A stretch of 64,000 bases of DNA from NCBI RefSeq assembly GCF_000024025.1, contig NC_013131.1, positions 4,278,001 through 4,342,000 on the forward strand, given 5' to 3'. Each line of letters starts with the position of its first letter. Within the stretch, counting starts at the first letter, position 1. Shown here one piece after another: positions 1 to 64,000 of this stretch. A model generated the notes under the pieces. It saw only the letters and a list, made by a program, of their open reading frames with translations, was not told the DNA's origin and made no database searches. Both the position numbers and the translations under genes were made by a program. This DNA comes from Catenulispora acidiphila DSM 44928. Its GTDB lineage: Bacteria > Actinomycetota > Actinomycetes > Streptomycetales > Catenulisporaceae.

Positions 1-933
1 GCTGTGGTCGGGCTGGGACGGCTGCGGGCGTTGATGCGTACGCCCTCTGCGACGCCGGCGTCTCCGGACCCGGTCACGGCGTCGGAGTTGGCAGGGGAGA
101 TCGAGTTCGACGACGTGGGCTTCGGTTATCGGACCGAGGCCGACGGCGCCGAGCCGCGCGAGGTGTTGCACGGCATCAGCTTCCGGATCGCCGCCGGCGA
201 GACCGTCGCCCTGGTCGGGACCACCGGCGCCGGCAAGTCGACGATCGTCAAGCTGGTCGCCCGGTTCTACGATCCCACCTCCGGGGCGGTGCGCGTCGAC
301 GGCGTCGATGTGCGCGACTACGACCTCGGCCGGTTCCGGCACCGGCTGGGCATCGTGCCGCAGGAGTCGCACATCTCCGGCGGCACCGTGCGCGACGCGA
401 TCGCCTACGGCCGGCCCGACGCCACCGACACCGCGGTGGAGGCCGCGGCCCGGGCGGTCGGCGCGCACGAGATGGTCGCCGGGCTGCCCCACGGGTACCG
501 CACCGACGTCGGGGAGCGCGGCCGGACGCTCTCGGCGGGGCAGCGGCAGCTGCTGGCGCTGGCCCGCGCCGAGCTCGTCGACCCCGACATCCTGCTGCTC
601 GACGAGGCCACCGCCTCCCTGGACCTGGCCACCGAGCGCCGGGTCGCCCTCGCGACCGCCGCGCTGACCCGCCGTCGCACCACCATCGTGGTCGCCCACC
701 GGCTCACCACCGCCATGGCCGCCGACCGGATCGTGGTGCTCGGCCACGGCCGGGTGCTCGAGGCCGGTCCGCATTCCGAGCTGCTTCAGGCCGACGGGCC
801 CTACGCGCGGCTGTGGCAGGCGTTCCAGAGCACCGGTCCCACCGCTGACATCGACGTGTTGTCGCAAGCCCAGTCTTCGCAAGCCGAGTCTTCGCCAGCC
901 CAGTCTTCGCAAGCCCAAGGAGAGAATCGATGA
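1..933 (+). CDS. ABC exporter, C-terminal nucleotide-binding domain (5' end outside window)
   Basis: This is the ATPase half of an ABC transporter. The visible part, about 310 residues, holds one complete nucleotide-binding domain: Walker A GTTGAGKST, signature LSAGQ, Walker B ILLLDEATASLD and the switch histidine in VVAHRL. The order and the DEATASLD Walker B are typical of fused TM-NBD exporters of the MsbA/MDR type, so the membrane domain probably lies before base 1. The reading frame is open to the window edge, so the GTG at 4 need not be the start. The C terminus ends in a low-complexity Ser/Gln/Ala tail made by a 15-bp tandem repeat. The stop overlaps the next start (ATGA), so the two genes are probably co-transcribed. 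The substrate cannot be told. Confidence 0.85.
   Translation, partial: AVVGLGRLRALMRTPSATPASPDPVTASELAGEIEFDDVGFGYRTEADGAEPREVLHGISFRIAAGETVALVGTTGAGKSTIVKLVARFYDPTSGAVRVDGVDVRDYDLGRFRHRLGIVPQESHISGGTVRDAIAYGRPDATDTAVEAAARAVGAHEMVAGLPHGYRTDVGERGRTLSAGQRQLLALARAELVDPDILLLDEATASLDLATERRVALATAALTRRRTTIVVAHRLTTAMAADRIVVLGHGRVLEAGPHSELLQADGPYARLWQAFQSTGPTADIDVLSQAQSSQAESSPAQSSQAQGENR
862..918 (+). repeat. 15-bp tandem repeat at the 3' end of the ABC gene
   Basis: About four imperfect copies of a 15-bp unit (TCGCAAGCCCAGTCT) lie in frame and encode the SQAQS/SQAES/SPAQS tail of the ABC protein. The tract ends in the ribosome-binding site AAGGAG of the following gene. Confidence 0.8.
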
Positions 934-1958
934 GCATCCCCCTGCGTCCGTTCGGACGTACCGGCGTCAAGGTCAGCGCGCTCGCGCTGGGCACGATGAT
1001 GTTCGGACCCCGCGGCAACCCGGATCACGACGACAGCATCCGGATCGTCCACCGGGCCCTGGACGCCGGGATCAACCTGGTCGACACCGCGGACGTGTAC
1101 AGCCAGGGCGAGTCCGAGACGATCGTCGGCAAGGCCCTGGCCGGCCGCCGCGACAGCGTCTTCCTGGCCACGAAGTTCCACGGCCGGATGGGGGAGGACG
1201 CCAACCGCTTCGGCAACTCCCGCCGGTGGATCGTCAAGGCGGTCGAGGAATCGCTCGCGCGTCTCCAGACCGACCACATCGACCTGTACCAGGTGCACCG
1301 TCCCGAGGACGACACCGACATCGACGAAACCCTCGGCGCGCTGTCCGATCTCGTCCACCAGGGCAAGATCCGCTACATCGGCACCTCGACCTTCGAGCCG
1401 TCCGGCATCGTGGAGGCCCAGTGGGTGGCCGAGAAGCGCGGCCGGGAGCGGGTGGTGGCCGAACAACCCCCGTACTCGGTCCTCGCCCGCGGCATCGAGC
1501 GCGAGGTCCTGCCGGTCGCGCAGAAATACGGACTCGCGGTGATCCCCTGGAGCCCCCTGGCCGGAGGCTGGTTGACCGGCAAGTTCCGCGTCGGCGCAGC
1601 GCAGCCCGAGACCAGCCGCGGCGCCCAGCAGGGCCGCTTCGAGATCGGCGACCCGGCCAACGCCGACAAACTCCAGGCGGTCGAAGCCCTGGCCCTCCTC
1701 GCCGAGGAAGCAGGCATCTCACTGGTCCACCTGGCGCTGGCGTTCGTGCTGGAGCACCCGGCCGTCACGGCGCCGATCATCGGCCCCCGCACGTTCGAGC
1801 AGCTCGAAGGACAGCTCGACGCGGCATCCCTGCGGTTGGCACCGGACGTCCTCGACGAGATCGACAAGATCGTGCCCCCGGGCGTCACCCTGTCCGCACG
1901 CGATGCCGGATATAACCCGCCGTCGGTCACCGACTCCGCCCGTCGGCGCCGTGCCTGA
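930..1958 (+). CDS. Aldo/keto reductase
   Basis: This is an NADPH-dependent aldo/keto reductase of 342 residues, the usual length for the subfamily that includes the Kv-beta-like and YajO/YghZ-like enzymes. The catalytic tetrad can be placed: Asp and Tyr in DTADVYSQGESE, Lys in FLATKFHG and His in YQVHRP. The C-terminal cofactor loop is seen as APIIGPRTFEQL. The start ATG overlaps the stop of the ABC gene and follows AAGGAG at 917-922. The substrate cannot be read from sequence. A link to the exporter is suggested only by the overlap. Confidence 0.88.
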   Translation: MSIPLRPFGRTGVKVSALALGTMMFGPRGNPDHDDSIRIVHRALDAGINLVDTADVYSQGESETIVGKALAGRRDSVFLATKFHGRMGEDANRFGNSRRWIVKAVEESLARLQTDHIDLYQVHRPEDDTDIDETLGALSDLVHQGKIRYIGTSTFEPSGIVEAQWVAEKRGRERVVAEQPPYSVLARGIEREVLPVAQKYGLAVIPWSPLAGGWLTGKFRVGAAQPETSRGAQQGRFEIGDPANADKLQAVEALALLAEEAGISLVHLALAFVLEHPAVTAPIIGPRTFEQLEGQLDAASLRLAPDVLDEIDKIVPPGVTLSARDAGYNPPSVTDSARRRRA

Positions 1959-1974
1959 CTTCAGGCTCGTGTAG

Positions 1975-2965
1975 CCGAGTTCGGACCTTTTTTCGGCGCC
2001 CCTGGCTGATGTGTGGGTGGCCTCTCAGGGGCGCAGTTCGGTGGCAGGTATCTGAGTAGCGTCGGCGGCCGGCGGTTGTTAGTGTCCACGACCGTGCGCC
2101 GGTCCGAGTCACTGCGCACGCGTTGGGGCTGGCGGGTGGCGGCCGCGTTTGGTGGGCGCCTGAAGCCAATGTCAAGGGCAGGGCCTCCGGCGGCGCCTTC
2201 GCGGCGCGCTACCTCGCTCCGGGGAGGGGGCGCCGCGCTGTCTGCTGCCGGACGCTGCTTGTGGTCGCCTCAGTCCCGGATTCCCCGTCGCGTCGTCGCC
2301 GTAGACGGAATCATTTCGGCCTGGCGGTGTAAAGTCGCATCGCTTTTACTGTGGTCGAGAAACGCTGGGCTTGACTGCTTCGTCGAATCGCCGACATCTC
2401 AGGAAAAGGCTGCGGTGCTTTTCACAAGCATTGCGGTCGGACTGGCATCTCAGCGCGGAGTAAGTGTTGCGCGATAGGTCGGGGACCTCCTCCCCACAGG
2501 GGTGTTGTCCCGGATCCCTCGTCGCTGTCGGCGGGCTCTGCCAATCATTGTGGACTGGCGGTGTCAAGTCGAACGAAAATGGACCCCAGCAATTGCGATC
2601 CGACTTGATTCCGCCAGGCCGCAATGATTCCGTCTACGGCGACGACAGCGGCGAGGGATCCGGGACAAAGGCGACCAACACTCAGACCGCCGCCGACCAG
2701 CCCGACCCAGCCCGACCCCCCCGTTGCAGAGTGCCCCCGCCGGAGGCGCCTGCCCTTGACGTTGACTTCAGGTGCCCCTCAAACGCGGCAGGCAGCCGCC
2801 AGCCCCAACGCATGCGCAGTGACTCGGACCTGCGCGTGGTCGTGTCGCTCCACCACCGCCGGCCGCCAACGCCACGCGGACACCCACCCCCGAACTGCGC
2901 CCCCTGCGAGGCCATCAAACCATGCTCGAAGACGTAAAAAGCTTATAAAAACCCACCAACCAACC
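1975..2965. repeat. Large diverged inverted repeat (possible MITE-like or decayed element)
   Basis: Two arms of roughly 350-370 bp face each other around about 250 bp of spacer. Clear matched blocks are 2013-2041 with 2889-2917, 2101-2134 with 2796-2829, and 2291-2327 with 2611-2646. In each case the second block is the reverse complement of the first at roughly 80-90 percent identity by eye. No transposase or other convincing gene is inside. The short open frames in the arms are mirror images of one another and are best explained by the repeat. The stretch between the aldo/keto reductase and the sulfur operon otherwise holds no gene I can support. Confidence 0.75.
2508..2571 (+). repeat. Third partial copy of the inverted-repeat inner end
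   Basis: This stretch repeats, in direct orientation, the inner end of the left arm at about 2273-2336. Shared blocks are TCCCGGAT-C-C-TCGTCG, an AATCATT core and CTGGCGGTGT-AAGTCG. The same block appears inverted at about 2600-2660, so three copies of this 65-bp unit lie within 400 bp. Confidence 0.65.
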
Positions 2966-3017
2966 GCACCCGCCTCCGCCCCGCCACGCACACAAAAGTC
3001 ATGAGCGCCCTGTTTCC

Positions 3018-3043
3018 CTCCCGCGCCCGCGCAGGCGCGGGAG
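3018..3043 (-). terminator. Perfect 10-bp GC stem-loop downstream of the flavoprotein operon
   Basis: CTCCCGCGCC and GGCGCGGGAG form a perfect 10-bp stem with a 6-base loop, 45 bases past the stop of the minus-strand flavoprotein gene. There is no T-run on either side, so intrinsic termination is only likely, not shown. Such U-poor hairpins are common at operon ends in high-GC actinomycetes. Confidence 0.5.
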
Positions 3044-3087
3044 GTGTCATCTGCCGGTGTTATCTGCCAGCGTCGTCCGCCAGGCGG

Positions 3088-5952
3088 TCACGCGTGGCGC
3101 GAGCCGGCGGCTGCGTACGCGCGGACGTCGGCGTCGGAGTCGGTGCGGGAGACCGCGAGGGCTTCGGCGACGGCGGGATCACCGTGGTCGAGCCGGAGCA
3201 GACCGAGGACTGCGGCGCGGCGTACGTCCGCGTTCGGGTCCCGGCTCAGGCTGATCAGAGTGCTGCGAAACTGTTCCCGGTCCAAGGATTCGGCCGCAAG
3301 GCTTGGCGTTGAACCTGGTGCAGATCCGGCGGTCGCAGCAGCCGCGCCGAGGGCGAGCGCGGCGCCCTTGCGGACCTGCCAGACCGGGTCGGCGGCCGAT
3401 GCTGCGAGAACCGGCGCGTCGAGCAGTGTGACGACGCCCAGTTCGGCCGCCGCCTCCAGAGCCGCGGCCCGAACCAGTGGATCAGGGTCCTTGGTCAGCG
3501 TGAGCAAGCAGTCAGTGGCTTCGGTCAGGTCCGCGGGGCGCGATGAGGTGAGACCGCGGGCCACGGCGATCCGGACTTCGCGATCCGGGTCGGCCGCCGC
3601 GCCGGTGGCCAGAACGTGTTCGTCCAGGGAGACCAGTGCCCGGACGCCGGCAGCCCGGACGGCGGCGGACTCGTCGCCGAGCGCGTCAGCGAACAGCCTT
3701 GGATCGCCGAGCCGCAGTGCACGCAACAGATCCACAGCCGTGGCGCGAGCCAGATCAGTGGGCAGCCGCGCGGCGGCTGTGAGTCCGTCGCGCAACCGCG
3801 AGTCGGGCACCAAAACCTCGACGAGCTCGACGAGCCCCGCCGCCGCGGCCCGTCGGACCTCCTCGTCGGTATCGCTGAGGAGCCGCACCAGCAGCGGGCC
3901 GGCTTCGGGCGGCGCCGCCTCGGTGAGCACGCCTATCGCCGCGCGACGTACATCCGGAGCCGGATCGTCGAGGAATTCGGGCAGCCAGTCCACCGAGGAG
4001 TCCTGCTCGGTGAGAGTCAGCAGCCTGAGAATGCGCGAATGCGCTGAGTCGTCAGCGCTGGGAACGGCGCCCGCACTGGCACCGGCACTAGCACTGGCGC
4101 CGGGAACCGCACCCGCACCCGCACCCACACCGGCACCCGCACCGCGAGCGACGCCGTCCGCGGCCGGCGCGAGGCCGCCGGCCCGGCCGAGTCCGGGGTC
4201 CGCCATCAACGGCCCGAGATACTCCACGTCGCGGCCGACCGGCGGCTCGAACTCCTCCACCGGCACCAGGTACGGTGCGACCGGCCGCCGCAGGAACTCC
4301 ATCTCGCCCTCGTCACCCTTGCGCAGGTTGAGATGGGCGAACCAGTCCACGTCGTCGCGTTCGGGCAGGTCGGCCCGGTCATGGTAGAGACCCCAGCGGC
4401 TCTCAGTCCGCACCAGCGAAGACTTCGCGGCCATCAGCGCGCAGTCGAGGATGAACGAGACCTCGGCGCAGCGCATCAACTCGTGCGGCGTGCGCGCCCC
4501 CATCGCGGCGACCTCGCCCGCCATGCGCTCGAAGGACTCGACCGCGATCGCGAGCTTGCGGCCGGTCTTGGGCGGTGCGACATAGTCGTTCACGAAACGC
4601 CGCAGCTTGTACTCCACCTGCGGCTGAGGCGGTCCGCCCGAATGGCGCAGCGGCCGGTAGACGAGGTCGTGCGCGGCTTGGATCTGGTCGGCGGGAAGCG
4701 GACCGTCGAAGCGTCCCTCTGTCTTGACCCGTTCGGCGGCATGAGCGCCGGCGAGGTCGCCGAACACGAACGCGCCGATCATGTAGTTGTGCGGAACGCA
4801 AGCCAGGTCGCCTGCCGCGTAGAGCCCGGGCACGGTCGTGGCGGCGTTCTCGTCCACCCACACGCCGGACGCGGAGTGCCCGCCGCACAACCCGATCTCC
4901 GAGATGTGCATCTCGACGTCATGCGACCGGTAGTCGTGGCCGCGGTTGGCGTGGAAGGTACCGCGGGTCGGCCGCTCGGTGGTGTGCAGAATCCCTTCCA
5001 GCGCACTGATCGTGTGCTCCGGAAGATGCGTGGTCCTGAGATACACCGGACCCCGCGCCGAATCGACCTCTCTGGCCACCTCCGCCATCATCGTGCCGGA
5101 CCAGTAGTCGCAGTCCACGAACCGCTCGCCGAGGGCGTTGACCTGATAGCCGCCGAACGGGTTGGCCACATACGCGCACGCGGGACCGTTGTAGTCCTTG
5201 ATGAGAGGGTTGATCTGGAAACACTCGATGCCGCTCAACTCGGCGCCGGCGTGATACGCCATCGAGTATCCGTCGCCGGCATTCGTCGGATTCTCGTAGG
5301 TGCCGTACAGGTATCCGCTGGCCGGCAGGCCGAGCCGGCCGCAGGGCCCGGTCGCCAGGATGACCGCGCCGGCGCGGACCGTGACGAACGCGCCGCTGCG
5401 GGTGTCGAAACCGGCCGCCCCGACCGCCCTGCCGCCCTCTGTGAGGACCCTGACGGGCATGACGCGGTTCTCGATCCGGATCCGCTCCCGCATCGAGCGC
5501 TCGCGCATCACCCGGTACAGGACCTTCTTCACGTCCTTGCCCTCGGGCATGGGCAGCACGTAGCTTCCGGAGCGGTGCACCTTGCGGACGGCGTACTCGC
5601 CGTGCTCGTCCTTCTCGAACTTGACCCCGTACTTCTCGAGCCGCTGCACCATCGCGAACCCGCGGGTCGCCGTCTGGTGGATCGTGTTCTGATTCACGAT
5701 CCCGTCGTTGGCGCGGGTGACGTCGGCGACGTACTCCCGCGGGTTGGCCTTGCCGGGGATGACCGCGTTGTTCACCCCGTCCATGCCCATCGCGAGCGCC
5801 CCGGAGTGGCGCACGTGCGCCTTCTCCAGGACCAGCACCGAGGCGCCGGCTCCGGCCGCGGTCAGCGCCGCCATGGTGCCGGCGGTCCCCCCGCCGATCA
5901 CCAGGACATCGCAGTCGAGCTGGGTCGCCTCGTCCACCGCGGGAATCTGCAT
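3088..5952 (-). CDS. FAD-dependent fumarate reductase/APS reductase-like flavoprotein fused to HEAT repeats
   Basis: This 954-residue protein begins with a dinucleotide-binding motif (VIGGGTAG, residues 18-25) and a full fumarate-reductase/succinate-dehydrogenase-type FAD domain, with the second FAD motif PGLYAAGD near residue 410. A low-complexity Gly/Ala/Pro linker (about residues 600-635) follows. The last 300 or so residues are HEAT/PBS-lyase-type repeats, with recurring D-EVRRAAA-GL patterns. The ATG at 5952 shares one base with the ATPase stop (TGATG), which fixes the start. The longer frame upstream is only antisense overlap with the ATPase. With the ferredoxin at 9333 it recalls AprA with AprB, or other flavoprotein-ferredoxin pairs. 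Co-transcription with a sulfonate-type importer suggests redox release of sulfur from an imported compound; this is inference. The HEAT fusion is unusual for this enzyme class. Confidence 0.85.
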   Translation of the reverse strand: MQIPAVDEATQLDCDVLVIGGGTAGTMAALTAAGAGASVLVLEKAHVRHSGALAMGMDGVNNAVIPGKANPREYVADVTRANDGIVNQNTIHQTATRGFAMVQRLEKYGVKFEKDEHGEYAVRKVHRSGSYVLPMPEGKDVKKVLYRVMRERSMRERIRIENRVMPVRVLTEGGRAVGAAGFDTRSGAFVTVRAGAVILATGPCGRLGLPASGYLYGTYENPTNAGDGYSMAYHAGAELSGIECFQINPLIKDYNGPACAYVANPFGGYQVNALGERFVDCDYWSGTMMAEVAREVDSARGPVYLRTTHLPEHTISALEGILHTTERPTRGTFHANRGHDYRSHDVEMHISEIGLCGGHSASGVWVDENAATTVPGLYAAGDLACVPHNYMIGAFVFGDLAGAHAAERVKTEGRFDGPLPADQIQAAHDLVYRPLRHSGGPPQPQVEYKLRRFVNDYVAPPKTGRKLAIAVESFERMAGEVAAMGARTPHELMRCAEVSFILDCALMAAKSSLVRTESRWGLYHDRADLPERDDVDWFAHLNLRKGDEGEMEFLRRPVAPYLVPVEEFEPPVGRDVEYLGPLMADPGLGRAGGLAPAADGVARGAGAGVGAGAGAVPGASASAGASAGAVPSADDSAHSRILRLLTLTEQDSSVDWLPEFLDDPAPDVRRAAIGVLTEAAPPEAGPLLVRLLSDTDEEVRRAAAAGLVELVEVLVPDSRLRDGLTAAARLPTDLARATAVDLLRALRLGDPRLFADALGDESAAVRAAGVRALVSLDEHVLATGAAADPDREVRIAVARGLTSSRPADLTEATDCLLTLTKDPDPLVRAAALEAAAELGVVTLLDAPVLAASAADPVWQVRKGAALALGAAAATAGSAPGSTPSLAAESLDREQFRSTLISLSRDPNADVRRAAVLGLLRLDHGDPAVAEALAVSRTDSDADVRAYAAAGSRHA

Positions 5953-6869
5953 CACGAGGCCACCTCTGTCGGATTCGTTGCCGTTGCCGCTGTCGCCGCC
6001 GCTGCCGTCAGGTCCTCGGCGTCCGCTGCCACCACGGGCATCGCGGGCGCCCCCGCGCTGTTCATCAAGGCTGTGAGAACCCGGGCACGCTGGCCTTCGC
6101 GGGAAGCCGTCGCGTCGCGGGGACGCTGTACCGGGATGACGGTGTCGATCCCGGCACGTCCGAGGACGATCACCCGGTCGCCGATCTCCAGCGCCTCGTC
6201 GACGTCGTGTGTCACGAACACCACGGTCGGGCCGCCCTGCCGCCACACGTCCACGAGCAGCGCGCGCATCGCGGCCCGCGTCGCCGGGTCCAGCGCGCCG
6301 AACGGCTCGTCCATCAACACCACCGGAGGGGCACCGATCAGCGCGCGGGCCAACTGCACCCGCTGCCGCATCCCGCCGGACAAGCGGCCGGGCAGATGCC
6401 TGTCGAAGCCGTCCAGGCCCACCCGAGTGATCCACTCCTCGGCTCTCGCCTTGCGTTCGGCTCTGGGCACCTGCCGCACGGCCAGCGGGAACTCGATGTT
6501 GCGCCGCACGTCGAGCCACGGCAGCAGCGCGTCGTCCTGGAAGACCATCGCCCGGTCGGACCCGGGCCCGGTGACCGGCACGCCGCCCACACTGATCCGG
6601 CCTCGAAGGGTGGGCAGCAGTCCGGCCAGACCGCGCAGCAGCGTCGACTTGCCGCAGCCGGACGGGCCGACCACGGTAAGGATCTCACCGGCGCTGACTA
6701 CTAGATCCACACCGTCCACGCCACCGAGCACGGCGCGGCGCCGGTATCCGAGGACGACGTCGTGCAGCCGGATCTCGCAGCCCGAGCCCGGACCCGCAGC
6801 CGAAGGCGAGCCCGCGCCCGAGCCGGGATCGGAGCCGAAGCCGACGCCCGCGAGCGATGACGTGCTCAT
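5952..6869 (-). CDS. Sulfonate/nitrate-type ABC transporter ATP-binding protein
   Basis: This is a cytoplasmic ATPase of the SsuB/TauB/NrtD family, 305 residues against about 255 usual. The excess is a Gly/Ser/Pro-rich N terminus of about 30 residues and an Ala/Thr-rich C terminus. Walker A is GPSGCGKST, the Q-loop is MVFQDD, the signature is LSGGMRQR and Walker B is VVLMDEPFGALD, with the switch His in FVTHD. The ATG at 6869 overlaps the permease stop (ATGA). It would drive the permease at 6866 with the binding protein at 7859. The family moves organosulfonates, taurine, nitrate or thiamin precursors. The neighbours favour a sulfur compound. Confidence 0.88.
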   Translation of the reverse strand: MSTSSLAGVGFGSDPGSGAGSPSAAGPGSGCEIRLHDVVLGYRRRAVLGGVDGVDLVVSAGEILTVVGPSGCGKSTLLRGLAGLLPTLRGRISVGGVPVTGPGSDRAMVFQDDALLPWLDVRRNIEFPLAVRQVPRAERKARAEEWITRVGLDGFDRHLPGRLSGGMRQRVQLARALIGAPPVVLMDEPFGALDPATRAAMRALLVDVWRQGGPTVVFVTHDVDEALEIGDRVIVLGRAGIDTVIPVQRPRDATASREGQRARVLTALMNSAGAPAMPVVAADAEDLTAAAATAATATNPTEVAS

Positions 6870-7810
6870 CGCGACCCCTCCGTCCCGCGCGGCAGCCACC
6901 CGGTGACCCGCCGGCCGGCCAGTTCGACCGCCGCGGCGGTGGCGCCGCCGAGCAGGCCGATCGTGAGCATGCCGACGACCACAGAGGGATAGTCGACCAC
7001 CGTGTACGCCTCCCAGGTGCGGTATCCGATTCCGTACTGGCCCGAGATCATCTCCGCGGAGATGACGCAGATCCAGGCGACTCCCATGCCGACCGACAGG
7101 CCGCCGAAGACTCCGGGCAGCGCACCGGGCAGCACCACCCGGCGCAGCACCGTCCAGCGTCCGGCACCGAGGGTGCGCACCGCGTCTTCCACGACCGTCG
7201 GCAGGGCCCGCACGGCGTGCCGGGTCGAGACCAGGATGGGGAAGAACGCCGCGGTCGCGGTGATGAACACCATGCCCTGCTCGTTGCTCGGGAAGGCGAG
7301 GATCGCGATCGGCACCAGCGCGATCGCCGGGATCGGGCGCACGACCTCGAGCAGCGGCCCGAGGATGTCCTCGGCGAATCGCGAGCGGGCCAGCGCGATG
7401 CCCGTGCCGATCCCGGCGAGCCCGGCGATCAGGAATCCGCCCAGGATCCGCAGCAGGCTGGCGGCTATGTCCTGGTAGTAGACCGCAGTGCCCAACTGGT
7501 GCCGGAAGTCCGTGGCGACGGCGCCGGCCGAGGGCAGGTTCCCGAACCGGATCCAGAAAGTCACCTGGTGCGTGGTGAGCAGTTGCCACGCCAGGATCGC
7601 GGCGCCAAGCGACACACAGCGCAGCAACCGGCGCCCGGCTTTGGTTCGCAGTTCGCCATCGCGCCTTTGGCGGGTTTCGGCCCGATCCGTCTCGGAGCTG
7701 TCTGACAGGCCCTCTGACGGCGTCCAGCCGGGCAGGCTCCAGGGATCGTCCTGAACCGGGCTGGGCAAGATGCTGCGACTGCGCCGTCGTGCGATGTTCG
7801 TGGTCGGCAC
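6866..7810 (-). CDS. Sulfonate/nitrate-type ABC transporter permease
   Basis: This is an inner-membrane permease of the SsuC/TauC/NrtB family, 314 residues. A basic N-terminal tail of about 70 residues precedes the first membrane helix near LLRCVSLGAAILAW. The rest carries the usual six helices and the EAA-type coupling loop near VEDAVRTLGAGRWTVLRRVVL. It starts at a GTG (7810) and sits between the ATPase, which it overlaps by four bases, and the binding protein 48 bp upstream. It is part of one transcript with the ferredoxin and flavoprotein genes. Confidence 0.88.
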   Translation of the reverse strand: MPTTNIARRRSRSILPSPVQDDPWSLPGWTPSEGLSDSSETDRAETRQRRDGELRTKAGRRLLRCVSLGAAILAWQLLTTHQVTFWIRFGNLPSAGAVATDFRHQLGTAVYYQDIAASLLRILGGFLIAGLAGIGTGIALARSRFAEDILGPLLEVVRPIPAIALVPIAILAFPSNEQGMVFITATAAFFPILVSTRHAVRALPTVVEDAVRTLGAGRWTVLRRVVLPGALPGVFGGLSVGMGVAWICVISAEMISGQYGIGYRTWEAYTVVDYPSVVVGMLTIGLLGGATAAAVELAGRRVTGWLPRGTEGSR

Positions 7811-7858
7811 GGGTTTCTCCTTCCCGGACTCCCGGACGAGGTGTCCGGAACTCCTGAA

Positions 7859-9301
7859 TCAGGCCTGCGCGAGTGCGGCGGCGTAGCTCACGATCGCCGA
7901 GCCGTGGTGGGCCGCGAGGTAGGCGTTCGCCTCGTCCTGGGTGGTGAAGGGCTGCAAGTGCGAAGTCGCGGGGTTCGCCGGGTCGCTGACCCAGATGTCC
8001 TTGTCCGCGAACCAGAGCGTTCCGTACGCCGCGTCGGGCACGTACGTCGTGTCGATCTTCTTGCCCTGGGCTTGGGCCTGCCGCACGAACCGCAGCGCGC
8101 AGGTCGGCGTCGCCGCGGGATGCGTGGACTGCTCCCCGGTGAGCCAGACCTGGGACGCGGTCGGCGAGCCGGCGGCCACGGTCAGGCCGCAGCCGGTGTC
8201 GGTCCCGGAGGCCGTGCTCGGGTTCGCGGTGGCTGCCGTCGCGGTCGAGTATCCGGTGCCGTACGCCTTCTCGAGGTAGGAGCCGTTGATGAAAGAGCCC
8301 AGATTTATCGAGTTGAGTACGCCGATCGACTTGAGGAAGGGGACATCGCCGCTCATCGCCGCGGTCTCCTGCGGCTTGAGCGTCGGGTCGAAGGTCACCA
8401 GGCCGTCTTCGCCGATGTAGAGGTAGACGACCTCGGGTGCCAGACCGGTCGTCGCGGCCACCGACAGCGACGCTTTGACCGGGTTCTGCTGCAAATAGCG
8501 CGTCGTCTGGATCTCGGCCTTGAGGAAGGCGTCGACGACGCCCGGCTGGCTCTTCGCGTACGACGTGCGCACGACCACGCCGTGCAGCGTCGGCACGTTG
8601 AGGGCGCCGCCGTCGTACAGCACCTTGGCCTGTCCGGCGTAGACGAGCTGTGCGGGCCACGCGGCGAACTGCGACAGCGCGGCGACCGAGCCGGCCTGCA
8701 GGGCCGAGGCGCCCACCGAGGGCTGCTGGTTGACGACGTGCACGGCGCTGGCGGGATTGAGCCCGTCGTTCTGCAGGGCCCTGACGAGGGTGCCGTCGGC
8801 GGCTGAGCCGACGCTGGTCGAGACCGCCTTTCCGGCCAGGTCCCGCAGCGAGGTCGCCGGCGAGTTCTCCGGCACGACGACCTGGTTGAGCGCACCGCGC
8901 AGGTTGAACCCGGTGGCGGCGATCATCTCGGTGTCCGTGGAGGCCTGCCGCTGCGCGGTCGAGCCGTTGATCAGCAGCGGGTAGTCGCCCATCGAGCCGA
9001 TGTCGATCTTCCCGGCGACCATCTGCGTCGTGATCGGCGCGCCGGTCGCGTAGTCCTGCCAGCTGATCGTGTACTTCTTGCCGGTGCTCTTGCCGAGCGC
9101 GTCGAGTTGCTGCTGGAAGTACCCGAGCGAGCGCAGCAGTGTCCCGGCGTTGATCGTGTCGATGGTCTTGGACTGGTACCCGACCACGACGTTGACGGTG
9201 TTCCCCGAGCTCCCCGTGGAACAGGCGGCGGACGACGCCGCGGCTGCGAGCACGGTCAGTGCCAGCGCCGTGCGACCCACGGCGGTGGTTCTCCTCATCA
9301 C
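7859..9301 (-). CDS. ABC substrate-binding lipoprotein with a NosL-like C-terminal domain
   Basis: This is the solute-binding subunit of the sulfonate-type transporter, 480 residues against about 320-350 for the family. The signal peptide ends at a weak lipobox (SAAC). The binding domain (about residues 35-350) has a TauA/SsuA-like pattern such as GKIDIGSMGDYPLL. The extra 110 residues at the C terminus (about 370-480) include a Cys near 371, CALRFV, WFADKDIWVSD and an ending of the type F-T-A-AYLAAHHG-A-VSY. This resembles NosL, a copper-binding lipoprotein domain. The NosL reading rests on pattern recall and is the weaker part. The domain could help deliver or sense a metal or sulfur ligand. 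Confidence 0.8.
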   Translation of the reverse strand: MMRRTTAVGRTALALTVLAAAASSAACSTGSSGNTVNVVVGYQSKTIDTINAGTLLRSLGYFQQQLDALGKSTGKKYTISWQDYATGAPITTQMVAGKIDIGSMGDYPLLINGSTAQRQASTDTEMIAATGFNLRGALNQVVVPENSPATSLRDLAGKAVSTSVGSAADGTLVRALQNDGLNPASAVHVVNQQPSVGASALQAGSVAALSQFAAWPAQLVYAGQAKVLYDGGALNVPTLHGVVVRTSYAKSQPGVVDAFLKAEIQTTRYLQQNPVKASLSVAATTGLAPEVVYLYIGEDGLVTFDPTLKPQETAAMSGDVPFLKSIGVLNSINLGSFINGSYLEKAYGTGYSTATAATANPSTASGTDTGCGLTVAAGSPTASQVWLTGEQSTHPAATPTCALRFVRQAQAQGKKIDTTYVPDAAYGTLWFADKDIWVSDPANPATSHLQPFTTQDEANAYLAAHHGSAIVSYAAALAQA

Positions 9302-9332
9302 AGTCTTCTTCTCTCCCTGTGTCTCGGTGCCG

Positions 9333-9563
9333 TCAGCGCAACAGATAAGGCATGTTCACGGTCACCGCGCCGGTCGGGCAGCGCGCCGCGCACGGGCCGC
9401 AGTACCAGCATTCGTCGACGTGCATGTAGGCCTTGCCGGTCTCGGCGTCGATGGCGAGCGAGTCGAGGGGACACACCTCGACGCACAGGGTGCAGCCCTC
9501 GATACACAGGGACTCGTCGATCGTGACGGGCACATCAGAGCGCGAATTCTCGATAAGTGGCAT
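9333..9563 (-). CDS. Two-[4Fe-4S] ferredoxin
   Basis: This 76-residue ferredoxin has two 4Fe-4S ligand sets: CIEGCTLCVEVCP and CWYCGPCAARCP. The first has three residues between its first two cysteines, as in some AprB-like and 2[4Fe-4S] electron-transfer subunits. It lies at the front of the transporter-flavoprotein operon, 31 bp before the binding-protein gene, and is the likely electron donor or partner of the HEAT-flavoprotein. The ATG at 9563 is preceded by a GGGAG at about 8 bases. A Cys leader peptide ends 73 bp upstream. Confidence 0.9.
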   Translation of the reverse strand: MPLIENSRSDVPVTIDESLCIEGCTLCVEVCPLDSLAIDAETGKAYMHVDECWYCGPCAARCPTGAVTVNMPYLLR

Positions 9564-9636
9564 GGGGGTACTCCCAAAGTGGCTCGGGCTGCCGGATTCA
9601 AGGCAGGAGGGAAAGCTGCTCAGCGCTGGGCGGTCG

Positions 9637-9747
9637 TCAGCGACACGGGCGACACAGGGCGCTGTTGGTGTGTCCGAAGTCGACGTACGGCCTGGTCACC
9701 AGATACAGCTGAACGATCGCGGGATACGCGGCGCGCACGGCGTTCAC
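9637..9747 (-). CDS. Putative Cys leader peptide in front of the ferredoxin-transporter operon
   Basis: This is a 36-codon frame ending RPYVDFGHTNSALCRPCR. The core (R-P/R-x-V-D-x, then S-A-L-C) matches the other two leaders in this window and the short actinobacterial peptides annotated as putative leader peptides upstream of sulfur genes. The first GTG (9747) overlaps the gntR stop (GTGA). Internal GTGs at 9738 and 9699 could also be used and the true start is uncertain. Two Cys codons lie in the last five codons, a place where slow decoding at low Cys-tRNA could act on the downstream ferredoxin gene. That mechanism is known for Cys uORFs in mycobacteria and is inferred here. Confidence 0.72.
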   Translation of the reverse strand: MNAVRAAYPAIVQLYLVTRPYVDFGHTNSALCRPCR

Positions 9748-10562
9748 GCGGCCGCGTCCGTGTCTGTGTCTGTGTCTGTGTCCGTGCCCGCATCCGGCAC
9801 GGTCACGGTGGGCCGGACCAGCCGGCCGCTCATCCGCATGCGGTCGCCGCGGAAGCGGATGTACTCCAGGTCCACCGGGCGCCCGTCGTCGAGCCGGGTG
9901 AGCCGTTCGAGCATCAGCAGCGCGGAGTCGCGCGGCACTTCGAGCAGATCGGCACAGTGCGCGTCGGCGTTGACCGCCTCCAGGCTGATCTCGGCCTCGC
10001 CGAGCCGCCGCCCGGTGATCCGCTCGATCAGGCAGAAGATGTCGGTGCGCTCGAGGTCCTCGGCCAGGATCGGCTCGCCGATCTCCGGTGCGAGGTACGT
10101 CAGGTCCAGGGAGAGGACCAGGCCGCTGACACTGCGCAGCCGCTCGATGTAGACGACCGGCGCGCGGTCGGGCAGACCGAGGTGGCGCGCGATGGACGGC
10201 GGCGCGGTGGCCAGTCCGGCGGTCCGGACCTCGTTGGTGACCGGGCCGTGCGCGCCGAGGGTCTCGGCGAGGCCGAGCAGCATGTCCAGGCCGTGCGGGT
10301 ACTTCTCAGCCGCCACCCGCGTACCCAGTCCCGGCACTCGGTCCACCAAGCCTTCCGAGCGCACCAGGTCCAGCGCCTCCCGCACGGTGTTGCGGGTCGT
10401 TTCGAACTCGCGGATCAGCGCGTTCTCCCCCGGAAGTATCCGGTCGTGGTACGCGCCGTTGAGAACCTGCTGGCGCAGCACGTCGGCGATCTGCCTGGCC
10501 TGGTCGGCACGCCGCCGCCGAATGGTGGGAGGAGTGCCGGCGACGATGGAATGGCCGTTCAC
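9744..10562 (-). CDS. GntR-family regulator, HutC/FarR subfamily (UTRA domain)
   Basis: An N-terminal winged helix (IADVLRQQVLNGAY, then LIREFETTRNTVREAL) is followed by a UTRA ligand-binding domain that runs to about residue 250, with the typical R-x2-R-P-T-V end. The protein finishes in a TDTDTDTD tail from a microsatellite. Two GTG codons are possible. The one at 10574 lies against the AAAGGAG ribosome-binding site and leaves no spacing, so the GTG at 10562, 11 bases after AAGGAG, is preferred. It is first in the ferredoxin-transporter-flavoprotein operon and probably controls it in response to the imported compound or a product. Confidence 0.85.
   Translation of the reverse strand: MNGHSIVAGTPPTIRRRRADQARQIADVLRQQVLNGAYHDRILPGENALIREFETTRNTVREALDLVRSEGLVDRVPGLGTRVAAEKYPHGLDMLLGLAETLGAHGPVTNEVRTAGLATAPPSIARHLGLPDRAPVVYIERLRSVSGLVLSLDLTYLAPEIGEPILAEDLERTDIFCLIERITGRRLGEAEISLEAVNADAHCADLLEVPRDSALLMLERLTRLDDGRPVDLEYIRFRGDRMRMSGRLVRPTVTVPDAGTDTDTDTDTDAAA
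9757..9786 (-). repeat. Hexanucleotide microsatellite in the 3' end of gntR
   Basis: A GTCTGT-type hexamer is repeated about four times. It encodes the alternating Thr-Asp tail of the GntR protein, just before the overlapping leader-peptide start. Confidence 0.85.
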
Positions 10563-10574
10563 CGAGGCACTCAC

Positions 10575-10873
10575 TCCTTTCTTGGGCCGGCGTCGTTAGG
10601 AGAACCGCAGAGGCATTGTTCACGCTCCTGGAAATGCTAGTTGCAGATCAGGCCGGTTCGGTCTCGTTTCGGTTACGCCACCTCCTGTCGCGCTCCGCCA
10701 GTCAGTGACCTGCGGATACGTCGTATTCGGCGGCCAATCTGCCACCGCCGGCGTCCACGATGTGAGCTGGGGGAGAGGGAGAAGGCGGCTCGAGAATTCT
10801 GCGGTCTACGAACCTTTCGGTATTACGAATAAGTCCCTAGTCCGCACCTTTCCCGGCACGATCGGCTCAGCGA
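10575..10873. other. Intergenic region upstream of gntR
   Basis: This 299-bp gap separates the gntR operon from the 3' end of the acetyltransferase gene and should hold the gntR promoter. An AT-richer stretch at about 10811-10850 on the minus strand (a TTATTCGTAATACC core) is a possible promoter. No clear palindromic operator or further gene was seen. Confidence 0.4.
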
Positions 10874-11869
10874 TCAGCGCTCGACGATGATGGCGGCCAG
10901 ATCTCGGGGCACGCCGCCCAGGCGCCGCTTGTAGTCCTGGGCGCCCTTCAAGAAGTCGAACCGGCAGTTCGCATCGAGGGCTTGTTCGACCAGGTATGAG
11001 ACGAGGACGACCCCTGGAGCCAGGCCGACCGCGGCATCGGAGATCAGGGCCGGGTCGTATGCCATGTTGTAGAGGTACGTCGTCGTGCGGTGGCGCAAGA
11101 CGATGGCCGAGGCCAGCCGTCGGTCGCCGGCGCACAACTCCACGACGTGTCCGGAGCCGCCCAGAGCTAATTCCCCGAGCAGGTCTGCCAACAGCCGTCC
11201 GTACTCCTCGACGAAATCCGCGGTGGCGGTACCGGCGGCGGACTTCCAGACCAGCAGCCGGTCGAGCGCTTCCGGCAGCGTTCCCGGAGTCGAGGCCTCC
11301 AGGCGCACCTCGCCGACTTCCTCGACCAGGCGGTTGCGCTTGCGCAGGACGTCCAGGCGCCGCTTGGAGTTCAGCAAAGTGAGGTACCCGTGGGGAGCTC
11401 CGTCGATGCCGGGCGCCTGATCATAGGTCTCGACCCGAGCCGTGGGCACGCGGCACAAGACCGCCTCGATCAGCTCCCGGGCTGTCACTTCGGCGGGTGT
11501 CAGACCGCCCAGGCGCGCTGAGCTCCACTCCGCTCCCTCGAGAACCCATCGCGCCAAGGCTTGCGCGACTTCCTTCTCCCGACCCTCCGCCGAGACCGGA
11601 CCCATGTAGTCCACCACGTCCTGGCCGCCGGCGAACGACAGCAGACCGCCGGACAGTTCGAAGGCGCAGACGCCGACCGTTCTGAGCCCGTCGACGACCT
11701 CGACGGCGAGCAGTTGCGACCCAGGGCTCTTGATTCGCGTGTCGCGCCACCACGGGAGCAGGAAGCGGCGGCTCTGGAACGGCGTCCCCGCCTCATCGAC
11801 GAGAGAGTCCCAGGAAGGATCCTCCAGCAGGACCGTGCCGGACCGGGCCACGATTTCGACGTCGTTCAT
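10874..11869 (-). CDS. GNAT acetyltransferase of the BioF2/CelD-like (Acetyltransf_6) family
   Basis: This 331-residue protein ends with FDFLKGAQDYKRRLGG, a hallmark of the FemAB/CelD-like GNAT family (Acetyltransf_6), with the conserved YLYNMAYDP strand before it. Known relatives act in cell-surface or exopolysaccharide modification or transfer acyl groups to amines. It has its own ATG at 11869 and lies 75 bp past the monooxygenase operon on the same strand, so it could be the last gene of that operon. The substrate is unknown. Confidence 0.75.
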   Translation of the reverse strand: MNDVEIVARSGTVLLEDPSWDSLVDEAGTPFQSRRFLLPWWRDTRIKSPGSQLLAVEVVDGLRTVGVCAFELSGGLLSFAGGQDVVDYMGPVSAEGREKEVAQALARWVLEGAEWSSARLGGLTPAEVTARELIEAVLCRVPTARVETYDQAPGIDGAPHGYLTLLNSKRRLDVLRKRNRLVEEVGEVRLEASTPGTLPEALDRLLVWKSAAGTATADFVEEYGRLLADLLGELALGGSGHVVELCAGDRRLASAIVLRHRTTTYLYNMAYDPALISDAAVGLAPGVVLVSYLVEQALDANCRFDFLKGAQDYKRRLGGVPRDLAAIIVER

Positions 11870-11944
11870 TCTTCTACCCCTGACTTGGGTCGTCGTGGAA
11901 TCGGATACTCCTCGCAGAACGAATCGGTCGCCGGGCAGTGGGAC

Positions 11945-13084
11945 TCACTTGCGTCCGGCCCACTCCTTGGCCAGCAGCCGGTAGGAGTTCACGCGGTCCG
12001 CGTGGTCGTGGGTGATGGTCGTGATGATCAGTTCGTCGGCTCCGACCGCGTCCCGGAGCGTCTCCAGCTGGTCGGCGACCTGTTCCGGCGTGCCCACGAA
12101 CTGGGTCTGGACCCGGTCCTCGACCAGAGCCCGGTCTTCCTCGGTCCAGGCGAACTTCCGGGCGTCCTGCGGCGTCGGGAACTGGATCGCGCCCTCACCG
12201 GTGCGGATGCTGCGGACCCAGGCGCCGTAGCCGGTCGCCAACTCGCGCGCCCTCGCCTCGGTCTCGGCGACCACCACGTCGGCGGAGACGCTGATGTAGG
12301 GCTGCCCGAGTGTCGCAGAAGGCTGGAACGCTGCCCGATAGCCTTCCGCGGCCTCGATGACGGTCGCCGGGCTGACGTGATAGTTCGTCGCGAACCGCAG
12401 TCCGCGCGCGCCGGCCGTCTCGGCGCTGACGCCGCCGCTGCTGCCGAGGATCCACAGTTGGAGGTCGGCGCCCTCGCCGGGGACGACGTGCGCCTGCTGG
12501 CCGTTCGCGTCGGTGTAGGTCCCGGCCAGCAGGGCCAGGATGTCGTCGATCTGCGAACTGTATTCCGGGGTCTCGGCGTTCGGCTGCTGAAGCAGGGTCC
12601 TGTGAAGGGCGAAGCGCGGCGAGTTTAGCAGCGGACGGAAGTCGAACGGCTTGGGGATGCGCAGACCGTTGGCCGTGTAGCCGTCGACGATCGCCGAGCC
12701 GGCGCCGGCCAGCGCGGGCACCTTGGGCTGGAGCGAGGTCTTGGATCCGCCCGAACGCCCGAGCCCGAGATCGAACCGCCCGGGATGCAGCGCGTCCAGC
12801 AGCCCGAACTCCTCGACCGTCGACAACGCGGTCCGGTGGCCGAGCTGTACGGCGCCGGAGCCGAGGCGGATGGTCTTCGTCGCGGCGGCGGTCAGCGCGA
12901 GCACGACGGCCGGCGCCGTCCCGGCGACGCCGGGGTTGAGGTGGTGCTCGGCGAACCAGTAGCGCGTGTAGCCGAACAGCTCCGCCTTCTGCGCCAGGTG
13001 AATGCTGTTCTGCAGGGCTTGCGAGGCGGTGGAGCCGGAGCTGATCGGCACGAGGTCCAGGACGGCGAGCGGTGTGTTGGCCAT
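11945..13084 (-). CDS. Luciferase-like flavin-dependent monooxygenase (single-component LLM type)
   Basis: This is an FMN-dependent TIM-barrel monooxygenase or oxidoreductase of the bacterial luciferase-like family, 379 residues. Diagnostic parts are the opening LDLVPISSG, RYWFAEHH near residue 40, RLGSGAVQLGH, and LHPGRFDLGLGRSGG at the flavin phosphate site. An open frame runs further upstream, but the ATG at 13084 is two bases after the stop of the preceding gene and gives the family's N terminus. It is the last of four LLM genes in the operon. The substrate is probably an organosulfur or N-acylated compound. YwbF/CmtA-like roles are also possible. Confidence 0.85.
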   Translation of the reverse strand: MANTPLAVLDLVPISSGSTASQALQNSIHLAQKAELFGYTRYWFAEHHLNPGVAGTAPAVVLALTAAATKTIRLGSGAVQLGHRTALSTVEEFGLLDALHPGRFDLGLGRSGGSKTSLQPKVPALAGAGSAIVDGYTANGLRIPKPFDFRPLLNSPRFALHRTLLQQPNAETPEYSSQIDDILALLAGTYTDANGQQAHVVPGEGADLQLWILGSSGGVSAETAGARGLRFATNYHVSPATVIEAAEGYRAAFQPSATLGQPYISVSADVVVAETEARARELATGYGAWVRSIRTGEGAIQFPTPQDARKFAWTEEDRALVEDRVQTQFVGTPEQVADQLETLRDAVGADELIITTITHDHADRVNSYRLLAKEWAGRK

Positions 13085-13086
13085 GA

Positions 13087-14211
13087 TCAGACCCCTTCGC
13101 GGGCTGAGACGAGTTCGAGCACTGGCTTGTCTTCGGGTTCGCGGCCGGGTTCGGAACCCGGACCGGACTCCCACTCCCAGGGGGGATCCGGGATCTCCCG
13201 CCGCAACACCGGGGCGATGTCGGACTGGAACAGCTCCAGCGAGGCTCGGTGCGCCGACAAGCTCAAGCCGCTCGGCTCAGCCTGGAGATGCAGGACGCTG
13301 TGTCCGAACTTCTCGTGATACCGGTGGACCTTCTCGATGATCTGCTGCGGGCTTCCGACCAGCGCCGAGCTCCGCTCCACGAAGTCCTCCAGGGTCGGGA
13401 AGACCGGCTCGCCGCCCAGGCGCTTCACCATCGCCAGATGCCCGGCGAACACCGGCGCGTAGTCCGTGACCGCCTGCTGGGACGTCCGCGCCGCGTAGAA
13501 ACCGGCACTGCCGGCGCCGACGGCGGCCAGCGCCGGATCGTGGCCGTAGAACTCCCAGCGCTCCCGGTAGTAGTCGATGAGCTCGGCGTACGGCTGGATC
13601 GGGTTGGTCACGTTGGCTGAGAACAGCGGATCGCCATACCGCGCCGCCAGATCCACCGACTCCCGGCTGGTCGCGCTTCCGTGCCAGATGCGGATCGGCT
13701 GCTGGAGCGGACGCGGCCACACCTCGGCGTCCCGCAACTCCGGCCGGAACCGTGGCGAGGCGGACACCTTGTCGTTGCGCCAGATCCGCCGGAACAGCTC
13801 GTAGGACTCTGCGTTCCGATCCCACTGGTCTTCAGGAGTGACATGGAACAGCTCCCGTTGCGCCGAGCCGTTCCCCTTGCCGATGATCAGCTCCAGCCGC
13901 CCGCCGGACAGGTGGTCGAGCGTCGCATAGTCCTCATAGGCCCGCACCGGGTCCAGCAGGCTCAGCGTCGTGACCGCGGTGAACAGCTTGATCCGCGACG
14001 TCAGCGCGGCGATGTGCGACAGGACGACCGTCGGCGAGGAAGAGATGAACGGGCGCTCGTGGCGCTCCCCGACGCCGAACCCGTCGAAGCCCAGTTCCTC
14101 GGCGAGCACGGCGGCGTCGACGACCTGGCGGAACCGTTCGTTCGTCGAGGTCTGTTCGCCGCTGATCGGATCGGGGGCGTGGACGATCAGGGATATGGTC
14201 AGGAACCTCAT
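13087..14211 (-). CDS. Luciferase-like flavin-dependent monooxygenase
   Basis: This is a second LLM-class protein of 374 residues. The family signatures are GFGVGERHERPF, then IKLFTAVTTLSLLDPVRAYED and LDHLSGGRLELIIGKGNG, the flavin phosphate-binding turn. The C terminus carries a charged Pro/Glu-rich tail. It starts at 14211 with an ATGA overlap to the upstream LLM gene and ends two bases before the next, so translation is probably coupled. With its neighbours it is proposed to oxidise carbon-sulfur bonds, an inference from the amino-acid transporter and acetyltransferase next door. Confidence 0.86.
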   Translation of the reverse strand: MRFLTISLIVHAPDPISGEQTSTNERFRQVVDAAVLAEELGFDGFGVGERHERPFISSSPTVVLSHIAALTSRIKLFTAVTTLSLLDPVRAYEDYATLDHLSGGRLELIIGKGNGSAQRELFHVTPEDQWDRNAESYELFRRIWRNDKVSASPRFRPELRDAEVWPRPLQQPIRIWHGSATSRESVDLAARYGDPLFSANVTNPIQPYAELIDYYRERWEFYGHDPALAAVGAGSAGFYAARTSQQAVTDYAPVFAGHLAMVKRLGGEPVFPTLEDFVERSSALVGSPQQIIEKVHRYHEKFGHSVLHLQAEPSGLSLSAHRASLELFQSDIAPVLRREIPDPPWEWESGPGSEPGREPEDKPVLELVSAREGV

Positions 14212-15584
14212 GCGGTCACCGACTCCAGCGTGCGGGCCGGTCGGGCGGGTCCGAGGCCGAGATGGTCGCGCAGCGTCGTGCCTTCATAATCGGCGCGGAA
14301 CACGCCGCGCTCCTGGAGGATCGGCACGACCTTGTCGGCGAAGGCGTCCAGGCCGCCGGGCGTCACATGCGGCACCAGGATGAAGCCGTCCGCGGCGTCG
14401 GCCTGGACCAGCTCGTCGATCTCGGTGGCGACGGCCTCCGGCGTGCCGACGAACGTCTGCCGGGCCGTGGTCTCGATGACCAGCTCACGGATCGACAGGT
14501 TCCCGGCTTCGGCCTTGGCCCGCCACTCGCCGGCGATCCGCAGCCGGTCGCCGAACGCGCGGACGCTCGCCCGGCCGCGCGAGACGGTCTGCTCCCCGGC
14601 CTCGGGGTCGACAGCCGGCAGCGGACCGTCCGGATCGAGGAAGCTCAGGTCCCGGTTCCACAGCTGCTCCAGGAACTTGATCGCCGTCGCGCCGCTCACC
14701 TGCGCGCGCCGCACGTCGCGGGCCAGATCGACGGCCTCGGCCGCGGTGTCCCCGATGACGAAGGTGGCGGCCGGGAGGATCAGCAGATCGTCGTGGGCGC
14801 GCCCGTACTCGGCCAGCCGGCTCTTGACGTCGGTGTAGAAAGCCTGGCCGTCGTCAAGCGTGCTGTGCCGGCTGAAGATGGCGTCCGCGCTGGAGGCGGC
14901 GAACTCCCGGCCCGCGTCGGAGTCCCCGGCTTGGAAGATCACCGGACGGCCCTGCGGGGAGGTCGGCACGTTGAAGCGCCCTGAGATGTCGAAGTGCTGG
15001 TCCTGATGCCGGAAGGACCCCGCGTGCGGGTCGGACAGGAAGGTCCCCGCTTCCTTGTCCGCCACGATCCGGGCGCCCTCCCAGGAGTCGAACAGCTCCC
15101 ACGCCGTGTGCAGGAACGCCTCGGCCCGCGAGTACCGGTCCTGCTCGGCGAGGAACCCGCCGCGCCGGAAGTTCTCGCCGGTGAAGGCGTCCCAGGAGGT
15201 CACGACGTTCCACGCGGCGCGCCCTTCGGACAGGTGGTCCAGGGACGCGAACTGCCGCGCCACTTCATAGGGCTCGTTGAAGGTGGAGTTGATCGTGCCG
15301 GTCAGGCCAATCCGGGTGGTGACGCCGGCCAGCGAGGCGAGCACGGTGAAGGTGTCCGGGCGGCCGACGACGTCCAGGTCGTAGATCTCGCCGCCCTGCT
15401 CGCGCAGCCGGAGTCCCTCGGCCAGGAACAGGAAGTCGAACTTGGCGCGCTCGGCGGTGCGCGCGAAGTGCTCGAAGGAGCTGAAGTCGATGTGGCTGCC
15501 GGCCTCCGGATCGCTCCAGACCGTGGTGTTGTTGACGCCGGGGAAGTGCGCCGCGAGATGGATCTGCTTGACGGGCTTGGTCAT
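14208..15584 (-). CDS. NtaA/SnaA/DszA-family flavin monooxygenase
   Basis: This is a 458-residue member of the NtaA/SnaA/DszA branch of luciferase-like monooxygenases, which use FMNH2 supplied by a separate reductase. Signatures are FDFLFLAEGL, TRIGLTGTINSTFNEPYEVARQF, LDHLSEGRAAWNVVTSW and the late motif GTPEAVATEI. Enzymes of this branch include dibenzothiophene-sulfone, nitrilotriacetate and dimethylsulfide monooxygenases, and YtnJ of the Bacillus S-alkylcysteine pathway. No flavin reductase gene is in the operon. The order of genes and the ATGA junction place it second in a four-gene LLM run. Confidence 0.87.
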   Translation of the reverse strand: MTKPVKQIHLAAHFPGVNNTTVWSDPEAGSHIDFSSFEHFARTAERAKFDFLFLAEGLRLREQGGEIYDLDVVGRPDTFTVLASLAGVTTRIGLTGTINSTFNEPYEVARQFASLDHLSEGRAAWNVVTSWDAFTGENFRRGGFLAEQDRYSRAEAFLHTAWELFDSWEGARIVADKEAGTFLSDPHAGSFRHQDQHFDISGRFNVPTSPQGRPVIFQAGDSDAGREFAASSADAIFSRHSTLDDGQAFYTDVKSRLAEYGRAHDDLLILPAATFVIGDTAAEAVDLARDVRRAQVSGATAIKFLEQLWNRDLSFLDPDGPLPAVDPEAGEQTVSRGRASVRAFGDRLRIAGEWRAKAEAGNLSIRELVIETTARQTFVGTPEAVATEIDELVQADAADGFILVPHVTPGGLDAFADKVVPILQERGVFRADYEGTTLRDHLGLGPARPARTLESVTA

Positions 15585-15598
15585 GGATGCGCTCTTTC

Positions 15599-16906
15599 TC
15601 AGGCTATTGCGAAGGAGGAGTCGGCGGCCTCCGCTGCCGGCTCGCCGGCAGAGACAGAAGCTGAGACAGAAGGTGAGACAGAGGGTGAGACCGTGGTTGA
15701 GACAGCGGCGGACGCGTATCGGTTCGCGGGCCGTTCCAGACCCAGCAGCCCGCGCAGGGTGTCGGCCTCATAGGAACGGCGGAACAGCCCACGGCGCTGA
15801 AGTTCGGGGACCAGGCCTCGGGTGATCTGCTCCAGGTCGTGGGGGACGGTCGCCGGACGCAGCCGGAAGCCGGACAGCCCGGCGCGATGCCAGTCGGCGA
15901 GCAGGTCGGCGAGCTGTGCGGGGGTGCCGGCGAAGATGTGCGCATCGCTGGTGAGCTCGCTGCCCGCGACGGCGTCGAGGCGGGCACGGCGGTCCCGTGC
16001 GGCTGCCTCGGTCTCGTCGAGGAAGACCAGGACGTCGCCGAATATGTGCAGCCTCTCGGCGGCCCGGCCCGCCAGTTCCTGCTCGTGCCGGATCTCCTCG
16101 ACGATCTCCGCGGCCTGGTCGGCGTAGCGCGGCGTGACGAAGCCGACGTCGGCGGCGCGCGCGATCAGCCGATAGGGGACGGTCGCGTGGCCGAGCGCCG
16201 TGACCAGCGGCTGCCCCTGCGGCGGCCGGGGCGTGATCGAGGGGCCCTTGACGCTGAAGTGGGCGCCTTCGAAGTCGATGTAGTGAAGCTTGTGCCGGTC
16301 GATGAACCGGCCGGTGGCCGCGTCGCGGATCTCGGCGTCGTCCTCCCAGCTGTCCCAGAGCCGGCGCAGCACCTCGACGTAGTCGACGGCCTCGTCGAAG
16401 AGCTCTGCGGTCAGCGCCTGGACCTCCGGCGTCTCGAAGTCCTCAAGCCGGAAGGGCGGGAACGTCCGGCGCCCGAACAGGTCCGCCTCGAAACCCCGGG
16501 CCGTGACCTGGATCCGGATGCCGGCCCGGCCGGTCGAGGCGTAGTCGAGCGTGGCGATCGCCTTGGACAGGTGGAACGGCTCGGTGTGGGTGACCACGCC
16601 GGTCGCGACCAGGCCGATGGTGCGGGTCACGGCCGCGACGCGGGCCGCGATCAGGACCGCGTCCAGACGCCCGCGGACCTGGTCGGTCCGGTCGTCGGCG
16701 CTGTGGTAGTCACCGGACTGCACCCCGAGGGAGTCCTCGATCGTGACGAAGTCGACCAGGCCGCGCTCGGCCTCGGCGACCTGGTCGGCCCAGTAGCGGG
16801 CCGAGAACAGCTCGGAGGGGCGGGCGTCGGGCTCGCGCCAGGCGGCGGGGTGCCAGCCGGCGTCGTTGAGCGCGATGGCCAAATGGAGCGGGGCGTTTGC
16901 GGGCAT
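15599..16906 (-). CDS. NtaA/SnaA/DszA-like flavin monooxygenase, first gene of the operon
   Basis: This 435-residue LLM protein opens LHLAIALNDAGWHPAAWR and carries VDFVTIEDSLG, IGLVATGVVTHTEPFHLSK and LDYASTGRAGIRIQVT. It is a diverged relative of the NtaA branch. The last 40 residues are low complexity (repeated Ser-Val-Ser-Pro), produced by a 12-bp tandem repeat, and are not expected to fold. It is the first gene after the Cys leader peptide at 17024, with 117 bp between. It is followed after 14 bp by the next LLM gene. The leader suggests cysteine-linked control. Confidence 0.84.
   Translation of the reverse strand: MPANAPLHLAIALNDAGWHPAAWREPDARPSELFSARYWADQVAEAERGLVDFVTIEDSLGVQSGDYHSADDRTDQVRGRLDAVLIAARVAAVTRTIGLVATGVVTHTEPFHLSKAIATLDYASTGRAGIRIQVTARGFEADLFGRRTFPPFRLEDFETPEVQALTAELFDEAVDYVEVLRRLWDSWEDDAEIRDAATGRFIDRHKLHYIDFEGAHFSVKGPSITPRPPQGQPLVTALGHATVPYRLIARAADVGFVTPRYADQAAEIVEEIRHEQELAGRAAERLHIFGDVLVFLDETEAAARDRRARLDAVAGSELTSDAHIFAGTPAQLADLLADWHRAGLSGFRLRPATVPHDLEQITRGLVPELQRRGLFRRSYEADTLRGLLGLERPANRYASAAVSTTVSPSVSPSVSASVSAGEPAAEAADSSFAIA
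15655..15713 (-). repeat. 12-bp imperfect tandem repeat at the 3' end of the LLM gene
   Basis: Four to five copies of a GAGACAGAAGCT/GAGACAGAGGGT-type 12-mer lie in frame and encode the SVSP/SVSA tail of the LLM protein. Confidence 0.75.
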
Positions 16907-17023
16907 GCGGAATTCGCTTCCTGCTCGATGGGACGCAGAGAGTTGAGACGGCAGGGGAAGGTGGCGCCGGATTCAGCCGACGAGAAGGGTGGTGTGGTGT
17001 GGCCCCGTGCTACCGGTGCCGGG

Positions 17024-17122
17024 TCACAGACCCAAACACAGACACAGACCCAAACACAGTGCGCTGGCGATGCGCTGAAGGTCGATGTGACGACGCGAGA
17101 AGGTGCCGACGGCTCGGTCCAT
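17024..17122 (-). CDS. Putative Cys leader peptide in front of the monooxygenase operon
   Basis: This 32-residue frame reads SRRHIDLQRIASALC at residues 9-23 and then alternates Cys/Leu/Gly/Leu (CLGLCLCLGL). The RRHIDL-R-ASALC core is the same as in the leader at 18057, which is also exactly 32 residues, and fits the actinobacterial leader-peptide family linked to sulfur genes. Three Cys codons (23, 27, 29) lie near the end, two of them created by a GTCTGT microsatellite. It starts at ATG 17122 and ends 117 bp before the first LLM gene. Attenuation or translational coupling by Cys-tRNA supply is the likely role; this is inferred. Confidence 0.8.
   Translation of the reverse strand: MDRAVGTFSRRHIDLQRIASALCLGLCLCLGL
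17025..17060 (-). repeat. Microsatellite inside the leader-peptide frame
   Basis: CACAGA/CCCAAA-type hexamers are repeated six times on the plus strand, that is TGTGTCTGTGTTTGGGTC on the coding strand. They supply the Cys, Leu and Gly codons of the leader's last ten residues. Confidence 0.85.
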
Positions 17123-17156
17123 GTCCGTCCCCTTCCCCTGACCAGAAGCATTTACC

Positions 17157-17175
17157 CTATAGATCTTATGGGGAT
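17157..17175 (-). promoter_or_regulatory. ATCCCCATA-N6-ATAG element upstream of the LLM leader
   Basis: Read in the direction of the monooxygenase operon, this is ATCCCCATA, six bases, then ATAG, ending 34 bases before the leader ATG. The same pattern lies upstream of the other leader at 17984-18002. It may be an operator for a sulfur regulator or part of the promoter; it could not be assigned. Confidence 0.5.
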
Positions 17176-17256
17176 AGTAGAGCACTGGAAACGGCTCTTG
17201 TATCCAGTCCCCGACGGGTTTCTCGAATACTGGACCGCCGGGGGTCGCGACCGGCT

Positions 17257-17967
17257 CTACTCGGCCGGCACCCGGATGCCGCCGAAGACCACGGTGCGGC
17301 GCAGCCGGAATCCGAGCGCCTCGTACAGGCGGATCGCGGCGGTGTTGTCGGCTGCGGCGTGCAGGAACGGGATCTCGCCGCGGGAGCGGATGTCGTGCGC
17401 GACGGCGAGCACCAGCCGGGCGGCCAGCCCGCGGCCGCGGAAGTCGGCGTGCGTGCACACGGCGCTGATCTCGGCGTGGCCCGGCGGGTGCAGCCGCGTG
17501 CCGGCCATCGCGACCAGCCGGCCTTCCTGGCGGATCCCCAGGTAGGTGCCCATCTCGATGGTGCGGGACCGGAACGGCCCGGGCTTGGCGTGCTCGACCA
17601 GGGCGGTCATCTCCGGGACGTCGGCGGCCGTGAGCCGGACCGCCTCCGGATCGGAGGCGGCGGCGATGCCGTCGTCGACCAGCTGCACGCCGGGCAACGC
17701 CATCACGACCTCCCAGCCGGGCCTGTCCGGTACGGCGTCCGACGCGGCGGTCAGGATCCCGCCGGGACCGAGCAGCTTGGCCGCGTCCCGCCAGTCCGCC
17801 TCGGTGGGACGCGGCGGCAGCGAGGTGAAGAACGACATCTCCGGCGGATAGCGCAGCACGTCGCCGACGCGTTCGGCGAACTCCGCGTGCGGTCCGAGCA
17901 GCGCGTGGCGGGCGGGATCGTCCAGGACGTGAGACAGATCTGACGGATCAGGGGCTTGCTTCGTCAT
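17257..17967 (-). CDS. GNAT N-acetyltransferase (FR47-like)
   Basis: This 236-residue acetyltransferase has a C-terminal GNAT/FR47-type core: ISAVCTHADFRGRGLAARLV (acetyl-CoA pyrophosphate loop R-G-R-G) and NTAAIRLYEALGF. The ATG at 17967 is chosen because the longer frame crosses the divergent promoter. It is transcribed away from the amino-acid permease gene. In Bacillus, the ytmI acetyltransferase, cystine-type transporter and LLM monooxygenases work together to N-acetylate and break S-alkyl- or S-succinyl-cysteine. A like role is proposed here from the same set of families. Direct substrate evidence is absent. Confidence 0.85.
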   Translation of the reverse strand: MTKQAPDPSDLSHVLDDPARHALLGPHAEFAERVGDVLRYPPEMSFFTSLPPRPTEADWRDAAKLLGPGGILTAASDAVPDRPGWEVVMALPGVQLVDDGIAAASDPEAVRLTAADVPEMTALVEHAKPGPFRSRTIEMGTYLGIRQEGRLVAMAGTRLHPPGHAEISAVCTHADFRGRGLAARLVLAVAHDIRSRGEIPFLHAAADNTAAIRLYEALGFRLRRTVVFGGIRVPAE

Positions 17968-17983
17968 GATGGCAAGGTACACA

Positions 17984-18002
17984 ATCCCCATAGTCCGAAT
18001 AG
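17984..18002 (+). promoter_or_regulatory. ATCCCCATA-N6-ATAG element in the divergent promoter
   Basis: This is the second copy of the element, 54 bases before the leader ATG at 18057, in the intergenic region between the GNAT gene and the transporter operon. Read as the reverse complement it gives CTAT-N6-TATGGGGAT. The nine-base block TATGGGGAT is identical to the copy at 17167-17175. Confidence 0.5.
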
Positions 18003-18056
18003 ACATTGTCCACCGGGGAGATCGGCTACCGTGACGGCGACAGCGAGGTGATCCGC

Positions 18057-18155
18057 ATGCGGGCAATGTACTCCCAGCTCCGGGTCCTGCGGCGCCACGT
18101 CGACCTGCTCCGGGTGAGCAGCGCGCTGTGTCCGGGCGCGTCCCAGGCCGTCTGA
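18057..18155 (+). CDS. Putative Cys leader peptide in front of the amino-acid transporter operon
   Basis: This is a 32-residue frame whose core reads RRHVDLLRVSSALC at residues 12-25, followed by a seven-residue tail. It belongs to the same family as the leader at 17024 and has the same length. It lies 111 bp before the permease start, between the shared upstream element and the structural genes. It has one Cys codon near the end. The family is seen upstream of sulfur-assimilation genes in actinomycetes; regulation by cysteine supply is inferred. The frame also has an ATG four codons in. Confidence 0.8.
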   Translation: MRAMYSQLRVLRRHVDLLRVSSALCPGASQAV

Positions 18156-18266
18156 GACTGACCGCGAGCACTCGCACAGCCCTCCTTCTCCCGCCTTCTG
18201 CGACGGCGCGCCCCCTGCGACGCGGCGTGTTTCGGTGCACCCCGACACCAGCGAAAGCACACAGCC

Positions 18267-19316
18267 ATGACCTCCGAAGTCTCGGCCGAGATCCCCGCGG
18301 GGATCTCAGCTCCCGCGCCATCGGCGGCCGTCGAACGGGACGCCGCCGCCGTATCCGGACCCGACCACCCATCCACCGACGAGCAGCTTCTGTCCGCCAA
18401 GCTCGTCCCGCTGCGCCGCCCCGGTCAGTGGATCTCGGCGGCCGTCCTGCTCGTGCTGCTGGCGATGCTGGTCAACACTCTGCTGACCAACCGGCGCTTC
18501 CAGTGGGACGTGGTCGGCCACTATCTCTTCCAGGCCTCGATCCTGCACGGCCTGGAGCTCACGCTCTGGCTCACCGCCGCCGTGCTGGCCGCCGGCTACC
18601 TGATCGGGACCGGCGTCGCGGCGATGCGGCTGTCGCCGAACCCGATCCTGAAGTCGCTGAGCTTCGGCTTCGTGTGGCTGATCCGCTCCCTGCCACTGCT
18701 GGTACAGCTGCTCTTCTGGTATGAGATCGCCTCCCTGTATCCGAGGCTGTCGTTCGGGATCCCGTTCGGGCCGGAGTTCGCCGGCGTCAAGACCGCGCAC
18801 CTGTTCAACGGGGTCTTCGCCGCGTTCATCGCGCTGACGCTCGACGTCGCGGCCTTCTCCTCGGAGCTCATCCGAGGAGGCATCCTGGCGGTGCCGTCCG
18901 GACAGGTCGAGGCCGCGCAGGCGCTCGGGCTGGGCAAGGGGCGGATCTTCCGCAGGATCGTGCTGCCGCAGGCGATGCCGTCGATCATCCCGGCGTCCGG
19001 GAACCTGCTGATCGGGATGCTCAAGGCGACGTCGGTGATCAGCGTCATCGCCGTACAGGACCTGCTGTACTCCACGCAGCTCATCTACAACGAGAACTTC
19101 CAGGTCATCCCGCTGCTGCTGGTCGCGACGCTGTGGTACATCGCGCTCACGACGGTCCTGTCCATCGGCCAGTACTTCGTCGAGCGGCACTACGCCCGCG
19201 GCACCGACCGGCGCGGCGACACCGGGTTCCCCGGGTTCCGGCAGGCGTTCACCGCGAATCTCCCGCTGTTCGGCAGAGCCGGACGGCCGGCTCGCGCGAA
19301 GGCGGCAACGCCGTGA
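18267..19316 (+). CDS. Polar amino-acid (cystine-type) ABC transporter permease
   Basis: This is an inner-membrane permease of the His/Glu/Gln/cystine family, 349 residues. An N-terminal extension of about 65 residues precedes the membrane part. Family marks are the TM region ending [18 protein letters not shown], the [27 protein letters not shown] coupling loop and [14 protein letters not shown]. The stop overlaps the ATPase start (GTGA). No substrate-binding gene is adjacent, so it must be supplied from elsewhere. The neighbours (GNAT, LLM enzymes, Cys leader) favour cystine or S-substituted cysteine as cargo. Confidence 0.88.
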
Positions 19317-20083
19317 CCGGGACACCGTTGGTCCGCATCAGAGGCCTGAAGAAGAGCTTCGGCGCGCACCGCGTCCTGGACGGGATCGACCTCGACGTCC
19401 GCGAGGGCGAGGTGACCGTGCTGCTCGGGCCCTCCGGCTCCGGCAAGTCGACCCTGCTGCGGTGCGTCAACCACCTGGAGCGGCCGGACGCGGGCTTCGT
19501 CGAGATCGGCGGCGACATCATCGGCTACCGCCACGACGGCGGCGGCAAGCTGCACGAACTGCACGGCAAAACCGTCACCCGGCAGCGAGCACAGGTCGGC
19601 ATGGTCTTCCAGCAGTTCAACCTGTTCCCGCACCTGACCGTCCTGGAGAACCTCATCGAGGCTCCGGTCTCCGTGCGGGGACTCGCCAAGGCCGACGCCG
19701 TGAACCGGGCTGTCGACCTCCTGGCCCGGGTAGGCCTGGCCGGCCGCGAGGGCTCCTACCCGCGCCACCTGTCCGGCGGCCAGCAGCAGCGAGTGGCGAT
19801 CGCCCGGGCACTGGCGATGGAACCACGAGTCCTGCTATTCGACGAGCCGACCTCAGCCCTGGACCCGGAACTCGTCGGCGAGGTCCTCGCCGTCATCCGA
19901 GACCTCGCGCACAGCGGCATGACAATGATCGTCGTCACCCACGAAATCGGCTTCGCCCGCGAAGTCGCCGACACCGCAGTTTTCCTGGACGGCGGCCGGA
20001 TCGTCGAGTCCGGCGCACCCGCCGCCGTCCTTGACCATCCCACCCACGACCGAGCCCGGGCCTTCCTGTCCGCGGTCCTGTGA
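19313..20083 (+). CDS. Polar amino-acid (cystine-type) ABC transporter ATP-binding protein
   Basis: This is a 256-residue ATPase of the GlnQ/HisP/TcyN family. Walker A is GPSGSGKST, the Q-loop is [10 protein letters not shown], the signature is LSGGQQQR, Walker B is [14 protein letters not shown], and the switch His is in VVTHEIGFA. It has the full family length. The GTG start overlaps the permease stop. It is the last gene of the transporter operon. The longer frame that begins upstream is antisense-like sequence within the permease gene and is not used. Confidence 0.9.
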
Positions 20084-20282
20084 ACCGGACCTCGCCGTGA
20101 CCGACGTGGCTGTTTCGTTGCGAGAGCCCAGATAATGCGCGCAAAAGCGCCGATCCGCCATGACACTTCCGATTCCGGTCCCTAGATTCCCCAGTGACCA
20201 GCGCCCGCATATTCATCCTGACCCACGAGCAGGTATGCGGGCGCGGTCGAATCGATGTCGGGCCACACCTCGGAGGTAGTCG

Positions 20283-20795
20283 ATGAACAGACCGACCGGA
20301 CGACGCATCGCAGGCGTCCTGGCCACCTCGGCCGCTCTCGTCGGCGGGACGCTGCTGGGTACAACTCCGGCGCATGCCGCCTGGGGGACCACATATCCGG
20401 TGTCCGTCCAGGTCACTTACTACAACTCGACAGGCGGGGCGACCCAGATCGGCCGGGCCGACGGCTGGGTGCAGTTCGACGACGGCGGCAACACCTTCCG
20501 CTACTCGTTCAACGTGTGCCGCCAGTCCTCGTACACCTGGCCCCGCCTGCAGGTCGCGGTCGACGCGGGATACGCCGGCCCGACCTGGACCGAGGTCTTC
20601 CTCGAGAACTACAGCTTCCCCAACGGGAACCCCACGACGCCGACCGCGCCGTGCTACGGCGACACCGACGTGGTGTCCGGCCAGGACACATATACCAACC
20701 CGTGGAACGTCGAGTTCGTCGTGACCGGCGACTACTACGGCGCCTCCGGGCACGGGTACAAAAGCTCCAACTACACCGTCGGCGACCCGTACTGA
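20283..20795 (+). CDS. Small secreted protein of unknown function
   Basis: This is a 170-residue protein with a classic signal peptide (basic start, hydrophobic core, cleavage after TPAHA near residue 32). The mature part of about 138 residues is rich in Tyr, Thr, Gly and Asn, has two cysteines (CRQ and PCYG) that could form one disulfide, and looks like a small beta-rich exported protein. The ribosome-binding site GGAGG lies 8 bases before the ATG. I do not recognise the family. It is alone, between the transporter operon and a degenerate region. Confidence 0.75.
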   Translation: MNRPTGRRIAGVLATSAALVGGTLLGTTPAHAAWGTTYPVSVQVTYYNSTGGATQIGRADGWVQFDDGGNTFRYSFNVCRQSSYTWPRLQVAVDAGYAGPTWTEVFLENYSFPNGNPTTPTAPCYGDTDVVSGQDTYTNPWNVEFVVTGDYYGASGHGYKSSNYTVGDPY

Positions 20796-20828
20796 TCCCG
20801 GCCCGACTGTGACCGCGTTCGCGATGCG

Positions 20829-21221
20829 TCAAGGGCCGATCGGCAGCCACCGCACCGGCGATGCCCGGCGAATGTGGACGAGCACATCGAATGCGGCGGT
20901 GAGGGAGGTCACGGCCATGTGTTCAGCGGCGTCACGAGATGGATCGTAGACGCCGCTGATGACGCGGATCTTTGCCGCGTCGTCCCAGCGGCCGACCGGC
21001 GCGGCACGCAGGTCCAGCCAGTACGCCGGCCGGTCCGCCGCCTCGCCGAGCACGACGTCGATCAGGTCCGGAGCCGGATCCGGGACGACGGCGACGCCAA
21101 GATCCCCGTGATGGAAGCCGATGGCTACGGAGGCGTAGCGTGTGCCGAATCGGCTTCGCAGCAGGCTGCCGACGGTGGCTTGCGGACCGCGCTCGGCCCG
21201 TACGTTCCCAGTAATCGACAA
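20829..21221 (-). pseudogene. Truncated erythromycin-esterase-like gene (C-terminal fragment)
   Basis: A 130-codon frame ends with the pattern RFGTRYASVAIGF, then YWLDLR and FDVLVHIRRASPVRWLP, which resembles the C-terminal third of erythromycin-esterase-family proteins (usually 400 or more residues). The catalytic N-terminal region is absent. Further short frames upstream in other phases suggest frameshift and loss. The family call is from pattern recall and is moderate. Confidence 0.5.
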
Positions 21222-21448
21222 TCACGTCGGCCCACACGTCCGCCTCGCCCGCGTAGCTGCCGCGTCCGGCGACGCTGCGCCGGAACCTTCTTGTACGGAT
21301 ATAAGCGCGCTTGAAAATCCTCCGCGGTGCGCGGCGACGATCCAGAGCCCCGATGGGCCAGGTCCATCCGTCACGCAGGGGCGTTCACGCTGGCGGCCGT
21401 CATCGGCAGCTAAAGTCGCGCCGCCGGCAAGTCCCCGGCCGACAGCCG

Positions 21449-21600
21449 GACGACACGGTGTTCACCGCCGCCGGGATCGACGTGATCCGCACCGGTGTCC
21501 GGGCACCCCGCCAAAACGCGGGATGTGGAACATCTGCTGCGGCTGCTGCGTGAATACGAGGACCACTACAACGGGCACCGCCCGCACCCGCTCCGAACGG
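21449..21600 (+). pseudogene. Remnant of an integrase-type (IS3/IS481-like) transposase
   Basis: Two pieces in different frames match the DDE integrase core: FTAAGIDVIRTGVRAPRQNA, then LLREYEDHYNGHRPH. In intact actinobacterial transposases about 30-40 residues lie between them; here they are deleted and the frame is shifted. No terminal repeats or intact gene are seen. It marks an old insertion. Confidence 0.65.
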
Positions 21601-22029
21601 CTTGCTCCCAGCAGCGCGATCCGGCTCCGCTCACGCCCGGTTCACGCTCCCATTCGCAGGCGGTAGCGGCATTCTGTGAACCAATGCCCTTCATAACGAG
21701 CGGCGGCAAGGCCGCCTCATCGTCGGGCCGCCGCCAAGCACGTCGCGCTCACTCATCTCATCGGCCCGCGCGAGCGACCGAATGACAGCGTCAGGGCGCT
21801 GATCGCCGGCGACGTGGGCAGCAGCGTCGCCCTCGGCCCGTGATCGATCCGGCCGGAGCCGGAATTCTCAGAAGATCGCGATAGTCATCCGACCATTGGC
21901 GTTTTCAAGGCGCCGCTCTTTGGTCTATTCCACTGTGAATCGCACACGCTCTGGAGTGCGGTTGTCAAAACATCGGAGCTCTGTGAAACTTGGCGGCCAT
22001 GCACCGCCTGCTAAGGAGAGGACAGCATT

Positions 22030-24861
22030 ATGAGCACTGCGTCACTCCCCGGTGATTCGTCCGGGCCCGGGTCGGGGGTGGATCGCCGCTCGCTGCTGAA
22101 GCTCGGCGGGGTGCTCGGCGCCTCCCTCGCGATCAGCGGGCTGCCGGTCTTCACCTCGAAGGCGCGGGCCGTGACCCGGCCCGGCGCGCTGAGGCTGGTC
22201 CCGCCGGCCACCGCCACCCGGCTCTGGTACACCTCGCCGGGCAGCGCGGCGAACATCATGCAGGAGGGACTGGCGGTCGGGAACGGGCGGCTTGGGGCGA
22301 TGGTGACCGGCGACCCGGCGTCGGACGCGCTTTACCTGACCGACATCACGCTGTGGACCGGGGGCGCCAACGCCAGCCTCGGCAGCGACGGCCAGTTTCC
22401 GTACGGCGTTGACAACTTCGGTTCGTACCAGTCGCTGGCCCAGGCGCACGTCTCCGTCCCGGCGCACGCGCTGTCGGCCGTCTCCGGCTATCAGCGGGTG
22501 CTGGACCTCAGCAACGGGTATGTGTCAGCGTCCTACCAGTACAACGGCGTCACGTACACGCGTGAGGTCTACTCCAGCAACCCGGACGACGTGCTCATCG
22601 TGCGGCTCAAGCAGAGCGGCGGCGGCAGCTACACCGGCAGCGTCTCGCTCAGCGGCACGCACGGCGAGACCACCAGCGCCGATCCGGCAGGTCTCACCGC
22701 CTCGTTCAGCGGCACGCTCGCCAACGGCCTGAAGTACGCGTGCGCGGTCGCGGTGACCGCCACCGGCGGCCGGGTCGCGGTCTCCGGCAGCAGTGTCACC
22801 TTCACGTCGTGCAGCGAGGTGATCCTCGTGTTCTCCGGCGGGACGAACTACAAGCCGGACCGCACTGTCGGCTACAAGGACAGCACCCTGATCCCGCTGT
22901 CCGTCGCCGTCGCCAAGGCCCACGCCGTCGCCGGCGTCAGCGGCGACTCGCTGCTGGCCACCCATGTCGCGGACTACCAGGCGCTGTACAACGCCACGAC
23001 CGTGAACCTCGGTACCTCCAGCACCGCGCAGCGCGCCATGGACACCCCCTCTCGGCTCACGGCGCGCGCTGCGTCCGGTGCGGCGCCGGACCCGGAGCTG
23101 GAGGCGTCCTACCTGCAGTTCGGCCGGTACCTGGCCATCACCGGCTCACGGGGGTCGCTGCCGACGAACCTGCAGGGACTGTGGCTGGACAACAACAATC
23201 CGGCGTGGATGAGCGACTACCACACCGACATCAATGTCCAGATGAACTATTGGCTGCCCGACCGGGCCGGGCTGGGATCCTGTTTCGACGCGTTCGCGAA
23301 CTACTGCGTCGCGCAGCTGCCGGGGTGGACGGCCACGACCCAGAGCCTGTTCCAGAGCTCGACCAACGGGTTCCGGAACAGCAGCGGCAAGGTGGCCGGC
23401 TGGACCGTCGCGATCAGCACCAACACCTGGGGCGGCGGCGGATGGTGGTGGCACCCGGCCGGCAACGCCTGGCTGGCCAACGCCCTGTACAGCCACTACG
23501 AGTTCACGCTGGACGCCGGCTACCTGCAGCGGATCTACCCGCTGCTCAAGGGCGCCTGCCAGTTCTGGCAGGCCCGGCTCGTCACGGATCCCGGCACCGG
23601 CAAGCTGATCGACGACGCCGACTGGTCGCCCGAGCACGGGCCGACGAACGCCAAGGGCATCACCTACGCCCAAGAACTGGTGTGGCAGCTCTTCCAGAAC
23701 TACACCGCGGCGGCGGCGAAGCTGAACCAGGACGCCGCCTACGCCGCCACCATCGCCGGCCTCCAGGCGAACCTCTACCTGCCGCAGGTCAGCCCCACCA
23801 CCGGCTGGCTCGAGGAGTGGATGACGCCGGACAACCTCGACACCTCCGACCTCACCCACCGTCACCTGTCGCCGTTGGTCGGCCTGTTCCCCGGCGACCG
23901 CGTCACCGCCGACCAGAGCCCGGCGGCGCTGCTCACCGGCGTCACCAACCTGCTGACCGCGCGGGGCATGAACTCGTTCGGCTGGGGCATGGCCTGGCGC
24001 GCGCTGTGCTGGGCACGGCTGAAGAACGCGGGCATGGCCTATCAGGCGGTGACGACCGTGCTGCGGCCCTCGGTGAACTTCAGCAACGGGGCGGCGATCA
24101 ACCTCTTCGACATGTACAGCTTCGGCAGCAGCTCGGTGTTCCAGATCGACGCCAACTTCGGCACCCCCAGCGCGATGATCGAGATGCTGGTCTACCACCG
24201 CCCGGGCCTGGTGGAGCTGCTCCCCGCGCTCCCGGACGCCTGGTCGGTCGCCGGCAGCGTCACCGGCGTCCCGGTCCGCGGCGCGATGGCGCTGGACATG
24301 GCATGGTCCGGCGGGCAGGTGACCACGGCGACCCTGCACGGCACGCCCGGCGCCGGCACCACCGTGAAGTTCGGCGCCTGGTCGCAGGCGGTGACCATCG
24401 GCAGCGGCGGCACCGTCACGGTCGTCCCGCCTCCGCGCGCGACGGTCTTCAACCTGGTCAATCGCCGCAGCGGCAAGGCGATCGACGTTCCCGGATCGTC
24501 GACGACCGCCGGCACCGCCCTGATCCAGTACACGCTGCACAATTCGCCGAACCAGCAGTGGAAGTTCGCCCCGGCCGCGACCGGCTACACGGTCACGAAC
24601 ATCAACTCCGGCATGGTCGCCGACGTCAACGGCGGAAGCACCGCCGATGGCACCGCCATCGTCCAGTGGCCCGCCAACTCGGGCACGAACCAGGAGTGGA
24701 CGCTCGCCGACGCTGGCAACGGCTACGTCAAGCTGGTGTGCGTCCGCAGCGGCAAGGTGCTGGGGGTCAGCCAGGACTCGACGTCGGACCTGGCCGGCAT
24801 CACCCAGCAGACCGACACCGGCGACATCAGCCAGCACTGGCAGCGCATCGCAGTGCGCTGA
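22030..24861 (+). CDS. GH95 alpha-L-fucosidase-like enzyme with C-terminal ricin-type lectin domain
   Basis: This is a 943-residue exported glycosidase. A twin-arginine signal (DRRSLLKLGG) starts it. The GH95 body follows: N-terminal beta domain from about residue 55 (LWYTSPGSAANIMQEGLAVGNGRLGAM), then an (alpha/alpha)6 barrel. Expected catalytic motifs are present: INVQMNYW (paired Asn), DWSPEHG (acid Glu) and QIDANFG (Asp). Residues about 805-943 form a beta-trefoil CBM13/ricin B domain with QxW-type repeats (NQQWKF, NQEWTL, QHWQRI). GH95 enzymes hydrolyse alpha-1,2-L-fucosyl or L-galactosyl links, for example of xyloglucan or glycoconjugates. The AAGGAG site is 11 bases before the ATG. It stands alone as a transcription unit. 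Confidence 0.9.
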   Translation: MSTASLPGDSSGPGSGVDRRSLLKLGGVLGASLAISGLPVFTSKARAVTRPGALRLVPPATATRLWYTSPGSAANIMQEGLAVGNGRLGAMVTGDPASDALYLTDITLWTGGANASLGSDGQFPYGVDNFGSYQSLAQAHVSVPAHALSAVSGYQRVLDLSNGYVSASYQYNGVTYTREVYSSNPDDVLIVRLKQSGGGSYTGSVSLSGTHGETTSADPAGLTASFSGTLANGLKYACAVAVTATGGRVAVSGSSVTFTSCSEVILVFSGGTNYKPDRTVGYKDSTLIPLSVAVAKAHAVAGVSGDSLLATHVADYQALYNATTVNLGTSSTAQRAMDTPSRLTARAASGAAPDPELEASYLQFGRYLAITGSRGSLPTNLQGLWLDNNNPAWMSDYHTDINVQMNYWLPDRAGLGSCFDAFANYCVAQLPGWTATTQSLFQSSTNGFRNSSGKVAGWTVAISTNTWGGGGWWWHPAGNAWLANALYSHYEFTLDAGYLQRIYPLLKGACQFWQARLVTDPGTGKLIDDADWSPEHGPTNAKGITYAQELVWQLFQNYTAAAAKLNQDAAYAATIAGLQANLYLPQVSPTTGWLEEWMTPDNLDTSDLTHRHLSPLVGLFPGDRVTADQSPAALLTGVTNLLTARGMNSFGWGMAWRALCWARLKNAGMAYQAVTTVLRPSVNFSNGAAINLFDMYSFGSSSVFQIDANFGTPSAMIEMLVYHRPGLVELLPALPDAWSVAGSVTGVPVRGAMALDMAWSGGQVTTATLHGTPGAGTTVKFGAWSQAVTIGSGGTVTVVPPPRATVFNLVNRRSGKAIDVPGSSTTAGTALIQYTLHNSPNQQWKFAPAATGYTVTNINSGMVADVNGGSTADGTAIVQWPANSGTNQEWTLADAGNGYVKLVCVRSGKVLGVSQDSTSDLAGITQQTDTGDISQHWQRIAVR

Positions 24862-25238
24862 TTTCGATACCGCGGCGCGCACGGACCGGCGGCGAGGAAC
24901 TCCTCGAGGTGTTGGGCGGCCTCCCCGGCGTGGGTAGCGGCGGCAACGTCGCCCCAAGGTCAGTCCTTGCCGTGAAGCTGTGTGCTTCCGTCAAGAAGCC
25001 ACGATCACGAGATCGACCAGGTCCAGGTCCGGGCCGCATGAGTGCCCAAGCTCGCCGGGAGGGTCGGTTTCGCGTGTTCGACTGTGGCCCGGTCACGCAC
25101 CGACTGGAGCGTGACCGGGTCCAGTTCCTACGCCGACCACACTGGGCGGTTACTCGCCGTCGACACCGGCAGCGACTCCGCCGGAGATGTGAGCATGGTC
25201 GACAAATCCAATCCCTCAAGACTTCCAAACGCCGGCGG
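24862..25238. other. Gene-free gap between convergent glycosidase genes
   Basis: This 377-bp stretch lies between the 3' ends of the GH95 and GH5 genes. I see no recognisable gene, strong stem-loop or repeat in it. Confidence 0.4.
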
Positions 25239-26732
25239 TCAGCTCGCGGATACCAGAGTCCACTGCTGGTTGGTGCTGGTACTGCCGGCGTATTGGCCGA
25301 GGTCGGAGCCGTTGGAGGTGCGGCCCATGCCGTCGAGGTACAAGCCCGTCGCGCGGTTCTGGAAGCGGGCGCTGCCGGCGGTGCTCACCTCGGTCCACTG
25401 CTGGTTGTTGCTGGTGGAGCTGCTGTACTGACCGGCTGCTGAACCGTTGGTCGTGCGGCCCATGCCGTCGAGGAACAGGCCGGTGGCGCGGTTCTGGATA
25501 CGGACGTAACCCCCGCTGCTCACGATGGTCCACTCCTGGTTGGTGTCGCCTGTGACGCAGCTGGACTGGCTGGCATTGGTACCGACTGTGGTACTGCCCA
25601 GACCGTCGACGCACAGGCCGGTGGCCACGTCACGGATCTGGTCGTACGTCCCGCCGCCGCCACCGCCGTTGCCGATTCCCCACGCGTACTGCAGCCGGTC
25701 CAGCCCGGAGGCGTTCACCAGCGTCAGCGCGATCGACGCACCGGTACCGGTCTTACTGGTCAGGCTGTACCAGTCGCCGTCACGCAGCCCCGGCCAGTAC
25801 ACGCTGCCGACGCCGAGCTTGCGCAGCTCGCTGCTGACGCCCCGGACGTAGGCGTCGAAGAAGTTCCCGCCCGGCACGTCATAGTTGATCGTGTCGTAGT
25901 GGACGCCGTTCTTGCTGCCGGGACTCATCGGCGCGCCCCACTCGGTGGCGACAGTCCGGCTCGCATAGCTGCCGATCTCGTTCGCGATGCCGTTCGCCCA
26001 GTCGGACTCGTTCGTGGATGTTCCGGCAAAGAACGTGTAGTAGTGCACTGCGAGCAGCGTGTTCGCCAGCCGGCTGTCGCCGGCGACTCCCGCGATGTTC
26101 GTGGCGTCGCCCGTACCGTCGAGGATGACCTGACCGCGCGGGACGGCGGGATACCTGGTCAGCCAGGTGTTGTAGAAGTTGTTCAAGTCCGTGGAGCTGT
26201 AGCCGTAAGGCTCGTTGATGACCTCGAAGTACACGTTCGGGTTGCTCCCGTACGAGGCGACGACGGTGTCCCACATCTGGTTGAACGCCGCCGTGCTGGT
26301 GGGCTTCCCGCCGCTGTAGGCCCAGTAGGCGAGGATCACCTTGCCCTTGGTGAGCGCCGCGTCGATCGCGCCGGTGTAGGTGCTCCAGTAGGTCGAGACG
26401 GTCGGCTCGTTGATCGGCATCCGGACGGTGTTCGCGCCGGTGATCGTGTCGAGCTGGCCCACGACCTGGGCCGCGACCGTCGAGGCGGAGGCGTGGGTGT
26501 CGGAGGCGTTGAGGCCGGAGGGGTACAGGACGCCGTTGACGAAGTTGTCGCGCTGGTCGGCCCAGTTCACGCCTTTGAACTGGGAGGTGGAAGCGGCCGC
26601 GGCGGTGGCCGCGTGCGCCGGGATCTGCCCGGCCGCCACCAGACTCGTGGCGGCGAGCGCGCCCGCCGCGAGAATTCGGAGCTTGGCGGCCAGGCTTTTG
26701 CGATCTGGGTTGTGCTCGGACGACGATCTCAT
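25239..26732 (-). CDS. Secreted GH5-family glycoside hydrolase with ricin-type lectin domain
   Basis: This is a 497-residue secreted enzyme. A signal peptide of about 41 residues ends in PAHA. The GH5-like catalytic domain (about 50-340) begins FKGVNWADQRDNFV and has the acid/base Glu in VYFEVINEPYG and the nucleophile Glu in VATEWGAP. A Gly-rich linker leads to a CBM13 beta-trefoil (about 360-497) with three QxW repeats (NQEWTI, NQQWTE, NQQWTL). The substrate could be a beta-glucan or mannan. It is the last gene of the minus-strand transporter operon, four bases after the YesL-like gene, so the enzyme likely makes the oligosaccharide that the transporter takes up. Confidence 0.87.
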   Translation of the reverse strand: MRSSSEHNPDRKSLAAKLRILAAGALAATSLVAAGQIPAHAATAAAASTSQFKGVNWADQRDNFVNGVLYPSGLNASDTHASASTVAAQVVGQLDTITGANTVRMPINEPTVSTYWSTYTGAIDAALTKGKVILAYWAYSGGKPTSTAAFNQMWDTVVASYGSNPNVYFEVINEPYGYSSTDLNNFYNTWLTRYPAVPRGQVILDGTGDATNIAGVAGDSRLANTLLAVHYYTFFAGTSTNESDWANGIANEIGSYASRTVATEWGAPMSPGSKNGVHYDTINYDVPGGNFFDAYVRGVSSELRKLGVGSVYWPGLRDGDWYSLTSKTGTGASIALTLVNASGLDRLQYAWGIGNGGGGGGTYDQIRDVATGLCVDGLGSTTVGTNASQSSCVTGDTNQEWTIVSSGGYVRIQNRATGLFLDGMGRTTNGSAAGQYSSSTSNNQQWTEVSTAGSARFQNRATGLYLDGMGRTSNGSDLGQYAGSTSTNQQWTLVSAS

Positions 26733-26736
26733 CGGT

Positions 26737-27531
26737 TCACCTCTCGATTAGTGGTGCGATGACGTGCCGGACATTCGCCCACACCACGTAGAGCACGGGT
26801 GCGGGAGCCAGGAAAAGACCGACCGCCGGCTTGGCGAGGACCGCTGCGAGCAGCACGGCCAGTGCCGCCGAGTTGGCCAGACTCAGGTACCACTTGCGGA
26901 TGCAGAGATAGGCGCACGCCCACAGGAGGCGGCTTTTGCGAGCCCGCCCCGCCGAGGTCGCGGCGCTCGCAACATCAGCTGTCGCCGCGAAGACCCACAC
27001 AGTCGGCCTCATGGCGGCGACCAGCACGGTCGGCGTCACTGCGATGACCAACGCGATCAGCACCGCGAGCAGCGGCGTGGCCGCGGCCAGGGACGTTCCG
27101 ACGGCGAGCTGGAGATCGGCCCCGAGCACGATCGCCGCGGCCGAAGCCGCGACGCCGACGAGCAGCGACCGCCCGAAGCCCGTCCGGTACGCGGACCAGA
27201 ACGTCCGCACCACGCGGTGCTCGCCGCCGGACAGCGCTTCGAACGCGGCGAACGCTGCTGACGCCGCCGGCGCGCACAGCGCCGACAGTCCGACGAAGAA
27301 CGGCCACGCGGCCAGCGGCGACCCGGTGAACGCGAGCGCGAGCAGCACCGGCAGCACCGCGGCCGCCAGACAGATGTTGAGGAGCAGCCCAGCGCACACC
27401 GTGCTGAAAAGCGTCTCGTAGGGGATACGGCCGGCGCTGGTCGCGGTGGCGGCGTGCGTCACGGTGGCGGCGCGGGTCACCTTCGCGGCGCGGGCCAGGC
27501 CGGCGGCCTTCCCGCCATCAGTACTCATCAC
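26737..27531 (-). CDS. YesL-like (DUF624) membrane protein
   Basis: This is a 264-residue membrane protein with about five to six hydrophobic segments and an Arg-rich end. The arrangement and its place beside sugar ABC permeases match the DUF624/YesL family, which is often next to carbohydrate uptake genes but whose job is not settled. An N-terminal Ala/Thr/Val-repeat segment (TRAATVTHAATAT) is low complexity. It starts four bases after the MalG-like permease stop. A second YesL-like protein is in the xylan locus at 47084. Confidence 0.72.
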   Translation of the reverse strand: MMSTDGGKAAGLARAAKVTRAATVTHAATATSAGRIPYETLFSTVCAGLLLNICLAAAVLPVLLALAFTGSPLAAWPFFVGLSALCAPAASAAFAAFEALSGGEHRVVRTFWSAYRTGFGRSLLVGVAASAAAIVLGADLQLAVGTSLAAATPLLAVLIALVIAVTPTVLVAAMRPTVWVFAATADVASAATSAGRARKSRLLWACAYLCIRKWYLSLANSAALAVLLAAVLAKPAVGLFLAPAPVLYVVWANVRHVIAPLIER

Positions 27532-27535
27532 GACC

Positions 27536-28438
27536 TCAGCCCTTCATTCCGGACGTCGCGATGCCCTCGATGAAGTACCGCTGCCCGAGCAGGAAGATCA
27601 CCAGAATCGGAAGCACGGACAGCACCGAGCCGGTCATCATCATCGCGTAGTCCGCGTCGTACTGGCCGACGAAGGACTGGAGCCCGAGCTGCACCGTCCA
27701 GTGGTTGTTGCTCGTCAGGTAGATGAACGGCCCCATGTAGTCGTTCCAGGTGTTCACGAACGTCAGCAGCGCCAGGCTCGCCAGCGCCGGACGGGACAGC
27801 GGCAGGATGATCCGGGCCCAGATCCCGTACTCGCTCAGGCCGTCGACGCGCGCCGCCTCGCAGAGCTCGTCCGGGATCGTCAGGTAGTACTGGCGCATCA
27901 GGAAGACGCCGAACGCGCCGAAGGCCTGGATCAGGATCAGCGACAGGAACGTGTCCGTCAGGCCCGCCTTCTGCATCATGATGTACTGCGGGATCATGTA
28001 TGCCTGCCAGGGCAGGGCGATCGTCGCGACGTAGACCACGAACAGTCCGTCGCGGCCCCGGAAGCGCACCTTGGCGAACCCGTAGGCCGCGAAGCTCCCG
28101 GTCAGCACCTGCAGGAACGTGATCACCGTGCTCAGCAAGACGGTGTTGCGCAGGTAGGTGGACATCGGGATCTTCGTCCAGATGTCGGTGAAGTTGCGCC
28201 ACCGGACGTCGTGCGGGATCCACTGGATCGGGATGGTGAAGACGTCGTTGTTGCGCTTCAGCGACGAGCTGACCATCCAGACGAACGGGACCAGGATCAC
28301 CGCCGCCGCCGTGATCAGCACCGCGTAGAGCGCGACGCGGGCGGCGAGGGCTCGCGGGCTGCGCGCCGCCTGGCGTCCGCCGCCGCCGGTGCCGGACGGT
28401 CGCCGGCCGGCGGGGCTCGTCGTCGCCGTCGTCGTCAT
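27536..28438 (-). CDS. Sugar ABC transporter permease (MalG-like)
   Basis: This is an inner-membrane permease of the CUT1 MalG family, 300 residues, with six helices and the EAA motif EAARVDGLSEYGIWARIILPL. The C terminus is the usual IEGIATSGMKG. The ATG at 28438 overlaps the stop of the MalF-like gene (ATGA). No ATPase is in the operon. CUT1 systems commonly share an MsiK-type ATPase encoded elsewhere. The partner genes here point to a plant-cell-wall oligosaccharide. Confidence 0.9.
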   Translation of the reverse strand: MTTTATTSPAGRRPSGTGGGGRQAARSPRALAARVALYAVLITAAAVILVPFVWMVSSSLKRNNDVFTIPIQWIPHDVRWRNFTDIWTKIPMSTYLRNTVLLSTVITFLQVLTGSFAAYGFAKVRFRGRDGLFVVYVATIALPWQAYMIPQYIMMQKAGLTDTFLSLILIQAFGAFGVFLMRQYYLTIPDELCEAARVDGLSEYGIWARIILPLSRPALASLALLTFVNTWNDYMGPFIYLTSNNHWTVQLGLQSFVGQYDADYAMMMTGSVLSVLPILVIFLLGQRYFIEGIATSGMKG

Positions 28439-29385
28439 GAGCGCTCCCTGCGATTGTTGAACCAGAACTGAGTCAGGGTGAGGATCAGGACCAGGAAGAA
28501 CAGCAGGACCGAGATCGCCGACGCGTAGCCGAAGTCGCCCTCGACGATGCCCTGCCGGTAGATCTGCTGGGAGAGCACGAGCGTCGCCCGGCCCGGGCCG
28601 CCGTTGGTCATGACGACGATGAGGTCGAAGATCTTGAAGCTCTGCACGGTCAGCAGGACCAGGACGAGGAACGTCGTCGGCCGCAGCCCGGGAAGCGTGA
28701 CGGCGCGGAACTGCTGCCACTTCTTGGCGCCGTCCATCGACGCGGCCTCGTACTGCTCCCTGGGGATTGTCTGCAGCCCGGCCAGGAAGAGGATCATGTA
28801 GTAGCCCATGTCTCGCCAGACGCTGGTCAGGATCACCGCGGGCATCGCCCAGGCGGTGCTGCTCGTCCAACCGGGTCCGTGGGCCACGCCGAGCAGCTGC
28901 AGGAACTGGTTCACGGGCCCCGACTGCGGGTTGAAGAGCATGTTCCAGACGAGCGCGACGGCGACCATCGACGTGATGTACGGGAAGAACGCGGCGGCGC
29001 GGAAGAAGGCGATGCCGGGCATCTTGCGGTTGAGCAGCAGCGCCAGGCCGAGCGAGGCCAGGATCGTCAGCGGGACGTGGCCGCACGCGTAGTACAGGGT
29101 GTTCTTCAGCGCGACCTTGGTGGAGTCGTCGTTCAGCAGCCGGCGGAAGTTCTTCAGCCCGAGCCATTTCGGCGGGTTGTAGGAGTCCCAGTTCGTGAAC
29201 GACAGGGCGAAGGTGGCGATCACCGGGATGAGCGTGAGCGCCACGAAGCCGAGGAAGTTCGGCAGGATGAAGCTCCAGCCGATCAGGGTGTTGCGACGTT
29301 GGCGCCGGCGCGCGCGCGGGTCGCGCCGGGACGTCGGGGGCCCGGCGCTCGCCGTCGCCGGTGCCGCGGTGATCAGGTCAGCCAT
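28435..29385 (-). CDS. Sugar ABC transporter permease (MalF-like)
   Basis: This is a CUT1 permease of 316 residues. After an Arg-rich cytoplasmic start, the first helix is WSFILPNFLGFVALTLIPV. The EAA loop reads EAASMDGAKKWQQFRAVTLPGL. The TNGGPGRATLVLS motif near the end is typical of MalF-like proteins. The ATG at 29385 is chosen because the longer open frame overlaps the binding-protein gene. It works with the MalG-like permease next to it. Confidence 0.9.
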   Translation of the reverse strand: MADLITAAPATASAGPPTSRRDPRARRRQRRNTLIGWSFILPNFLGFVALTLIPVIATFALSFTNWDSYNPPKWLGLKNFRRLLNDDSTKVALKNTLYYACGHVPLTILASLGLALLLNRKMPGIAFFRAAAFFPYITSMVAVALVWNMLFNPQSGPVNQFLQLLGVAHGPGWTSSTAWAMPAVILTSVWRDMGYYMILFLAGLQTIPREQYEAASMDGAKKWQQFRAVTLPGLRPTTFLVLVLLTVQSFKIFDLIVVMTNGGPGRATLVLSQQIYRQGIVEGDFGYASAISVLLFFLVLILTLTQFWFNNRRERS

Positions 29386-29397
29386 CGGTATCCTCTC

Positions 29398-29425
29398 CCG
29401 GCGGGGAACTCCTGCTCCCCGCCGG
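29398..29425 (-). other. Intercistronic stem-loop between binding-protein and permease genes
   Basis: CCGGCGGGGA and TCCCCGCCGG form a perfect 10-bp stem with an 8-base loop in the 110-bp gap after the binding-protein gene. Such structures often give the binding-protein mRNA greater stability or reduce read-through into the permeases. A short direct repeat (TCTGGTCGAACGGG) lies beside it. Confidence 0.55.
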
Positions 29426-29495
29426 AACCGCCCAGGGTCTGGTCGACCGGGTCCTGGTGACCCCGGTCTGGTCGAACGGGTCTGGTCGAACGGGT

Positions 29496-30779
29496 CTAGC
29501 TGACTTCGTTCTTGACGCGGGAGCCCATCTCCTTGATCCCGGCGTCGATGGACTTCTGCTTGGTCATGACCAGCTGGTGCTCCTCGGTGAGGATCGCGTC
29601 GATCTTCGAGGACTTGTCGCTGGCCGGCATTTCCAGCACGACCTTGTCCGGCTTGAACGCCTTCTTCGAGACGTCGTCCGTCGGCATCCCGGTCAGCGCG
29701 AAGTAGTCCTGCCGAGTCTGGTCGGACAGCAGCGAGGGCACGACGCCGATCGCGGTGATCGCCTTGGCCCCCTCGGGACCCGCGGCGAACTGGACGAACT
29801 TCTCGGCCGCGGCCGCGTGCTTGGCCTTCTTGTTGACGGCGAACGCCGTCGGCGAACCGAACGTGGTGACCGTGCTCCCGCCCGGCCGCTGCGGCATCGG
29901 CGCGATGGCCCAGTCGACGTCGGTGTCGCCGGACTTCTTGTCCGCGAGCAGCTTGGCGATGAACCACGTGCCCATCGGCAGCATCGCGGCCTTCGAGGTC
30001 TCGAACACCGTCGCGTACCCGGTCTTCTGCGTGGTCGCGGTGGCGAAGTCGAGCGTCGCGCCCGCGTCCTGGATCCCGAGCGCCATCTTGTACTGGTCGG
30101 TGAAGAAGCTGTAGTCGTCGCCGAGCAGGTTCCCACCGGTCTGCGCGGCCGATATCGCCTGGACCACCGAGCGCCAGATGTGGTGGTACGTGCCGTAGAC
30201 CTTGTCGCCGCCGGAGCCGGTGGTGACGGACTTGGCCAGGTCGCTGTACTGGTCCCAGGTGAGGTTGTCCGGAGCCTGCTTGCCCGCCGCGGTGAAGAGC
30301 TTCTTGTTGTAGAACAGGACCCAGAAATCCTGCCGATAGGGCAGGGCGTAGTACTTGCCGTCCTTCGTCTTGTAGCTGTCGAGGCCGTTGAGCGTCGCGG
30401 CCGCACCCGAGGTGGCGATCGAGGTCAGGTCCTTGAGCTGCCCGCGCGCGGCGTAGAGGGAGTAGTCGCTGACCTGCTTCATCGTGATGACGTCGGTGCT
30501 GTCGCCGCCGGCGAGCATGGTGGTGACCTTGGTCGGGTAGTCGGCGGCGAGGATGTCGACGGGCTTGATGGTGATGTTCGGGTTCGCCTGGTGGAAGGCG
30601 TCGAACAAGGCGTGGAACTCAGGGGTCGAGGCCAGGCTCCAGACGCTGACCGTCAGCTCGACCGGGGAGCTGTCGGCGGCCGCCGCGCCGGCGGGGGAAC
30701 TCTTGCTCGAGCCGCACGCTGCCAGGGGTGCGGCGGCTGCCGCGGTGGCGCAGAACGTGAGGAACTTCCTTCTGTCCAT
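29496..30779 (-). CDS. Sugar ABC transporter substrate-binding lipoprotein
   Basis: This is a CUT1 solute-binding protein of 427 residues. A lipoprotein signal (RRKFLTFCATAAAAAPLAAC, lipobox LAAC) anchors it to the membrane surface. The fold is that of family 1 extracellular binding proteins, with VELTVSVWS, WVLFYNKKLF and LPMGTWF. The ATG at 30779 is taken from the signal peptide. It is 26 bp after the DUF2264 gene. It captures the oligosaccharide for the two permeases downstream. The ligand is unknown. Confidence 0.9.
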   Translation of the reverse strand: MDRRKFLTFCATAAAAAPLAACGSSKSSPAGAAAADSSPVELTVSVWSLASTPEFHALFDAFHQANPNITIKPVDILAADYPTKVTTMLAGGDSTDVITMKQVSDYSLYAARGQLKDLTSIATSGAAATLNGLDSYKTKDGKYYALPYRQDFWVLFYNKKLFTAAGKQAPDNLTWDQYSDLAKSVTTGSGGDKVYGTYHHIWRSVVQAISAAQTGGNLLGDDYSFFTDQYKMALGIQDAGATLDFATATTQKTGYATVFETSKAAMLPMGTWFIAKLLADKKSGDTDVDWAIAPMPQRPGGSTVTTFGSPTAFAVNKKAKHAAAAEKFVQFAAGPEGAKAITAIGVVPSLLSDQTRQDYFALTGMPTDDVSKKAFKPDKVVLEMPASDKSSKIDAILTEEHQLVMTKQKSIDAGIKEMGSRVKNEVS

Positions 30780-30805
30780 GAGGATTCCCTTGATTGTCAG
30801 GCGGA

Positions 30806-32836
30806 TCAGGCAGACATGAGGTGGAGGTCGGGCAGCGGTGCACTGGTGGTGACTCCGTCGGGCCAGGTGATGGCGACGGTCGGCGCGCGCTCGGAGCCCG
30901 TGAGGACGACGCGCGGTGTGACGCGGCCGCCGTTGAGGGCCAGGGCCGCGATGGTCCAGGTGGCGGCGCGCGGGGGTGTCTGGAGCCAGGGGGTCGCGGT
31001 CCATTCACCGAGCGGTGTGGCGTCTTCGAGGCGGTGGACGCCGGCGGTGGCGCTGGTCGCGGACTCATCCGCGAAGCCGACGTCGCCGACGACGCCGACG
31101 ACGGTCGAGGTGTGGCCGCCGCCGACGGCGCTCGCGCTCGCGGGCGAGACGCCGATCGTGGCGGCCGGAGGCTCGCCGGCCGAGATCGGCCAGCCGCCGA
31201 TGCGCAGGGCGGCCACGTCGGACCAGCCGGGCGCGTCGGACGGGTCGACGTACACGCAGCGCACTTCCCATGCGCCGCGGACGATGGAGACCGTCGTGAC
31301 GACGGCCGCGTCGCGGGCCTCGCCGTGCCGGCCCGAGCCGTGATCGGGATCCGGTCCGGCGGCGCCGGGCGTGATCCAGTGGCAGCGGGCTCGTGAGGCG
31401 AGTACCGCCGCACCGTCGAGCGCTGCCACGCCGAGCGTCTCGAACCCGCTCCGGTGCGTGGCGTTCCCCGCGCCGTCGAGCAGTACGACCGCCTGGTCGA
31501 GCGGCGCGTCCCAGCCCTCGTCGAGGAGGATCGGCGCGGTCCCCGTCGAGTACCCCAGCCGCGCGTACAGCGGCGAGTCGCCGGTCCGGTCCCCTGGCCG
31601 CGCATGGTCGGTGCCGTGGTTGTAGACGCGCACCACGCCGTCGGCCTTGGTCGAGCTCAGGGCCCAGCCCGGGGCGGCGATGACGGCCAGCTGGTCGGCT
31701 TCTTCGACCGGCAGCGGCTGTTCGGTGCTCGTCCACACGGGGTGGTCGGCCGGAAGCGCAAGGCCGAGCATGCCCTTGGCGGCCCAGTACGGCGAACCGG
31801 TCCCTGAGTAGTTCTGCGCGATCGGCCGCCAGGCGTGGTGCCAGCCGAGCGTCAGGAGGCCGTCCTCGTCCGGCGCTCCGCGATCGACGAAGTGTTTGAC
31901 GATTCCCCCGGCGGCCCGCCGCAGCAGGCCCGGATCCAGCGCCCCGGTCTCGGCGAACGCCCCGACCCAGAACGGTGCCGCCGCCGCGAAGCGGTATGTC
32001 AGGCTCCTGCCCTGGATCAGCGGCGAGCCGTCCGCGCCGACCAGGCGGACCGCGTCGAGGAGATATCGGTCGAGGTGCTCGGTGTAGGCGGGCAACCGCG
32101 GGGCGGCGAGCCGCTTCGCGCCGGCCATCCGGCTCCACAGGATCGGGTACAGGTGCAGAGCCCACCCGCAGTAGTGGTCGTAGCTGCGCTCGGCACCGTC
32201 GGAGTACCAGCCGCCCTCGCGGACGAACGAATCGTGGACGGCCAGGTCGGACTCCATGTCCTCCAGGGACCACGGACCGCCGACCGACGCCAGGAACTGC
32301 TCGACGACGATGCGGAACCAAACCCAGTTCGTCCTCGGATAGTCCTGGTCCCCGACCACCTGTGCCAGGTAGTTCACGACGCGCTCCTGAACGCCCGCGC
32401 CGAGGCGGTCCCACAGCCACGGCCGCGTCATGTCGAGGATCAGCGCGATCGACGCCGCCTCCACCTTGGCCTGGCCGTGCTCGCTCGGCGACGTCCAGCG
32501 TTCCGGCGACGACGGGTCGGTGCCGGCCGCCACGCCGCTCGCGTAGCGTTCCAGCAGGTTCAGCGGGTCCCGGCCGCGCTCCCCGGCGACCCGGAAACCC
32601 GCCAGCAGGAAGGTCCGGGCGAAGCCTTCGAGGCCGTCGATCGCCGTTCCGTAGCCGCCGGGCGCGCCGGGCGGCGTTATCAGGGCTTTGGCCGGTGAGG
32701 CGTAGCGGTCGGCCGCGAGAAGCATGCGGTCCGCCAGGGCGGTCCAGTCGGCACGAGTCCAGCCGGTGTAAGGCGAGATGTCGGCGCCTGGCAGGTACTC
32801 GTCCGACAGGGGTGGATTCGGCACCCTCGCGCTCAT
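30806..32836 (-). CDS. DUF2264 domain protein
   Basis: This is a 676-residue protein with the DUF2264 family body (about residues 20-400), seen as WTRADWTALADRMLL, FARTFLLAGF and YDHYCGWALHLYPILW. The remainder resembles a beta-sandwich of the kind found in polysaccharide lyases and (alpha/alpha)6-barrel hydrolases. The family occurs in sugar-utilisation loci and is probably a cytoplasmic glycosidase or lyase. There is no signal peptide. The ATG at 32836 overlaps the dehydrogenase stop (ATGA). The longer open frame upstream is antisense-like. Confidence 0.8.
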   Translation of the reverse strand: MSARVPNPPLSDEYLPGADISPYTGWTRADWTALADRMLLAADRYASPAKALITPPGAPGGYGTAIDGLEGFARTFLLAGFRVAGERGRDPLNLLERYASGVAAGTDPSSPERWTSPSEHGQAKVEAASIALILDMTRPWLWDRLGAGVQERVVNYLAQVVGDQDYPRTNWVWFRIVVEQFLASVGGPWSLEDMESDLAVHDSFVREGGWYSDGAERSYDHYCGWALHLYPILWSRMAGAKRLAAPRLPAYTEHLDRYLLDAVRLVGADGSPLIQGRSLTYRFAAAAPFWVGAFAETGALDPGLLRRAAGGIVKHFVDRGAPDEDGLLTLGWHHAWRPIAQNYSGTGSPYWAAKGMLGLALPADHPVWTSTEQPLPVEEADQLAVIAAPGWALSSTKADGVVRVYNHGTDHARPGDRTGDSPLYARLGYSTGTAPILLDEGWDAPLDQAVVLLDGAGNATHRSGFETLGVAALDGAAVLASRARCHWITPGAAGPDPDHGSGRHGEARDAAVVTTVSIVRGAWEVRCVYVDPSDAPGWSDVAALRIGGWPISAGEPPAATIGVSPASASAVGGGHTSTVVGVVGDVGFADESATSATAGVHRLEDATPLGEWTATPWLQTPPRAATWTIAALALNGGRVTPRVVLTGSERAPTVAITWPDGVTTSAPLPDLHLMSA

Positions 32837-33843
32837 GCGCTCACCGCCAGCACTTCGCGCGTGACCGCGTCCAACGGTGCTTCGCCGCGGACGAACCGCT
32901 CCAGTTCGCTCAGGGCCTGCGCGCTCATCCGCCGGGTCTCCGTCCCCAGCGAGCCGGCGATATGCGGTGTGATCATCACGTTCGGCAGGCTCGGCAGCAG
33001 CGAATCGGCCGGCAGCGGCTCGGGGTCGGTGACGTCGAGGATCGCGTTCAGCCGGCCCGACGCGCACTCGCGCTCCAGCGCGGCGGTGTCGATGACCGAG
33101 CCGCGCGCCGTGTTCACGACAGTCGCGCCGTCCGGCAGCAGGGCCAGCTCGCGCGCGCCGATCGACCCCCGGGTCTGGGGCAGCTCCGGCAGGTGGAGCG
33201 ACAGGATCTCCGAGCGCTTCAGCACCTCGTCGAGCTCGACCAGCTGTCCGCCCGCCGCGGCCACGGCCTCCGAGTCGGCGTACGGATCGGCGACGAGCAC
33301 GGCGGCGGTGTCGAGCGCCCGCAACCGCTCGAGGACCCGGCGGCCGATCCGCGAGAAGCCGACGATCCCGATCGTGCGCCCATAGTTGGACAGGTCCTCG
33401 CGGTCGCCGACGGCGTACCAGTCGACGGGCTTGAGCCGGGACTGGGCCGCCAGGACGTGTGCCTGCTTCCCGGCGAAGATGATCGCGGCCAGGGTGTACT
33501 CGGCCACCGGCGTCGCGTTCGCCTCGGCGGCGCTCGTCACCAGGACGTCACGCCGCCACACGGCGTCGGAGACGATCGGCCGGACGCTGCCGGCGCAGTG
33601 GAAGACGGCCCGCAGCTTCGGCGCCGCGTCCAGCCGCTCTTCGGTCAGGACCGGGCAGCCCCAGGACGTGAGCAGCACCTCCGTCTCGGCGAGGCGGGCG
33701 CGGACGCGCGGCGTGTCGAGGTCGTCCGTCCAGACCGGGTCGCCGAGCTCGGCGAGCGCGCGCAGGCGGCGCAGCTCCTCGGCGCCGAACTGGAGCCGGT
33801 AGGTGTCGGGCCGCATCACGAGCAGGGCCTCGGGACGGTGCAT
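32833..33843 (-). CDS. D-2-hydroxyacid dehydrogenase family protein
   Basis: This is a 336-residue NAD(P)-dependent dehydrogenase of the D-isomer-specific 2-hydroxyacid family. The nucleotide motif is GIVGFSRIGRRV, with the catalytic Arg in VVNTARGSVID, the Glu in DVTDPEPL and the His in ITPHIAGS. It is the first gene of the operon, in front of the DUF2264 and transport genes. It may reduce or oxidise a sugar-acid breakdown product. The substrate cannot be predicted. Confidence 0.9.
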   Translation of the reverse strand: MHRPEALLVMRPDTYRLQFGAEELRRLRALAELGDPVWTDDLDTPRVRARLAETEVLLTSWGCPVLTEERLDAAPKLRAVFHCAGSVRPIVSDAVWRRDVLVTSAAEANATPVAEYTLAAIIFAGKQAHVLAAQSRLKPVDWYAVGDREDLSNYGRTIGIVGFSRIGRRVLERLRALDTAAVLVADPYADSEAVAAAGGQLVELDEVLKRSEILSLHLPELPQTRGSIGARELALLPDGATVVNTARGSVIDTAALERECASGRLNAILDVTDPEPLPADSLLPSLPNVMITPHIAGSLGTETRRMSAQALSELERFVRGEAPLDAVTREVLAVSA

Positions 33844-34195
33844 GGTCGGGTTACCCCTCCTGGTTTTTTCGATCAGAGGCGATCGCTTGCGTTTCGCTTC
33901 TGTGCGCTCGATCGATGACCGAGAGTAGACCGTGGGAGAAAGGCCAGCACAAGAGTTCGTTACCGAGCTGTAACCTGAGAATCGTGGAGCAACAGTGAAC
34001 TACTGTGATCGAATCTGATCAGATGAACTTGTCGCCCCGGAGCACGCGGTACGGTGCTGCGGGGACAATGGGAAGGCGAGTGCTGATTCGCCCAGTCGCT
34101 CGCCCGCCGACGCACACCTGCTGACTCGTTGATTGCTCGCTGCTGAGGCAACCGCCGAGGCACCCGAAGAACCGACGCCCCCGGGAGACGCCCCC
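33844..34195. promoter_or_regulatory. Divergent promoter region with palindromes
   Basis: This gap lies between the sugar operon and the regulator gene. Two short palindromes are present: GTTAC-CGAGCT-GTAAC at 33959-33974 and ACAGT-GAACT-ACTGT at 33992-34006. A GATC-N6-GATC site follows. They are good candidates for operators of the regulator at 34196, but no footprint can be inferred. Confidence 0.45.
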
Positions 34196-35407
34196 TTGAC
34201 CGAGCCCGAGTCGCCGATGCTCCCGGCCGAGCGCCGCGAAAGCATCCTCGGCGAGCTGCGCACGCGCGGTCCGCTGCTTCGCGTCACCGACATCGCCCGG
34301 ACCCTGGGCGTCAGCGCGGTGACCGTGCGCCGGGACGTCGCCCAACTCGCGGACGACGGCGTGATCGAACGGGTCCACGGCGGCATCCGGCTGCCCCGGG
34401 CCGCCGCCGCGCGGCCGAACAGCGCTCCCGGATCCGGAGCCGCCGCCACCGGAGCGGCCTCCTGGCCGGCCGGCACCGCATTGCCGGCGACCGGCGTGGT
34501 CCTCGAAGACCCGGGTCCGGCGTCCGGCCCCGAAGAAGCGGACCTCCCGCCGGTCGGCATGGTCGTGCCGTCGCTGGACTACTACTGGCCGCAGATCATC
34601 CGCGGCGCACGAGACCTGGCCCGGACCAACGGCCTGCGCATCGTCCTGCGCGGCTCGTCCTACGTCGACGTCGACGACGTCCGCCGCCAGACCGAATGGC
34701 TCCTGGCGACGGTGGGCATCCAAGGTCTGCTCATCGCCCCGCCCACGGACGGCGAGGCGGCAGCCGACCTCATCGCCTGGCTCTGCGCGCTCCCGATCCC
34801 GGTGGTCTTCATCGAACGGACCGCGACGATCGGCCCGTTTCACGAACACGTGGAATCCGTGACGACCGACCACGCCTACGGAGCAGGCCTCGCCGTCCGG
34901 CACCTCGCCGTCGAGGGCCACCGCCGCGTCGGATTCCTGGCCTCTGCGACAAGCCCGCACACACGAGTGGTCCGGCAAGGATGGTTCGAAACCGCCACAG
35001 ACATCGGGCTCGACGTCGAAGCCGCCCCGGAGGCGATCACCCCCGACCACCGGCAGCCGGACTGGACCGACCACGTGGACGCATTCCTCGACGCGGCCCT
35101 GGCCAGCGACACCAAAGCGGTGCTGGTGCACTCCGACCGCGAAGCGATATCGCTGGTCGCCCGCTGCCAGGAACGTGGCATCGACGTCCCGGGCGACCTG
35201 GCCGTCGTCGCCTATGACGACGAGGTCGCCGGCCTCGCCGACCCGGCACTGACCGCGATCCGGCCGGCGAAGCCCGAACTCGGCCGCACCGCGCTCCGCC
35301 TGCTGGCCGAACGAATGCGTGACGGACCCGCCCGCCCGGTCCACCGGGTGCAGATCAGCCCGCGGCTGGTGATCCGCGACTCCAGCATCGGGCGGACGGC
35401 GCGCTAG
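34196..35407 (+). CDS. Regulator with DeoR-type HTH and LacI-type sensor domain
   Basis: This is a 403-residue transcription factor. An N-terminal DeoR-type winged helix (ERRESILGELRTRGPL, VTDIARTLGVSAVTVRRDV) is followed by an Ala/Gly/Pro linker of 50 residues. A periplasmic-binding-protein-like sensor of LacI/GalR type follows (GMVVPSLDYYWPQIIRGARD, DHAYGAGLAVRHLAVEGHRRVGF, AVVAYDDE). The TTG at 34196 has GGGAG 8 bases upstream; the ATG at 34217 and a TTG at 34133 are alternatives. It is divergent from the dehydrogenase-DUF2264-ABC operon and probably represses it until a sugar ligand binds. Confidence 0.85.
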   Translation: MTEPESPMLPAERRESILGELRTRGPLLRVTDIARTLGVSAVTVRRDVAQLADDGVIERVHGGIRLPRAAAARPNSAPGSGAAATGAASWPAGTALPATGVVLEDPGPASGPEEADLPPVGMVVPSLDYYWPQIIRGARDLARTNGLRIVLRGSSYVDVDDVRRQTEWLLATVGIQGLLIAPPTDGEAAADLIAWLCALPIPVVFIERTATIGPFHEHVESVTTDHAYGAGLAVRHLAVEGHRRVGFLASATSPHTRVVRQGWFETATDIGLDVEAAPEAITPDHRQPDWTDHVDAFLDAALASDTKAVLVHSDREAISLVARCQERGIDVPGDLAVVAYDDEVAGLADPALTAIRPAKPELGRTALRLLAERMRDGPARPVHRVQISPRLVIRDSSIGRTAR

Positions 35408-35572
35408 CCCGGTTCTGCGCACAGGATCGGTTCGGATGCCGGTCGTGCACCCCGAACAACCGGCTCTCTACCTCGGGCTTCGCGGACCGGCAGCGCCGCC
35501 ACGCCCATCCGACCGGCCTGTCGCTACACCAGAACATCTGGACCTCTTGTCGGCCGGTCACAGGACGAGTCG

Positions 35573-35869
35573 TTATGAGCTCTGAGGCTCCTCGCGGCCG
35601 AAGGCGCCCGGTCCGGCGTGGAAGAGCCCGATCAACAAGACGCCGACGCTGACGCCGGCGAGCGCCGGCCACGGGTGACGAGTCAGGTGTGCCGTCGCCA
35701 GCAGCACGGTGCCGATGACGAGGCCTGCCCAGCCGGCGACGAGGTTGGGGACCGGCCCGTTCCCGAACGCGCTGGGGTAGCGCCGTTTGGTGATGCCGCG
35801 CAGGAAGTGCGGGAGCGCGTTGCCGGCCAGGACGCCGCCGAGGAAGCCGAGAGCGATTGTCTGCCACAT
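35573..35869 (-). CDS. Small membrane protein of unknown function
   Basis: This 98-residue protein has about three hydrophobic stretches (TIALGFLGGVLAGNALPHF, LVAGWAGLVIGTVLLAT, AGVSVGVLLIGLF). It is 12 bp after the TetR gene on the same strand, so it is probably co-expressed with it and regulated by it. No family was recognised. Confidence 0.7.
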   Translation of the reverse strand: MWQTIALGFLGGVLAGNALPHFLRGITKRRYPSAFGNGPVPNLVAGWAGLVIGTVLLATAHLTRHPWPALAGVSVGVLLIGLFHAGPGAFGREEPQSS

Positions 35870-35881
35870 GTCACAGGGTCC

Positions 35882-36493
35882 TTATTGGCTAAGGGGTCCG
35901 GCGGGCCGGTTGGGTTGTGCGGGTCGGGCTTGGAGTGTGGGGAGCAGTACCGTGTCGACGAATCGTGCGAGAAACGCGTCGTCCAGCGGCTCGTCCGTGA
36001 CGAGCAGCCGGTTGACCAGCACGGCCGAGCTGATCTCGGCCGCCAGTTGGCAATCCGCGGTCTCGGGGATGTCGCCGCGGGCGGCGGCGCGCGCCAGTAC
36101 CGCCGCGAACACCTCACGCTTGTAGTCCAGGACGTTCTGCCGTACCGTCCGGGCCAGCTCGGCGTCATGCCGCATGGCCAGGAGCAGCCCGAGGACCAAC
36201 GCAGCGTCCTGCTCTGCGAGGTTGGCGCGCAGCGAGCCCAGCACGGCTAGCAGGTCTTCGCGCAGACTCGCGCCCTCCGGCGGGAGGGCGATCGCAGAGC
36301 GCGCATAACGTCGTACAGCCTCGGCAACCAACTCCGCCTTACCCGGCCAGCGCCGGTAGATCGTCGCCTTGCTGGCGTGCGCGCGTTCGGCGACCCCGTC
36401 GATCGACATCCGGTCGTAGCCGACGTCGCCGAGCAGCCCCATCGCCGCCAGCAGGATTGCTTCCTCGCGTCTGTGCGCCCGGCTCTCAGTCAT
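35882..36493 (-). CDS. TetR-family regulator
   Basis: This is a 203-residue TetR-type repressor with an N-terminal helix-turn-helix (AILLAAMGLLGDVGYDRMSIDGVAERAHASKATIYRRW) and a helical ligand domain. The frame is open to 36550, but that start falls inside the perfect inverted repeat at 36511-36558. The ATG at 36493, with GGGGAG about 10 bases before, gives the usual N terminus and is preferred. It probably represses itself and the small membrane protein, and perhaps the divergent PadR gene. The repeat is the likely operator. Confidence 0.82.
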   Translation of the reverse strand: MTESRAHRREEAILLAAMGLLGDVGYDRMSIDGVAERAHASKATIYRRWPGKAELVAEAVRRYARSAIALPPEGASLREDLLAVLGSLRANLAEQDAALVLGLLLAMRHDAELARTVRQNVLDYKREVFAAVLARAAARGDIPETADCQLAAEISSAVLVNRLLVTDEPLDDAFLARFVDTVLLPTLQARPAQPNRPAGPLSQ

Positions 36494-36510
36494 CGCCACG
36501 ACGCTCCCCA

Positions 36511-36558
36511 TCGAAACGGTGTCGTACACATTGATGGAAGTGTACGACACCGTTTCGA
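36511..36558. promoter_or_regulatory. Perfect 19-bp inverted repeat, probable TetR operator
   Basis: TCGAAACGGTGTCGTACAC and its exact complement GTGTACGACACCGTTTCGA flank a 10-base spacer. The repeat sits in the promoter region of the TetR gene and of the divergent PadR gene. Its length and symmetry are typical of TetR operators. Confidence 0.75.
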
Positions 36559-36623
36559 TTTACGGGAAGGATCACCAGTACCCTGACTTGTGAGCCGATG
36601 CCGTGCCAAGTACCTTGTGACGC

Positions 36624-36980
36624 ATGGAACCTGGTGGTGCCGCCAAGGCAATGAGCCAGATGCGGCGGGGGGTCCTCGAGTTCTGTGTTCTCGCGCTGCT
36701 GCGCGACGGTCCGCGCTACGGCGTGGAGCTGGTGCGGGAGCTCAGCTCGGTGGACGCGTTGGTGACCAGCGAGGGCACCATCTACCCGTTGCTGTCCCGG
36801 CTGCGCCGGGAGCAGCTGATCGCGACAGTGTGGCAGGAGTCGCCGTCCGGGCCGCCGCGGCGGTACTGCCGGCTGACCGAGGCCGGGGAGAAGGCGCTCG
36901 CGGAGTTCACCGCTGAATGGGGTCGGTTCCGGGACGGCGTGGAGTACTTCCTTACTTCGAATGGGGGCGAACAGGCATGA
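36624..36980 (+). CDS. PadR-family regulator
   Basis: This is a 118-residue winged-helix regulator of the PadR family. Marks are RRGVLEFCVLALL, PRYGVELVREL, TSEGTIYPLLSRLRREQLI and RRYCRLTEAGEKAL. It ends in ATGA overlap with the membrane-protein gene. PadR with a HAAS-domain membrane protein is a common pair, where the regulator controls the partner. An ATG further in (36651) is possible. Confidence 0.85.
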   Translation: MEPGGAAKAMSQMRRGVLEFCVLALLRDGPRYGVELVRELSSVDALVTSEGTIYPLLSRLRREQLIATVWQESPSGPPRRYCRLTEAGEKALAEFTAEWGRFRDGVEYFLTSNGGEQA

Positions 36981-37966
36981 GTACGGGCGCTGATGAGCTG
37001 GTGGCGGAGTATCTGCGGGAGTTGGAGCGTGAGGCCGCGCGGCTGCCGTGGAACGCGCGGACCGAGCTGCTGGAGGATGTGCGGAGCCACATAGAGGTGG
37101 TGCGCGCGGAGGCCGGTGACGTGGGTGGGTCGGGTGTCTCGGACGACGCGTCGGGCGTCGCGGGCGCCTCGGGTTCTCCGGACCCTTCGGGCTCATCCGC
37201 AACCAGCGGCGACGAGGAGGCGAGAGTCATCAAGGTCCGCGAGATCCTGGCCGCCCTCGGCGAACCGCGGGAGATCGTCGACGCCGCGGCCGCCGACGAG
37301 GCGGACAGTCCCATGCCGCGGCTGGTGACGCAGCCCATGCCGCCCATCGTCCCGACCGACCCGATGTCCGCGTACGCCGACCCCCTCGGCGGGCCGCCGT
37401 ACCCCCTCGGCACCGCCGAGATCGGCGCGGTCGCCCTCCTCCTCGGCGGCTTCCTGCTCGCCGGCTTCGGCTGGCTCCTCGGCGTGATCCTGCTGTGGAC
37501 CTCGCCGCGCTGGAACGTCCGCGAGAAGCTGGTCGGCACCTTCGTGCTGCCCGGCGGCCTCGGCTTCCTGCTGCTGGCCCTCATGACGCCGACGAGCACG
37601 CAGTCCTGCGTCAGCGGCCCTGGGTACAAACACTGCACCTCCAGCGGCTGGACCCTGCCGCAGTGGGCCAGCTTCGTCATGGTGACACTGTGCCTCCTGC
37701 TTCCCATCTGGACGTCCGCCTTCCTCGTCCGCAGTGCCCGGCGCCGCAGCGGGACCTCACGCCCCGGCCGCGACCGCAGCGGCACAGTGTTCGCCATCGG
37801 CGGCGGCGCGCTGGCGGTCATCCTGATCGGCGGCTTCGCCTTCGCTGTCTTCAGCGGCTCCAGTAGCAGCAGCGGCGTCACGCCCTCAAGCCCGGCCGTC
37901 AGCTACTCGGCCTCCTCGGTCCAGGAGCCGACGGCGCCGGTGTCATCGAGTTCTGCTTCTCGCTGA
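36977..37966 (+). CDS. HAAS-domain membrane protein
   Basis: This is a 329-residue protein. The N-terminal 100 residues are a HAAS-type domain (YLRELEREAARLP, LLEDVRSHIEV, IKVREILAALGEPREIVDAA) interrupted by a Ser/Gly/Asp-rich insert. Four hydrophobic segments follow (VALLLGGFLLAGFGWLL, FVLPGGLGFLLLAL, VMVTLCLLLPIW, GGGALAVILIGGFAFAVF) and a Ser-rich tail. The start ATG overlaps the PadR stop. The last 68 bp overlap, in convergent orientation, the 3' end of the acetyl-esterase gene. Confidence 0.8.
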   Translation: MSTGADELVAEYLRELEREAARLPWNARTELLEDVRSHIEVVRAEAGDVGGSGVSDDASGVAGASGSPDPSGSSATSGDEEARVIKVREILAALGEPREIVDAAAADEADSPMPRLVTQPMPPIVPTDPMSAYADPLGGPPYPLGTAEIGAVALLLGGFLLAGFGWLLGVILLWTSPRWNVREKLVGTFVLPGGLGFLLLALMTPTSTQSCVSGPGYKHCTSSGWTLPQWASFVMVTLCLLLPIWTSAFLVRSARRRSGTSRPGRDRSGTVFAIGGGALAVILIGGFAFAVFSGSSSSSGVTPSSPAVSYSASSVQEPTAPVSSSSASR

Positions 37967-38996
37967 ACAACTCAGAGGCCGGGTTGTTCGACGTCTGCCG
38001 GCCACCGGGCGCCGCACCGTCCACGGCGGCGAGCCGCGAACGCAACCACCGCAGCTGACGGGCGGTGTGCACGGCGTCGCCGCCCTCATGATGGTTGAAC
38101 GGGTAGACATGTATCGTGCGGTCCGCGGCACCGTAGTGGTTGTAGGCCGCGAACACGGTACTCGGCGGGCAGACGGTATCCCGCAGGCCGACGCCGAAGT
38201 GCGCCGGGGCGACAGCCCGACGTGCGAAGCCGACCGCGTCCACATACGACAGGGTGCGCCGCACCGCTGCTTCGGCATCGCGGTGAACCGACAGGTAGCT
38301 CACGATCTCGCCATAAGGCGTGCTGTCGGTGATGTCGATCGCCCGCTGGATGTGGCACAGGAAGGGGACTGACGCCATCACCGCGGCCACATCCGGCACG
38401 AGACCGGCGACGGCGAGCGCCAGCCCGCCCCCCTGGCTGTTGCCCACCACCGCGATCCGGCCCGCGTCCACACCCGGCAGAGCCCTGACGGCGTCGACCG
38501 CCCGCACGGCATCGGTGATCAAGCGCCGGTAGTAGTAGTCGTCGGGGTGCAGGACACCGCGGGTCATCGGTCCCGGACCACCCAGCGCCGTCGCGTGCGG
38601 GTCGGGAGTCCTACCGCCGGTGCCGTACTGATCGCCCTGTCCCCGGGTGTCCATCAGCAGGTGCGCGTAGCCGGCCGCGGCCCACGTCAGCCGCTCGTGC
38701 GGCAGGCCACGGCCGCGACCGTAGCCGAGGAACTCCACCACCGCCGGAAGCGGATCGCTCACGCCCGCGGGCCGGCAGTACCAGGCCCGAATCGGATCGC
38801 CGCCGAATCCGGGAAAGGCGACATCCCAGGTCTGGACGAGTTCGAGGTCTGTGGGTTCGGGCTGGACGTCGAGCAGTGGCGGGCAGCCGTCGGCGGTGTT
38901 CAGGGACCTCTGCCAGAACGCGTCGAAGTCGGCGGGCTCAGGCACGTCCGGAAGATACCGTTCAAGTTGGTCCAGTGGCAGGTCGAACAGGGCCAT
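37899..38996 (-). CDS. Acetylxylan-esterase/cephalosporin deacetylase-like alpha/beta hydrolase (CE7)
   Basis: This is a 365-residue cytoplasmic esterase of the AXE1/CE7 family. Residues 1-80 form the family N terminus (MALFDLPLDQLERYLP). The catalytic triad can be placed: Ser in VVGNSQGG, Asp in GLRDTVCPP and His in PFNHHEGG. CE7 enzymes remove acetyl groups from xylo-oligosaccharides. It is divergent from the GH3 gene and shares the operator region with it, so it belongs functionally to the xylan locus. The C-terminal 40 residues are a low-complexity tail that overlaps the HAAS protein gene. Confidence 0.88.
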   Translation of the reverse strand: MALFDLPLDQLERYLPDVPEPADFDAFWQRSLNTADGCPPLLDVQPEPTDLELVQTWDVAFPGFGGDPIRAWYCRPAGVSDPLPAVVEFLGYGRGRGLPHERLTWAAAGYAHLLMDTRGQGDQYGTGGRTPDPHATALGGPGPMTRGVLHPDDYYYRRLITDAVRAVDAVRALPGVDAGRIAVVGNSQGGGLALAVAGLVPDVAAVMASVPFLCHIQRAIDITDSTPYGEIVSYLSVHRDAEAAVRRTLSYVDAVGFARRAVAPAHFGVGLRDTVCPPSTVFAAYNHYGAADRTIHVYPFNHHEGGDAVHTARQLRWLRSRLAAVDGAAPGGRQTSNNPASELFSEKQNSMTPAPSAPGPRRPSS

Positions 38997-39301
38997 GAGC
39001 TCCCCCTCGGCATCGGTCTTCAGGTGGTTGGGTCAGCGTCGGGTCAGTGGTGGATCATCGCCGGCTGCGCCCGAGCCGGCCGGCACGGCTGCTCAGACCT
39101 GGATCTCGATGTGGATGGTGGTCAGCGCCGGATCGGTCCATGCCGCGACCTCCAGGTTGCCGTACCGATCACCGACAGGCCGCCGGGCACGTCGATGGGC
39201 GACTGGTGCGGCGATCGCGCCGAACGTCGCGATCGGCGCCGCCGCCGGGCCCGATCCCACCCTCGGTCCCCGAGCCGCCATCGATACCTCATCAATGCTC
39301 A

Positions 39302-39314
39302 CCGAAACTTTCGG
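39302..39314. promoter_or_regulatory. CGAAA-N-TTTCG operator, copy 1
   Basis: CCGAAACTTTCGG is a perfect 13-base palindrome. The form CGAA-N-TTCG is known as the binding site of BxlR-type LacI regulators of xylo-oligosaccharide operons in Streptomyces. It is placed near the esterase promoter. Confidence 0.6.
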
Positions 39315-39402
39315 CCAGATTAGCAGCGGATCAGGCCGCGAAGGCGACCCTTGACACCTCCGTCGAGGCTGCCTAGCGTACGGCAGCAAATCCCCCGAAA
39401 CA

Positions 39403-39421
39403 TCTTCGAAAGTTTCGAAGA
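39403..39421. promoter_or_regulatory. CGAAA-N-TTTCG operator, copy 2
   Basis: TCTTCGAAAGTTTCGAAGA is a perfect 19-base palindrome containing the CGAAA-N-TTTCG core, about 100 bp from copy 1 and 81 bp before the GH3 ATG. Confidence 0.7.
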
Positions 39422-39501
39422 CTTGGTTCGCATGTGGAGTCACCGCGCCCGTCGCCCTTTATCAGGCCCCGGCGTTCGGCGGTCACCGCGGAGAGGACGG
39501 C

Positions 39502-41874
39502 ATGACCAGTCAGATGTCCGCCGACACGGATTCGGCGCCCGGCGTCCCTCCGTTATGGCGCAATCCCCGACTCACGCCGCAGGAACGCGCCGACGCCCTC
39601 ATCCCTGTGATGACTCTCGAGGAGAAGGTCGCGCAGTTGGCCGGGGTATGGGTCGGCGCCGATGCTTCCGGCGGCGGCGTCGCCCCGCATCAGCAGGACA
39701 TGGCCCCCCTCGCGTGGGAGGACGTGATCCGGCACGGGCTGGGACAGCTGACCCGGCCGTTCGGGACGGCTCCGGTCGATCCGGTGGCCGGGGCCCGGTC
39801 GCTGGCCGCCTCCCAGGCGCAGATCGCCGCTGCCAGCCGCTTCGGGATCCCGGCGCAGGTGCACGAGGAATGCCTGACCGGTTTCGCGACCTGGGGCGCG
39901 ACGGCCTACCCGGCGCCGCTGGCCTGGGGCGCGTCCTTCGACCCGGAACTCGTGGAGCAGATGACCGGCCGGATCGGCCGCTCGATGCGGGCGGTCGGTG
40001 TCCACCAGGGGCTGGCTCCGGTGCTGGACGTGACTCGCGACTACCGCTGGGGCCGCACCGAGGAGACCATCGGGGAGGATCCTCATCTGGTCGGCGTGAT
40101 CGGCGCGGCCTATGTCAGAGGCCTGGAGAACGCCGGGATCGTCGCGTCGCTCAAGCACTTCGCCGGCTACTCCGCCTCCCGCGGCGGACGCAACCTCGGC
40201 CCGGTGCCCATGGGACGCCGTGAGCTGGCCGACGTCGTCCTGCCGCCGTTCGAGGCGGCACTGCGCCTGGGCGGCGCCCGCTCGGTGATGAACTCCTACT
40301 CCGAGATCGACGGGGTGCCCGCCGCGGCCGACGAACAACTGCTGACCGGGCTGCTCCGCGACCAATGGGGATTCACCGGCACGCTTGTCTCGGACTACTT
40401 CGCGGTGCGCTTCCTTCAGTCATTGCACGCGGTGGCCGGCGACGCGGCACACGCCGCGGATTTGGCCCTGCGGGCCGGCATCGACGTGGAACTTCCAACG
40501 GTGGACGTCTTCGGCACGCCGCTCACCGAGGCGGTCCGCGCCGGCGCGGTCGAGGAGGCTCTGATCGACCGGGCTTTACGCAGAGTCCTGATCCAGAAGG
40601 CGGAACTCGGCCTGCTCGACCCGGACTGGCGGGCGCTGCCCGAGGAGATCGAAGCCGGTCCGGTGAGCCTGGACAGCGAGGAGGACCGCGAGATCGCCCT
40701 GCGCTTGGCCCGCCGGTCGGTAACGGTGCTGCGCAACGAGAACGGAATCCTGCCGCTGATGCCGGACCGGCGCGTCGCGCTGATCGGCCCGGTCGCCGAC
40801 GATCCGATGGCGATGCTGGGATGCTATTCCTTTCCCGCGCACGTTAGCGGTAACACCGAACACGGCCTCGGTCTGGAAATCCCCTCGCTCCGCGAGGCGC
40901 TCAGCGCGACGATCGCCGACCTGCTCTACGAGCCCGGATGCGCGATATCCGATGACGACACCTCCGGCATCGCCGCCGCGGCCGGCGTGGCGGCCGCGGC
41001 CGACGTATGCGTCCTGGCCGTCGGCGACCGCGCCGGCCTGTTCGGCCGCGGCACCTCGGGCGAGGGCTGCGATGCGGCCGACCTGAATCTGCCGGGGGTG
41101 CAGGCCGAACTGGTCCGCGCCGTTCTCGCCACAGGAACACCGGTGGTCCTGGTCCTGCTGGCCGGCCGGCCCTACGCGCTCGGCGAAGACGTCGCAGACG
41201 CCGCCGGCATCGTCTACGCCTTCTTCGCCGGCCAGCTCGGCGGACAGGCGATCGCCGAGGTCCTGACCGGCGCGGTGAACCCCTGCGGCCGGCTTCCGGT
41301 CAGCGTCCCGCGCGATTCCGGCGGTCTGCCGGTGACCTATCTCGCCCCGCCGCTGGGCCGCCGCTCGCAGGTCTCCTCGGTGGATCCGACGCCGGCGTTC
41401 CCGTTCGGGCACGGCCTGAGCTACACGACGTTCGCCTGGAGCGGCGCCGCGGCCGACAGCGCCGAATGGCCGGTCGACGGCGAGGCCACAGTCCGGATCA
41501 CCGTCAGCAACAGCGGCGAGCGCGCGGGCACCGAAGTCGTCCAGCTGTATCTGCACGATCCGGTCGCGCAGACCTCGCGACCCGTCGTGCGACTGGTCGG
41601 CTTCGCGCGCGTCGATCTGGCGCCCGGCGAGAGCGCCGAGGTGGCCTTCGAAGTCCCGGCCGACCTCGCCTCGTTCACCGGCCTGCGCGGCACCCGCGTC
41701 GTGGAGCCCGGCGACGTCGAGCTGCGGTTCGGCCGCTCCAGCGGCGAGGCGGCCGCGATCGTGCCGCTGCGCATGACCGGTGCCGAACGCGAGGTGGGCC
41801 CGGGCCGCCGTCTGACCTCACCTGTCCGCGTCGAGCGCTCGCCGGCGCCCGCGCCGTCGAAGCCGGGGAGATGA
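39502..41874 (+). CDS. GH3 beta-xylosidase/beta-glucosidase
   Basis: This is a 790-residue cytoplasmic glycosidase, similar in length and N terminus to BxlA-type beta-xylosidases. The GH3 N domain has LTPQERADALIPVMTLEEKVAQL, KHFAGYSASRGGRN and the nucleophile Asp in TLVSDYFAV. The C-terminal domain (about 400-640) and fibronectin-III-like domain (about 660-760, GERAGTEVVQLYL) follow. No signal peptide is seen. It is the first gene of the xylan operon under the palindromic operator, with a GGAGAGGA site. Together with GH39 and GH67 it would finish imported xylo-oligosaccharides. Confidence 0.9.
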   Translation: MTSQMSADTDSAPGVPPLWRNPRLTPQERADALIPVMTLEEKVAQLAGVWVGADASGGGVAPHQQDMAPLAWEDVIRHGLGQLTRPFGTAPVDPVAGARSLAASQAQIAAASRFGIPAQVHEECLTGFATWGATAYPAPLAWGASFDPELVEQMTGRIGRSMRAVGVHQGLAPVLDVTRDYRWGRTEETIGEDPHLVGVIGAAYVRGLENAGIVASLKHFAGYSASRGGRNLGPVPMGRRELADVVLPPFEAALRLGGARSVMNSYSEIDGVPAAADEQLLTGLLRDQWGFTGTLVSDYFAVRFLQSLHAVAGDAAHAADLALRAGIDVELPTVDVFGTPLTEAVRAGAVEEALIDRALRRVLIQKAELGLLDPDWRALPEEIEAGPVSLDSEEDREIALRLARRSVTVLRNENGILPLMPDRRVALIGPVADDPMAMLGCYSFPAHVSGNTEHGLGLEIPSLREALSATIADLLYEPGCAISDDDTSGIAAAAGVAAAADVCVLAVGDRAGLFGRGTSGEGCDAADLNLPGVQAELVRAVLATGTPVVLVLLAGRPYALGEDVADAAGIVYAFFAGQLGGQAIAEVLTGAVNPCGRLPVSVPRDSGGLPVTYLAPPLGRRSQVSSVDPTPAFPFGHGLSYTTFAWSGAAADSAEWPVDGEATVRITVSNSGERAGTEVVQLYLHDPVAQTSRPVVRLVGFARVDLAPGESAEVAFEVPADLASFTGLRGTRVVEPGDVELRFGRSSGEAAAIVPLRMTGAEREVGPGRRLTSPVRVERSPAPAPSKPGR

Positions 41875-41876
41875 GC

Positions 41877-42845
41877 ATGGGCATCGCCGGCACCGTCGAT
41901 CCACCACCAGGGCGCGAACGGGCCCGGCCGCTCCGACCGCGGCGCAAGACCTGGCGCCGGGCACTGCGCCGGGACTGGCAGCTGTATTCGCTGGCGGTCC
42001 TGCCGGTGGTGTTCTTCGTGGTCTTCCGCTATCTGCCGATGATCGGCAACGTCATCGCCTTCCGGCGCTACGTGCCCGGCGGCAGTCTGTTCGGCGAGAA
42101 GTGGGTCGGGCTGCGCTACTTCCGCATGTTCATGGGCGACCCGGAGTTCTGGCACGTCTTCGGCAACACCATGATCCTCGGCGGCGTGACACTCCTGTTC
42201 ACCTTCCCGTTGCCGATCGTGCTGGCGCTGCTGCTGAACGAGGTGCGCTCGGCCAAGCTCAAGCGGTTCGTGCAGTCGGTGTCCTACCTGCCGCACTTCC
42301 TGTCGATCGTCGTCGTCGCCGGCCTGATCATGCAGCTGCTGTCGGTCAACGGCGCGGTGAACCAGGGGCTGCGCGCGGTCGGCCACGCGCCGATCCCGTT
42401 CCTGCAGCAGCCCGAATGGTTCCGGACCATCTACGTGTCCTCCGAGGTCTGGCAGGGCCTGGGCTGGGGAACCATCCTGTATCTGGCGGCCCTGACCACC
42501 ATCGACCACCAGCTCTACGAGCAGGCCCGGATCGACGGCGCGAACCGCTGGCGGCAGACCTGGCACGTCACCCTGCCCGGCATCCGGCCGATGATGGTCA
42601 CGCTGCTCGTCTTGAACATCGGCACTTTCATGGCGGTCGGATTCGAGAAGATCCTGCTGCTGTACAACCCGCTGACGTATTCCACGGCCGATGTCATCCC
42701 GACGTATCTGTACCGGGTCGGCGTGGTGTCGGGCAGCTTCAGCTACGGCGCGGCCATCGGCCTGTTCGAGTCGGTGATCGGCCTGATCCTGGTGGTCGCG
42801 GCCAACCAGATCTCCCGGCGCGCGGTGGGGACGGGGCTGTGGTGA
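41877..42845 (+). CDS. LplB-like oligosaccharide ABC permease
   Basis: This is a CUT1-type permease of 322 residues close to LplB/YtcP partners (DWQLYSLAVLPVVFFVVFRYLP, EQARIDGANRWRQTWHVTLPGI). The first ATG at 41871 touches the GGGGAG ribosome-binding site and overlaps the GH3 stop. The ATG at 41877 has correct spacing and is preferred. It is followed by the LplC-like permease with a GTGA overlap. Confidence 0.87.
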   Translation: MGIAGTVDPPPGRERARPLRPRRKTWRRALRRDWQLYSLAVLPVVFFVVFRYLPMIGNVIAFRRYVPGGSLFGEKWVGLRYFRMFMGDPEFWHVFGNTMILGGVTLLFTFPLPIVLALLLNEVRSAKLKRFVQSVSYLPHFLSIVVVAGLIMQLLSVNGAVNQGLRAVGHAPIPFLQQPEWFRTIYVSSEVWQGLGWGTILYLAALTTIDHQLYEQARIDGANRWRQTWHVTLPGIRPMMVTLLVLNIGTFMAVGFEKILLLYNPLTYSTADVIPTYLYRVGVVSGSFSYGAAIGLFESVIGLILVVAANQISRRAVGTGLW

Positions 42846-43762
42846 GCCTGAGCGATGTGCGCCAGGCACGCGCGAAATCACGCTCCGCCCCCGTGGAGAC
42901 CGGTCGGGGCTACCGGGTCTTCCAAATCATCAATGCCCTGATCCTCACCGGCGTTGTCATCGTGACGCTGTATCCGTTCGTGAACATCGTCGCGCAGTCC
43001 TTCAGCTCCGAGAGCTCCATCACCTCCGGACACGTGAACCTCCTGCCCCGGGGCTTCAACCTCACCACCTACAAGACGGTGATGTCGGACTCGGCGTTCT
43101 GGGAGAACTACCGCAACACGGTGGTCTACACGGTCCTCGCCACCGGCGTGTCGATGGTGCTGACCACCTGCTACGCCTACGTGCTGTCCAAGAAGCACTT
43201 GAAGGGCCGCAAGGTCCTGATCGCGATCGCGCTGTTCACCATGTTCTTCAACGGCGGCCTGATCCCGAACTACGTGCTGGTCAGCGATCTGGGCCTGCGC
43301 AACAGCGTCTGGGCGATCGTGCTGCCCAACGCGATCAGCGTGTTCAACCTGCTGGTCATGAAGTCGTTCTTCGAGAACCTGCCCGCCGAGCTGGAGGAGG
43401 CGGCCGCGGTCGACGGCCTGAGCACCTACGGCATCCTGGGCCGGATCGTGCTGCCCTTGTCCAAGGCGGTTCTGGCCACGATGGTCCTGTTCTACGCGGT
43501 CTCGTTCTGGAACTCGTGGTTCTCGGCGTTCCTCTACATGGACCGCTCCAGCCTGTTCCCGGTCACCGTCTACCTGCGCAACCTGATCGCCGGCGCCTCC
43601 GGCGGCGCCGACCAGTCGGCCGCCAGCGACACCGCGCTGCAGATCGCCTCGAACATCCAGGCCGTGACCATCGTGCTCACGGTGCTCCCGATCCTGGTCA
43701 TCTACCCGTTCGTCCAGCGGTACTTCGTCAAGGGCGTGATGCTCGGCGCGGTCAAGGGCTAG
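42842..43762 (+). CDS. LplC-like oligosaccharide ABC permease
   Basis: This is a 306-residue CUT1 permease of the LplC/YtcP type. The EAA loop is EEAAAVDGLSTYGILGRIVLPL and the end is QRYFVKGVMLGAVKG. It starts at GTG 42842, overlapping the stop of the previous gene. A longer upstream frame is only the shifted reading of the LplB-like gene. It forms a membrane pair with that protein. Confidence 0.9.
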   Translation: MSLSDVRQARAKSRSAPVETGRGYRVFQIINALILTGVVIVTLYPFVNIVAQSFSSESSITSGHVNLLPRGFNLTTYKTVMSDSAFWENYRNTVVYTVLATGVSMVLTTCYAYVLSKKHLKGRKVLIAIALFTMFFNGGLIPNYVLVSDLGLRNSVWAIVLPNAISVFNLLVMKSFFENLPAELEEAAAVDGLSTYGILGRIVLPLSKAVLATMVLFYAVSFWNSWFSAFLYMDRSSLFPVTVYLRNLIAGASGGADQSAASDTALQIASNIQAVTIVLTVLPILVIYPFVQRYFVKGVMLGAVKG

Positions 43763-43810
43763 CCGCCGTCCCCGATCACCCCCGCACCACCGACCCCAAG
43801 GAGTTCTCCC

Positions 43811-45472
43811 GTGAACCAGATATCCCGGCGCGGCTTCCTGAGCGTGTCCGCCGGCGTGGCCGGTCTGTCCCTCGCTGCCTGCGGGGGCGGCGGCGACGGC
43901 GGTTCGAAGCCGAGCAGCAAGCTGACCGCGAACCGCACCGGCGCCATGGCGAAGTACGGCGTCGGGGACCAGTTCAAGGCCACGGTCCCGCTGTCGTTCT
44001 CGGCCATGCTGCTGAGCAACGCGAACTACCCCTACAAGGCCGACTGGGAATTCTGGTCGGAGCTGACCAAGCGCACCAACGTGACGCTGCAGCCGACGGT
44101 GATCCCGGCCAGCGACTACAACCAGAAGCGAAGCGTCATGGTCAGCGCGGGCAACGCCCCGACGCTCATTCCGAAGACGTACCACCCGGACGAGGAGGCG
44201 TACATCTCCGGCGGCGCGATCCTGCCGGTCAGCGACTACCTGGACCTGATGCCGAACTTCCAGGACAAGGTCGCCAAGTGGAACCTGGCCGGCGACCTGG
44301 ATCAGCTGCGCGAGGCCGACGGCAAGTTCTACCTGCTGCCCGGACTGCACCAGGACGTGTGGAAGGACTACTCGCTGGCCATCCGAACCGACATCCTCAA
44401 GCAGCTGAACCTGCAAGTCCCGCAGACCTGGGACGACCTGACCACAGTGCTGCGCACGATGAAGCTGACCTACCCGGACCGGTACCCGTTCTCCGACCGC
44501 TGGAGCACGGGGAGCACGACGCCGCAGCCGGGCGCCAACAACCTGCTGGCCATCCTCGGCGAGGCCCACGGCGTCTGGGCCGGCTGGAGCTACCAGCACG
44601 CGAACTGGAACGCCGACGCGGGCAGGTTCGAGTACACCGGCGCCACGGACCAGTACAAGGCGATGATCCAGTATCTCAACACCCTGGTGAGCGAGAAGCT
44701 GCTGGACCCGGAGAGCTTCACCCAGAGCGACGATCAGGCCCGGCAGAAGTTCGCCGACGGCCAGTCCTTCGTGATCAGCGCCAACGCCCAGGAGCTGGTC
44801 AACCACTACCGCAAGGACATCGCCAAGATCTCCGGCGCCACGGTGGCCAAGATCCCGGTGCCGATCGGCCCGATCGGCGCGGCCAAGACCGGCTACCGCA
44901 CCGAGAACGGCATGATGATCTCCAACAAGGCCAAGGACGGCAAGGACTTCGTCGCGCTGATGCAGTTCATCGACTGGCTCTGGTACTCCGACGAGGGCCA
45001 GATGTTCGCCAAGTGGGGCGTGCCGGGCACCACCTACACCGGCAGCGTCGACGACGGCACGTTCAAGCTGGCCCCGGACGTCACCTGGGCCGGGGTCAAC
45101 CCTTCGGGCACCAAGAACCTCCAGGTCGACTACGGGTTCTTCAACGGAGTGTTCGCCTACGGCGGCAGCACCAAGCTGCTCGACTCTCAGTTCCCCCCGG
45201 AGGAATTGGAGTTCCAGAAGGTGATGGACGCGCGCAAGACGCTGCCATTGGCCCCGCCCGCACCGCTGAGCTCCGACGACCGTGAGCAGGCGACGCTGTG
45301 GACGACGTCGCTGAAGGACTACGTCGACCAGGAGACGCTCAAGTTCATCCTCGGCAAGCGTCCACTCTCGGAGTGGACGGCCTACGTCTCCGAGCTCAAG
45401 GGCAAGAACAGCGACCAGTACATCAAGCTCGTGAACCAGGCCTACCAGGACTTCAAGAAGAACCACGGCTGA
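43811..45472 (+). CDS. LplA-like substrate-binding lipoprotein
   Basis: This is a 553-residue binding protein, longer than MalE types but usual for LplA-like proteins. A Tat-like lipoprotein signal (SRRGFLSVSAG, lipobox LAAC) starts it. It starts at GTG 43811 with AAGGAG 7 bases before. It is the binding partner of the permeases at 41877 and 42842 and, by context, binds xylo-oligosaccharides or aldouronic acids. No ATPase gene is adjacent. Confidence 0.9.
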   Translation: MNQISRRGFLSVSAGVAGLSLAACGGGGDGGSKPSSKLTANRTGAMAKYGVGDQFKATVPLSFSAMLLSNANYPYKADWEFWSELTKRTNVTLQPTVIPASDYNQKRSVMVSAGNAPTLIPKTYHPDEEAYISGGAILPVSDYLDLMPNFQDKVAKWNLAGDLDQLREADGKFYLLPGLHQDVWKDYSLAIRTDILKQLNLQVPQTWDDLTTVLRTMKLTYPDRYPFSDRWSTGSTTPQPGANNLLAILGEAHGVWAGWSYQHANWNADAGRFEYTGATDQYKAMIQYLNTLVSEKLLDPESFTQSDDQARQKFADGQSFVISANAQELVNHYRKDIAKISGATVAKIPVPIGPIGAAKTGYRTENGMMISNKAKDGKDFVALMQFIDWLWYSDEGQMFAKWGVPGTTYTGSVDDGTFKLAPDVTWAGVNPSGTKNLQVDYGFFNGVFAYGGSTKLLDSQFPPEELEFQKVMDARKTLPLAPPAPLSSDDREQATLWTTSLKDYVDQETLKFILGKRPLSEWTAYVSELKGKNSDQYIKLVNQAYQDFKKNHG

Positions 45473-45481
45473 GCCCGGATC

Positions 45482-45509
45482 CGCAGACGCAGACGCAGAC
45501 GCAGACGCA
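45482..45509 (+). repeat. GCAGAC hexamer microsatellite
   Basis: About four and a half copies of GCAGAC lie between the binding-protein stop and the GH39 ribosome-binding site. The unit is close to hexamers found at 9757 and 17025. Confidence 0.85.
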
Positions 45510-45530
45510 GCCCAGACAAGGAGCACATCG

Positions 45531-47087
45531 GTGCCGGATCCCATCATCGTCCCGGAGCGGTCCGCCGGCCGGCTGAGCCAGGCCTGGCGGCAGTGCGTCG
45601 GCACGGGTCGGTTCGAGCTGGCGCTGCGCCGCGACTACCAGGACTCGCTGGCGCTCATCCAGCGGGAGGTCGGCTTCCGGCACATCCGGGGCCATGGCCT
45701 GTTCAGCGACGGCGTCGGCGTGTACCAGCCGTACCGGTATCAGGGCTCCGATCACGTCCGCTACGCGTTCGGGTACGTGGACCAGGTCATCGACGCCTAC
45801 CTCGACCTCGGGATCCAGCCCTTCCTGGAACTCGGGTTCATGCCCTCGGCGCTGGCCTCGGGCGACCAGACGGTGTTCTGGTGGAAGGGCAACGTCACTC
45901 CCGCGCGGTCCTGGAGCGCGTGGGCGGACCTGGTGCGGGCCACCCTGAGGCACCTCGTCGACCGGTACGGCCTCGACGTGGTGCGCCAGTGGCCGATCGA
46001 GGTCTGGAACGAGCCGAACCTGAAGGACTTCTGGCAGGGAGCGGACCGGGAGGCGTACCACCGGCTGTACGAGGTGACGGCGCGGGCGGTGAAAGAGGTG
46101 GACGCCGCCCTGCAAGTGGGCGGTCCGGCCATCTCTCCCGGCGCGGACGAGTGGCTGGCGCCGTTCGCGGAGTTCGTCACGGCACGCTCGGTGCCCGTGG
46201 ACTTCGTCAGCCGGCACGCCTACACCTCGGGTCCGGCCCAGCACGTCCCCTTCGGCGTGCACCAGAGGCTGCTTCCGGCGCGGCATCTGCTCGAACAGTT
46301 CGCCGCGCCGCGCGAGCACCTGCGCGGCACGGCGCTGGCCGGGCTGCCGGTACACATCACCGAGTTCAACTCCTCCTACCGGCCCGACAATCCCGTGCAC
46401 GACACCGCGTTCCACGCCGCTTACCTCGCCCCGGTGCTGGCCGAGGGCGGCGACCACGTGGATTCCTTCTCCTACTGGACGTTCAGCGACATGTTCGAGG
46501 AGGCGGGGGTTCCGACCTCGCTGTTCCACGGCGGATTCGGGCTCCTGACCCACCGCCAGATCAAGAAGCCCGCCTTCCATCTGTACGCGTTCATGGCGCG
46601 CATGGGCGAAGAAGTGCTGGCGCGCGGCGAGGACCATCTGGTCTGCCGCCGCCCGGACGGCACCGTGACGGTGCTGGCCTGGGCTCCGGTGGAGGTCGCC
46701 GGCCGCGAGCCGGCGGCGGCCGGACATCGGCTGCGCTTGTCGGTCCCGATCGGGACGGCGGCGCGCTCGGCCTTCGCTTTGCGCTCCTCGGTCAGCGAGG
46801 ACGCGGGCAACGCGTGGGCGGCGTGGAGCGAACTCGGGCGGCCCGCGTCGCCGACCGAGCGGCAACTCAGTGTTCTCCGTGAGACCGCCGAACCGTCGCG
46901 ACGGCACGAAGCCCTCCCCGTCGCGGGCAGCCGCGTCGACCTCGACCTGGTGCTGGACCGCCATGAGGTGACGCTGATCGAGATCAGTGCCGTGCACGAC
47001 CAGACGCCACCGTGGTGGGACGAGCGGCGGCTGGTCGGGTTGCCCGGCGACAGCGACAGCAACTACGAGACGGAGGACGCCCGATGA
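45531..47087 (+). CDS. GH39 beta-xylosidase-like enzyme
   Basis: This is a 518-residue cytoplasmic glycosidase of GH39 type. The acid/base Glu is in IEVWNEPNL and the nucleophile Glu in VHITEFNSSY, in the order and spacing of GH39 xylosidases. Residues 1-340 form the TIM barrel and the rest a beta-sandwich. It starts at GTG 45531 with AAGGAG 8 bases before. The stop overlaps the start of the YesL-like gene. It is likely to release xylose from oligosaccharides inside the cell. Confidence 0.88.
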   Translation: MPDPIIVPERSAGRLSQAWRQCVGTGRFELALRRDYQDSLALIQREVGFRHIRGHGLFSDGVGVYQPYRYQGSDHVRYAFGYVDQVIDAYLDLGIQPFLELGFMPSALASGDQTVFWWKGNVTPARSWSAWADLVRATLRHLVDRYGLDVVRQWPIEVWNEPNLKDFWQGADREAYHRLYEVTARAVKEVDAALQVGGPAISPGADEWLAPFAEFVTARSVPVDFVSRHAYTSGPAQHVPFGVHQRLLPARHLLEQFAAPREHLRGTALAGLPVHITEFNSSYRPDNPVHDTAFHAAYLAPVLAEGGDHVDSFSYWTFSDMFEEAGVPTSLFHGGFGLLTHRQIKKPAFHLYAFMARMGEEVLARGEDHLVCRRPDGTVTVLAWAPVEVAGREPAAAGHRLRLSVPIGTAARSAFALRSSVSEDAGNAWAAWSELGRPASPTERQLSVLRETAEPSRRHEALPVAGSRVDLDLVLDRHEVTLIEISAVHDQTPPWWDERRLVGLPGDSDSNYETEDAR

Positions 47088-47773
47088 AGCACGAGGCCAC
47101 CGCGGACCGGCAGTTCGGCGAAGGTCCGCTGGCCCGCGTCACCGCCCCGATCTACAGCTTCCTGGTGCTCGACCTGCTCCTGTTCGCCACGACCCTGCCG
47201 ACCCTGATCGCTCTGGTCGTCCTGCGACGGGACGCGAGCAACGCTCCACTGGCCATCGCCTGCGCGCTCCCGGTCGGTCCCGCGCTGTCCGCGGCGCTCT
47301 ACGCACTGTCCCGCCGATCACCGGATCTCACGGATCTGCGTCCGGCGGCGGCGTTCTGGCGCGGTTACCGGATGAACGCCGGCGGCGTGGTGCGAATATG
47401 GGTCCCGTATCTGGCCGGGATGGCGCTGATCGCCGAGAACCTGTCCCACGCCGAGGCCGCCGCGGTGCCGGGATGGTGGCGGGCGGCGCTGGTGGTCCTC
47501 GCCGTAGCCGCGACCCTGTGGGTGATCAATGCCCTGATGATCAGTTCCCTGTTCGCGTTCCGGACGATCGACGTCGCACGCCTTTCCGCCTACTTCCTCG
47601 GCCGCACCCGCGGCGTGACGCTGGGGAACCTCGGCATCCTGATCGCCGCCGCGGCCGTCGTCGGCATCTCCTCCGAGGCGGTGCTCGCGCTGTTCGCGGT
47701 GCTGTTCGCCGCCGCGCTGCTGCACGTCTGCTCACCGCTGACCGACCAGGTCGAGAAGGACTTCACCGCGTGA
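47084..47773 (+). CDS. YesL-like (DUF624) membrane protein
   Basis: This is a 229-residue membrane protein with about five helices (FLVLDLLLFATTLPTLIALVVL, AALVVLAVAATLWVINALMI, LGILIAAAAVVG). It is of the same type as the one at 26737 and resembles the YesL proteins of Bacillus sugar loci. Both its start and stop overlap the neighbouring genes, so it is translationally coupled within the xylan operon. The function of the family is not settled. Confidence 0.75.
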   Translation: MKHEATADRQFGEGPLARVTAPIYSFLVLDLLLFATTLPTLIALVVLRRDASNAPLAIACALPVGPALSAALYALSRRSPDLTDLRPAAAFWRGYRMNAGGVVRIWVPYLAGMALIAENLSHAEAAAVPGWWRAALVVLAVAATLWVINALMISSLFAFRTIDVARLSAYFLGRTRGVTLGNLGILIAAAAVVGISSEAVLALFAVLFAAALLHVCSPLTDQVEKDFTA

Positions 47774-49857
47774 ACCAGCCCGTGACCCCGGCAGGCGAGC
47801 TGATGGCTGACTACCACGCCGCGTGGCTGCCGTGGGAGGCGTTCAGCGCGATCGGTTCGCGCAGGTCGGCGATTCATGGCGAAGGGCTGTTGGCCGACAC
47901 CGTCCGGCGAGAGGTTGAGGACGCCTGCGCGCGCTTCGGCGGCGCCACCGGTGCCGACGAAGATGCCGAGCTCGTCCTCGCTCTGTATTCGTGGTCTGCG
48001 TTGCCCGCCGCAGCCGAGAAGCTGCGGAACTCAGTCGCGGAAGACCCGGGCGACGAAGGCTTCGTGCTGGCCCGGCAGGACGGAGTCACCGTGCTGCTGG
48101 CAGGCGGGCCCGCCGGCTTGTTGTATGGGTTCTTCCACCTGGTGCGACTCGGCGAGGCGGCCTTCGGCGCGGACCATCCGCCACGGACGCATCGTCCCGT
48201 GATGCGGCGCCGAATGCTCGACCACTGGGACAACGTCGCGGTGCACGACGTGATGGGGCAGGTCGAGCGCGGCTATGCCGGCGGATCGATCTTCTGGTCC
48301 GACGGTGCGCTCACGAAGGACCCGGCCCGCGTCCGCGCCTACGGCCGGCTGCTGGCCGCCAGCGGCGCCAACGCGGTCTCGGTCAACAACGTCAACGTGC
48401 ACGCCGTCGAAGCGCGGTTGCTCACCGACCGTCTGGACGACGTCGCGTCCGTGGCCGACGAACTGCGGCCGTACGGAATCGGCGTGTACTTGTCGGTGAA
48501 CTTCGCCTCCCCGATCATGCTCGGCGGCCTGCCGAGCGCCGACCCGCTGGACCCGGCGGTCCAGGACTGGTGGGCCAGGACCACGGCGCGCGTGCACAGG
48601 CGCATTCCGGATTTCGGCGGCTACGTGGTCAAGGCGGATTCCGAAGGCCAGGCAGGGCCCTTCGCCTACGGCCGCAGCCATGCCGAGGGCGCGAACATGC
48701 TCGCCGCCGCCCTGGCTCCGTACGGCGGCGTCGTGTACTGGCGCGCGTTCGTCTACAACCACCGGCAGGACTGGCGCGACCGCTCCACCGACCGGGCCCG
48801 GGCGGCGTACGACCACTTCGCCCCGCTGGACGGGCAGTTCGCCGACGCCGTGATCCTCCAGGTGAAGTACGGCCCGATCGACTTCCAGCCGCGCGAGCCG
48901 GTCTCACCGGTCCTCGCGGCCATGCCGAACACGCGGCTGGCCGTGGAGGTACAGGTCACGCAGGAGTACACCGGGCAGCAGCGGCACGTCTGCTACCTGG
49001 CACCGCTGTGGCGCGAGGTGCTTGGTTTCCGGCCTTGGGGCGCCTCCGGGGCGACTGTCGCCGACGTGGCCGCCGGCACAGGCCCAGGCGGAAGCCCAGG
49101 CGGAGGCGGAGGCGGCCTGGTCGCCGTCTCCAATGTCGGCGACGACCGCTTCTGGACCGGACATCCGCTGGCGCAGGCCAACCTGTACGCATTCGGACGC
49201 CTGGCATGGGATCCGTCGCTGGACCCGTCCGCAATCCTCGACGAGTGGATCGACCTCACCTTCACCCGCGGCGCCGACGGCGTCCCCGACCAGCTCCGCC
49301 ACACCCTGCACGCGATCATGGACGACTCCTGGCGCACCTACGAGCACTACACCGCGCCGCTCGGCGTGGGCTTCATGGTCAACCCCGGCGACCACTACGG
49401 CCCGAGCATCGACGGGTACGAATACACCCAGTGGGGCACATACCACTTCGCCGACCGCAACGGCATCGGCGTGGACCGCACCCAAGCCACCGGCACCGGC
49501 TTCACGGCGCAATACCCGCACCCATGGTCGAGCACCTACGAGTCACCGCACGACTGCCCCGACGAACTCCTGATCTTCTTCCACCACGTCCCATACACCC
49601 ACATCCTGCACACCGGCGCCACAGTCATCCAGCACATCTACGACACGCACTTCGCAGCCACCCAGCGCGTCCACGAGATACGGTCGCAATGGCAAAAGAT
49701 CCACAACGTCGGCCTTGTCGACTCAGACCTCCACGCGCGCGTCGCCGAACGCCTGAACGAGCAGGCCCGCAGCGCCGAGGAGTGGCGCGATCAAATCAAC
49801 TCGTATTTCCTCCGCAAATCAGGAATCAGCGACGCGCTGGGCCGGAGGATCTACTGA
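47770..49857 (+). CDS. aguA: GH67 alpha-glucuronidase
   Basis: This is a 695-residue cytoplasmic enzyme that removes 4-O-methyl-glucuronic acid from aldouronic acids derived from glucuronoxylan. It has the full length of the family. Catalytic residues can be placed: acid Glu in VKADSEGQAG, then Asp in YGPIDFQPREP and the base Glu in VEVQVTQEYTGQQRH. Other family marks are MRRRMLDHWDN and WGTYHFADRNGIGVDR. It starts at GTG 47770, overlapping the YesL stop. A Gly/Pro-rich insert near residue 440 is unusual. It makes this transport operon specific for glucuronoxylan fragments. Confidence 0.93.
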   Translation: MNQPVTPAGELMADYHAAWLPWEAFSAIGSRRSAIHGEGLLADTVRREVEDACARFGGATGADEDAELVLALYSWSALPAAAEKLRNSVAEDPGDEGFVLARQDGVTVLLAGGPAGLLYGFFHLVRLGEAAFGADHPPRTHRPVMRRRMLDHWDNVAVHDVMGQVERGYAGGSIFWSDGALTKDPARVRAYGRLLAASGANAVSVNNVNVHAVEARLLTDRLDDVASVADELRPYGIGVYLSVNFASPIMLGGLPSADPLDPAVQDWWARTTARVHRRIPDFGGYVVKADSEGQAGPFAYGRSHAEGANMLAAALAPYGGVVYWRAFVYNHRQDWRDRSTDRARAAYDHFAPLDGQFADAVILQVKYGPIDFQPREPVSPVLAAMPNTRLAVEVQVTQEYTGQQRHVCYLAPLWREVLGFRPWGASGATVADVAAGTGPGGSPGGGGGGLVAVSNVGDDRFWTGHPLAQANLYAFGRLAWDPSLDPSAILDEWIDLTFTRGADGVPDQLRHTLHAIMDDSWRTYEHYTAPLGVGFMVNPGDHYGPSIDGYEYTQWGTYHFADRNGIGVDRTQATGTGFTAQYPHPWSSTYESPHDCPDELLIFFHHVPYTHILHTGATVIQHIYDTHFAATQRVHEIRSQWQKIHNVGLVDSDLHARVAERLNEQARSAEEWRDQINSYFLRKSGISDALGRRIY

Positions 49858-49977
49858 CGGTCGAGGCCGACGCCGAGGTAGTGCCGAACATGTCGTCCTA
49901 GCAGGTGGGGGAGTGGTCGGTCTTCCGGATTGCGGTGGTCTGTGTGTGCTGATGGTCTGCACGCCGTGGGCGTTGTG

Positions 49978-50158
49978 GTGTCAGGACGACTGGCTGTGTT
50001 GGTGCGTTTCGCGTATCTGGTGGTGACGAATGCGTTCGCCGCGTTACGGCTGCTTCCGCTGAGTGATGGTCAGAAGGACATCGAGATCCTCGCTCTGCGG
50101 CACCAGCTCGGTGTGTTGGAAAGACAGCTGAACGGTGGCCGGGTCCACTTCGAGAAGC
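49978..50158 (+). pseudogene. 5' remnant of an integrase-type transposase gene
   Basis: A frame reading LVRFAYLVVTNAFAALRLLP, then SDGQKDIEILALRHQLGVLERQL, matches the N terminus of a common actinobacterial integrase-core transposase. The reading stops matching near HFEKPR and no catalytic core is present. It abuts the GH15 fragment. Confidence 0.7.
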
Positions 50159-50503
50159 CGCGTCACGAACCCAGACATACCGGTAGTCCCAGTTACGCTC
50201 GCCACCGACCTGCTCAGGCAGGCTCGCCGTCGGAGCCGCCACGATGGCGCCGGTCGGGATGTAGGTGAGCAGCTTCAGCAGCAGCGCCGAGCGGTTGACC
50301 ATCTCACGCCATCGGCCGTGGTGGCGCGAGCCCGAAAGCCACTTTCGCCAGAACGCCGCCGTCGCCCGGAACTGCTCCTCTGCCTCGCCGTGCGGGCAGG
50401 CGCGGGGCGCGATACTGCGGTTGATCTGGTCGAGGGCGAACACGGTGGATTCGCCCTCGCGGAGCTTGAAGTGCGCGAGGGCGATGCCGGTGATCCCGCC
50501 GCC
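50159..50503 (-). pseudogene. Internal fragment of a GH15 glucoamylase/trehalase-like gene
   Basis: A minus-strand frame of about 115 codons reads FRATAAFWRKWLSGS, RWREMVNRSALLLKLLTY, TGAIVAAPTASLPEQ and GERNWDYRYVWVRDA, well known in GH15-type proteins of 600 or more residues. The frame continues past RDA into the transposase scrap, so the 3' part of the gene was lost, presumably by an insertion. The N-terminal part is also missing or degraded. Confidence 0.7.
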
Positions 50504-50648
50504 GGCCGGCCGGCCCACTCTCCGCGGGCTGCGGCAGCCCCCCGGCTTACGTTTGCGCTGTACGTCGGCCGATGCCTCTAATGGAGGACGGGAATGGCGC
50601 GTTCCCAAGCATGCCGCTCATGGAGCGGATCCACGTGGAGGCAAGCTG

Positions 50649-51584
50649 GTGGACACGATGATGGCGTTGCGTGCGCACAGCCGCGGGGGACCCGAGCAAC
50701 TGGTCTACGAGCGGGCCCCGAAACCGGCGCCGGCGCCGGGCGAGGTCCTGGTGAGCGTGCATGCCGCAGCGGTCACTTTCGCGGAGTTGGGTTGGGAATC
50801 GATCTGGACCCGCGAGGACGGCACAGACCGCACTCCGATCATCCCTGGCCATGAGGTATCGGGGACCGTCGAGGAGACGACCGGCGGCTCCTCCTACGAG
50901 GTCGGCGATGAGGTCTACGGACTGATCGGCTTCGACCGAGACGGCGCTGCGGCTGAATACGTGTGCGTGCCCGAAATCGGTCTCGCACGCAAGCCGAGTA
51001 GCGCCACCCACGAGCAAGCCGCGGCCATGGCTCTGTCCGCCTTGACCGCCTGGCAGGCGCTGATCGACCACGCGCGGCTCCAGCCGCAGGAGAAAGTCCT
51101 GATTACCGGTGGTTCAGGCGGTGTCGGTGTCTACGCGGTGCAGATCGCGCGGGCTCGCGGCGCGGAGGTCACCGCTACCGGTGGCGCAGCAGGGCGCGAA
51201 CTGGTCACCCGCCTCGGGGCGCACCAGTACCTCGACTATGCGGCCGGGCCAGTCGACAGGGAGCTTTCAGGGTTCGATGTCGTGCTCGACGCGGCGGGTG
51301 CCGGAGACGGCGAAGCGCTCTACCGCGTCCTACGCCCCGGCGGCAGGATGATCTTGCTGGCTGCCCCGCCGAACGCCGACCGCGCGAAGAAACACGACGT
51401 GGACGCAACGTTTTTCGTCGTCTCCCCGAACGGGGGAGAGCTCGCCCACCTGGCTTCGCTCGTCGACGAGTCGGTCCTGGAACCGATCGTCAGCCAGACT
51501 TTCTCGCTGGCGGACGGCCGTAGCGCGTACGAAAGCGGAAAGCTACCGCACCCGCCCGGCAAAACCGTCATCATCGTGCCCTGA
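50649..51584 (+). CDS. NADPH:quinone reductase-like medium-chain dehydrogenase/reductase
   Basis: This is a 311-residue zinc-free member of the medium-chain dehydrogenase/reductase family. It has the GroES-like domain (PGEVLVSVHAAAVTF, IIPGHEVSGTVEE), the nucleotide-binding motif VLITGGSGGVGVYAVQIAR and the C-terminal GKTVIIVP. The usual zinc ligands are absent. The GTG at 50649 is 7 bases after GGAGG; ATGs at 50658 and 50661 are alternatives. It probably reduces quinones or enones. There is no operon context. Confidence 0.86.
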   Translation: MDTMMALRAHSRGGPEQLVYERAPKPAPAPGEVLVSVHAAAVTFAELGWESIWTREDGTDRTPIIPGHEVSGTVEETTGGSSYEVGDEVYGLIGFDRDGAAAEYVCVPEIGLARKPSSATHEQAAAMALSALTAWQALIDHARLQPQEKVLITGGSGGVGVYAVQIARARGAEVTATGGAAGRELVTRLGAHQYLDYAAGPVDRELSGFDVVLDAAGAGDGEALYRVLRPGGRMILLAAPPNADRAKKHDVDATFFVVSPNGGELAHLASLVDESVLEPIVSQTFSLADGRSAYESGKLPHPPGKTVIIVP

Positions 51585-51687
51585 TTCCCTCCGATCACCG
51601 CCAGCGGCGCCGGGCGTCACGCCCCGGTGCCTGGCGAAGGCGCATCGTCCCCCCGCTGTTCGGGTACCTCGGCATCCACGCGATCAC

Positions 51688-51768
51688 CCCACAGACTCCG
51701 CAGACCGCACAGGGCCCGCAGGTCCCACAGACCCCTTTGAGCCCACAGACCCCACAGACCCCACAGAC
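51688..51768 (+). repeat. Nine tandem copies of a 9-bp unit
   Basis: Nine consecutive 9-base units of the form CCCACAGAC make up exactly 81 bases, five of them identical and four altered. It lies in the 312-bp gap between the dehydrogenase and MOSC-fusion genes, which is otherwise without a gene. The minus-strand frame would encode a repeated Cys-Gly-Val, but no start signal supports its use. Confidence 0.85.
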
Positions 51769-51896
51769 TGCTCTCACGGTCTGAGACGTTGCGGAGCCGG
51801 CAGCGCGGACATGGCGGAAGCCTCGGTGCTGTGTGGCCGCTGCCGGCTTTCCGGGCTAGCGTTTTGACGGCAGCGGCCCGCACGAAGGAGGACGAC

Positions 51897-53669
51897 GTGG
51901 CGGCGGCTTTGATCGCGGTGAATGTCGGGATGCCCAAGGACGTCCTCTGGCACGGGAAGACGGTGCACACAGGGGTCTACAAGCGGACCGTGTCCGGGCC
52001 CAGGATGGTGCGGCGGCTGAACATCGACGGAGACGGTCAGGGTGATCTGGGCGGCCACGGCGGGGAGATGCGGGCGGTGCTGGTCTACCAGCTCGACTCC
52101 CACCGCTTCTGGGCTGACAAGCTGGGGCGCGATGACCTGGGGCCGGGCAGCTTCGGGGAGAACTTCACCGTCGAGGGGCTGCCGGATAGCGAGGTGTGTA
52201 TCGGGGACCGGTATCGCATCGGCACGGCCTTGTTCGAGGTCACGCAGCCGCGAGTGACGTGCTATCGGGTGGGCCTGCGTGTCGGAGAGCCGCAGATGGC
52301 GGCGCTGTTGGTGGCCCATCACCGGCCGGGCTTCTACCTGCGGGTCATCGAGGAGGGCGAGGTGGAAGCCGGTCAGGAGATCGTCAAGGTCTCCACCGGC
52401 CCGGAAGCGATGACCGTCGAGGAGATCGATGCGATCCTCTACCTTCCTGGGCATACCCGTGATCAGGTTGAGCGGGCATTGCGTATCCCGGCACTGAGTC
52501 CGGGCTGGCAGATGTCCATGCGCACTCTGCTGGAGCAAGCCCAGAGGGGAGCGGCAACGTCTTCAGGTAGCGCCGGACTCACGAAGGCGTCCAGTGCTCC
52601 GCCTCCCGCCTGGACCGGATTCCGACCCCTGACGATCTCGGACGTCCGTCCTGAGAGTGAGAGCGTGTTCTCCCTGACGCTGGCTTCCACCGATGGCTCT
52701 GCTCTACCGGCTGCTCTGCCCGGCCAATTCATCACCGTGAAAATCCGGCCCGAAACCGATGGTTCACCGCTGATCCGCAGCTACTCGATCTCCAGCCCGG
52801 CCGGAGCGGGCTCGTATCGGATCAGCGTGAAGGTCGAACCGCACGGCGTGGCGAGCAACTACCTGCACGGGCACATCGGCCCGGGCGATCGTCTCGACAT
52901 CGCAGCACCTCGTGGCACGTTCCGCATGTCTGACGGCGACGATCCCGTCGTGCTGGCCTCTGCCGGAGTGGGAGTGACTCCCGTCCTGGCCATGCTGCAC
53001 TCGCTGGCAAACGTCCGCTCCCGCCGTCAGGTGTGGTGGCTGCACACGGCACGGAACAGTGCCGAGCATCCCTTTGCCAAAGAAGCCGGCAGGTTGATCG
53101 CAGGGCTTGAGAACGCTCGCTCGACCATCTATTACAGCAAACCGCTCGCCACGGACCGGCTGGGCGTGGACTACACAGAGGCTGGTCGTCCTTCGAGCGA
53201 GCGAGTTCTGCGCCTGGGCCTGCCGAGCGATGCAGACGCCTACATCTGCGGGCCGGTTGCCTTCATGAGCGGTATGGCCGAGTCACTTGTCAAAGCTGGC
53301 CTGGAGCCATCGCGCGTGCACACAGAGAGCTTCAGCTCCGGCCCGTCGATCACTCCAGGGATCAAGGGCGCACCGCCGGCGGCGCCGCACCAGCCCTCGG
53401 GTCCACCCGGCGGCGGGCCAACCGTCTCATTCGCTCGCAGTGGCCTGTCAGTCCCCTGGAACGAGGGCCAGGATTCCCTTCTCGAACTCGCCGAAGCATG
53501 CGACATCCAGGTTCAGTGGTCCTGTCGCACCGGCGTGTGCCATACCTGCGAACTCGCCTTGCTGTCGGGCAGCGTGGGCTACTCACCGGATCCACTCGAA
53601 CCACCGGCTGATGGCAACATCCTCATCTGCTGCTCCCAGCCCGCCCAAGACATAGTCCTGGACCTCTGA
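51897..53669 (+). CDS. MOSC domain fused to ferredoxin reductase and [2Fe-2S] ferredoxin domains
   Basis: This is a 590-residue three-part protein. Residues 1-220 are a MOSC/YiiM-type domain (YKRTVSGPRM, DGDGQGDLGGHGG, GSFGENFTVEGL, RVTCYRVGLR). Residues about 235-470 are an FAD/NAD-binding reductase (RSYSISSP, ASAGVGVTPVLAML, AYICGPVAFM). Residues about 500-590 are a plant-type ferredoxin with ligands CRTGVCHTC and a distal Cys in LICCSQP. MOSC proteins handle Mo cofactor sulfur or N-hydroxylated purine analogues. The fusion suggests an electron-fed oxygenase or reductive detoxification role. The GTG start has an AAGGAGG site 5 bases before it. Confidence 0.88.
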   Translation: MAAALIAVNVGMPKDVLWHGKTVHTGVYKRTVSGPRMVRRLNIDGDGQGDLGGHGGEMRAVLVYQLDSHRFWADKLGRDDLGPGSFGENFTVEGLPDSEVCIGDRYRIGTALFEVTQPRVTCYRVGLRVGEPQMAALLVAHHRPGFYLRVIEEGEVEAGQEIVKVSTGPEAMTVEEIDAILYLPGHTRDQVERALRIPALSPGWQMSMRTLLEQAQRGAATSSGSAGLTKASSAPPPAWTGFRPLTISDVRPESESVFSLTLASTDGSALPAALPGQFITVKIRPETDGSPLIRSYSISSPAGAGSYRISVKVEPHGVASNYLHGHIGPGDRLDIAAPRGTFRMSDGDDPVVLASAGVGVTPVLAMLHSLANVRSRRQVWWLHTARNSAEHPFAKEAGRLIAGLENARSTIYYSKPLATDRLGVDYTEAGRPSSERVLRLGLPSDADAYICGPVAFMSGMAESLVKAGLEPSRVHTESFSSGPSITPGIKGAPPAAPHQPSGPPGGGPTVSFARSGLSVPWNEGQDSLLELAEACDIQVQWSCRTGVCHTCELALLSGSVGYSPDPLEPPADGNILICCSQPAQDIVLDL

Positions 53670-53708
53670 CCGGTTCCGAGCGAGTACGAACCGCGCTGGA
53701 TCCCGTCG

Positions 53709-53816
53709 GCGGCGCCACTTGAGGATCTCCAGCATGGGATTCCCCAGTACCGCTGCCGAGGCCGGGTTCTGCCCGGTCACCAGGTTGCGGTGCTCGACCA
53801 TGTACGGCTCCCACAT
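53709..53816 (-). pseudogene. C-terminal fragment of a DJ-1/PfpI-family gene
   Basis: About 36 codons read MVEHRNLVTGQNPASAAVLG, the C-terminal signature of type-1 glutamine-amidotransferase-like DJ-1/PfpI proteins. The frame then runs into the antisense of the MOSC gene. The N-terminal part is missing. Confidence 0.6.
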
Positions 53817-54019
53817 CGGACCACACCCACGAGCGGATCGCGCTGCGACTGGACGATCCCGCCGAGACCGAGCACGCGCGGAAGCGGGTGTCAGGCGAAA
53901 CCACCATGCCTTACGTCGAGGACCACCTCGACGAAGCCGGCGGCGCTTTCCTTCCCGGCCTTGTCTGGTGCGACTGGTCTTCGCGCCTCGTCAGGGAAAT
54001 CCCGGTGGCGCAGTCATAG
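53816..54019 (+). pseudogene. Unassigned coding-like fragment
   Basis: A 67-codon frame without a clear start, ending in TAG, has protein-like content (ERIALRLDDPAETEHARK, then LPGLVWCDWSSRLVREIP). It directly abuts the DJ-1/PfpI fragment on the opposite strand. I do not recognise the family. It is probably the 3' end of a disrupted gene. Confidence 0.35.
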
Positions 54020-54033
54020 TCCGTTCATCAGGA

Positions 54034-56109
54034 TCACTCGATCTGCCACAGCCGGATGGTCGAGTCGGTGCTGCCGCTGGCCAGGATCTTCCCCATCGGG
54101 TGGAACGCCACCGAGGCGACTTGGCCGGTGTGGCCGATGAGCGGTGAGCCGATGGGCTTGGCCCGGGTCGGGTCGCTGACGTCCCACAGGCGGATCGTCT
54201 TGTCCCAGCTGCCGCTGGCCACCGTCCGGCCGTCGGGGCTGTAGGCGATCCCCTGCACGTGGTCGGTATGGCCGGTCAGCGGAAGGCCGATCTCAGTGGC
54301 CTGGGCCGGGTTGCTCACGTCCCAGAGCCGGACGGTGTTGTCCCAGCCGGCGCTGGCCAGGGTCTTTCCGTCCGGGCTGAACGCCACTGCGGCGACCGAG
54401 TAGGTGTGGCCGCTGAGGGGTCGGCCGGCGGCGCGAGTCCGGGCCGGGTCGCTGACCTCCCACAGCCGGATCGTGAAGTCCCAGCCGGCGCTGGCCAGGA
54501 TGGTTCCGTCCGGGCTGAACGCCACGGCGTTGACGGCGTTCGTGTGGTCGGTCAGAGGTGGGCACGCGGGTGCGAGGGCGGGCGGGTCCGCAATGTTCCA
54601 CATCCGCACTGTCCTGTCATCGCCGCCGCTGGCCAATGTCTTTCCGTTCGGACTGAACGCGACGGTGTTGACCTTGTCGGTGCCGATGACCGGCCGGCCG
54701 ATCGCCACGGCGTGGAGCGGGCTTGCCACGTTCCACAGCCGGATCGTCTTGTCCCAGCTCGCGCCGACGAGGGTCCGGCCGTCCGGGCTGAACGCCACGG
54801 CGTTGACGCTGTCCGTGTCGCCGGTCAGATACGGGCCGACTTGAAGGGGCGTGGCGGGGTTGGCGACGTCCCACAGGTGGATCGTGTGGTCGTAGCTGCC
54901 GCCCGCCAGAAGCGTTCCGCTCGAGGCGAACGCCACCGCCTCGACAGTGGCTTCGAAGCCCTTGAGGGGTGCGCCCAGTGCGGTGGCGTCGGTGACCTGT
55001 GTTGGCGTGGTCGTGGGGATCGTCGGGGTTGGTGTCGGTGTCGGTGTCGTCGGAATCGTTGGGGTCGGGGGGAGCGAAGATCTATCTGCGCCGGGTGACA
55101 CCGGGCTACCGATCTTCTCCTGACTCCCTCCCGGACCCGAGTCCGGCCACAGCGCCGCGACGATTCCCAAGCCGGTCGCTGCCGCCACCCCCGCAGCCAG
55201 CATGGCGCGACGGCTGGGCAGGCGGCGATGCTCCGGGTCGAGGTCGGCGACGACAGGCGGGTGCGACTCCTGAGAGTGCTCCTGATAGGCGGCGTTGCGG
55301 GCGAACGGGAACTCTCCGCCCTCGTTGACGACCAACTGGGTCGGCATCGGAACCGGCTGGCCGATCGGGGCGAGCGCGAGCCTTCGGAAGCGTTTCTGCA
55401 GCTCGGGGAAGATGCGCATCGCTGCGAGGTGGGCCGGCGCGCCTTCGATGCCGTGGGTGACGATCTCGGCGAGGTAGCCGGTGAAGTAGGTCAGCCCGCC
55501 ATCTTCGAGCTGGTAGAGGGCTTCCTCGTTGCGCCGTGAGGCGGTCACCGTGTAGCGGCTGCCACGATATTCCTGCGTTGCGCGCGATACTTTGTCTTGC
55601 ACCGCGCGCGATACCTTGTCCTGCAATGCGTTGGCGGCGCCCTGCGTGTTCGAGGCGGTTCCGGCGTAGCAGCAGTCCAGTATCTCCACCTGCGTCGCGT
55701 TCGTCAGATGTCTCAGCTGCTCACGCACTTCGTTGAGGAGTAAAGAGCTCTGCTTTTTGCGCAGGGGATCGTCTTTCGTGTCGCTCATGGCCAGCCCGAG
55801 CTTTTCGCCTCCGTCGATCAGCAGGCCGTGGCCGACGTAGTAGAACAGCACAGTATCGGTGATCTGCTCCATTCTGGCTTGCAGGACGTCGGTGATACGG
55901 GCGAGCAGATCATGTTTGTTCTTCTCGTCGTGCAGGATGAGCATCCGGTCGTCGGTCCAGCCGCACAGATCGCTCTTGAGCAGCTGTTCCATCGCATCCA
56001 GGCTCCTGCGTGCGGCCGGAAGCGGCCTGAGACCCGAGTCCGAGGCATAGGTGGAGGTCCCGACCAGGATGGCGAAGGAGCGCGACCGGTCGAGTGGTTC
56101 CTTCTTCAC
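54034..56109 (-). CDS. Caspase-like protease with TM segment and C-terminal WD40 propeller
   Basis: This is a 691-residue protein. An N-terminal caspase (peptidase C14) domain at about 10-250 has the catalytic His94 in FYYVGHG and the catalytic Cys in ILDCCYAG (Cys147). A single hydrophobic helix (about 302-320, AMLAAGVAAATGLGIVAALW), preceded by Arg residues, implies the caspase is in the cytoplasm. A Thr/Pro linker (about 345-375) leads to seven WD40 repeats (about 385-691), such as HLWDV, RLWNV and RLWQI, that would face outward. The GTG at 56109 overlaps the upstream stop (GTGA). It is the second caspase of an operon with an EACC1-like protein. The role is probably conflict or cell death. 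Confidence 0.85.
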   Translation of the reverse strand: MKKEPLDRSRSFAILVGTSTYASDSGLRPLPAARRSLDAMEQLLKSDLCGWTDDRMLILHDEKNKHDLLARITDVLQARMEQITDTVLFYYVGHGLLIDGGEKLGLAMSDTKDDPLRKKQSSLLLNEVREQLRHLTNATQVEILDCCYAGTASNTQGAANALQDKVSRAVQDKVSRATQEYRGSRYTVTASRRNEEALYQLEDGGLTYFTGYLAEIVTHGIEGAPAHLAAMRIFPELQKRFRRLALAPIGQPVPMPTQLVVNEGGEFPFARNAAYQEHSQESHPPVVADLDPEHRRLPSRRAMLAAGVAAATGLGIVAALWPDSGPGGSQEKIGSPVSPGADRSSLPPTPTIPTTPTPTPTPTIPTTTPTQVTDATALGAPLKGFEATVEAVAFASSGTLLAGGSYDHTIHLWDVANPATPLQVGPYLTGDTDSVNAVAFSPDGRTLVGASWDKTIRLWNVASPLHAVAIGRPVIGTDKVNTVAFSPNGKTLASGGDDRTVRMWNIADPPALAPACPPLTDHTNAVNAVAFSPDGTILASAGWDFTIRLWEVSDPARTRAAGRPLSGHTYSVAAVAFSPDGKTLASAGWDNTVRLWDVSNPAQATEIGLPLTGHTDHVQGIAYSPDGRTVASGSWDKTIRLWDVSDPTRAKPIGSPLIGHTGQVASVAFHPMGKILASGSTDSTIRLWQIE

Positions 56110-58235
56110 GACAACCGCCACAGGTCGATGGTGGAATTGACACAGCCGGCCGCCAAGCCCCGGCCGTCCGCGGTGAAGGCCACACTCGAAGCCTGGTCCT
56201 GGAACGCGGCCAGGTCCCGCTGGATCTCGCGGGGGTGGACCGGATCTGTCAGGTCGTAAAGCTGGACAGACCCGTCCGCACTGGCACACGCGAGCAACGA
56301 ATCCTGGTTGAAAGCGAGCGCGTTGACCCAGTTCTTCTGAGACTGTGGCAGCGGGTCGAGCATCTTCGGCGCGCTCGGTGTCGTCACGCCGTAGAGTCGG
56401 ACGATCCCGCTTTGCTTGCCGGCGGCCAGAGTTCTGCCGTCCGGGCTGAAGGCGAGTGACCGTACCGGGCCGTCCGCGCCCTTGATCAAGCTCAGCTGGC
56501 GCGGAAGCGAGGGGTCGCTGATGTCCCACAAGCGGACGGTGTCGTCGTAGCCGCCGCTGGCTACGAGGTATGGGTGCGGGCTGAACACGGCTGTGTTGAC
56601 CGCTCCGTCATGGCCGGTGATGTCCGATCCCGCGCTGTAGACGTTGTCCGGGTCGCCGGTGACCCAGAGCGAGACGAAGCCCTGTTGCGAAGCCGAGGCG
56701 AGCATGCTCCCGTCGGTGCTGAAGGCGACCGAACAGCCGTCGCCTGAACCGCTGCTCACCTCTTTGAGGAGGCGCGGCGTCGTCGGTCCGGCCAGGTCCC
56801 ACAGCAGGATCTGGCCACCGCTGGTCCCGGCGGCCAGGATCTGCCGACCGGGCAGCGGACTGAAGGCCAGCGAGTAGACGCCGTATGCGGGCCCTTTCGC
56901 GCTGAAGCGACTGCCGATCTGCTTGAGCTGGGTGAAGTCGTCGGCGTCCCACACCACGACGGCGCCGTTCTGGTCCGAGACGGCCAGAAGGTTCCGGCCG
57001 GTTCGGCTGAACGTGGCGGCCAGCGCTTGGGGACCCCCGAGGGTGAGGGGTGATCCGGCGACCGGGACGGCCTGGGTGAAGTGGTGCGGGGCGGCGGTCG
57101 TGGTCGTAGGCGTGCCCGAAGGTGTGCCACCTGTGCTGCCCGTGGTGCCCGGTCCGCCTGTGCCCGCCGTACTGGGGTGTGGAGTCGTCGACGGCGTGCT
57201 CGATCTCCCTGCGTCTTGCACGGTGCCCGGGACGGGAGGACGCCGTTCTTCATACGTCCATGTGGCGAACGCGGCGACGCCGGCCAACGTCGTGCTCGCC
57301 GCGGCGGTGAGCACCGCGCGGCGGGACCATTGCGGATTCGCCTCCGGGCTGGGGCTGGTCCGGCCTGGATCCGTTTCGTCTTCGTCCGGGCCGGTGCCGT
57401 CGCCCCGGAAGGCCGTGTTGCGCGCGAACTTGAAACGGTCAGCCAGGTCGAAGCTGGCTTTGGTCGGCTCGGGACGGCCGAGGTGTCCGTCGCTGATTCG
57501 TTTGAAGCGCTTGACCAGACCATCGTGGACATCGTCCATGGTGAGCCAGCGCCCTGCTTCCCGGTTCCCCTCACTGAGGACCTCCTTGAGGAAACCGGTG
57601 AAATAGGTGAGTCCGTTGTCGCCGAGGGTATAGAGCGCCGTCTCGTTGTGGCGTGACGCGGTCAGGATGTAGTGGCCCTTCGCGTCCGCTGCCGCCGCAC
57701 GGTCGACTTGTTTGGCGAGGTCTCCGGTACTACTGAGGATGTTCGTCGCGGTGCCGGCATAGCAACAGTCCAGGATCTCGATTGTTGTCCTGTACTGGAA
57801 TCTGGCCAGCACCTCGCGCACACTGGCGGGCAGCAGCGAGGAGATCTTGTGCGTCGCGCTGGACGCCGTCGTCCCGCTCAGGGCCATCCCCAACTGGCTG
57901 CCGCCGTCGATGAGCAACCCGTGGCCGACGTAATAGAACAGCACGGTGTCATTGACCTCCCCGTCGTGCCGGGTGAGGACCGAGTCGATCTCGATGAGCA
58001 GATCCCGACTGCTGGTCGGGTTGTGAAACACGTGAACACGGTCCGTCGGCCAGCCGCCGTACTGGTCGCTCTTGAGCAGCTTCTCCATCACGTCGAGGCT
58101 GTTGGCCGCAGTGGGAAGCGGTTTCAGATTCGGGTTCTCGACCCCGCTCGCGGCGTCCCGGAAGATGGACGCGCCGACCAGGAGGGCCACCGAACGCGAA
58201 CGGTCCGGGGCGCCGGCCTCAGAGTTCGGTGTCAT
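56106..58235 (-). CDS. Caspase-like protease with TM segment and WD40-like propeller
   Basis: This is a 709-residue sister of the protein at 54034, with the same plan and clearly related. The caspase His is in FYYVGHG (His105) and the Cys in ILDCCYAG (Cys158). A TM helix near 365 follows SRRAVLTAAASTT and a Thr/Ser/Gly/Pro-rich linker leads to a WD40 domain (about 440-709) of weaker repeats. The ATG at 58235 gives the family N terminus. It overlaps the EACC1-like gene by 17 bp. The two caspases probably came from tandem duplication with rapid change in the propeller. A cytoplasmic protease with an outward sensor is inferred. Confidence 0.85.
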   Translation of the reverse strand: MTPNSEAGAPDRSRSVALLVGASIFRDAASGVENPNLKPLPTAANSLDVMEKLLKSDQYGGWPTDRVHVFHNPTSSRDLLIEIDSVLTRHDGEVNDTVLFYYVGHGLLIDGGSQLGMALSGTTASSATHKISSLLPASVREVLARFQYRTTIEILDCCYAGTATNILSSTGDLAKQVDRAAAADAKGHYILTASRHNETALYTLGDNGLTYFTGFLKEVLSEGNREAGRWLTMDDVHDGLVKRFKRISDGHLGRPEPTKASFDLADRFKFARNTAFRGDGTGPDEDETDPGRTSPSPEANPQWSRRAVLTAAASTTLAGVAAFATWTYEERRPPVPGTVQDAGRSSTPSTTPHPSTAGTGGPGTTGSTGGTPSGTPTTTTAAPHHFTQAVPVAGSPLTLGGPQALAATFSRTGRNLLAVSDQNGAVVVWDADDFTQLKQIGSRFSAKGPAYGVYSLAFSPLPGRQILAAGTSGGQILLWDLAGPTTPRLLKEVSSGSGDGCSVAFSTDGSMLASASQQGFVSLWVTGDPDNVYSAGSDITGHDGAVNTAVFSPHPYLVASGGYDDTVRLWDISDPSLPRQLSLIKGADGPVRSLAFSPDGRTLAAGKQSGIVRLYGVTTPSAPKMLDPLPQSQKNWVNALAFNQDSLLACASADGSVQLYDLTDPVHPREIQRDLAAFQDQASSVAFTADGRGLAAGCVNSTIDLWRLS

Positions 58236-58593
58236 CGCCCCTCTTCGCGCGCAGGGCGGCCTTGACCCTTTCCACATCCGCGGCTGCGTGCCGACTGCGT
58301 ACCTCGATCGCTTCCTCGTGCTCGTCCACCTTGATCTTGATGGTGGCGACCTTCGACTCGATCCAGGCCTTGACCAGCCCGAACGCCGCTCCACCCCCGC
58401 CGGTTCCGAAGACGAGCTCCAGGATTTCGCGGCCGGCGCTCAGCTCTCCGGGCCGCGTCGGGAGCGTGCGCGAGGACACAGTGAAACTCGCATGGTCCGA
58501 TAGCAGTCTGCGCAGCGAACCGAGGTCCGCCGGGTTGTCGAAGTAGATCTCCACATCGCCCTTCACGGCGACCTCCGTATCGTGTTCGCGCAT
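58219..58593 (-). CDS. EACC1-like effector-associated protein
   Basis: This is a 124-residue protein resembling effector-associated constant component 1 (EACC1), a small component paired with caspase-like and trypsin-like effectors in actinobacterial conflict systems. It has the typical core: N-terminal strands with a GSLRRLLSD helix, a GELSAGREILELVFGTGGGGAA segment, FGLVKAWIESK, then IKIKVDEHEEAIEV. EACC1 is thought to link sensors to effectors. It starts at ATG 58593 and its stop lies 17 bp inside the first caspase gene. The family call is by pattern recall; confidence is moderate to high. Confidence 0.75.
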   Translation of the reverse strand: MREHDTEVAVKGDVEIYFDNPADLGSLRRLLSDHASFTVSSRTLPTRPGELSAGREILELVFGTGGGGAAFGLVKAWIESKVATIKIKVDEHEEAIEVRSRHAAADVERVKAALRAKRGDDTEL

Positions 58594-58655
58594 TGCGGTG
58601 AACTGGGAAAAAGAAGACAGAAAATGCCGTCGACCTGTCGAGCACGCTGCGGTGT

Positions 58656-61268
58656 TCAGCCATAGGCGCACAGGTCGACCGGACTGCATTTGTCCGCGTC
58701 GCCGGTCGAGACATTGCCCTCGCCGGCGGCCGAGCCCGGCCGGGCCCAGATGCCGGAGCCGGCATCGTGGCTGGTCTTGTTGCCGGAGACGGTCACGGTG
58801 TCGGCCGCGGTGTAGATGTGGATGCCGCCGAGGACCTGATTGCCGCCCGGATCGGCGACCTTCGGCCCGGGCCGGTGTCCGCTGTCGGTGACGATGTTGT
58901 CCTTGACATCCACCTCCTGCGCCACCGGGCTGGAGTCCTGGACCAAGATCGCCGCCGAACCCTCGTCGGCGAACGTGTTGCCCGACACCGAGTTGCCGAC
59001 GTCGCCCTGCTGGAGGTCGTAGAACATGCCGATGTTGTTCCCGGTGAAGTGGCTGCCGGTGACGCTCTCGTAGGCCATCCCCTGGATCTTCAGCCCGGTG
59101 TCGGAACCGGTGAACGTGTCCGCGCTGAACAGGTCGCCTCCCGCCGCGTTGCACATGTCCACCACCGGGCTGTCGGTGAAGACGCTCGTGCTGACCGTGG
59201 TGCTGCCGACGAATTCCAGACTCAGCGCGGAGTCGTCGAACCGGTCGTCGGTGATCGTGGCCTGGACCTGGATGCCGTCCGAGGCCTCGTCGATGTTCAC
59301 CGCTGCTCCGTCGAAGGCTGATCCGGTGATCTGAAGTGAGCCGGCCAACGCGCCGTGCGTGTCGAGCCCGGCGCCGTCGGACTGTTCCACCTTCACGTCG
59401 CTGAGGGTGAGGCCCTGGACCGTCGTGACGCCCAGGGAAACTGCCGCTCCGCCGCCGGCGCCGTCATGGGTGAAAACGACGCGGTACAGCGTGGGCGAGG
59501 TCGCTCCGTTCGGACCGACCTTCACCCCGCTGCCGAAGCCGGTGATCGTCCCGTTCTCGATCAGCGCCCCAGCCACGGATCCGCTGCCCGCCAGGGTGAT
59601 CCCGGCGCCTTTCCCGGAGCCGGACAGCGTGTGCCCGGCCAGGTCGATCGTGACGCCTTTCGCGCTGATGGTCAGGGCGTCGCCGGCACAACGCAGGTCG
59701 GCCTCCACGACGACGCTCTTGGTCACGGTCTCGCCGCAGGAGATGTTCGCCGGTGTGCCGGTGCTGCGGGTGGGGCTCGGGCTGGGGCTGGGAACCGTGC
59801 TCGGACTCGGGCCCGGACCGGGAGATCGGCTGGACGCGTGCGTGGTGGGAATCCTCTTGGGCGGGGTGGTGGAGGTGGCGCTGGCTGTACTCGGCTGTGT
59901 CCTGCTCGCACTGACGCTGTGTGACGCGCTGCGGGCGGGGGTGGCCGTACTCGCGCTCGTCGTCGGCGGGCTCGTACTCGGCCGGATGTCGTCGGTCGGC
60001 GGCGGCGCGCTGGAGGGCGGCGGAGCCTGCGTGTATTTCACGATGTCCTGGACGGTCCCGTCCGGCGCCAGAGTACCGGCGCGGCTGGAGTTCGGGTCGT
60101 TGAAGAAGAGCACTCCTTCGGTGTCGAAGAGCTCGAAGGGACCCCGCAGCGCCAGGAGCGGGACCTCGAAGGGTTTGGCCGCCGCGCTGGGATCCACGAT
60201 CCACACGCCGCCGGTCGAATAGTCCGGGACGAAGACGCGTCCGTCGGCGGCGACCGCGGTACCGAGCGTGTCGAGGCCGGCCCCGACGCACCGGCCGGGC
60301 GTACCACCCCCGGAAGTGATGCACTGGCCCGGACCGCAGCCCTTAGTGAACGTGCAGGTCTGGTATGTCCCTTGCGAAGAGGCGGTGACGAGCAAGGCAG
60401 TTTCGCCGGCTGCTCCGGTTGCCTGCAGGCCCGTGCTGTCCGCCGTGCCGAGGGACAGTGTCGCTTTGGTGGCGCCGCTCGAACTCAACAGGTACGCCTC
60501 GTGGGTCGAGCTGTCGACCACGACCGGTCGTTCGTCGGCGAGGGTGAGGACTGCGGCGCCCGCTGTGAAGCCCGGAGTGCGGGTTCCGTGCTCCGTCGCG
60601 GTGAACCACGTCAGCGTGCCGCTCACGCCGTCCAGAACCCAGAGCTTCCCCTGTCCGTCGACGAGCGCGGTGTATTCGGCACCCGCGGCTGCGAACCGTT
60701 CCGGCGAACCGAGTTGCCGCAGCGAGGAAGCATCGTAGGTACTGACCATCCCGTCGGTGCCGTCCACGACATACAGGGTGTCGAGGGCGGTGTAGAGCCG
60801 GACGAGCGAAGGATTGTCGCCGCCGCCGAGGGATTGGACGACGGACTTCCCCTTCAGGCTGCTTCCGTCGATCCGGGTGACTTGTCCGGTCAACTGGTCG
60901 ACGGCGTAGCCGGTGCCGCCGACCTGTCCGGCTGCGAACGGATCGCCCAGGTGGCGGGCCACCGGCACGTTGGTCACGGGCTGGGCCGCTATCCCGTCCA
61001 GCAGCGTCAGCTTGCCGATCTGTTGCGAGTCGACCCACGCCTGCCCCGACTCCAGAGGTACCTGCGTCTTGGGGTAGGCGTCGTGGCGGCCGACGAACAC
61101 CACCAGGCCCGCGATCGCGGCCGCGACCGCGAACCAGGCCGTCGTGGTGCGCGCCCTTCGCCTTAGTGTCAAAGGCTTGATGCTCGCGCGATAAACCCGG
61201 CGCGTTCCGGCGATCAGCCGCGAAGTGCTTGTCGCCGCCGGACCGCCACGGCGTGTCACGCCTTTCAT
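58656..61268 (-). CDS. Membrane-anchored protein with propeller-like and right-handed beta-helix domains
   Basis: This is an 870-residue protein. It has a basic N terminus, one TM helix (about 43-62, TTAWFAVAAAIAGLVVFVG), then a propeller-like region (about 70-400) with repeating D-G-V motifs (YAVDQLTGQVTRID, LYVVDGTDGMVSTYD). A long Ser/Thr/Pro stretch (about 410-500) follows. The C terminus (about 505-870) is a parallel beta-helix of the NosD/PbH1 type with N-x-I-x-G-turns (VTIDLAGHTLSG, NNIGMFYDL, ILVQDS). Apart from the N-terminal tail it should be outside the cell. It lies in the caspase operon, overlapping the TgpA-like gene (ATGA). It may bind a surface polymer. Confidence 0.8.
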   Translation of the reverse strand: MKGVTRRGGPAATSTSRLIAGTRRVYRASIKPLTLRRRARTTTAWFAVAAAIAGLVVFVGRHDAYPKTQVPLESGQAWVDSQQIGKLTLLDGIAAQPVTNVPVARHLGDPFAAGQVGGTGYAVDQLTGQVTRIDGSSLKGKSVVQSLGGGDNPSLVRLYTALDTLYVVDGTDGMVSTYDASSLRQLGSPERFAAAGAEYTALVDGQGKLWVLDGVSGTLTWFTATEHGTRTPGFTAGAAVLTLADERPVVVDSSTHEAYLLSSSGATKATLSLGTADSTGLQATGAAGETALLVTASSQGTYQTCTFTKGCGPGQCITSGGGTPGRCVGAGLDTLGTAVAADGRVFVPDYSTGGVWIVDPSAAAKPFEVPLLALRGPFELFDTEGVLFFNDPNSSRAGTLAPDGTVQDIVKYTQAPPPSSAPPPTDDIRPSTSPPTTSASTATPARSASHSVSASRTQPSTASATSTTPPKRIPTTHASSRSPGPGPSPSTVPSPSPSPTRSTGTPANISCGETVTKSVVVEADLRCAGDALTISAKGVTIDLAGHTLSGSGKGAGITLAGSGSVAGALIENGTITGFGSGVKVGPNGATSPTLYRVVFTHDGAGGGAAVSLGVTTVQGLTLSDVKVEQSDGAGLDTHGALAGSLQITGSAFDGAAVNIDEASDGIQVQATITDDRFDDSALSLEFVGSTTVSTSVFTDSPVVDMCNAAGGDLFSADTFTGSDTGLKIQGMAYESVTGSHFTGNNIGMFYDLQQGDVGNSVSGNTFADEGSAAILVQDSSPVAQEVDVKDNIVTDSGHRPGPKVADPGGNQVLGGIHIYTAADTVTVSGNKTSHDAGSGIWARPGSAAGEGNVSTGDADKCSPVDLCAYG

Positions 61269-63637
61269 CGTTGTCCCTTCTTGCCCCGCGCAGCCCGGTC
61301 ACGTCGGCGGATCATCCGGGCAGCGCCGGATATCCGGCTGAACTCGCTGCGGAACTCCCGCTCCACGGTCAGCGCGTCTTGTGCGTCGGACTCCGACACA
61401 GGGTGCGGTGCGAACACCGCGCGATCGGTCAGCGGCGCGAGGGTGGCCAGCGACTCGGCGGCCCGGCGCCGTATCCGAGCCGTTCGTCCACGACCGAGCG
61501 GCTCGCGGGCGGCCGCCGCCTCGGCGGTGCGTGCCGCTTCGACGACGGTCTGCGTGGGCGGGATCGGCACCCCGGCCCGCCCGAGCCGGTCGCAGATCTC
61601 CAGCCACGCGCCGGCCACGCGGTGCGAGGGTCCGCCGCTCAACCGGGCCCGGCGCCGCCGGCGTCGCGTGGACGCGCGGATGAGCGGGACGGCTGCTGCC
61701 GCGCAGACCAGGAGGCCGACCCCGGTTCCGGCGACCGCCCGCCACGGAAAGGCTGAGTGCTGTCGCGGAGCCACCGGGGGCACGATGGGGGTGGGTGTCG
61801 CCGACGGGACGCTCGTGATCGGTGTCGGTGGAGGCGGTATCGAAGGCGTCGGCACTGTCACGGCCACCTCCAGGGGTTGCTGATCAGGCAGCCTGAATCC
61901 GCGGTTCGGATCGGTCGGGTCGAAATCGACCCAGCCGTGGCCTTGGAAGTAGACCTGGTCCCATGCGTAGGCATCAGCCGTCGTCACCGTGTACTGTGAC
62001 GCGTTCACGCCGGTGAGGGCGTAGCCCACGGCGATGCGTGTCGGTAGCCCCGCGGATCTGGCCAGGACGGCGAACGCCGAGACATGCTGCTCGCCGTATG
62101 CTGCGGCGGATTGCGGATCCTCGGCGTCGAGCATGCGTTCCAGAGCGGCGTAGGACTCACCTGGCTGCGCGTTCACGTTGTACGGCAGCTGGCGCAAGTA
62201 CCGTTCGATCGCCACGGCCTTTGCATAAGGGCCCTGATAATTAGACGTGATCGTCGCCGCCAGCGCCGACAAGTCCGGTGGTACGGAAGGCAGAGCCAGA
62301 TACGGCGCGTACGCGGAGCCTGTGCCGACCGGGGCGTTCTCCAGCGCGGAACTGGATGGACTTACTGCGGAGGTGACCTTGTAGGACACACCGGAGAGCT
62401 TTGCGGCGTCGGTGACCAGCGTTCCCGAGACGGTGTCGAAGCCGACCACGGCGTCGGTGCCGAAGCTCCCGGTGATGGTGGACGGACGGCCGATCGTCGG
62501 CAGGAACGGGCCGCTGAGACCGGTGAGCGAGATCTGCTCCGTCAGACGTGTCGCATCGGGCTGGACGGGGCCGGGCGCCAGGTCGGGACCGGAGACCAGG
62601 TAAGCGGCGGAGCTGCTCCACTGCGATCCGCTGAAGCTGTCGAGTGCGGCGCACTGGATCAGGTCGATTCCGCCGCCGAGCCCGTCATCGCCGGCGGCGC
62701 CGGTGTTCGTGGCGCGTGAGGAGAGCCGTTCGCCGCCGTTCGCGCCGGATATCCTCACACTGAACAGGTCCTCCGCCTGCGGGCGCTGGAGTTGCGCACG
62801 CACCTCGGCGAGCGGGTTGACCGTCGGATGCAAGGACAGCGCCGACCGCACCAGCGTGGATGGATCGAAACGCTTGCCGTCCATTGGCAGCGCGCGAGCG
62901 CCGAGGGTGGCGATCACCATCACGACGAGGACGGCGACGGCCTGGATGGGAGCCGGATTTCCTGCGCGGATGCGCATCGGCCCGGTTCGCAAAGCATGCG
63001 TGCGCAGTGCGCTCAAGACGAGTACGAGCACGAATAGCCCTGCGCACTGTGCGAGGTGTGTCGTGGGCTGGACCCCGGCGAAGAACAGGGCGACCAGCTC
63101 GGCCACCATCAGCGCCGCGGCAGGCGCCAGGGCCACCCGGGTACGCCTGGCGAGTATCAGTGCTGTGAAAGCTGCGGTGTAGGTGACGGCATACGGATCC
63201 ATGACCAATCGAGCTGTCGTCCCGGCGGGGGCGCCCACCGAGAGCATCGCCGCCCAGCCGCCGACCAGCGCCTGCCTGCCGACGCGCAGCGTGGACGTCT
63301 GTGGCAGGCCGTGTGTCAGGGTGTTGCCGAGCACGATATACACGGCGCTGACCGCGAGTCCCGCGGCGCCCACGGCGGCGATAGCCAGAGGCCGTCGAAG
63401 AAACACCGCACACAGCCAGGCGATGACACCGCCGGCGATCGCGCCCTCCGCCAGCCGTATGACGGCGTTGCCGGAAGCGAAAAACGACCCGTACGGTACT
63501 GCCGTGAGCGCTGCGCCTGCGATACACAGCAACGCCGCCAGCGGGCCCCGGTTCGATGGCGACGGCGCCGGCGCGCCTCGGGGATCGGCGGCCAGGGGCG
63601 GCGTCGCGCGGCTCAGCCGCGTACCAGGCGCTTCCAT
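61265..63637 (-). CDS. TgpA-like membrane transglutaminase homolog, probably inactive
   Basis: This 790-residue protein has an N-terminal block of about six helices (DUF3488-type, residues about 25-240), an outward transglutaminase-like domain (about 470-590) and a late TM helix followed by a basic tail (about 650-790). The transglutaminase core is seen as SAFAVLARSAGLPTRIAVGY, AYAWDQVYF and GWVDFDPT. At the place of the catalytic Cys (usually G-x-C-E-Q-F) this protein has AYGEQHV, and the His of HAW is Tyr (AYAW). It is thus likely a pseudoenzyme. Family members normally follow MoxR and DUF58 genes. It overlaps the partial gene upstream by 25 bp. Confidence 0.82.
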   Translation of the reverse strand: MEAPGTRLSRATPPLAADPRGAPAPSPSNRGPLAALLCIAGAALTAVPYGSFFASGNAVIRLAEGAIAGGVIAWLCAVFLRRPLAIAAVGAAGLAVSAVYIVLGNTLTHGLPQTSTLRVGRQALVGGWAAMLSVGAPAGTTARLVMDPYAVTYTAAFTALILARRTRVALAPAAALMVAELVALFFAGVQPTTHLAQCAGLFVLVLVLSALRTHALRTGPMRIRAGNPAPIQAVAVLVVMVIATLGARALPMDGKRFDPSTLVRSALSLHPTVNPLAEVRAQLQRPQAEDLFSVRISGANGGERLSSRATNTGAAGDDGLGGGIDLIQCAALDSFSGSQWSSSAAYLVSGPDLAPGPVQPDATRLTEQISLTGLSGPFLPTIGRPSTITGSFGTDAVVGFDTVSGTLVTDAAKLSGVSYKVTSAVSPSSSALENAPVGTGSAYAPYLALPSVPPDLSALAATITSNYQGPYAKAVAIERYLRQLPYNVNAQPGESYAALERMLDAEDPQSAAAYGEQHVSAFAVLARSAGLPTRIAVGYALTGVNASQYTVTTADAYAWDQVYFQGHGWVDFDPTDPNRGFRLPDQQPLEVAVTVPTPSIPPPPTPITSVPSATPTPIVPPVAPRQHSAFPWRAVAGTGVGLLVCAAAAVPLIRASTRRRRRRARLSGGPSHRVAGAWLEICDRLGRAGVPIPPTQTVVEAARTAEAAAAREPLGRGRTARIRRRAAESLATLAPLTDRAVFAPHPVSESDAQDALTVEREFRSEFSRISGAARMIRRRDRAARGKKGQR

Positions 63638-64000
63638 TGCCCCACAAGGTCCTCACTGGTCTTGATGCGAACGCATTCGACATCCTTGACACGGGTCACA
63701 GGTACCTTTTCGCCGACCTGGACGACATAGGCGGCCTCAAACCTCTGCCGGGCCCGGCTCAGTGCCGTCGCTGTACGGGTACTGAGAAAGCCGGTCACCA
63801 CGCCGAGTACGACCGGGCCGGCGTTCTCCGATCGGAACGCCGCGCCGCGTCGCGCGACGTCTGCCCGGCCGCGTCCCAAGCCGGCCAGCACGGCAGCCAG
63901 ATCAGGGCCCTGTTTCAACGGCATCTGCTCGACGTCGCACAGGAGCTCCATCGCGGCGGTGGCGCTGGCGGACCGGCCCGTGCGCCGCAGCCGCGCGACC
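63613..64000 (-). CDS. C-terminal part of a DUF58/vWA-like protein (5' end outside window)
   Basis: The frame is open past the window edge, so only about 128 C-terminal residues are seen. They read MELLCDVEQMPLKQGPDLAAVL, then GPVVLGVVTGFLSTRTATAL and VECVRIKTSEDLVGQWKRLV, consistent with the end of a vWA fold. DUF58 proteins, which carry vWA-like domains, usually lie directly before TgpA homologs. That position, with the 25-bp overlap, supports the guess, but the visible part alone is not diagnostic. Confidence 0.5.
   Translation of the reverse strand, partial: VARLRRTGRSASATAAMELLCDVEQMPLKQGPDLAAVLAGLGRGRADVARRGAAFRSENAGPVVLGVVTGFLSTRTATALSRARQRFEAAYVVQVGEKVPVTRVKDVECVRIKTSEDLVGQWKRLVRG

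Follow-up and report, generated by a model that had tools for sequence, protein, structure and literature searches.

Three short cysteine-containing frames lie within 9 kb of each other in the window, the 64,000-nucleotide stretch of the Catenulispora acidiphila DSM 44928 chromosome analysed here, and they raise the question of whether they are regulatory leader peptides and, if so, how they could act on the operons behind them. Translation confirmed both the frames and the common Cys motif ascribed to them in the original prediction: leader 1 (P0001, VNAVRAAYPAIVQLYLVTRPYVDFGHTNSALCRPCR; 9637-9747, minus strand), leader 2 (P0002, MDRAVGTFSRRHIDLQRIASALCLGLCLCLGL; 17024-17122, minus strand) and leader 3 (P0003, MRAMYSQLRVLRRHVDLLRVSSALCPGASQAV; 18057-18155, plus strand) have R-[RP]-x-[VI]-D-[LF]-x4-S-A-L-C in common, and the last two are, as predicted, both exactly 32 aa long. 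The motif Cys codon is UGU in all three (9652-9654, minus; 17054-17056, minus; 18129-18131, plus). Their Cys codons (2, 3 and 1 in leaders 1, 2 and 3 respectively) are non-adjacent and form no run, and leader 2 has a repeat-like tail with two extra UGU codons. The start codon of leader 1 is uncertain, with GTG at 9747, 9738 or 9699 as candidates, its reliable core is VTRPYVDFGHTNSALCRPCR (9637-9699, minus), and there is an overlap between the frame and the stop codon of GntR. Three matches to the strict motif plus a stop are present in the window, compared to none in 150 order-3 Markov simulations of it, and the chance expectation for such frames is negligible.

Peptides of this type had been said to be annotated in actinomycetes already, and leaders 2 and 3 score 31.4 and 29.5 bits against the NCBIfam profile NF042934 (cis_reg_atten, 'putative leader peptide'), which describes the same 19-position motif and has a curated cut-off of 27 bits. 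Leader 1 had no match to this profile; it weakly matches an RPYVDF leader at 4879.9 kb, and also has the motif and its UGU codon. As membership of NF042934 requires, each leader is closely 5' of a same-strand structural gene, with gaps of 73 nt to the ferredoxin ATG (9563), 117 nt to the LLM monooxygenase ATG (16906) and 111 nt to the ABC permease ATG (18267), which is the predicted spacing of 73-117 bp. An Rfam scan of the window returned no match.

The prediction that sulfur operons follow the leaders is borne out by profile matches. The leader 1 operon (minus strand) begins with a 2x[4Fe-4S] ferredoxin (9333-9563; Pfam Fer4_7, 1.3e-10), and includes an SsuA-like sulfonate/taurine-type ABC substrate-binding protein (7859-9301; TIGR01728, 2.1e-34, below the curated cut-off; NMT1, 1.6e-10) and an ABC permease (6866-7810; BPD_transp_1, 1.5e-21). 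Behind leader 2, also on the minus strand, the first gene encodes an NtaA/DmoA-family FMN-dependent LLM monooxygenase (15599-16906; TIGR03860, 2.4e-81, 273.7 bits with a cut-off of 279.7), and there are a second NtaA/DmoA-family LLM monooxygenase (14208-15584; TIGR03860, 6e-120, above cut-off), a CE1758-like LLM monooxygenase (13087-14211; TIGR04036, 2.6e-74, below cut-off) and an MsnO8-family LLM oxidoreductase (11945-13174; TIGR03558, 1.9e-92, above cut-off). Leader 3 precedes, on the plus strand, an amino-acid/cystine-type ABC permease (18267-19316; TIGR01726 above cut-off, cystine permease model 9.9e-30, below cut-off) and an ABC ATPase whose best match is L-cystine TcyN (19133-20083; NF008428, 9.4e-101, below the curated cut-off).

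Upstream of leader 2 there is a Shine-Dalgarno-like sequence (AGGGGAAGGGG; 17129-17139, minus), in place of which congeners carry GGGAGGTGA, and leader 3 has a strong Shine-Dalgarno (GAGGTGATC; 18045-18053, plus) of which GAGGTGA is kept in most congeners. Further 5', leaders 2 and 3 have in common a promoter/operator-like element (ATCCCCATAAGATCTATAG, 17157-17175, minus; ATCCCCATAGTCCGAATAG, 17984-18002, plus), with related or similar sequences in congeners, and its two matches were obtained in 0/100 shuffles. A candidate transcription-factor site is enriched 5' of many leaders, suggesting that sulfur control may partly be exerted at the level of transcription. The segment 17904-18226 (plus), a regulatory cassette that spans the promoter, leader 3 and 71 nt past its stop, has a duplicate elsewhere in the genome that is 92.3% identical over 325 bp; this copy precedes, at ~4258.6 kb, a binding protein of the polar amino-acid (cystine) type.

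A regulon defined by three copies in 9 kb had been proposed; a regulon is supported, but the count is 17 leaders genome-wide including these three (by profile search plus loci read by regex), seven of them within 43 kb. The NF042934 cut-off is passed at 10 loci in the genome, and leader 1 and several real sibling leaders fall below the model. The genes behind the leaders are mostly sulfur genes, namely cysH, cysO-cysM (ThiS/CysO + CysM), ssuE/ssuA and tauD, together with DmoA-type LLM monooxygenases, a 3-MST-type rhodanese and cystine-type ABC transporter parts. The exceptions are a ROK regulator and a cysteine dioxygenase-like gene, and the latter speaks against control by cysteine starvation, as induction by it would be odd there. 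A weak match before cobN has a UGC codon and no start codon. On this evidence the three frames would best be explained as cis-acting leader peptides of the actinomycete NF042934 kind, within the set of 17.

Conservation of the three frames in related genomes had been proposed as a check, and leaders 2 and 3 are indeed kept with pN/pS well below 1 (0.05 in the genus for the leader 3 type, and 0.31 across the genus and Streptomyces for the leader 2 type, which precedes the same monooxygenase in both), supporting purifying selection on these two peptides. In all 14 relatives inspected, the orthologous ferredoxin operon lacks leader 1 in front of it, so that codon-level conservation cannot be demonstrated for this leader, which is lineage-specific. 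The Shine-Dalgarno sequences and pN/pS values together suggest that the leaders are translated.

A consistent feature of these leaders is the codon at the motif cysteine, which is UGU at 177/177 sites, 40 of them held-out, in this genome and in relatives throughout the class; counts by sample include 17/17 own-genome leaders, 73/73 of the class sample and 40/40 held-out sites. In genes UGU makes up about 14-17% of Cys codons (45/331 in the comparison with the own-genome leaders), and elsewhere in the fetched leaders Cys is encoded by 53 UGC and 9 UGU. A leader usually has one or two Cys codons, and in most leaders the motif UGU is 2-4 codons 5' of the stop. The base after it is G in 0/136 cases, compared to 49% after the Cys codons of genes; one held-out leader (L233) has G directly 3' of UGU, so this is a strong bias and not a rule. 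A pattern search yielded a single tRNA-Cys gene, with anticodon GCA, and no separate UGU-reading isoacceptor, and therefore isoacceptor supply cannot account for the UGU preference. One regex match with UGC (L079, MAAGLGVAPHGG...) lacks the RR/SA context and was rejected as a chance frame. The leader kind and the mycobacterial Cys-responsive uORFs are already known, and the codon-level UGU signature is new; a search of the accessible literature found no statement of such a rule, and no mechanism paper for NF042934.

The interval between leader and gene is also distinctive, with C at 0.40 and G at 0.27 compared to 0.35 and 0.32 in control upstream regions (P = 5e-5), and a C-G difference of 0.134 in 15 own-genome intervals versus 0.032 in 36 control regions (P = 5e-5). 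Such a C>G-rich interval is what is expected of a Rho-dependent attenuator, and a Cys codon near the leader end and genes that mostly serve sulfur or cysteine supply are what is expected of a Cys-responsive ribosome-mediated attenuator. A classical trp-type attenuator, with its intrinsic terminator and alternative antiterminator, does not fit, as no intrinsic terminators were found and the interval sequence is not conserved (0.34-0.49, versus 0.86-0.90 for the leader in well-sampled groups); interval length is not conserved either (29-389 nt). RNAalifold energies for the interval beat column-shuffled nulls, but this was given no weight because column shuffling does away with both the composition and the order of codons, and because most of the predicted pairs are inside the leader.

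Our preferred reading, to which we assign a probability of about 0.62, is that the leaders couple sulfur-scavenging operons to cysteine supply by ribosome stalling at UGU and Rho-type termination. A ribosome would initiate on the leader, make the chain R-R-H-V-D-L-x-R-x-x-S-A-L and then meet the single obligatory UGU, mostly 2-4 codons before the stop. With Cys-tRNA(Cys) plentiful it would pass UGU and depart, exposing the C-rich, G-poor interval and leading to an early end of transcription, most likely via Rho, whose loading is suggested by the composition of the 15 own-genome intervals. With Cys-tRNA(Cys) scarce it would pause at UGU and cover the start of the interval, and this shielding would let transcription proceed into the operon. 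Wobble decoding of UGU, together with the conserved chain in the exit tunnel, may make one codon sensitive enough as a sensor. This proposal resembles E. coli tnaC-tnaAB in that Rho would be kept from loading onto a C-rich interval by a ribosome held close to the stop of the leader. The difference is in the signal: excess free tryptophan induces the arrest of TnaC, and the leaders here are proposed to respond to starvation at a sense codon.

In Mycobacterium, Propionibacterium and Bifidobacterium, candidate cys leader peptides (Seliverstov 2005, PMC1262725) likewise have Cys codons near the stop and no terminator hairpins, with Rho suggested; in its accessible part that article mentions neither cys leaders of Streptomyces or Catenulispora nor the present motif. 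A Cys-codon leader, uORFC-8-2, also controls a Cys gene, cysS, in Rhodobacterales (PMC8632094), but unlike the leaders here it has tandem Cys codons, mainly UGC, and an intrinsic terminator with a U run. According to PMC9031893, which describes the work of Canestrari 2020, Cys-codon uORFs of M. smegmatis regulate the genes behind them by cysteine availability. The parallel drawn originally with mycobacteria holds for Cys codons near the stop and before sulfur genes (Ms4527A/nirA, cysA2; Shell 2015, PMC4633059), and leaders of the LTKRRAVDLCRVAGCCCCCCSC type from the class search have the motif described here, with UGU at the motif position. It does not extend to the Cys runs and RBS sequestration of the mycobacterial uORFs: leaders 1-3 have no consecutive Cys codons, and no RBS-sequestering structure above shuffles was detected. 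The mycobacterial mRNAs are leaderless, whereas leaders 2 and 3 follow Shine-Dalgarno sequences; judged by sequence, leader 1 is ambiguous in this respect.

The alternative that survives best, although we consider it unlikely, is translational attenuation, in which the RBS of the structural gene is masked by mRNA structure and uncovered when a ribosome stalls at the Cys codon. The described mycobacterial members reportedly work broadly like this, and in the uORFs that Canestrari described in 2020 a stalled ribosome is said to free a sequestered RBS. Cysteine genes of M. smegmatis are called translation-attenuated (PMC13236596). Here, a modelled ribosome on UGU slightly raised predicted RBS accessibility (0.396 to 0.420, P = 0.004), but one on the stop codon had the same small effect (0.418), accessibility by in silico folding was not below that of shuffled intervals (0.396 vs 0.390, P = 0.21), and the interval varies in length and sequence.

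Somewhat less probable again is an arrest peptide, whose nascent chain would itself sense a metabolite (cysteine or a derivative) in the exit tunnel and stall the ribosome, the P site then holding Cys and the A site a codon of the Pro/Arg type. This would suit the ~13 residues before the motif Cys, which are conserved at the peptide level, and the residue after it, which is Pro or Arg in 96/136 leaders and Ala, Val, Gly, Asp or Glu in 0/136; Ala does, however, follow Cys in one held-out leader, and a peptide-only mechanism does not require UGU and should tolerate UGC.

That the conserved object is an RNA or DNA signal (a hairpin or protein site), translatable by accident, is improbable. Nucleotide-level conservation of UGU and the following non-G base, and a motif serine that is mostly AGY, would be in keeping with it, but synonymous variation is seen at the other motif positions (Asp GAC/GAT, Arg CGN, Ala GCN) and pN/pS is well below 1. 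A leader-internal hairpin exposing UGU looked significant when unweighted (UGU pairing 0.365 vs 0.493 +/- 0.022), but with related sequences down-weighted the value was that of the codon-shuffled null (0.509 vs 0.538 +/- 0.030), indicating pseudoreplication, and no hairpin common to the leaders was found (highest mean pair probability 0.12). It is scarcely credible that the three frames arose as chance ORFs or are small genes without relation to one another: high-GC DNA is rich in short GTG/ATG frames and leader 1 is not conserved at its own locus, but the simulated windows, the curated family matches and the conservation of leaders 2 and 3 in the genus and further out rule it out for those two.

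For a family that throughout the actinomycetes carries no annotation beyond 'putative leader peptide', there is now a 17-member set with the operons it covers in one genome. The UGU rule predicts that the motif Cys codon must be UGU, and may help to tell real leaders from chance matches, such as the UGC-bearing one before cobN. As the same tRNA-Cys reads both codons here, exchanging UGU for UGC would show cleanly, with the peptide unaltered, whether the sensitivity of the attenuator is set by wobble decoding. A bolder form of the preferred reading, which we advance tentatively and at rather less than even odds, is a hybrid sensor in which the conserved nascent chain makes UGU (not UGC) and a following non-G base the obligatory cysteine sensor of one leader family across actinomycetes. 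If this is true, one starved codon would be enough where runs are used in known attenuators, and the choice between synonymous codons would convey regulatory information over and above tRNA isoacceptor supply.

The three short frames of the original prediction, leader 1 (9637-9747, minus strand), leader 2 (17024-17122, minus strand) and leader 3 (18057-18155, plus strand), translate as claimed, and the gaps between them and their structural genes measure 73, 117 and 111 nt respectively, as expected from the proposed 73-117 bp. A search for the strict motif R-[RP]-[HYA]-[VI]-D-[LF]-x4-S-A-[LI]-C, with a stop required within 12 codons, found three occurrences in the window (bases 4278001-4342000 of the 10,467,782-base single-contig genome) and none in 150 simulated windows. 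Leaders 2 and 3 match the NCBIfam model NF042934 (cis_reg_atten, 'putative leader peptide') above cut-off, with a weaker match to the Ms4527A model of mycobacterial Cys-rich leaders; leader 1 had no match in the same family-model search, which included both. A profile search of the genome detected 10 NF042934 loci above cut-off and several below, and reading of the loci gave 17 motif-bearing leaders, seven of them within 4253-4296 kb (genome positions). The predicted regulon is real but larger than its supposed three copies, and the three frames are further cases of the known Cys uORF attenuator kind.

Conservation holds for two of the three frames. Several congeners share leaders 2 and 3 as a divergently oriented pair, and most congeners keep a GAGGTGA-type Shine-Dalgarno sequence before both; leader 2 is also found before the orthologous monooxygenase in Streptomyces (a label presumed from kinship). 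In the 13 codons that lead up to the Cys, leader 3 types have a pN/pS of 0.05, and leader 2 types across the genus and order one of 0.31. No counterpart of leader 1 was found in 14 relatives having the ferredoxin/binding-protein pair; as it carries the family motif and UGU, it is regarded as real though probably a recent arrival, with an uncertain start codon. The C-terminal part of leader 2, LGLCLCLGL (17024-17056, minus strand), is a simple (GTCTGT)/(GACACA)-type repeat, as is the stretch that closes the GntR gene ahead of leader 1 (9755-9785, minus strand). This tail is absent from congeners, so its two extra UGU codons probably come from repeat expansion.

The first or near-first genes downstream of the 17 leaders encode an NtaA/DmoA monooxygenase (behind leader 2 and at 6528 kb), SsuE followed by a weak SsuA-type protein (4883 kb), an SsuA-family binding protein (4880 kb), a 3-mercaptopyruvate-sulfurtransferase-like rhodanese (9557 kb), an Opp/Gsi-type permease (6443 kb), a Nik/Gsi-type binding protein (3171 kb), a taurine-dioxygenase-like protein with flavin reductase and luciferase-like monooxygenase (LLM) (4268 kb), CysH (8562 kb), a ThiS/CysO-like protein with cysteine synthase (8760 kb), a cystine-type permease and ATPase (leader 3), a polar amino-acid binding protein (4259 kb), an LLM (4253 kb) and ferredoxin with an SsuA-like protein (leader 1). 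Three targets come as more of a surprise: a mycothiol-dependent-enzyme-like gene (3166 kb), a ROK regulator (4267 kb) and a cysteine dioxygenase-like gene (3388 kb; locus L035, 7451-8332, minus strand), which the UGU leader MSAPLLAWSDRPVDLLRVASCMC... near 3387.65 kb overlaps or precedes; the last is an anomaly for a simple regulon induced by cysteine starvation. A weak match before cobN (7052 kb) was rejected, as it has no start codon and its Cys codons are UGC. Behind leader 2 lies a row of four LLM-type monooxygenases of different subfamilies (11945-16906, minus strand), followed by a GNAT-fold gene (10874-11869).

The Cys closing the motif is encoded by TGT (UGU in the mRNA) in all 17 leaders of this genome, whereas genes at the same loci have 45 TGT and 286 TGC, and at Cys positions outside the motif the leader peptides retrieved use TGC 53 times and TGT 9 times. 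The chance of 17/17 is about 2e-15 if the leaders were independent; they share ancestry, but a single transition would turn TGT into TGC, and the other synonymous motif sites have freely diverged (pS 0.38-0.55). In a class-wide sample (79 of 118 genomes positive, 50 genera) the codon was TGT in 73/73 leaders read, where the local background was 77 TGT and 370 TGC. The prediction was then fixed and 40 more sites read: all 34 regex matches had TGT, as did, by hand reading, six sites of the divergent WRRVHMDLVRYAGCVC type. With locus L191, missed by the regex and also TGT, the unique total is 136 + 1 + 40, or 177/177. Since the loci were found by a protein model, codon choice could not have been selected by the search. 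The base directly after UGU is G in 0/136 leaders and 1/34 held-out leaders, compared with 49% after Cys codons in genes, which is either a nucleotide effect or a next-residue preference for Pro, Arg or Cys. A divergent branch, WRRVHMDLVRYAGCVCRPSC, in the sister family (loci L218-L221, L224 and L225) has Met in place of Val/Ile, and UGC-x-UGU.

Upstream of the leaders, TGAGAC (either strand, within 220 nt) occurs at 10/17 in this genome (expected 0.056 per region), 23/48 in the genus and order (3.2 expected) and 18/69 in the class (3.1 expected); that of leader 3 lies at about 17920-17930. Its flanks point to CC(R)3-n2-GTGAGACG, a candidate site for a sulfur regulator, and its frequency suggests a second, transcriptional control layer. 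Before the divergent leaders 2 and 3, ATCCCCATARNNNNNATAG is found at 17157-17175 (minus strand) and 17984-18002 (plus strand) and nowhere else in the window; congeners have similar sequences at the same place. A 325-bp cassette (17904-18226), which holds the start of a GNAT gene, the divergent promoter and leader 3 with the next 71 nt, recurs 38 kb away at 92.3% identity (~4258.6 kb; locus L033, around 7900-8230), before the polar amino-acid binding protein, as if one control unit served two components of the same transporter.

No intrinsic terminator is present at the leaders, and RBS accessibility is not below that with shuffled intervals. The interval between leader and gene (29-389 nt) is poorly conserved, at 0.34-0.49 in well-sampled groups, compared with 0.86-0.90 for the leader. 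It is C-rich and G-poor relative to other upstream regions, a composition that fits Rho-dependent termination; for mycobacterial cys leaders, PMC1262725 had already put this forward as a weak possibility.

In M. smegmatis it is established that uORFs attenuate expression in a cysteine-dependent way (Canestrari 2020, as reported in PMC9031893). The UGU rule was not found described in the literature searched, which covered Canestrari 2020 through that account. The Rhodobacterales cysS leader shows the opposite preference, for UGC (PMC8632094). Isoacceptor supply is ruled out as the cause: a pattern search found one tRNA-Cys gene, with anticodon GCA, so the tRNA that reads UGC also decodes UGU, through G-U wobble. 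Nor does RNA structure account for it, as no common hairpin was seen in the leaders and UGU pairing equals expectation after down-weighting of related sequences. We infer that the constraint on UGU acts within the ribosome, that the leaders are translated and respond to cysteine, and that Rho and the nascent chain take part, the direction of control being likewise a prediction. Weaker reading of the UGU Cys codon, with a conserved nascent peptide ahead of it occupying the exit tunnel, would make one codon sensitive.
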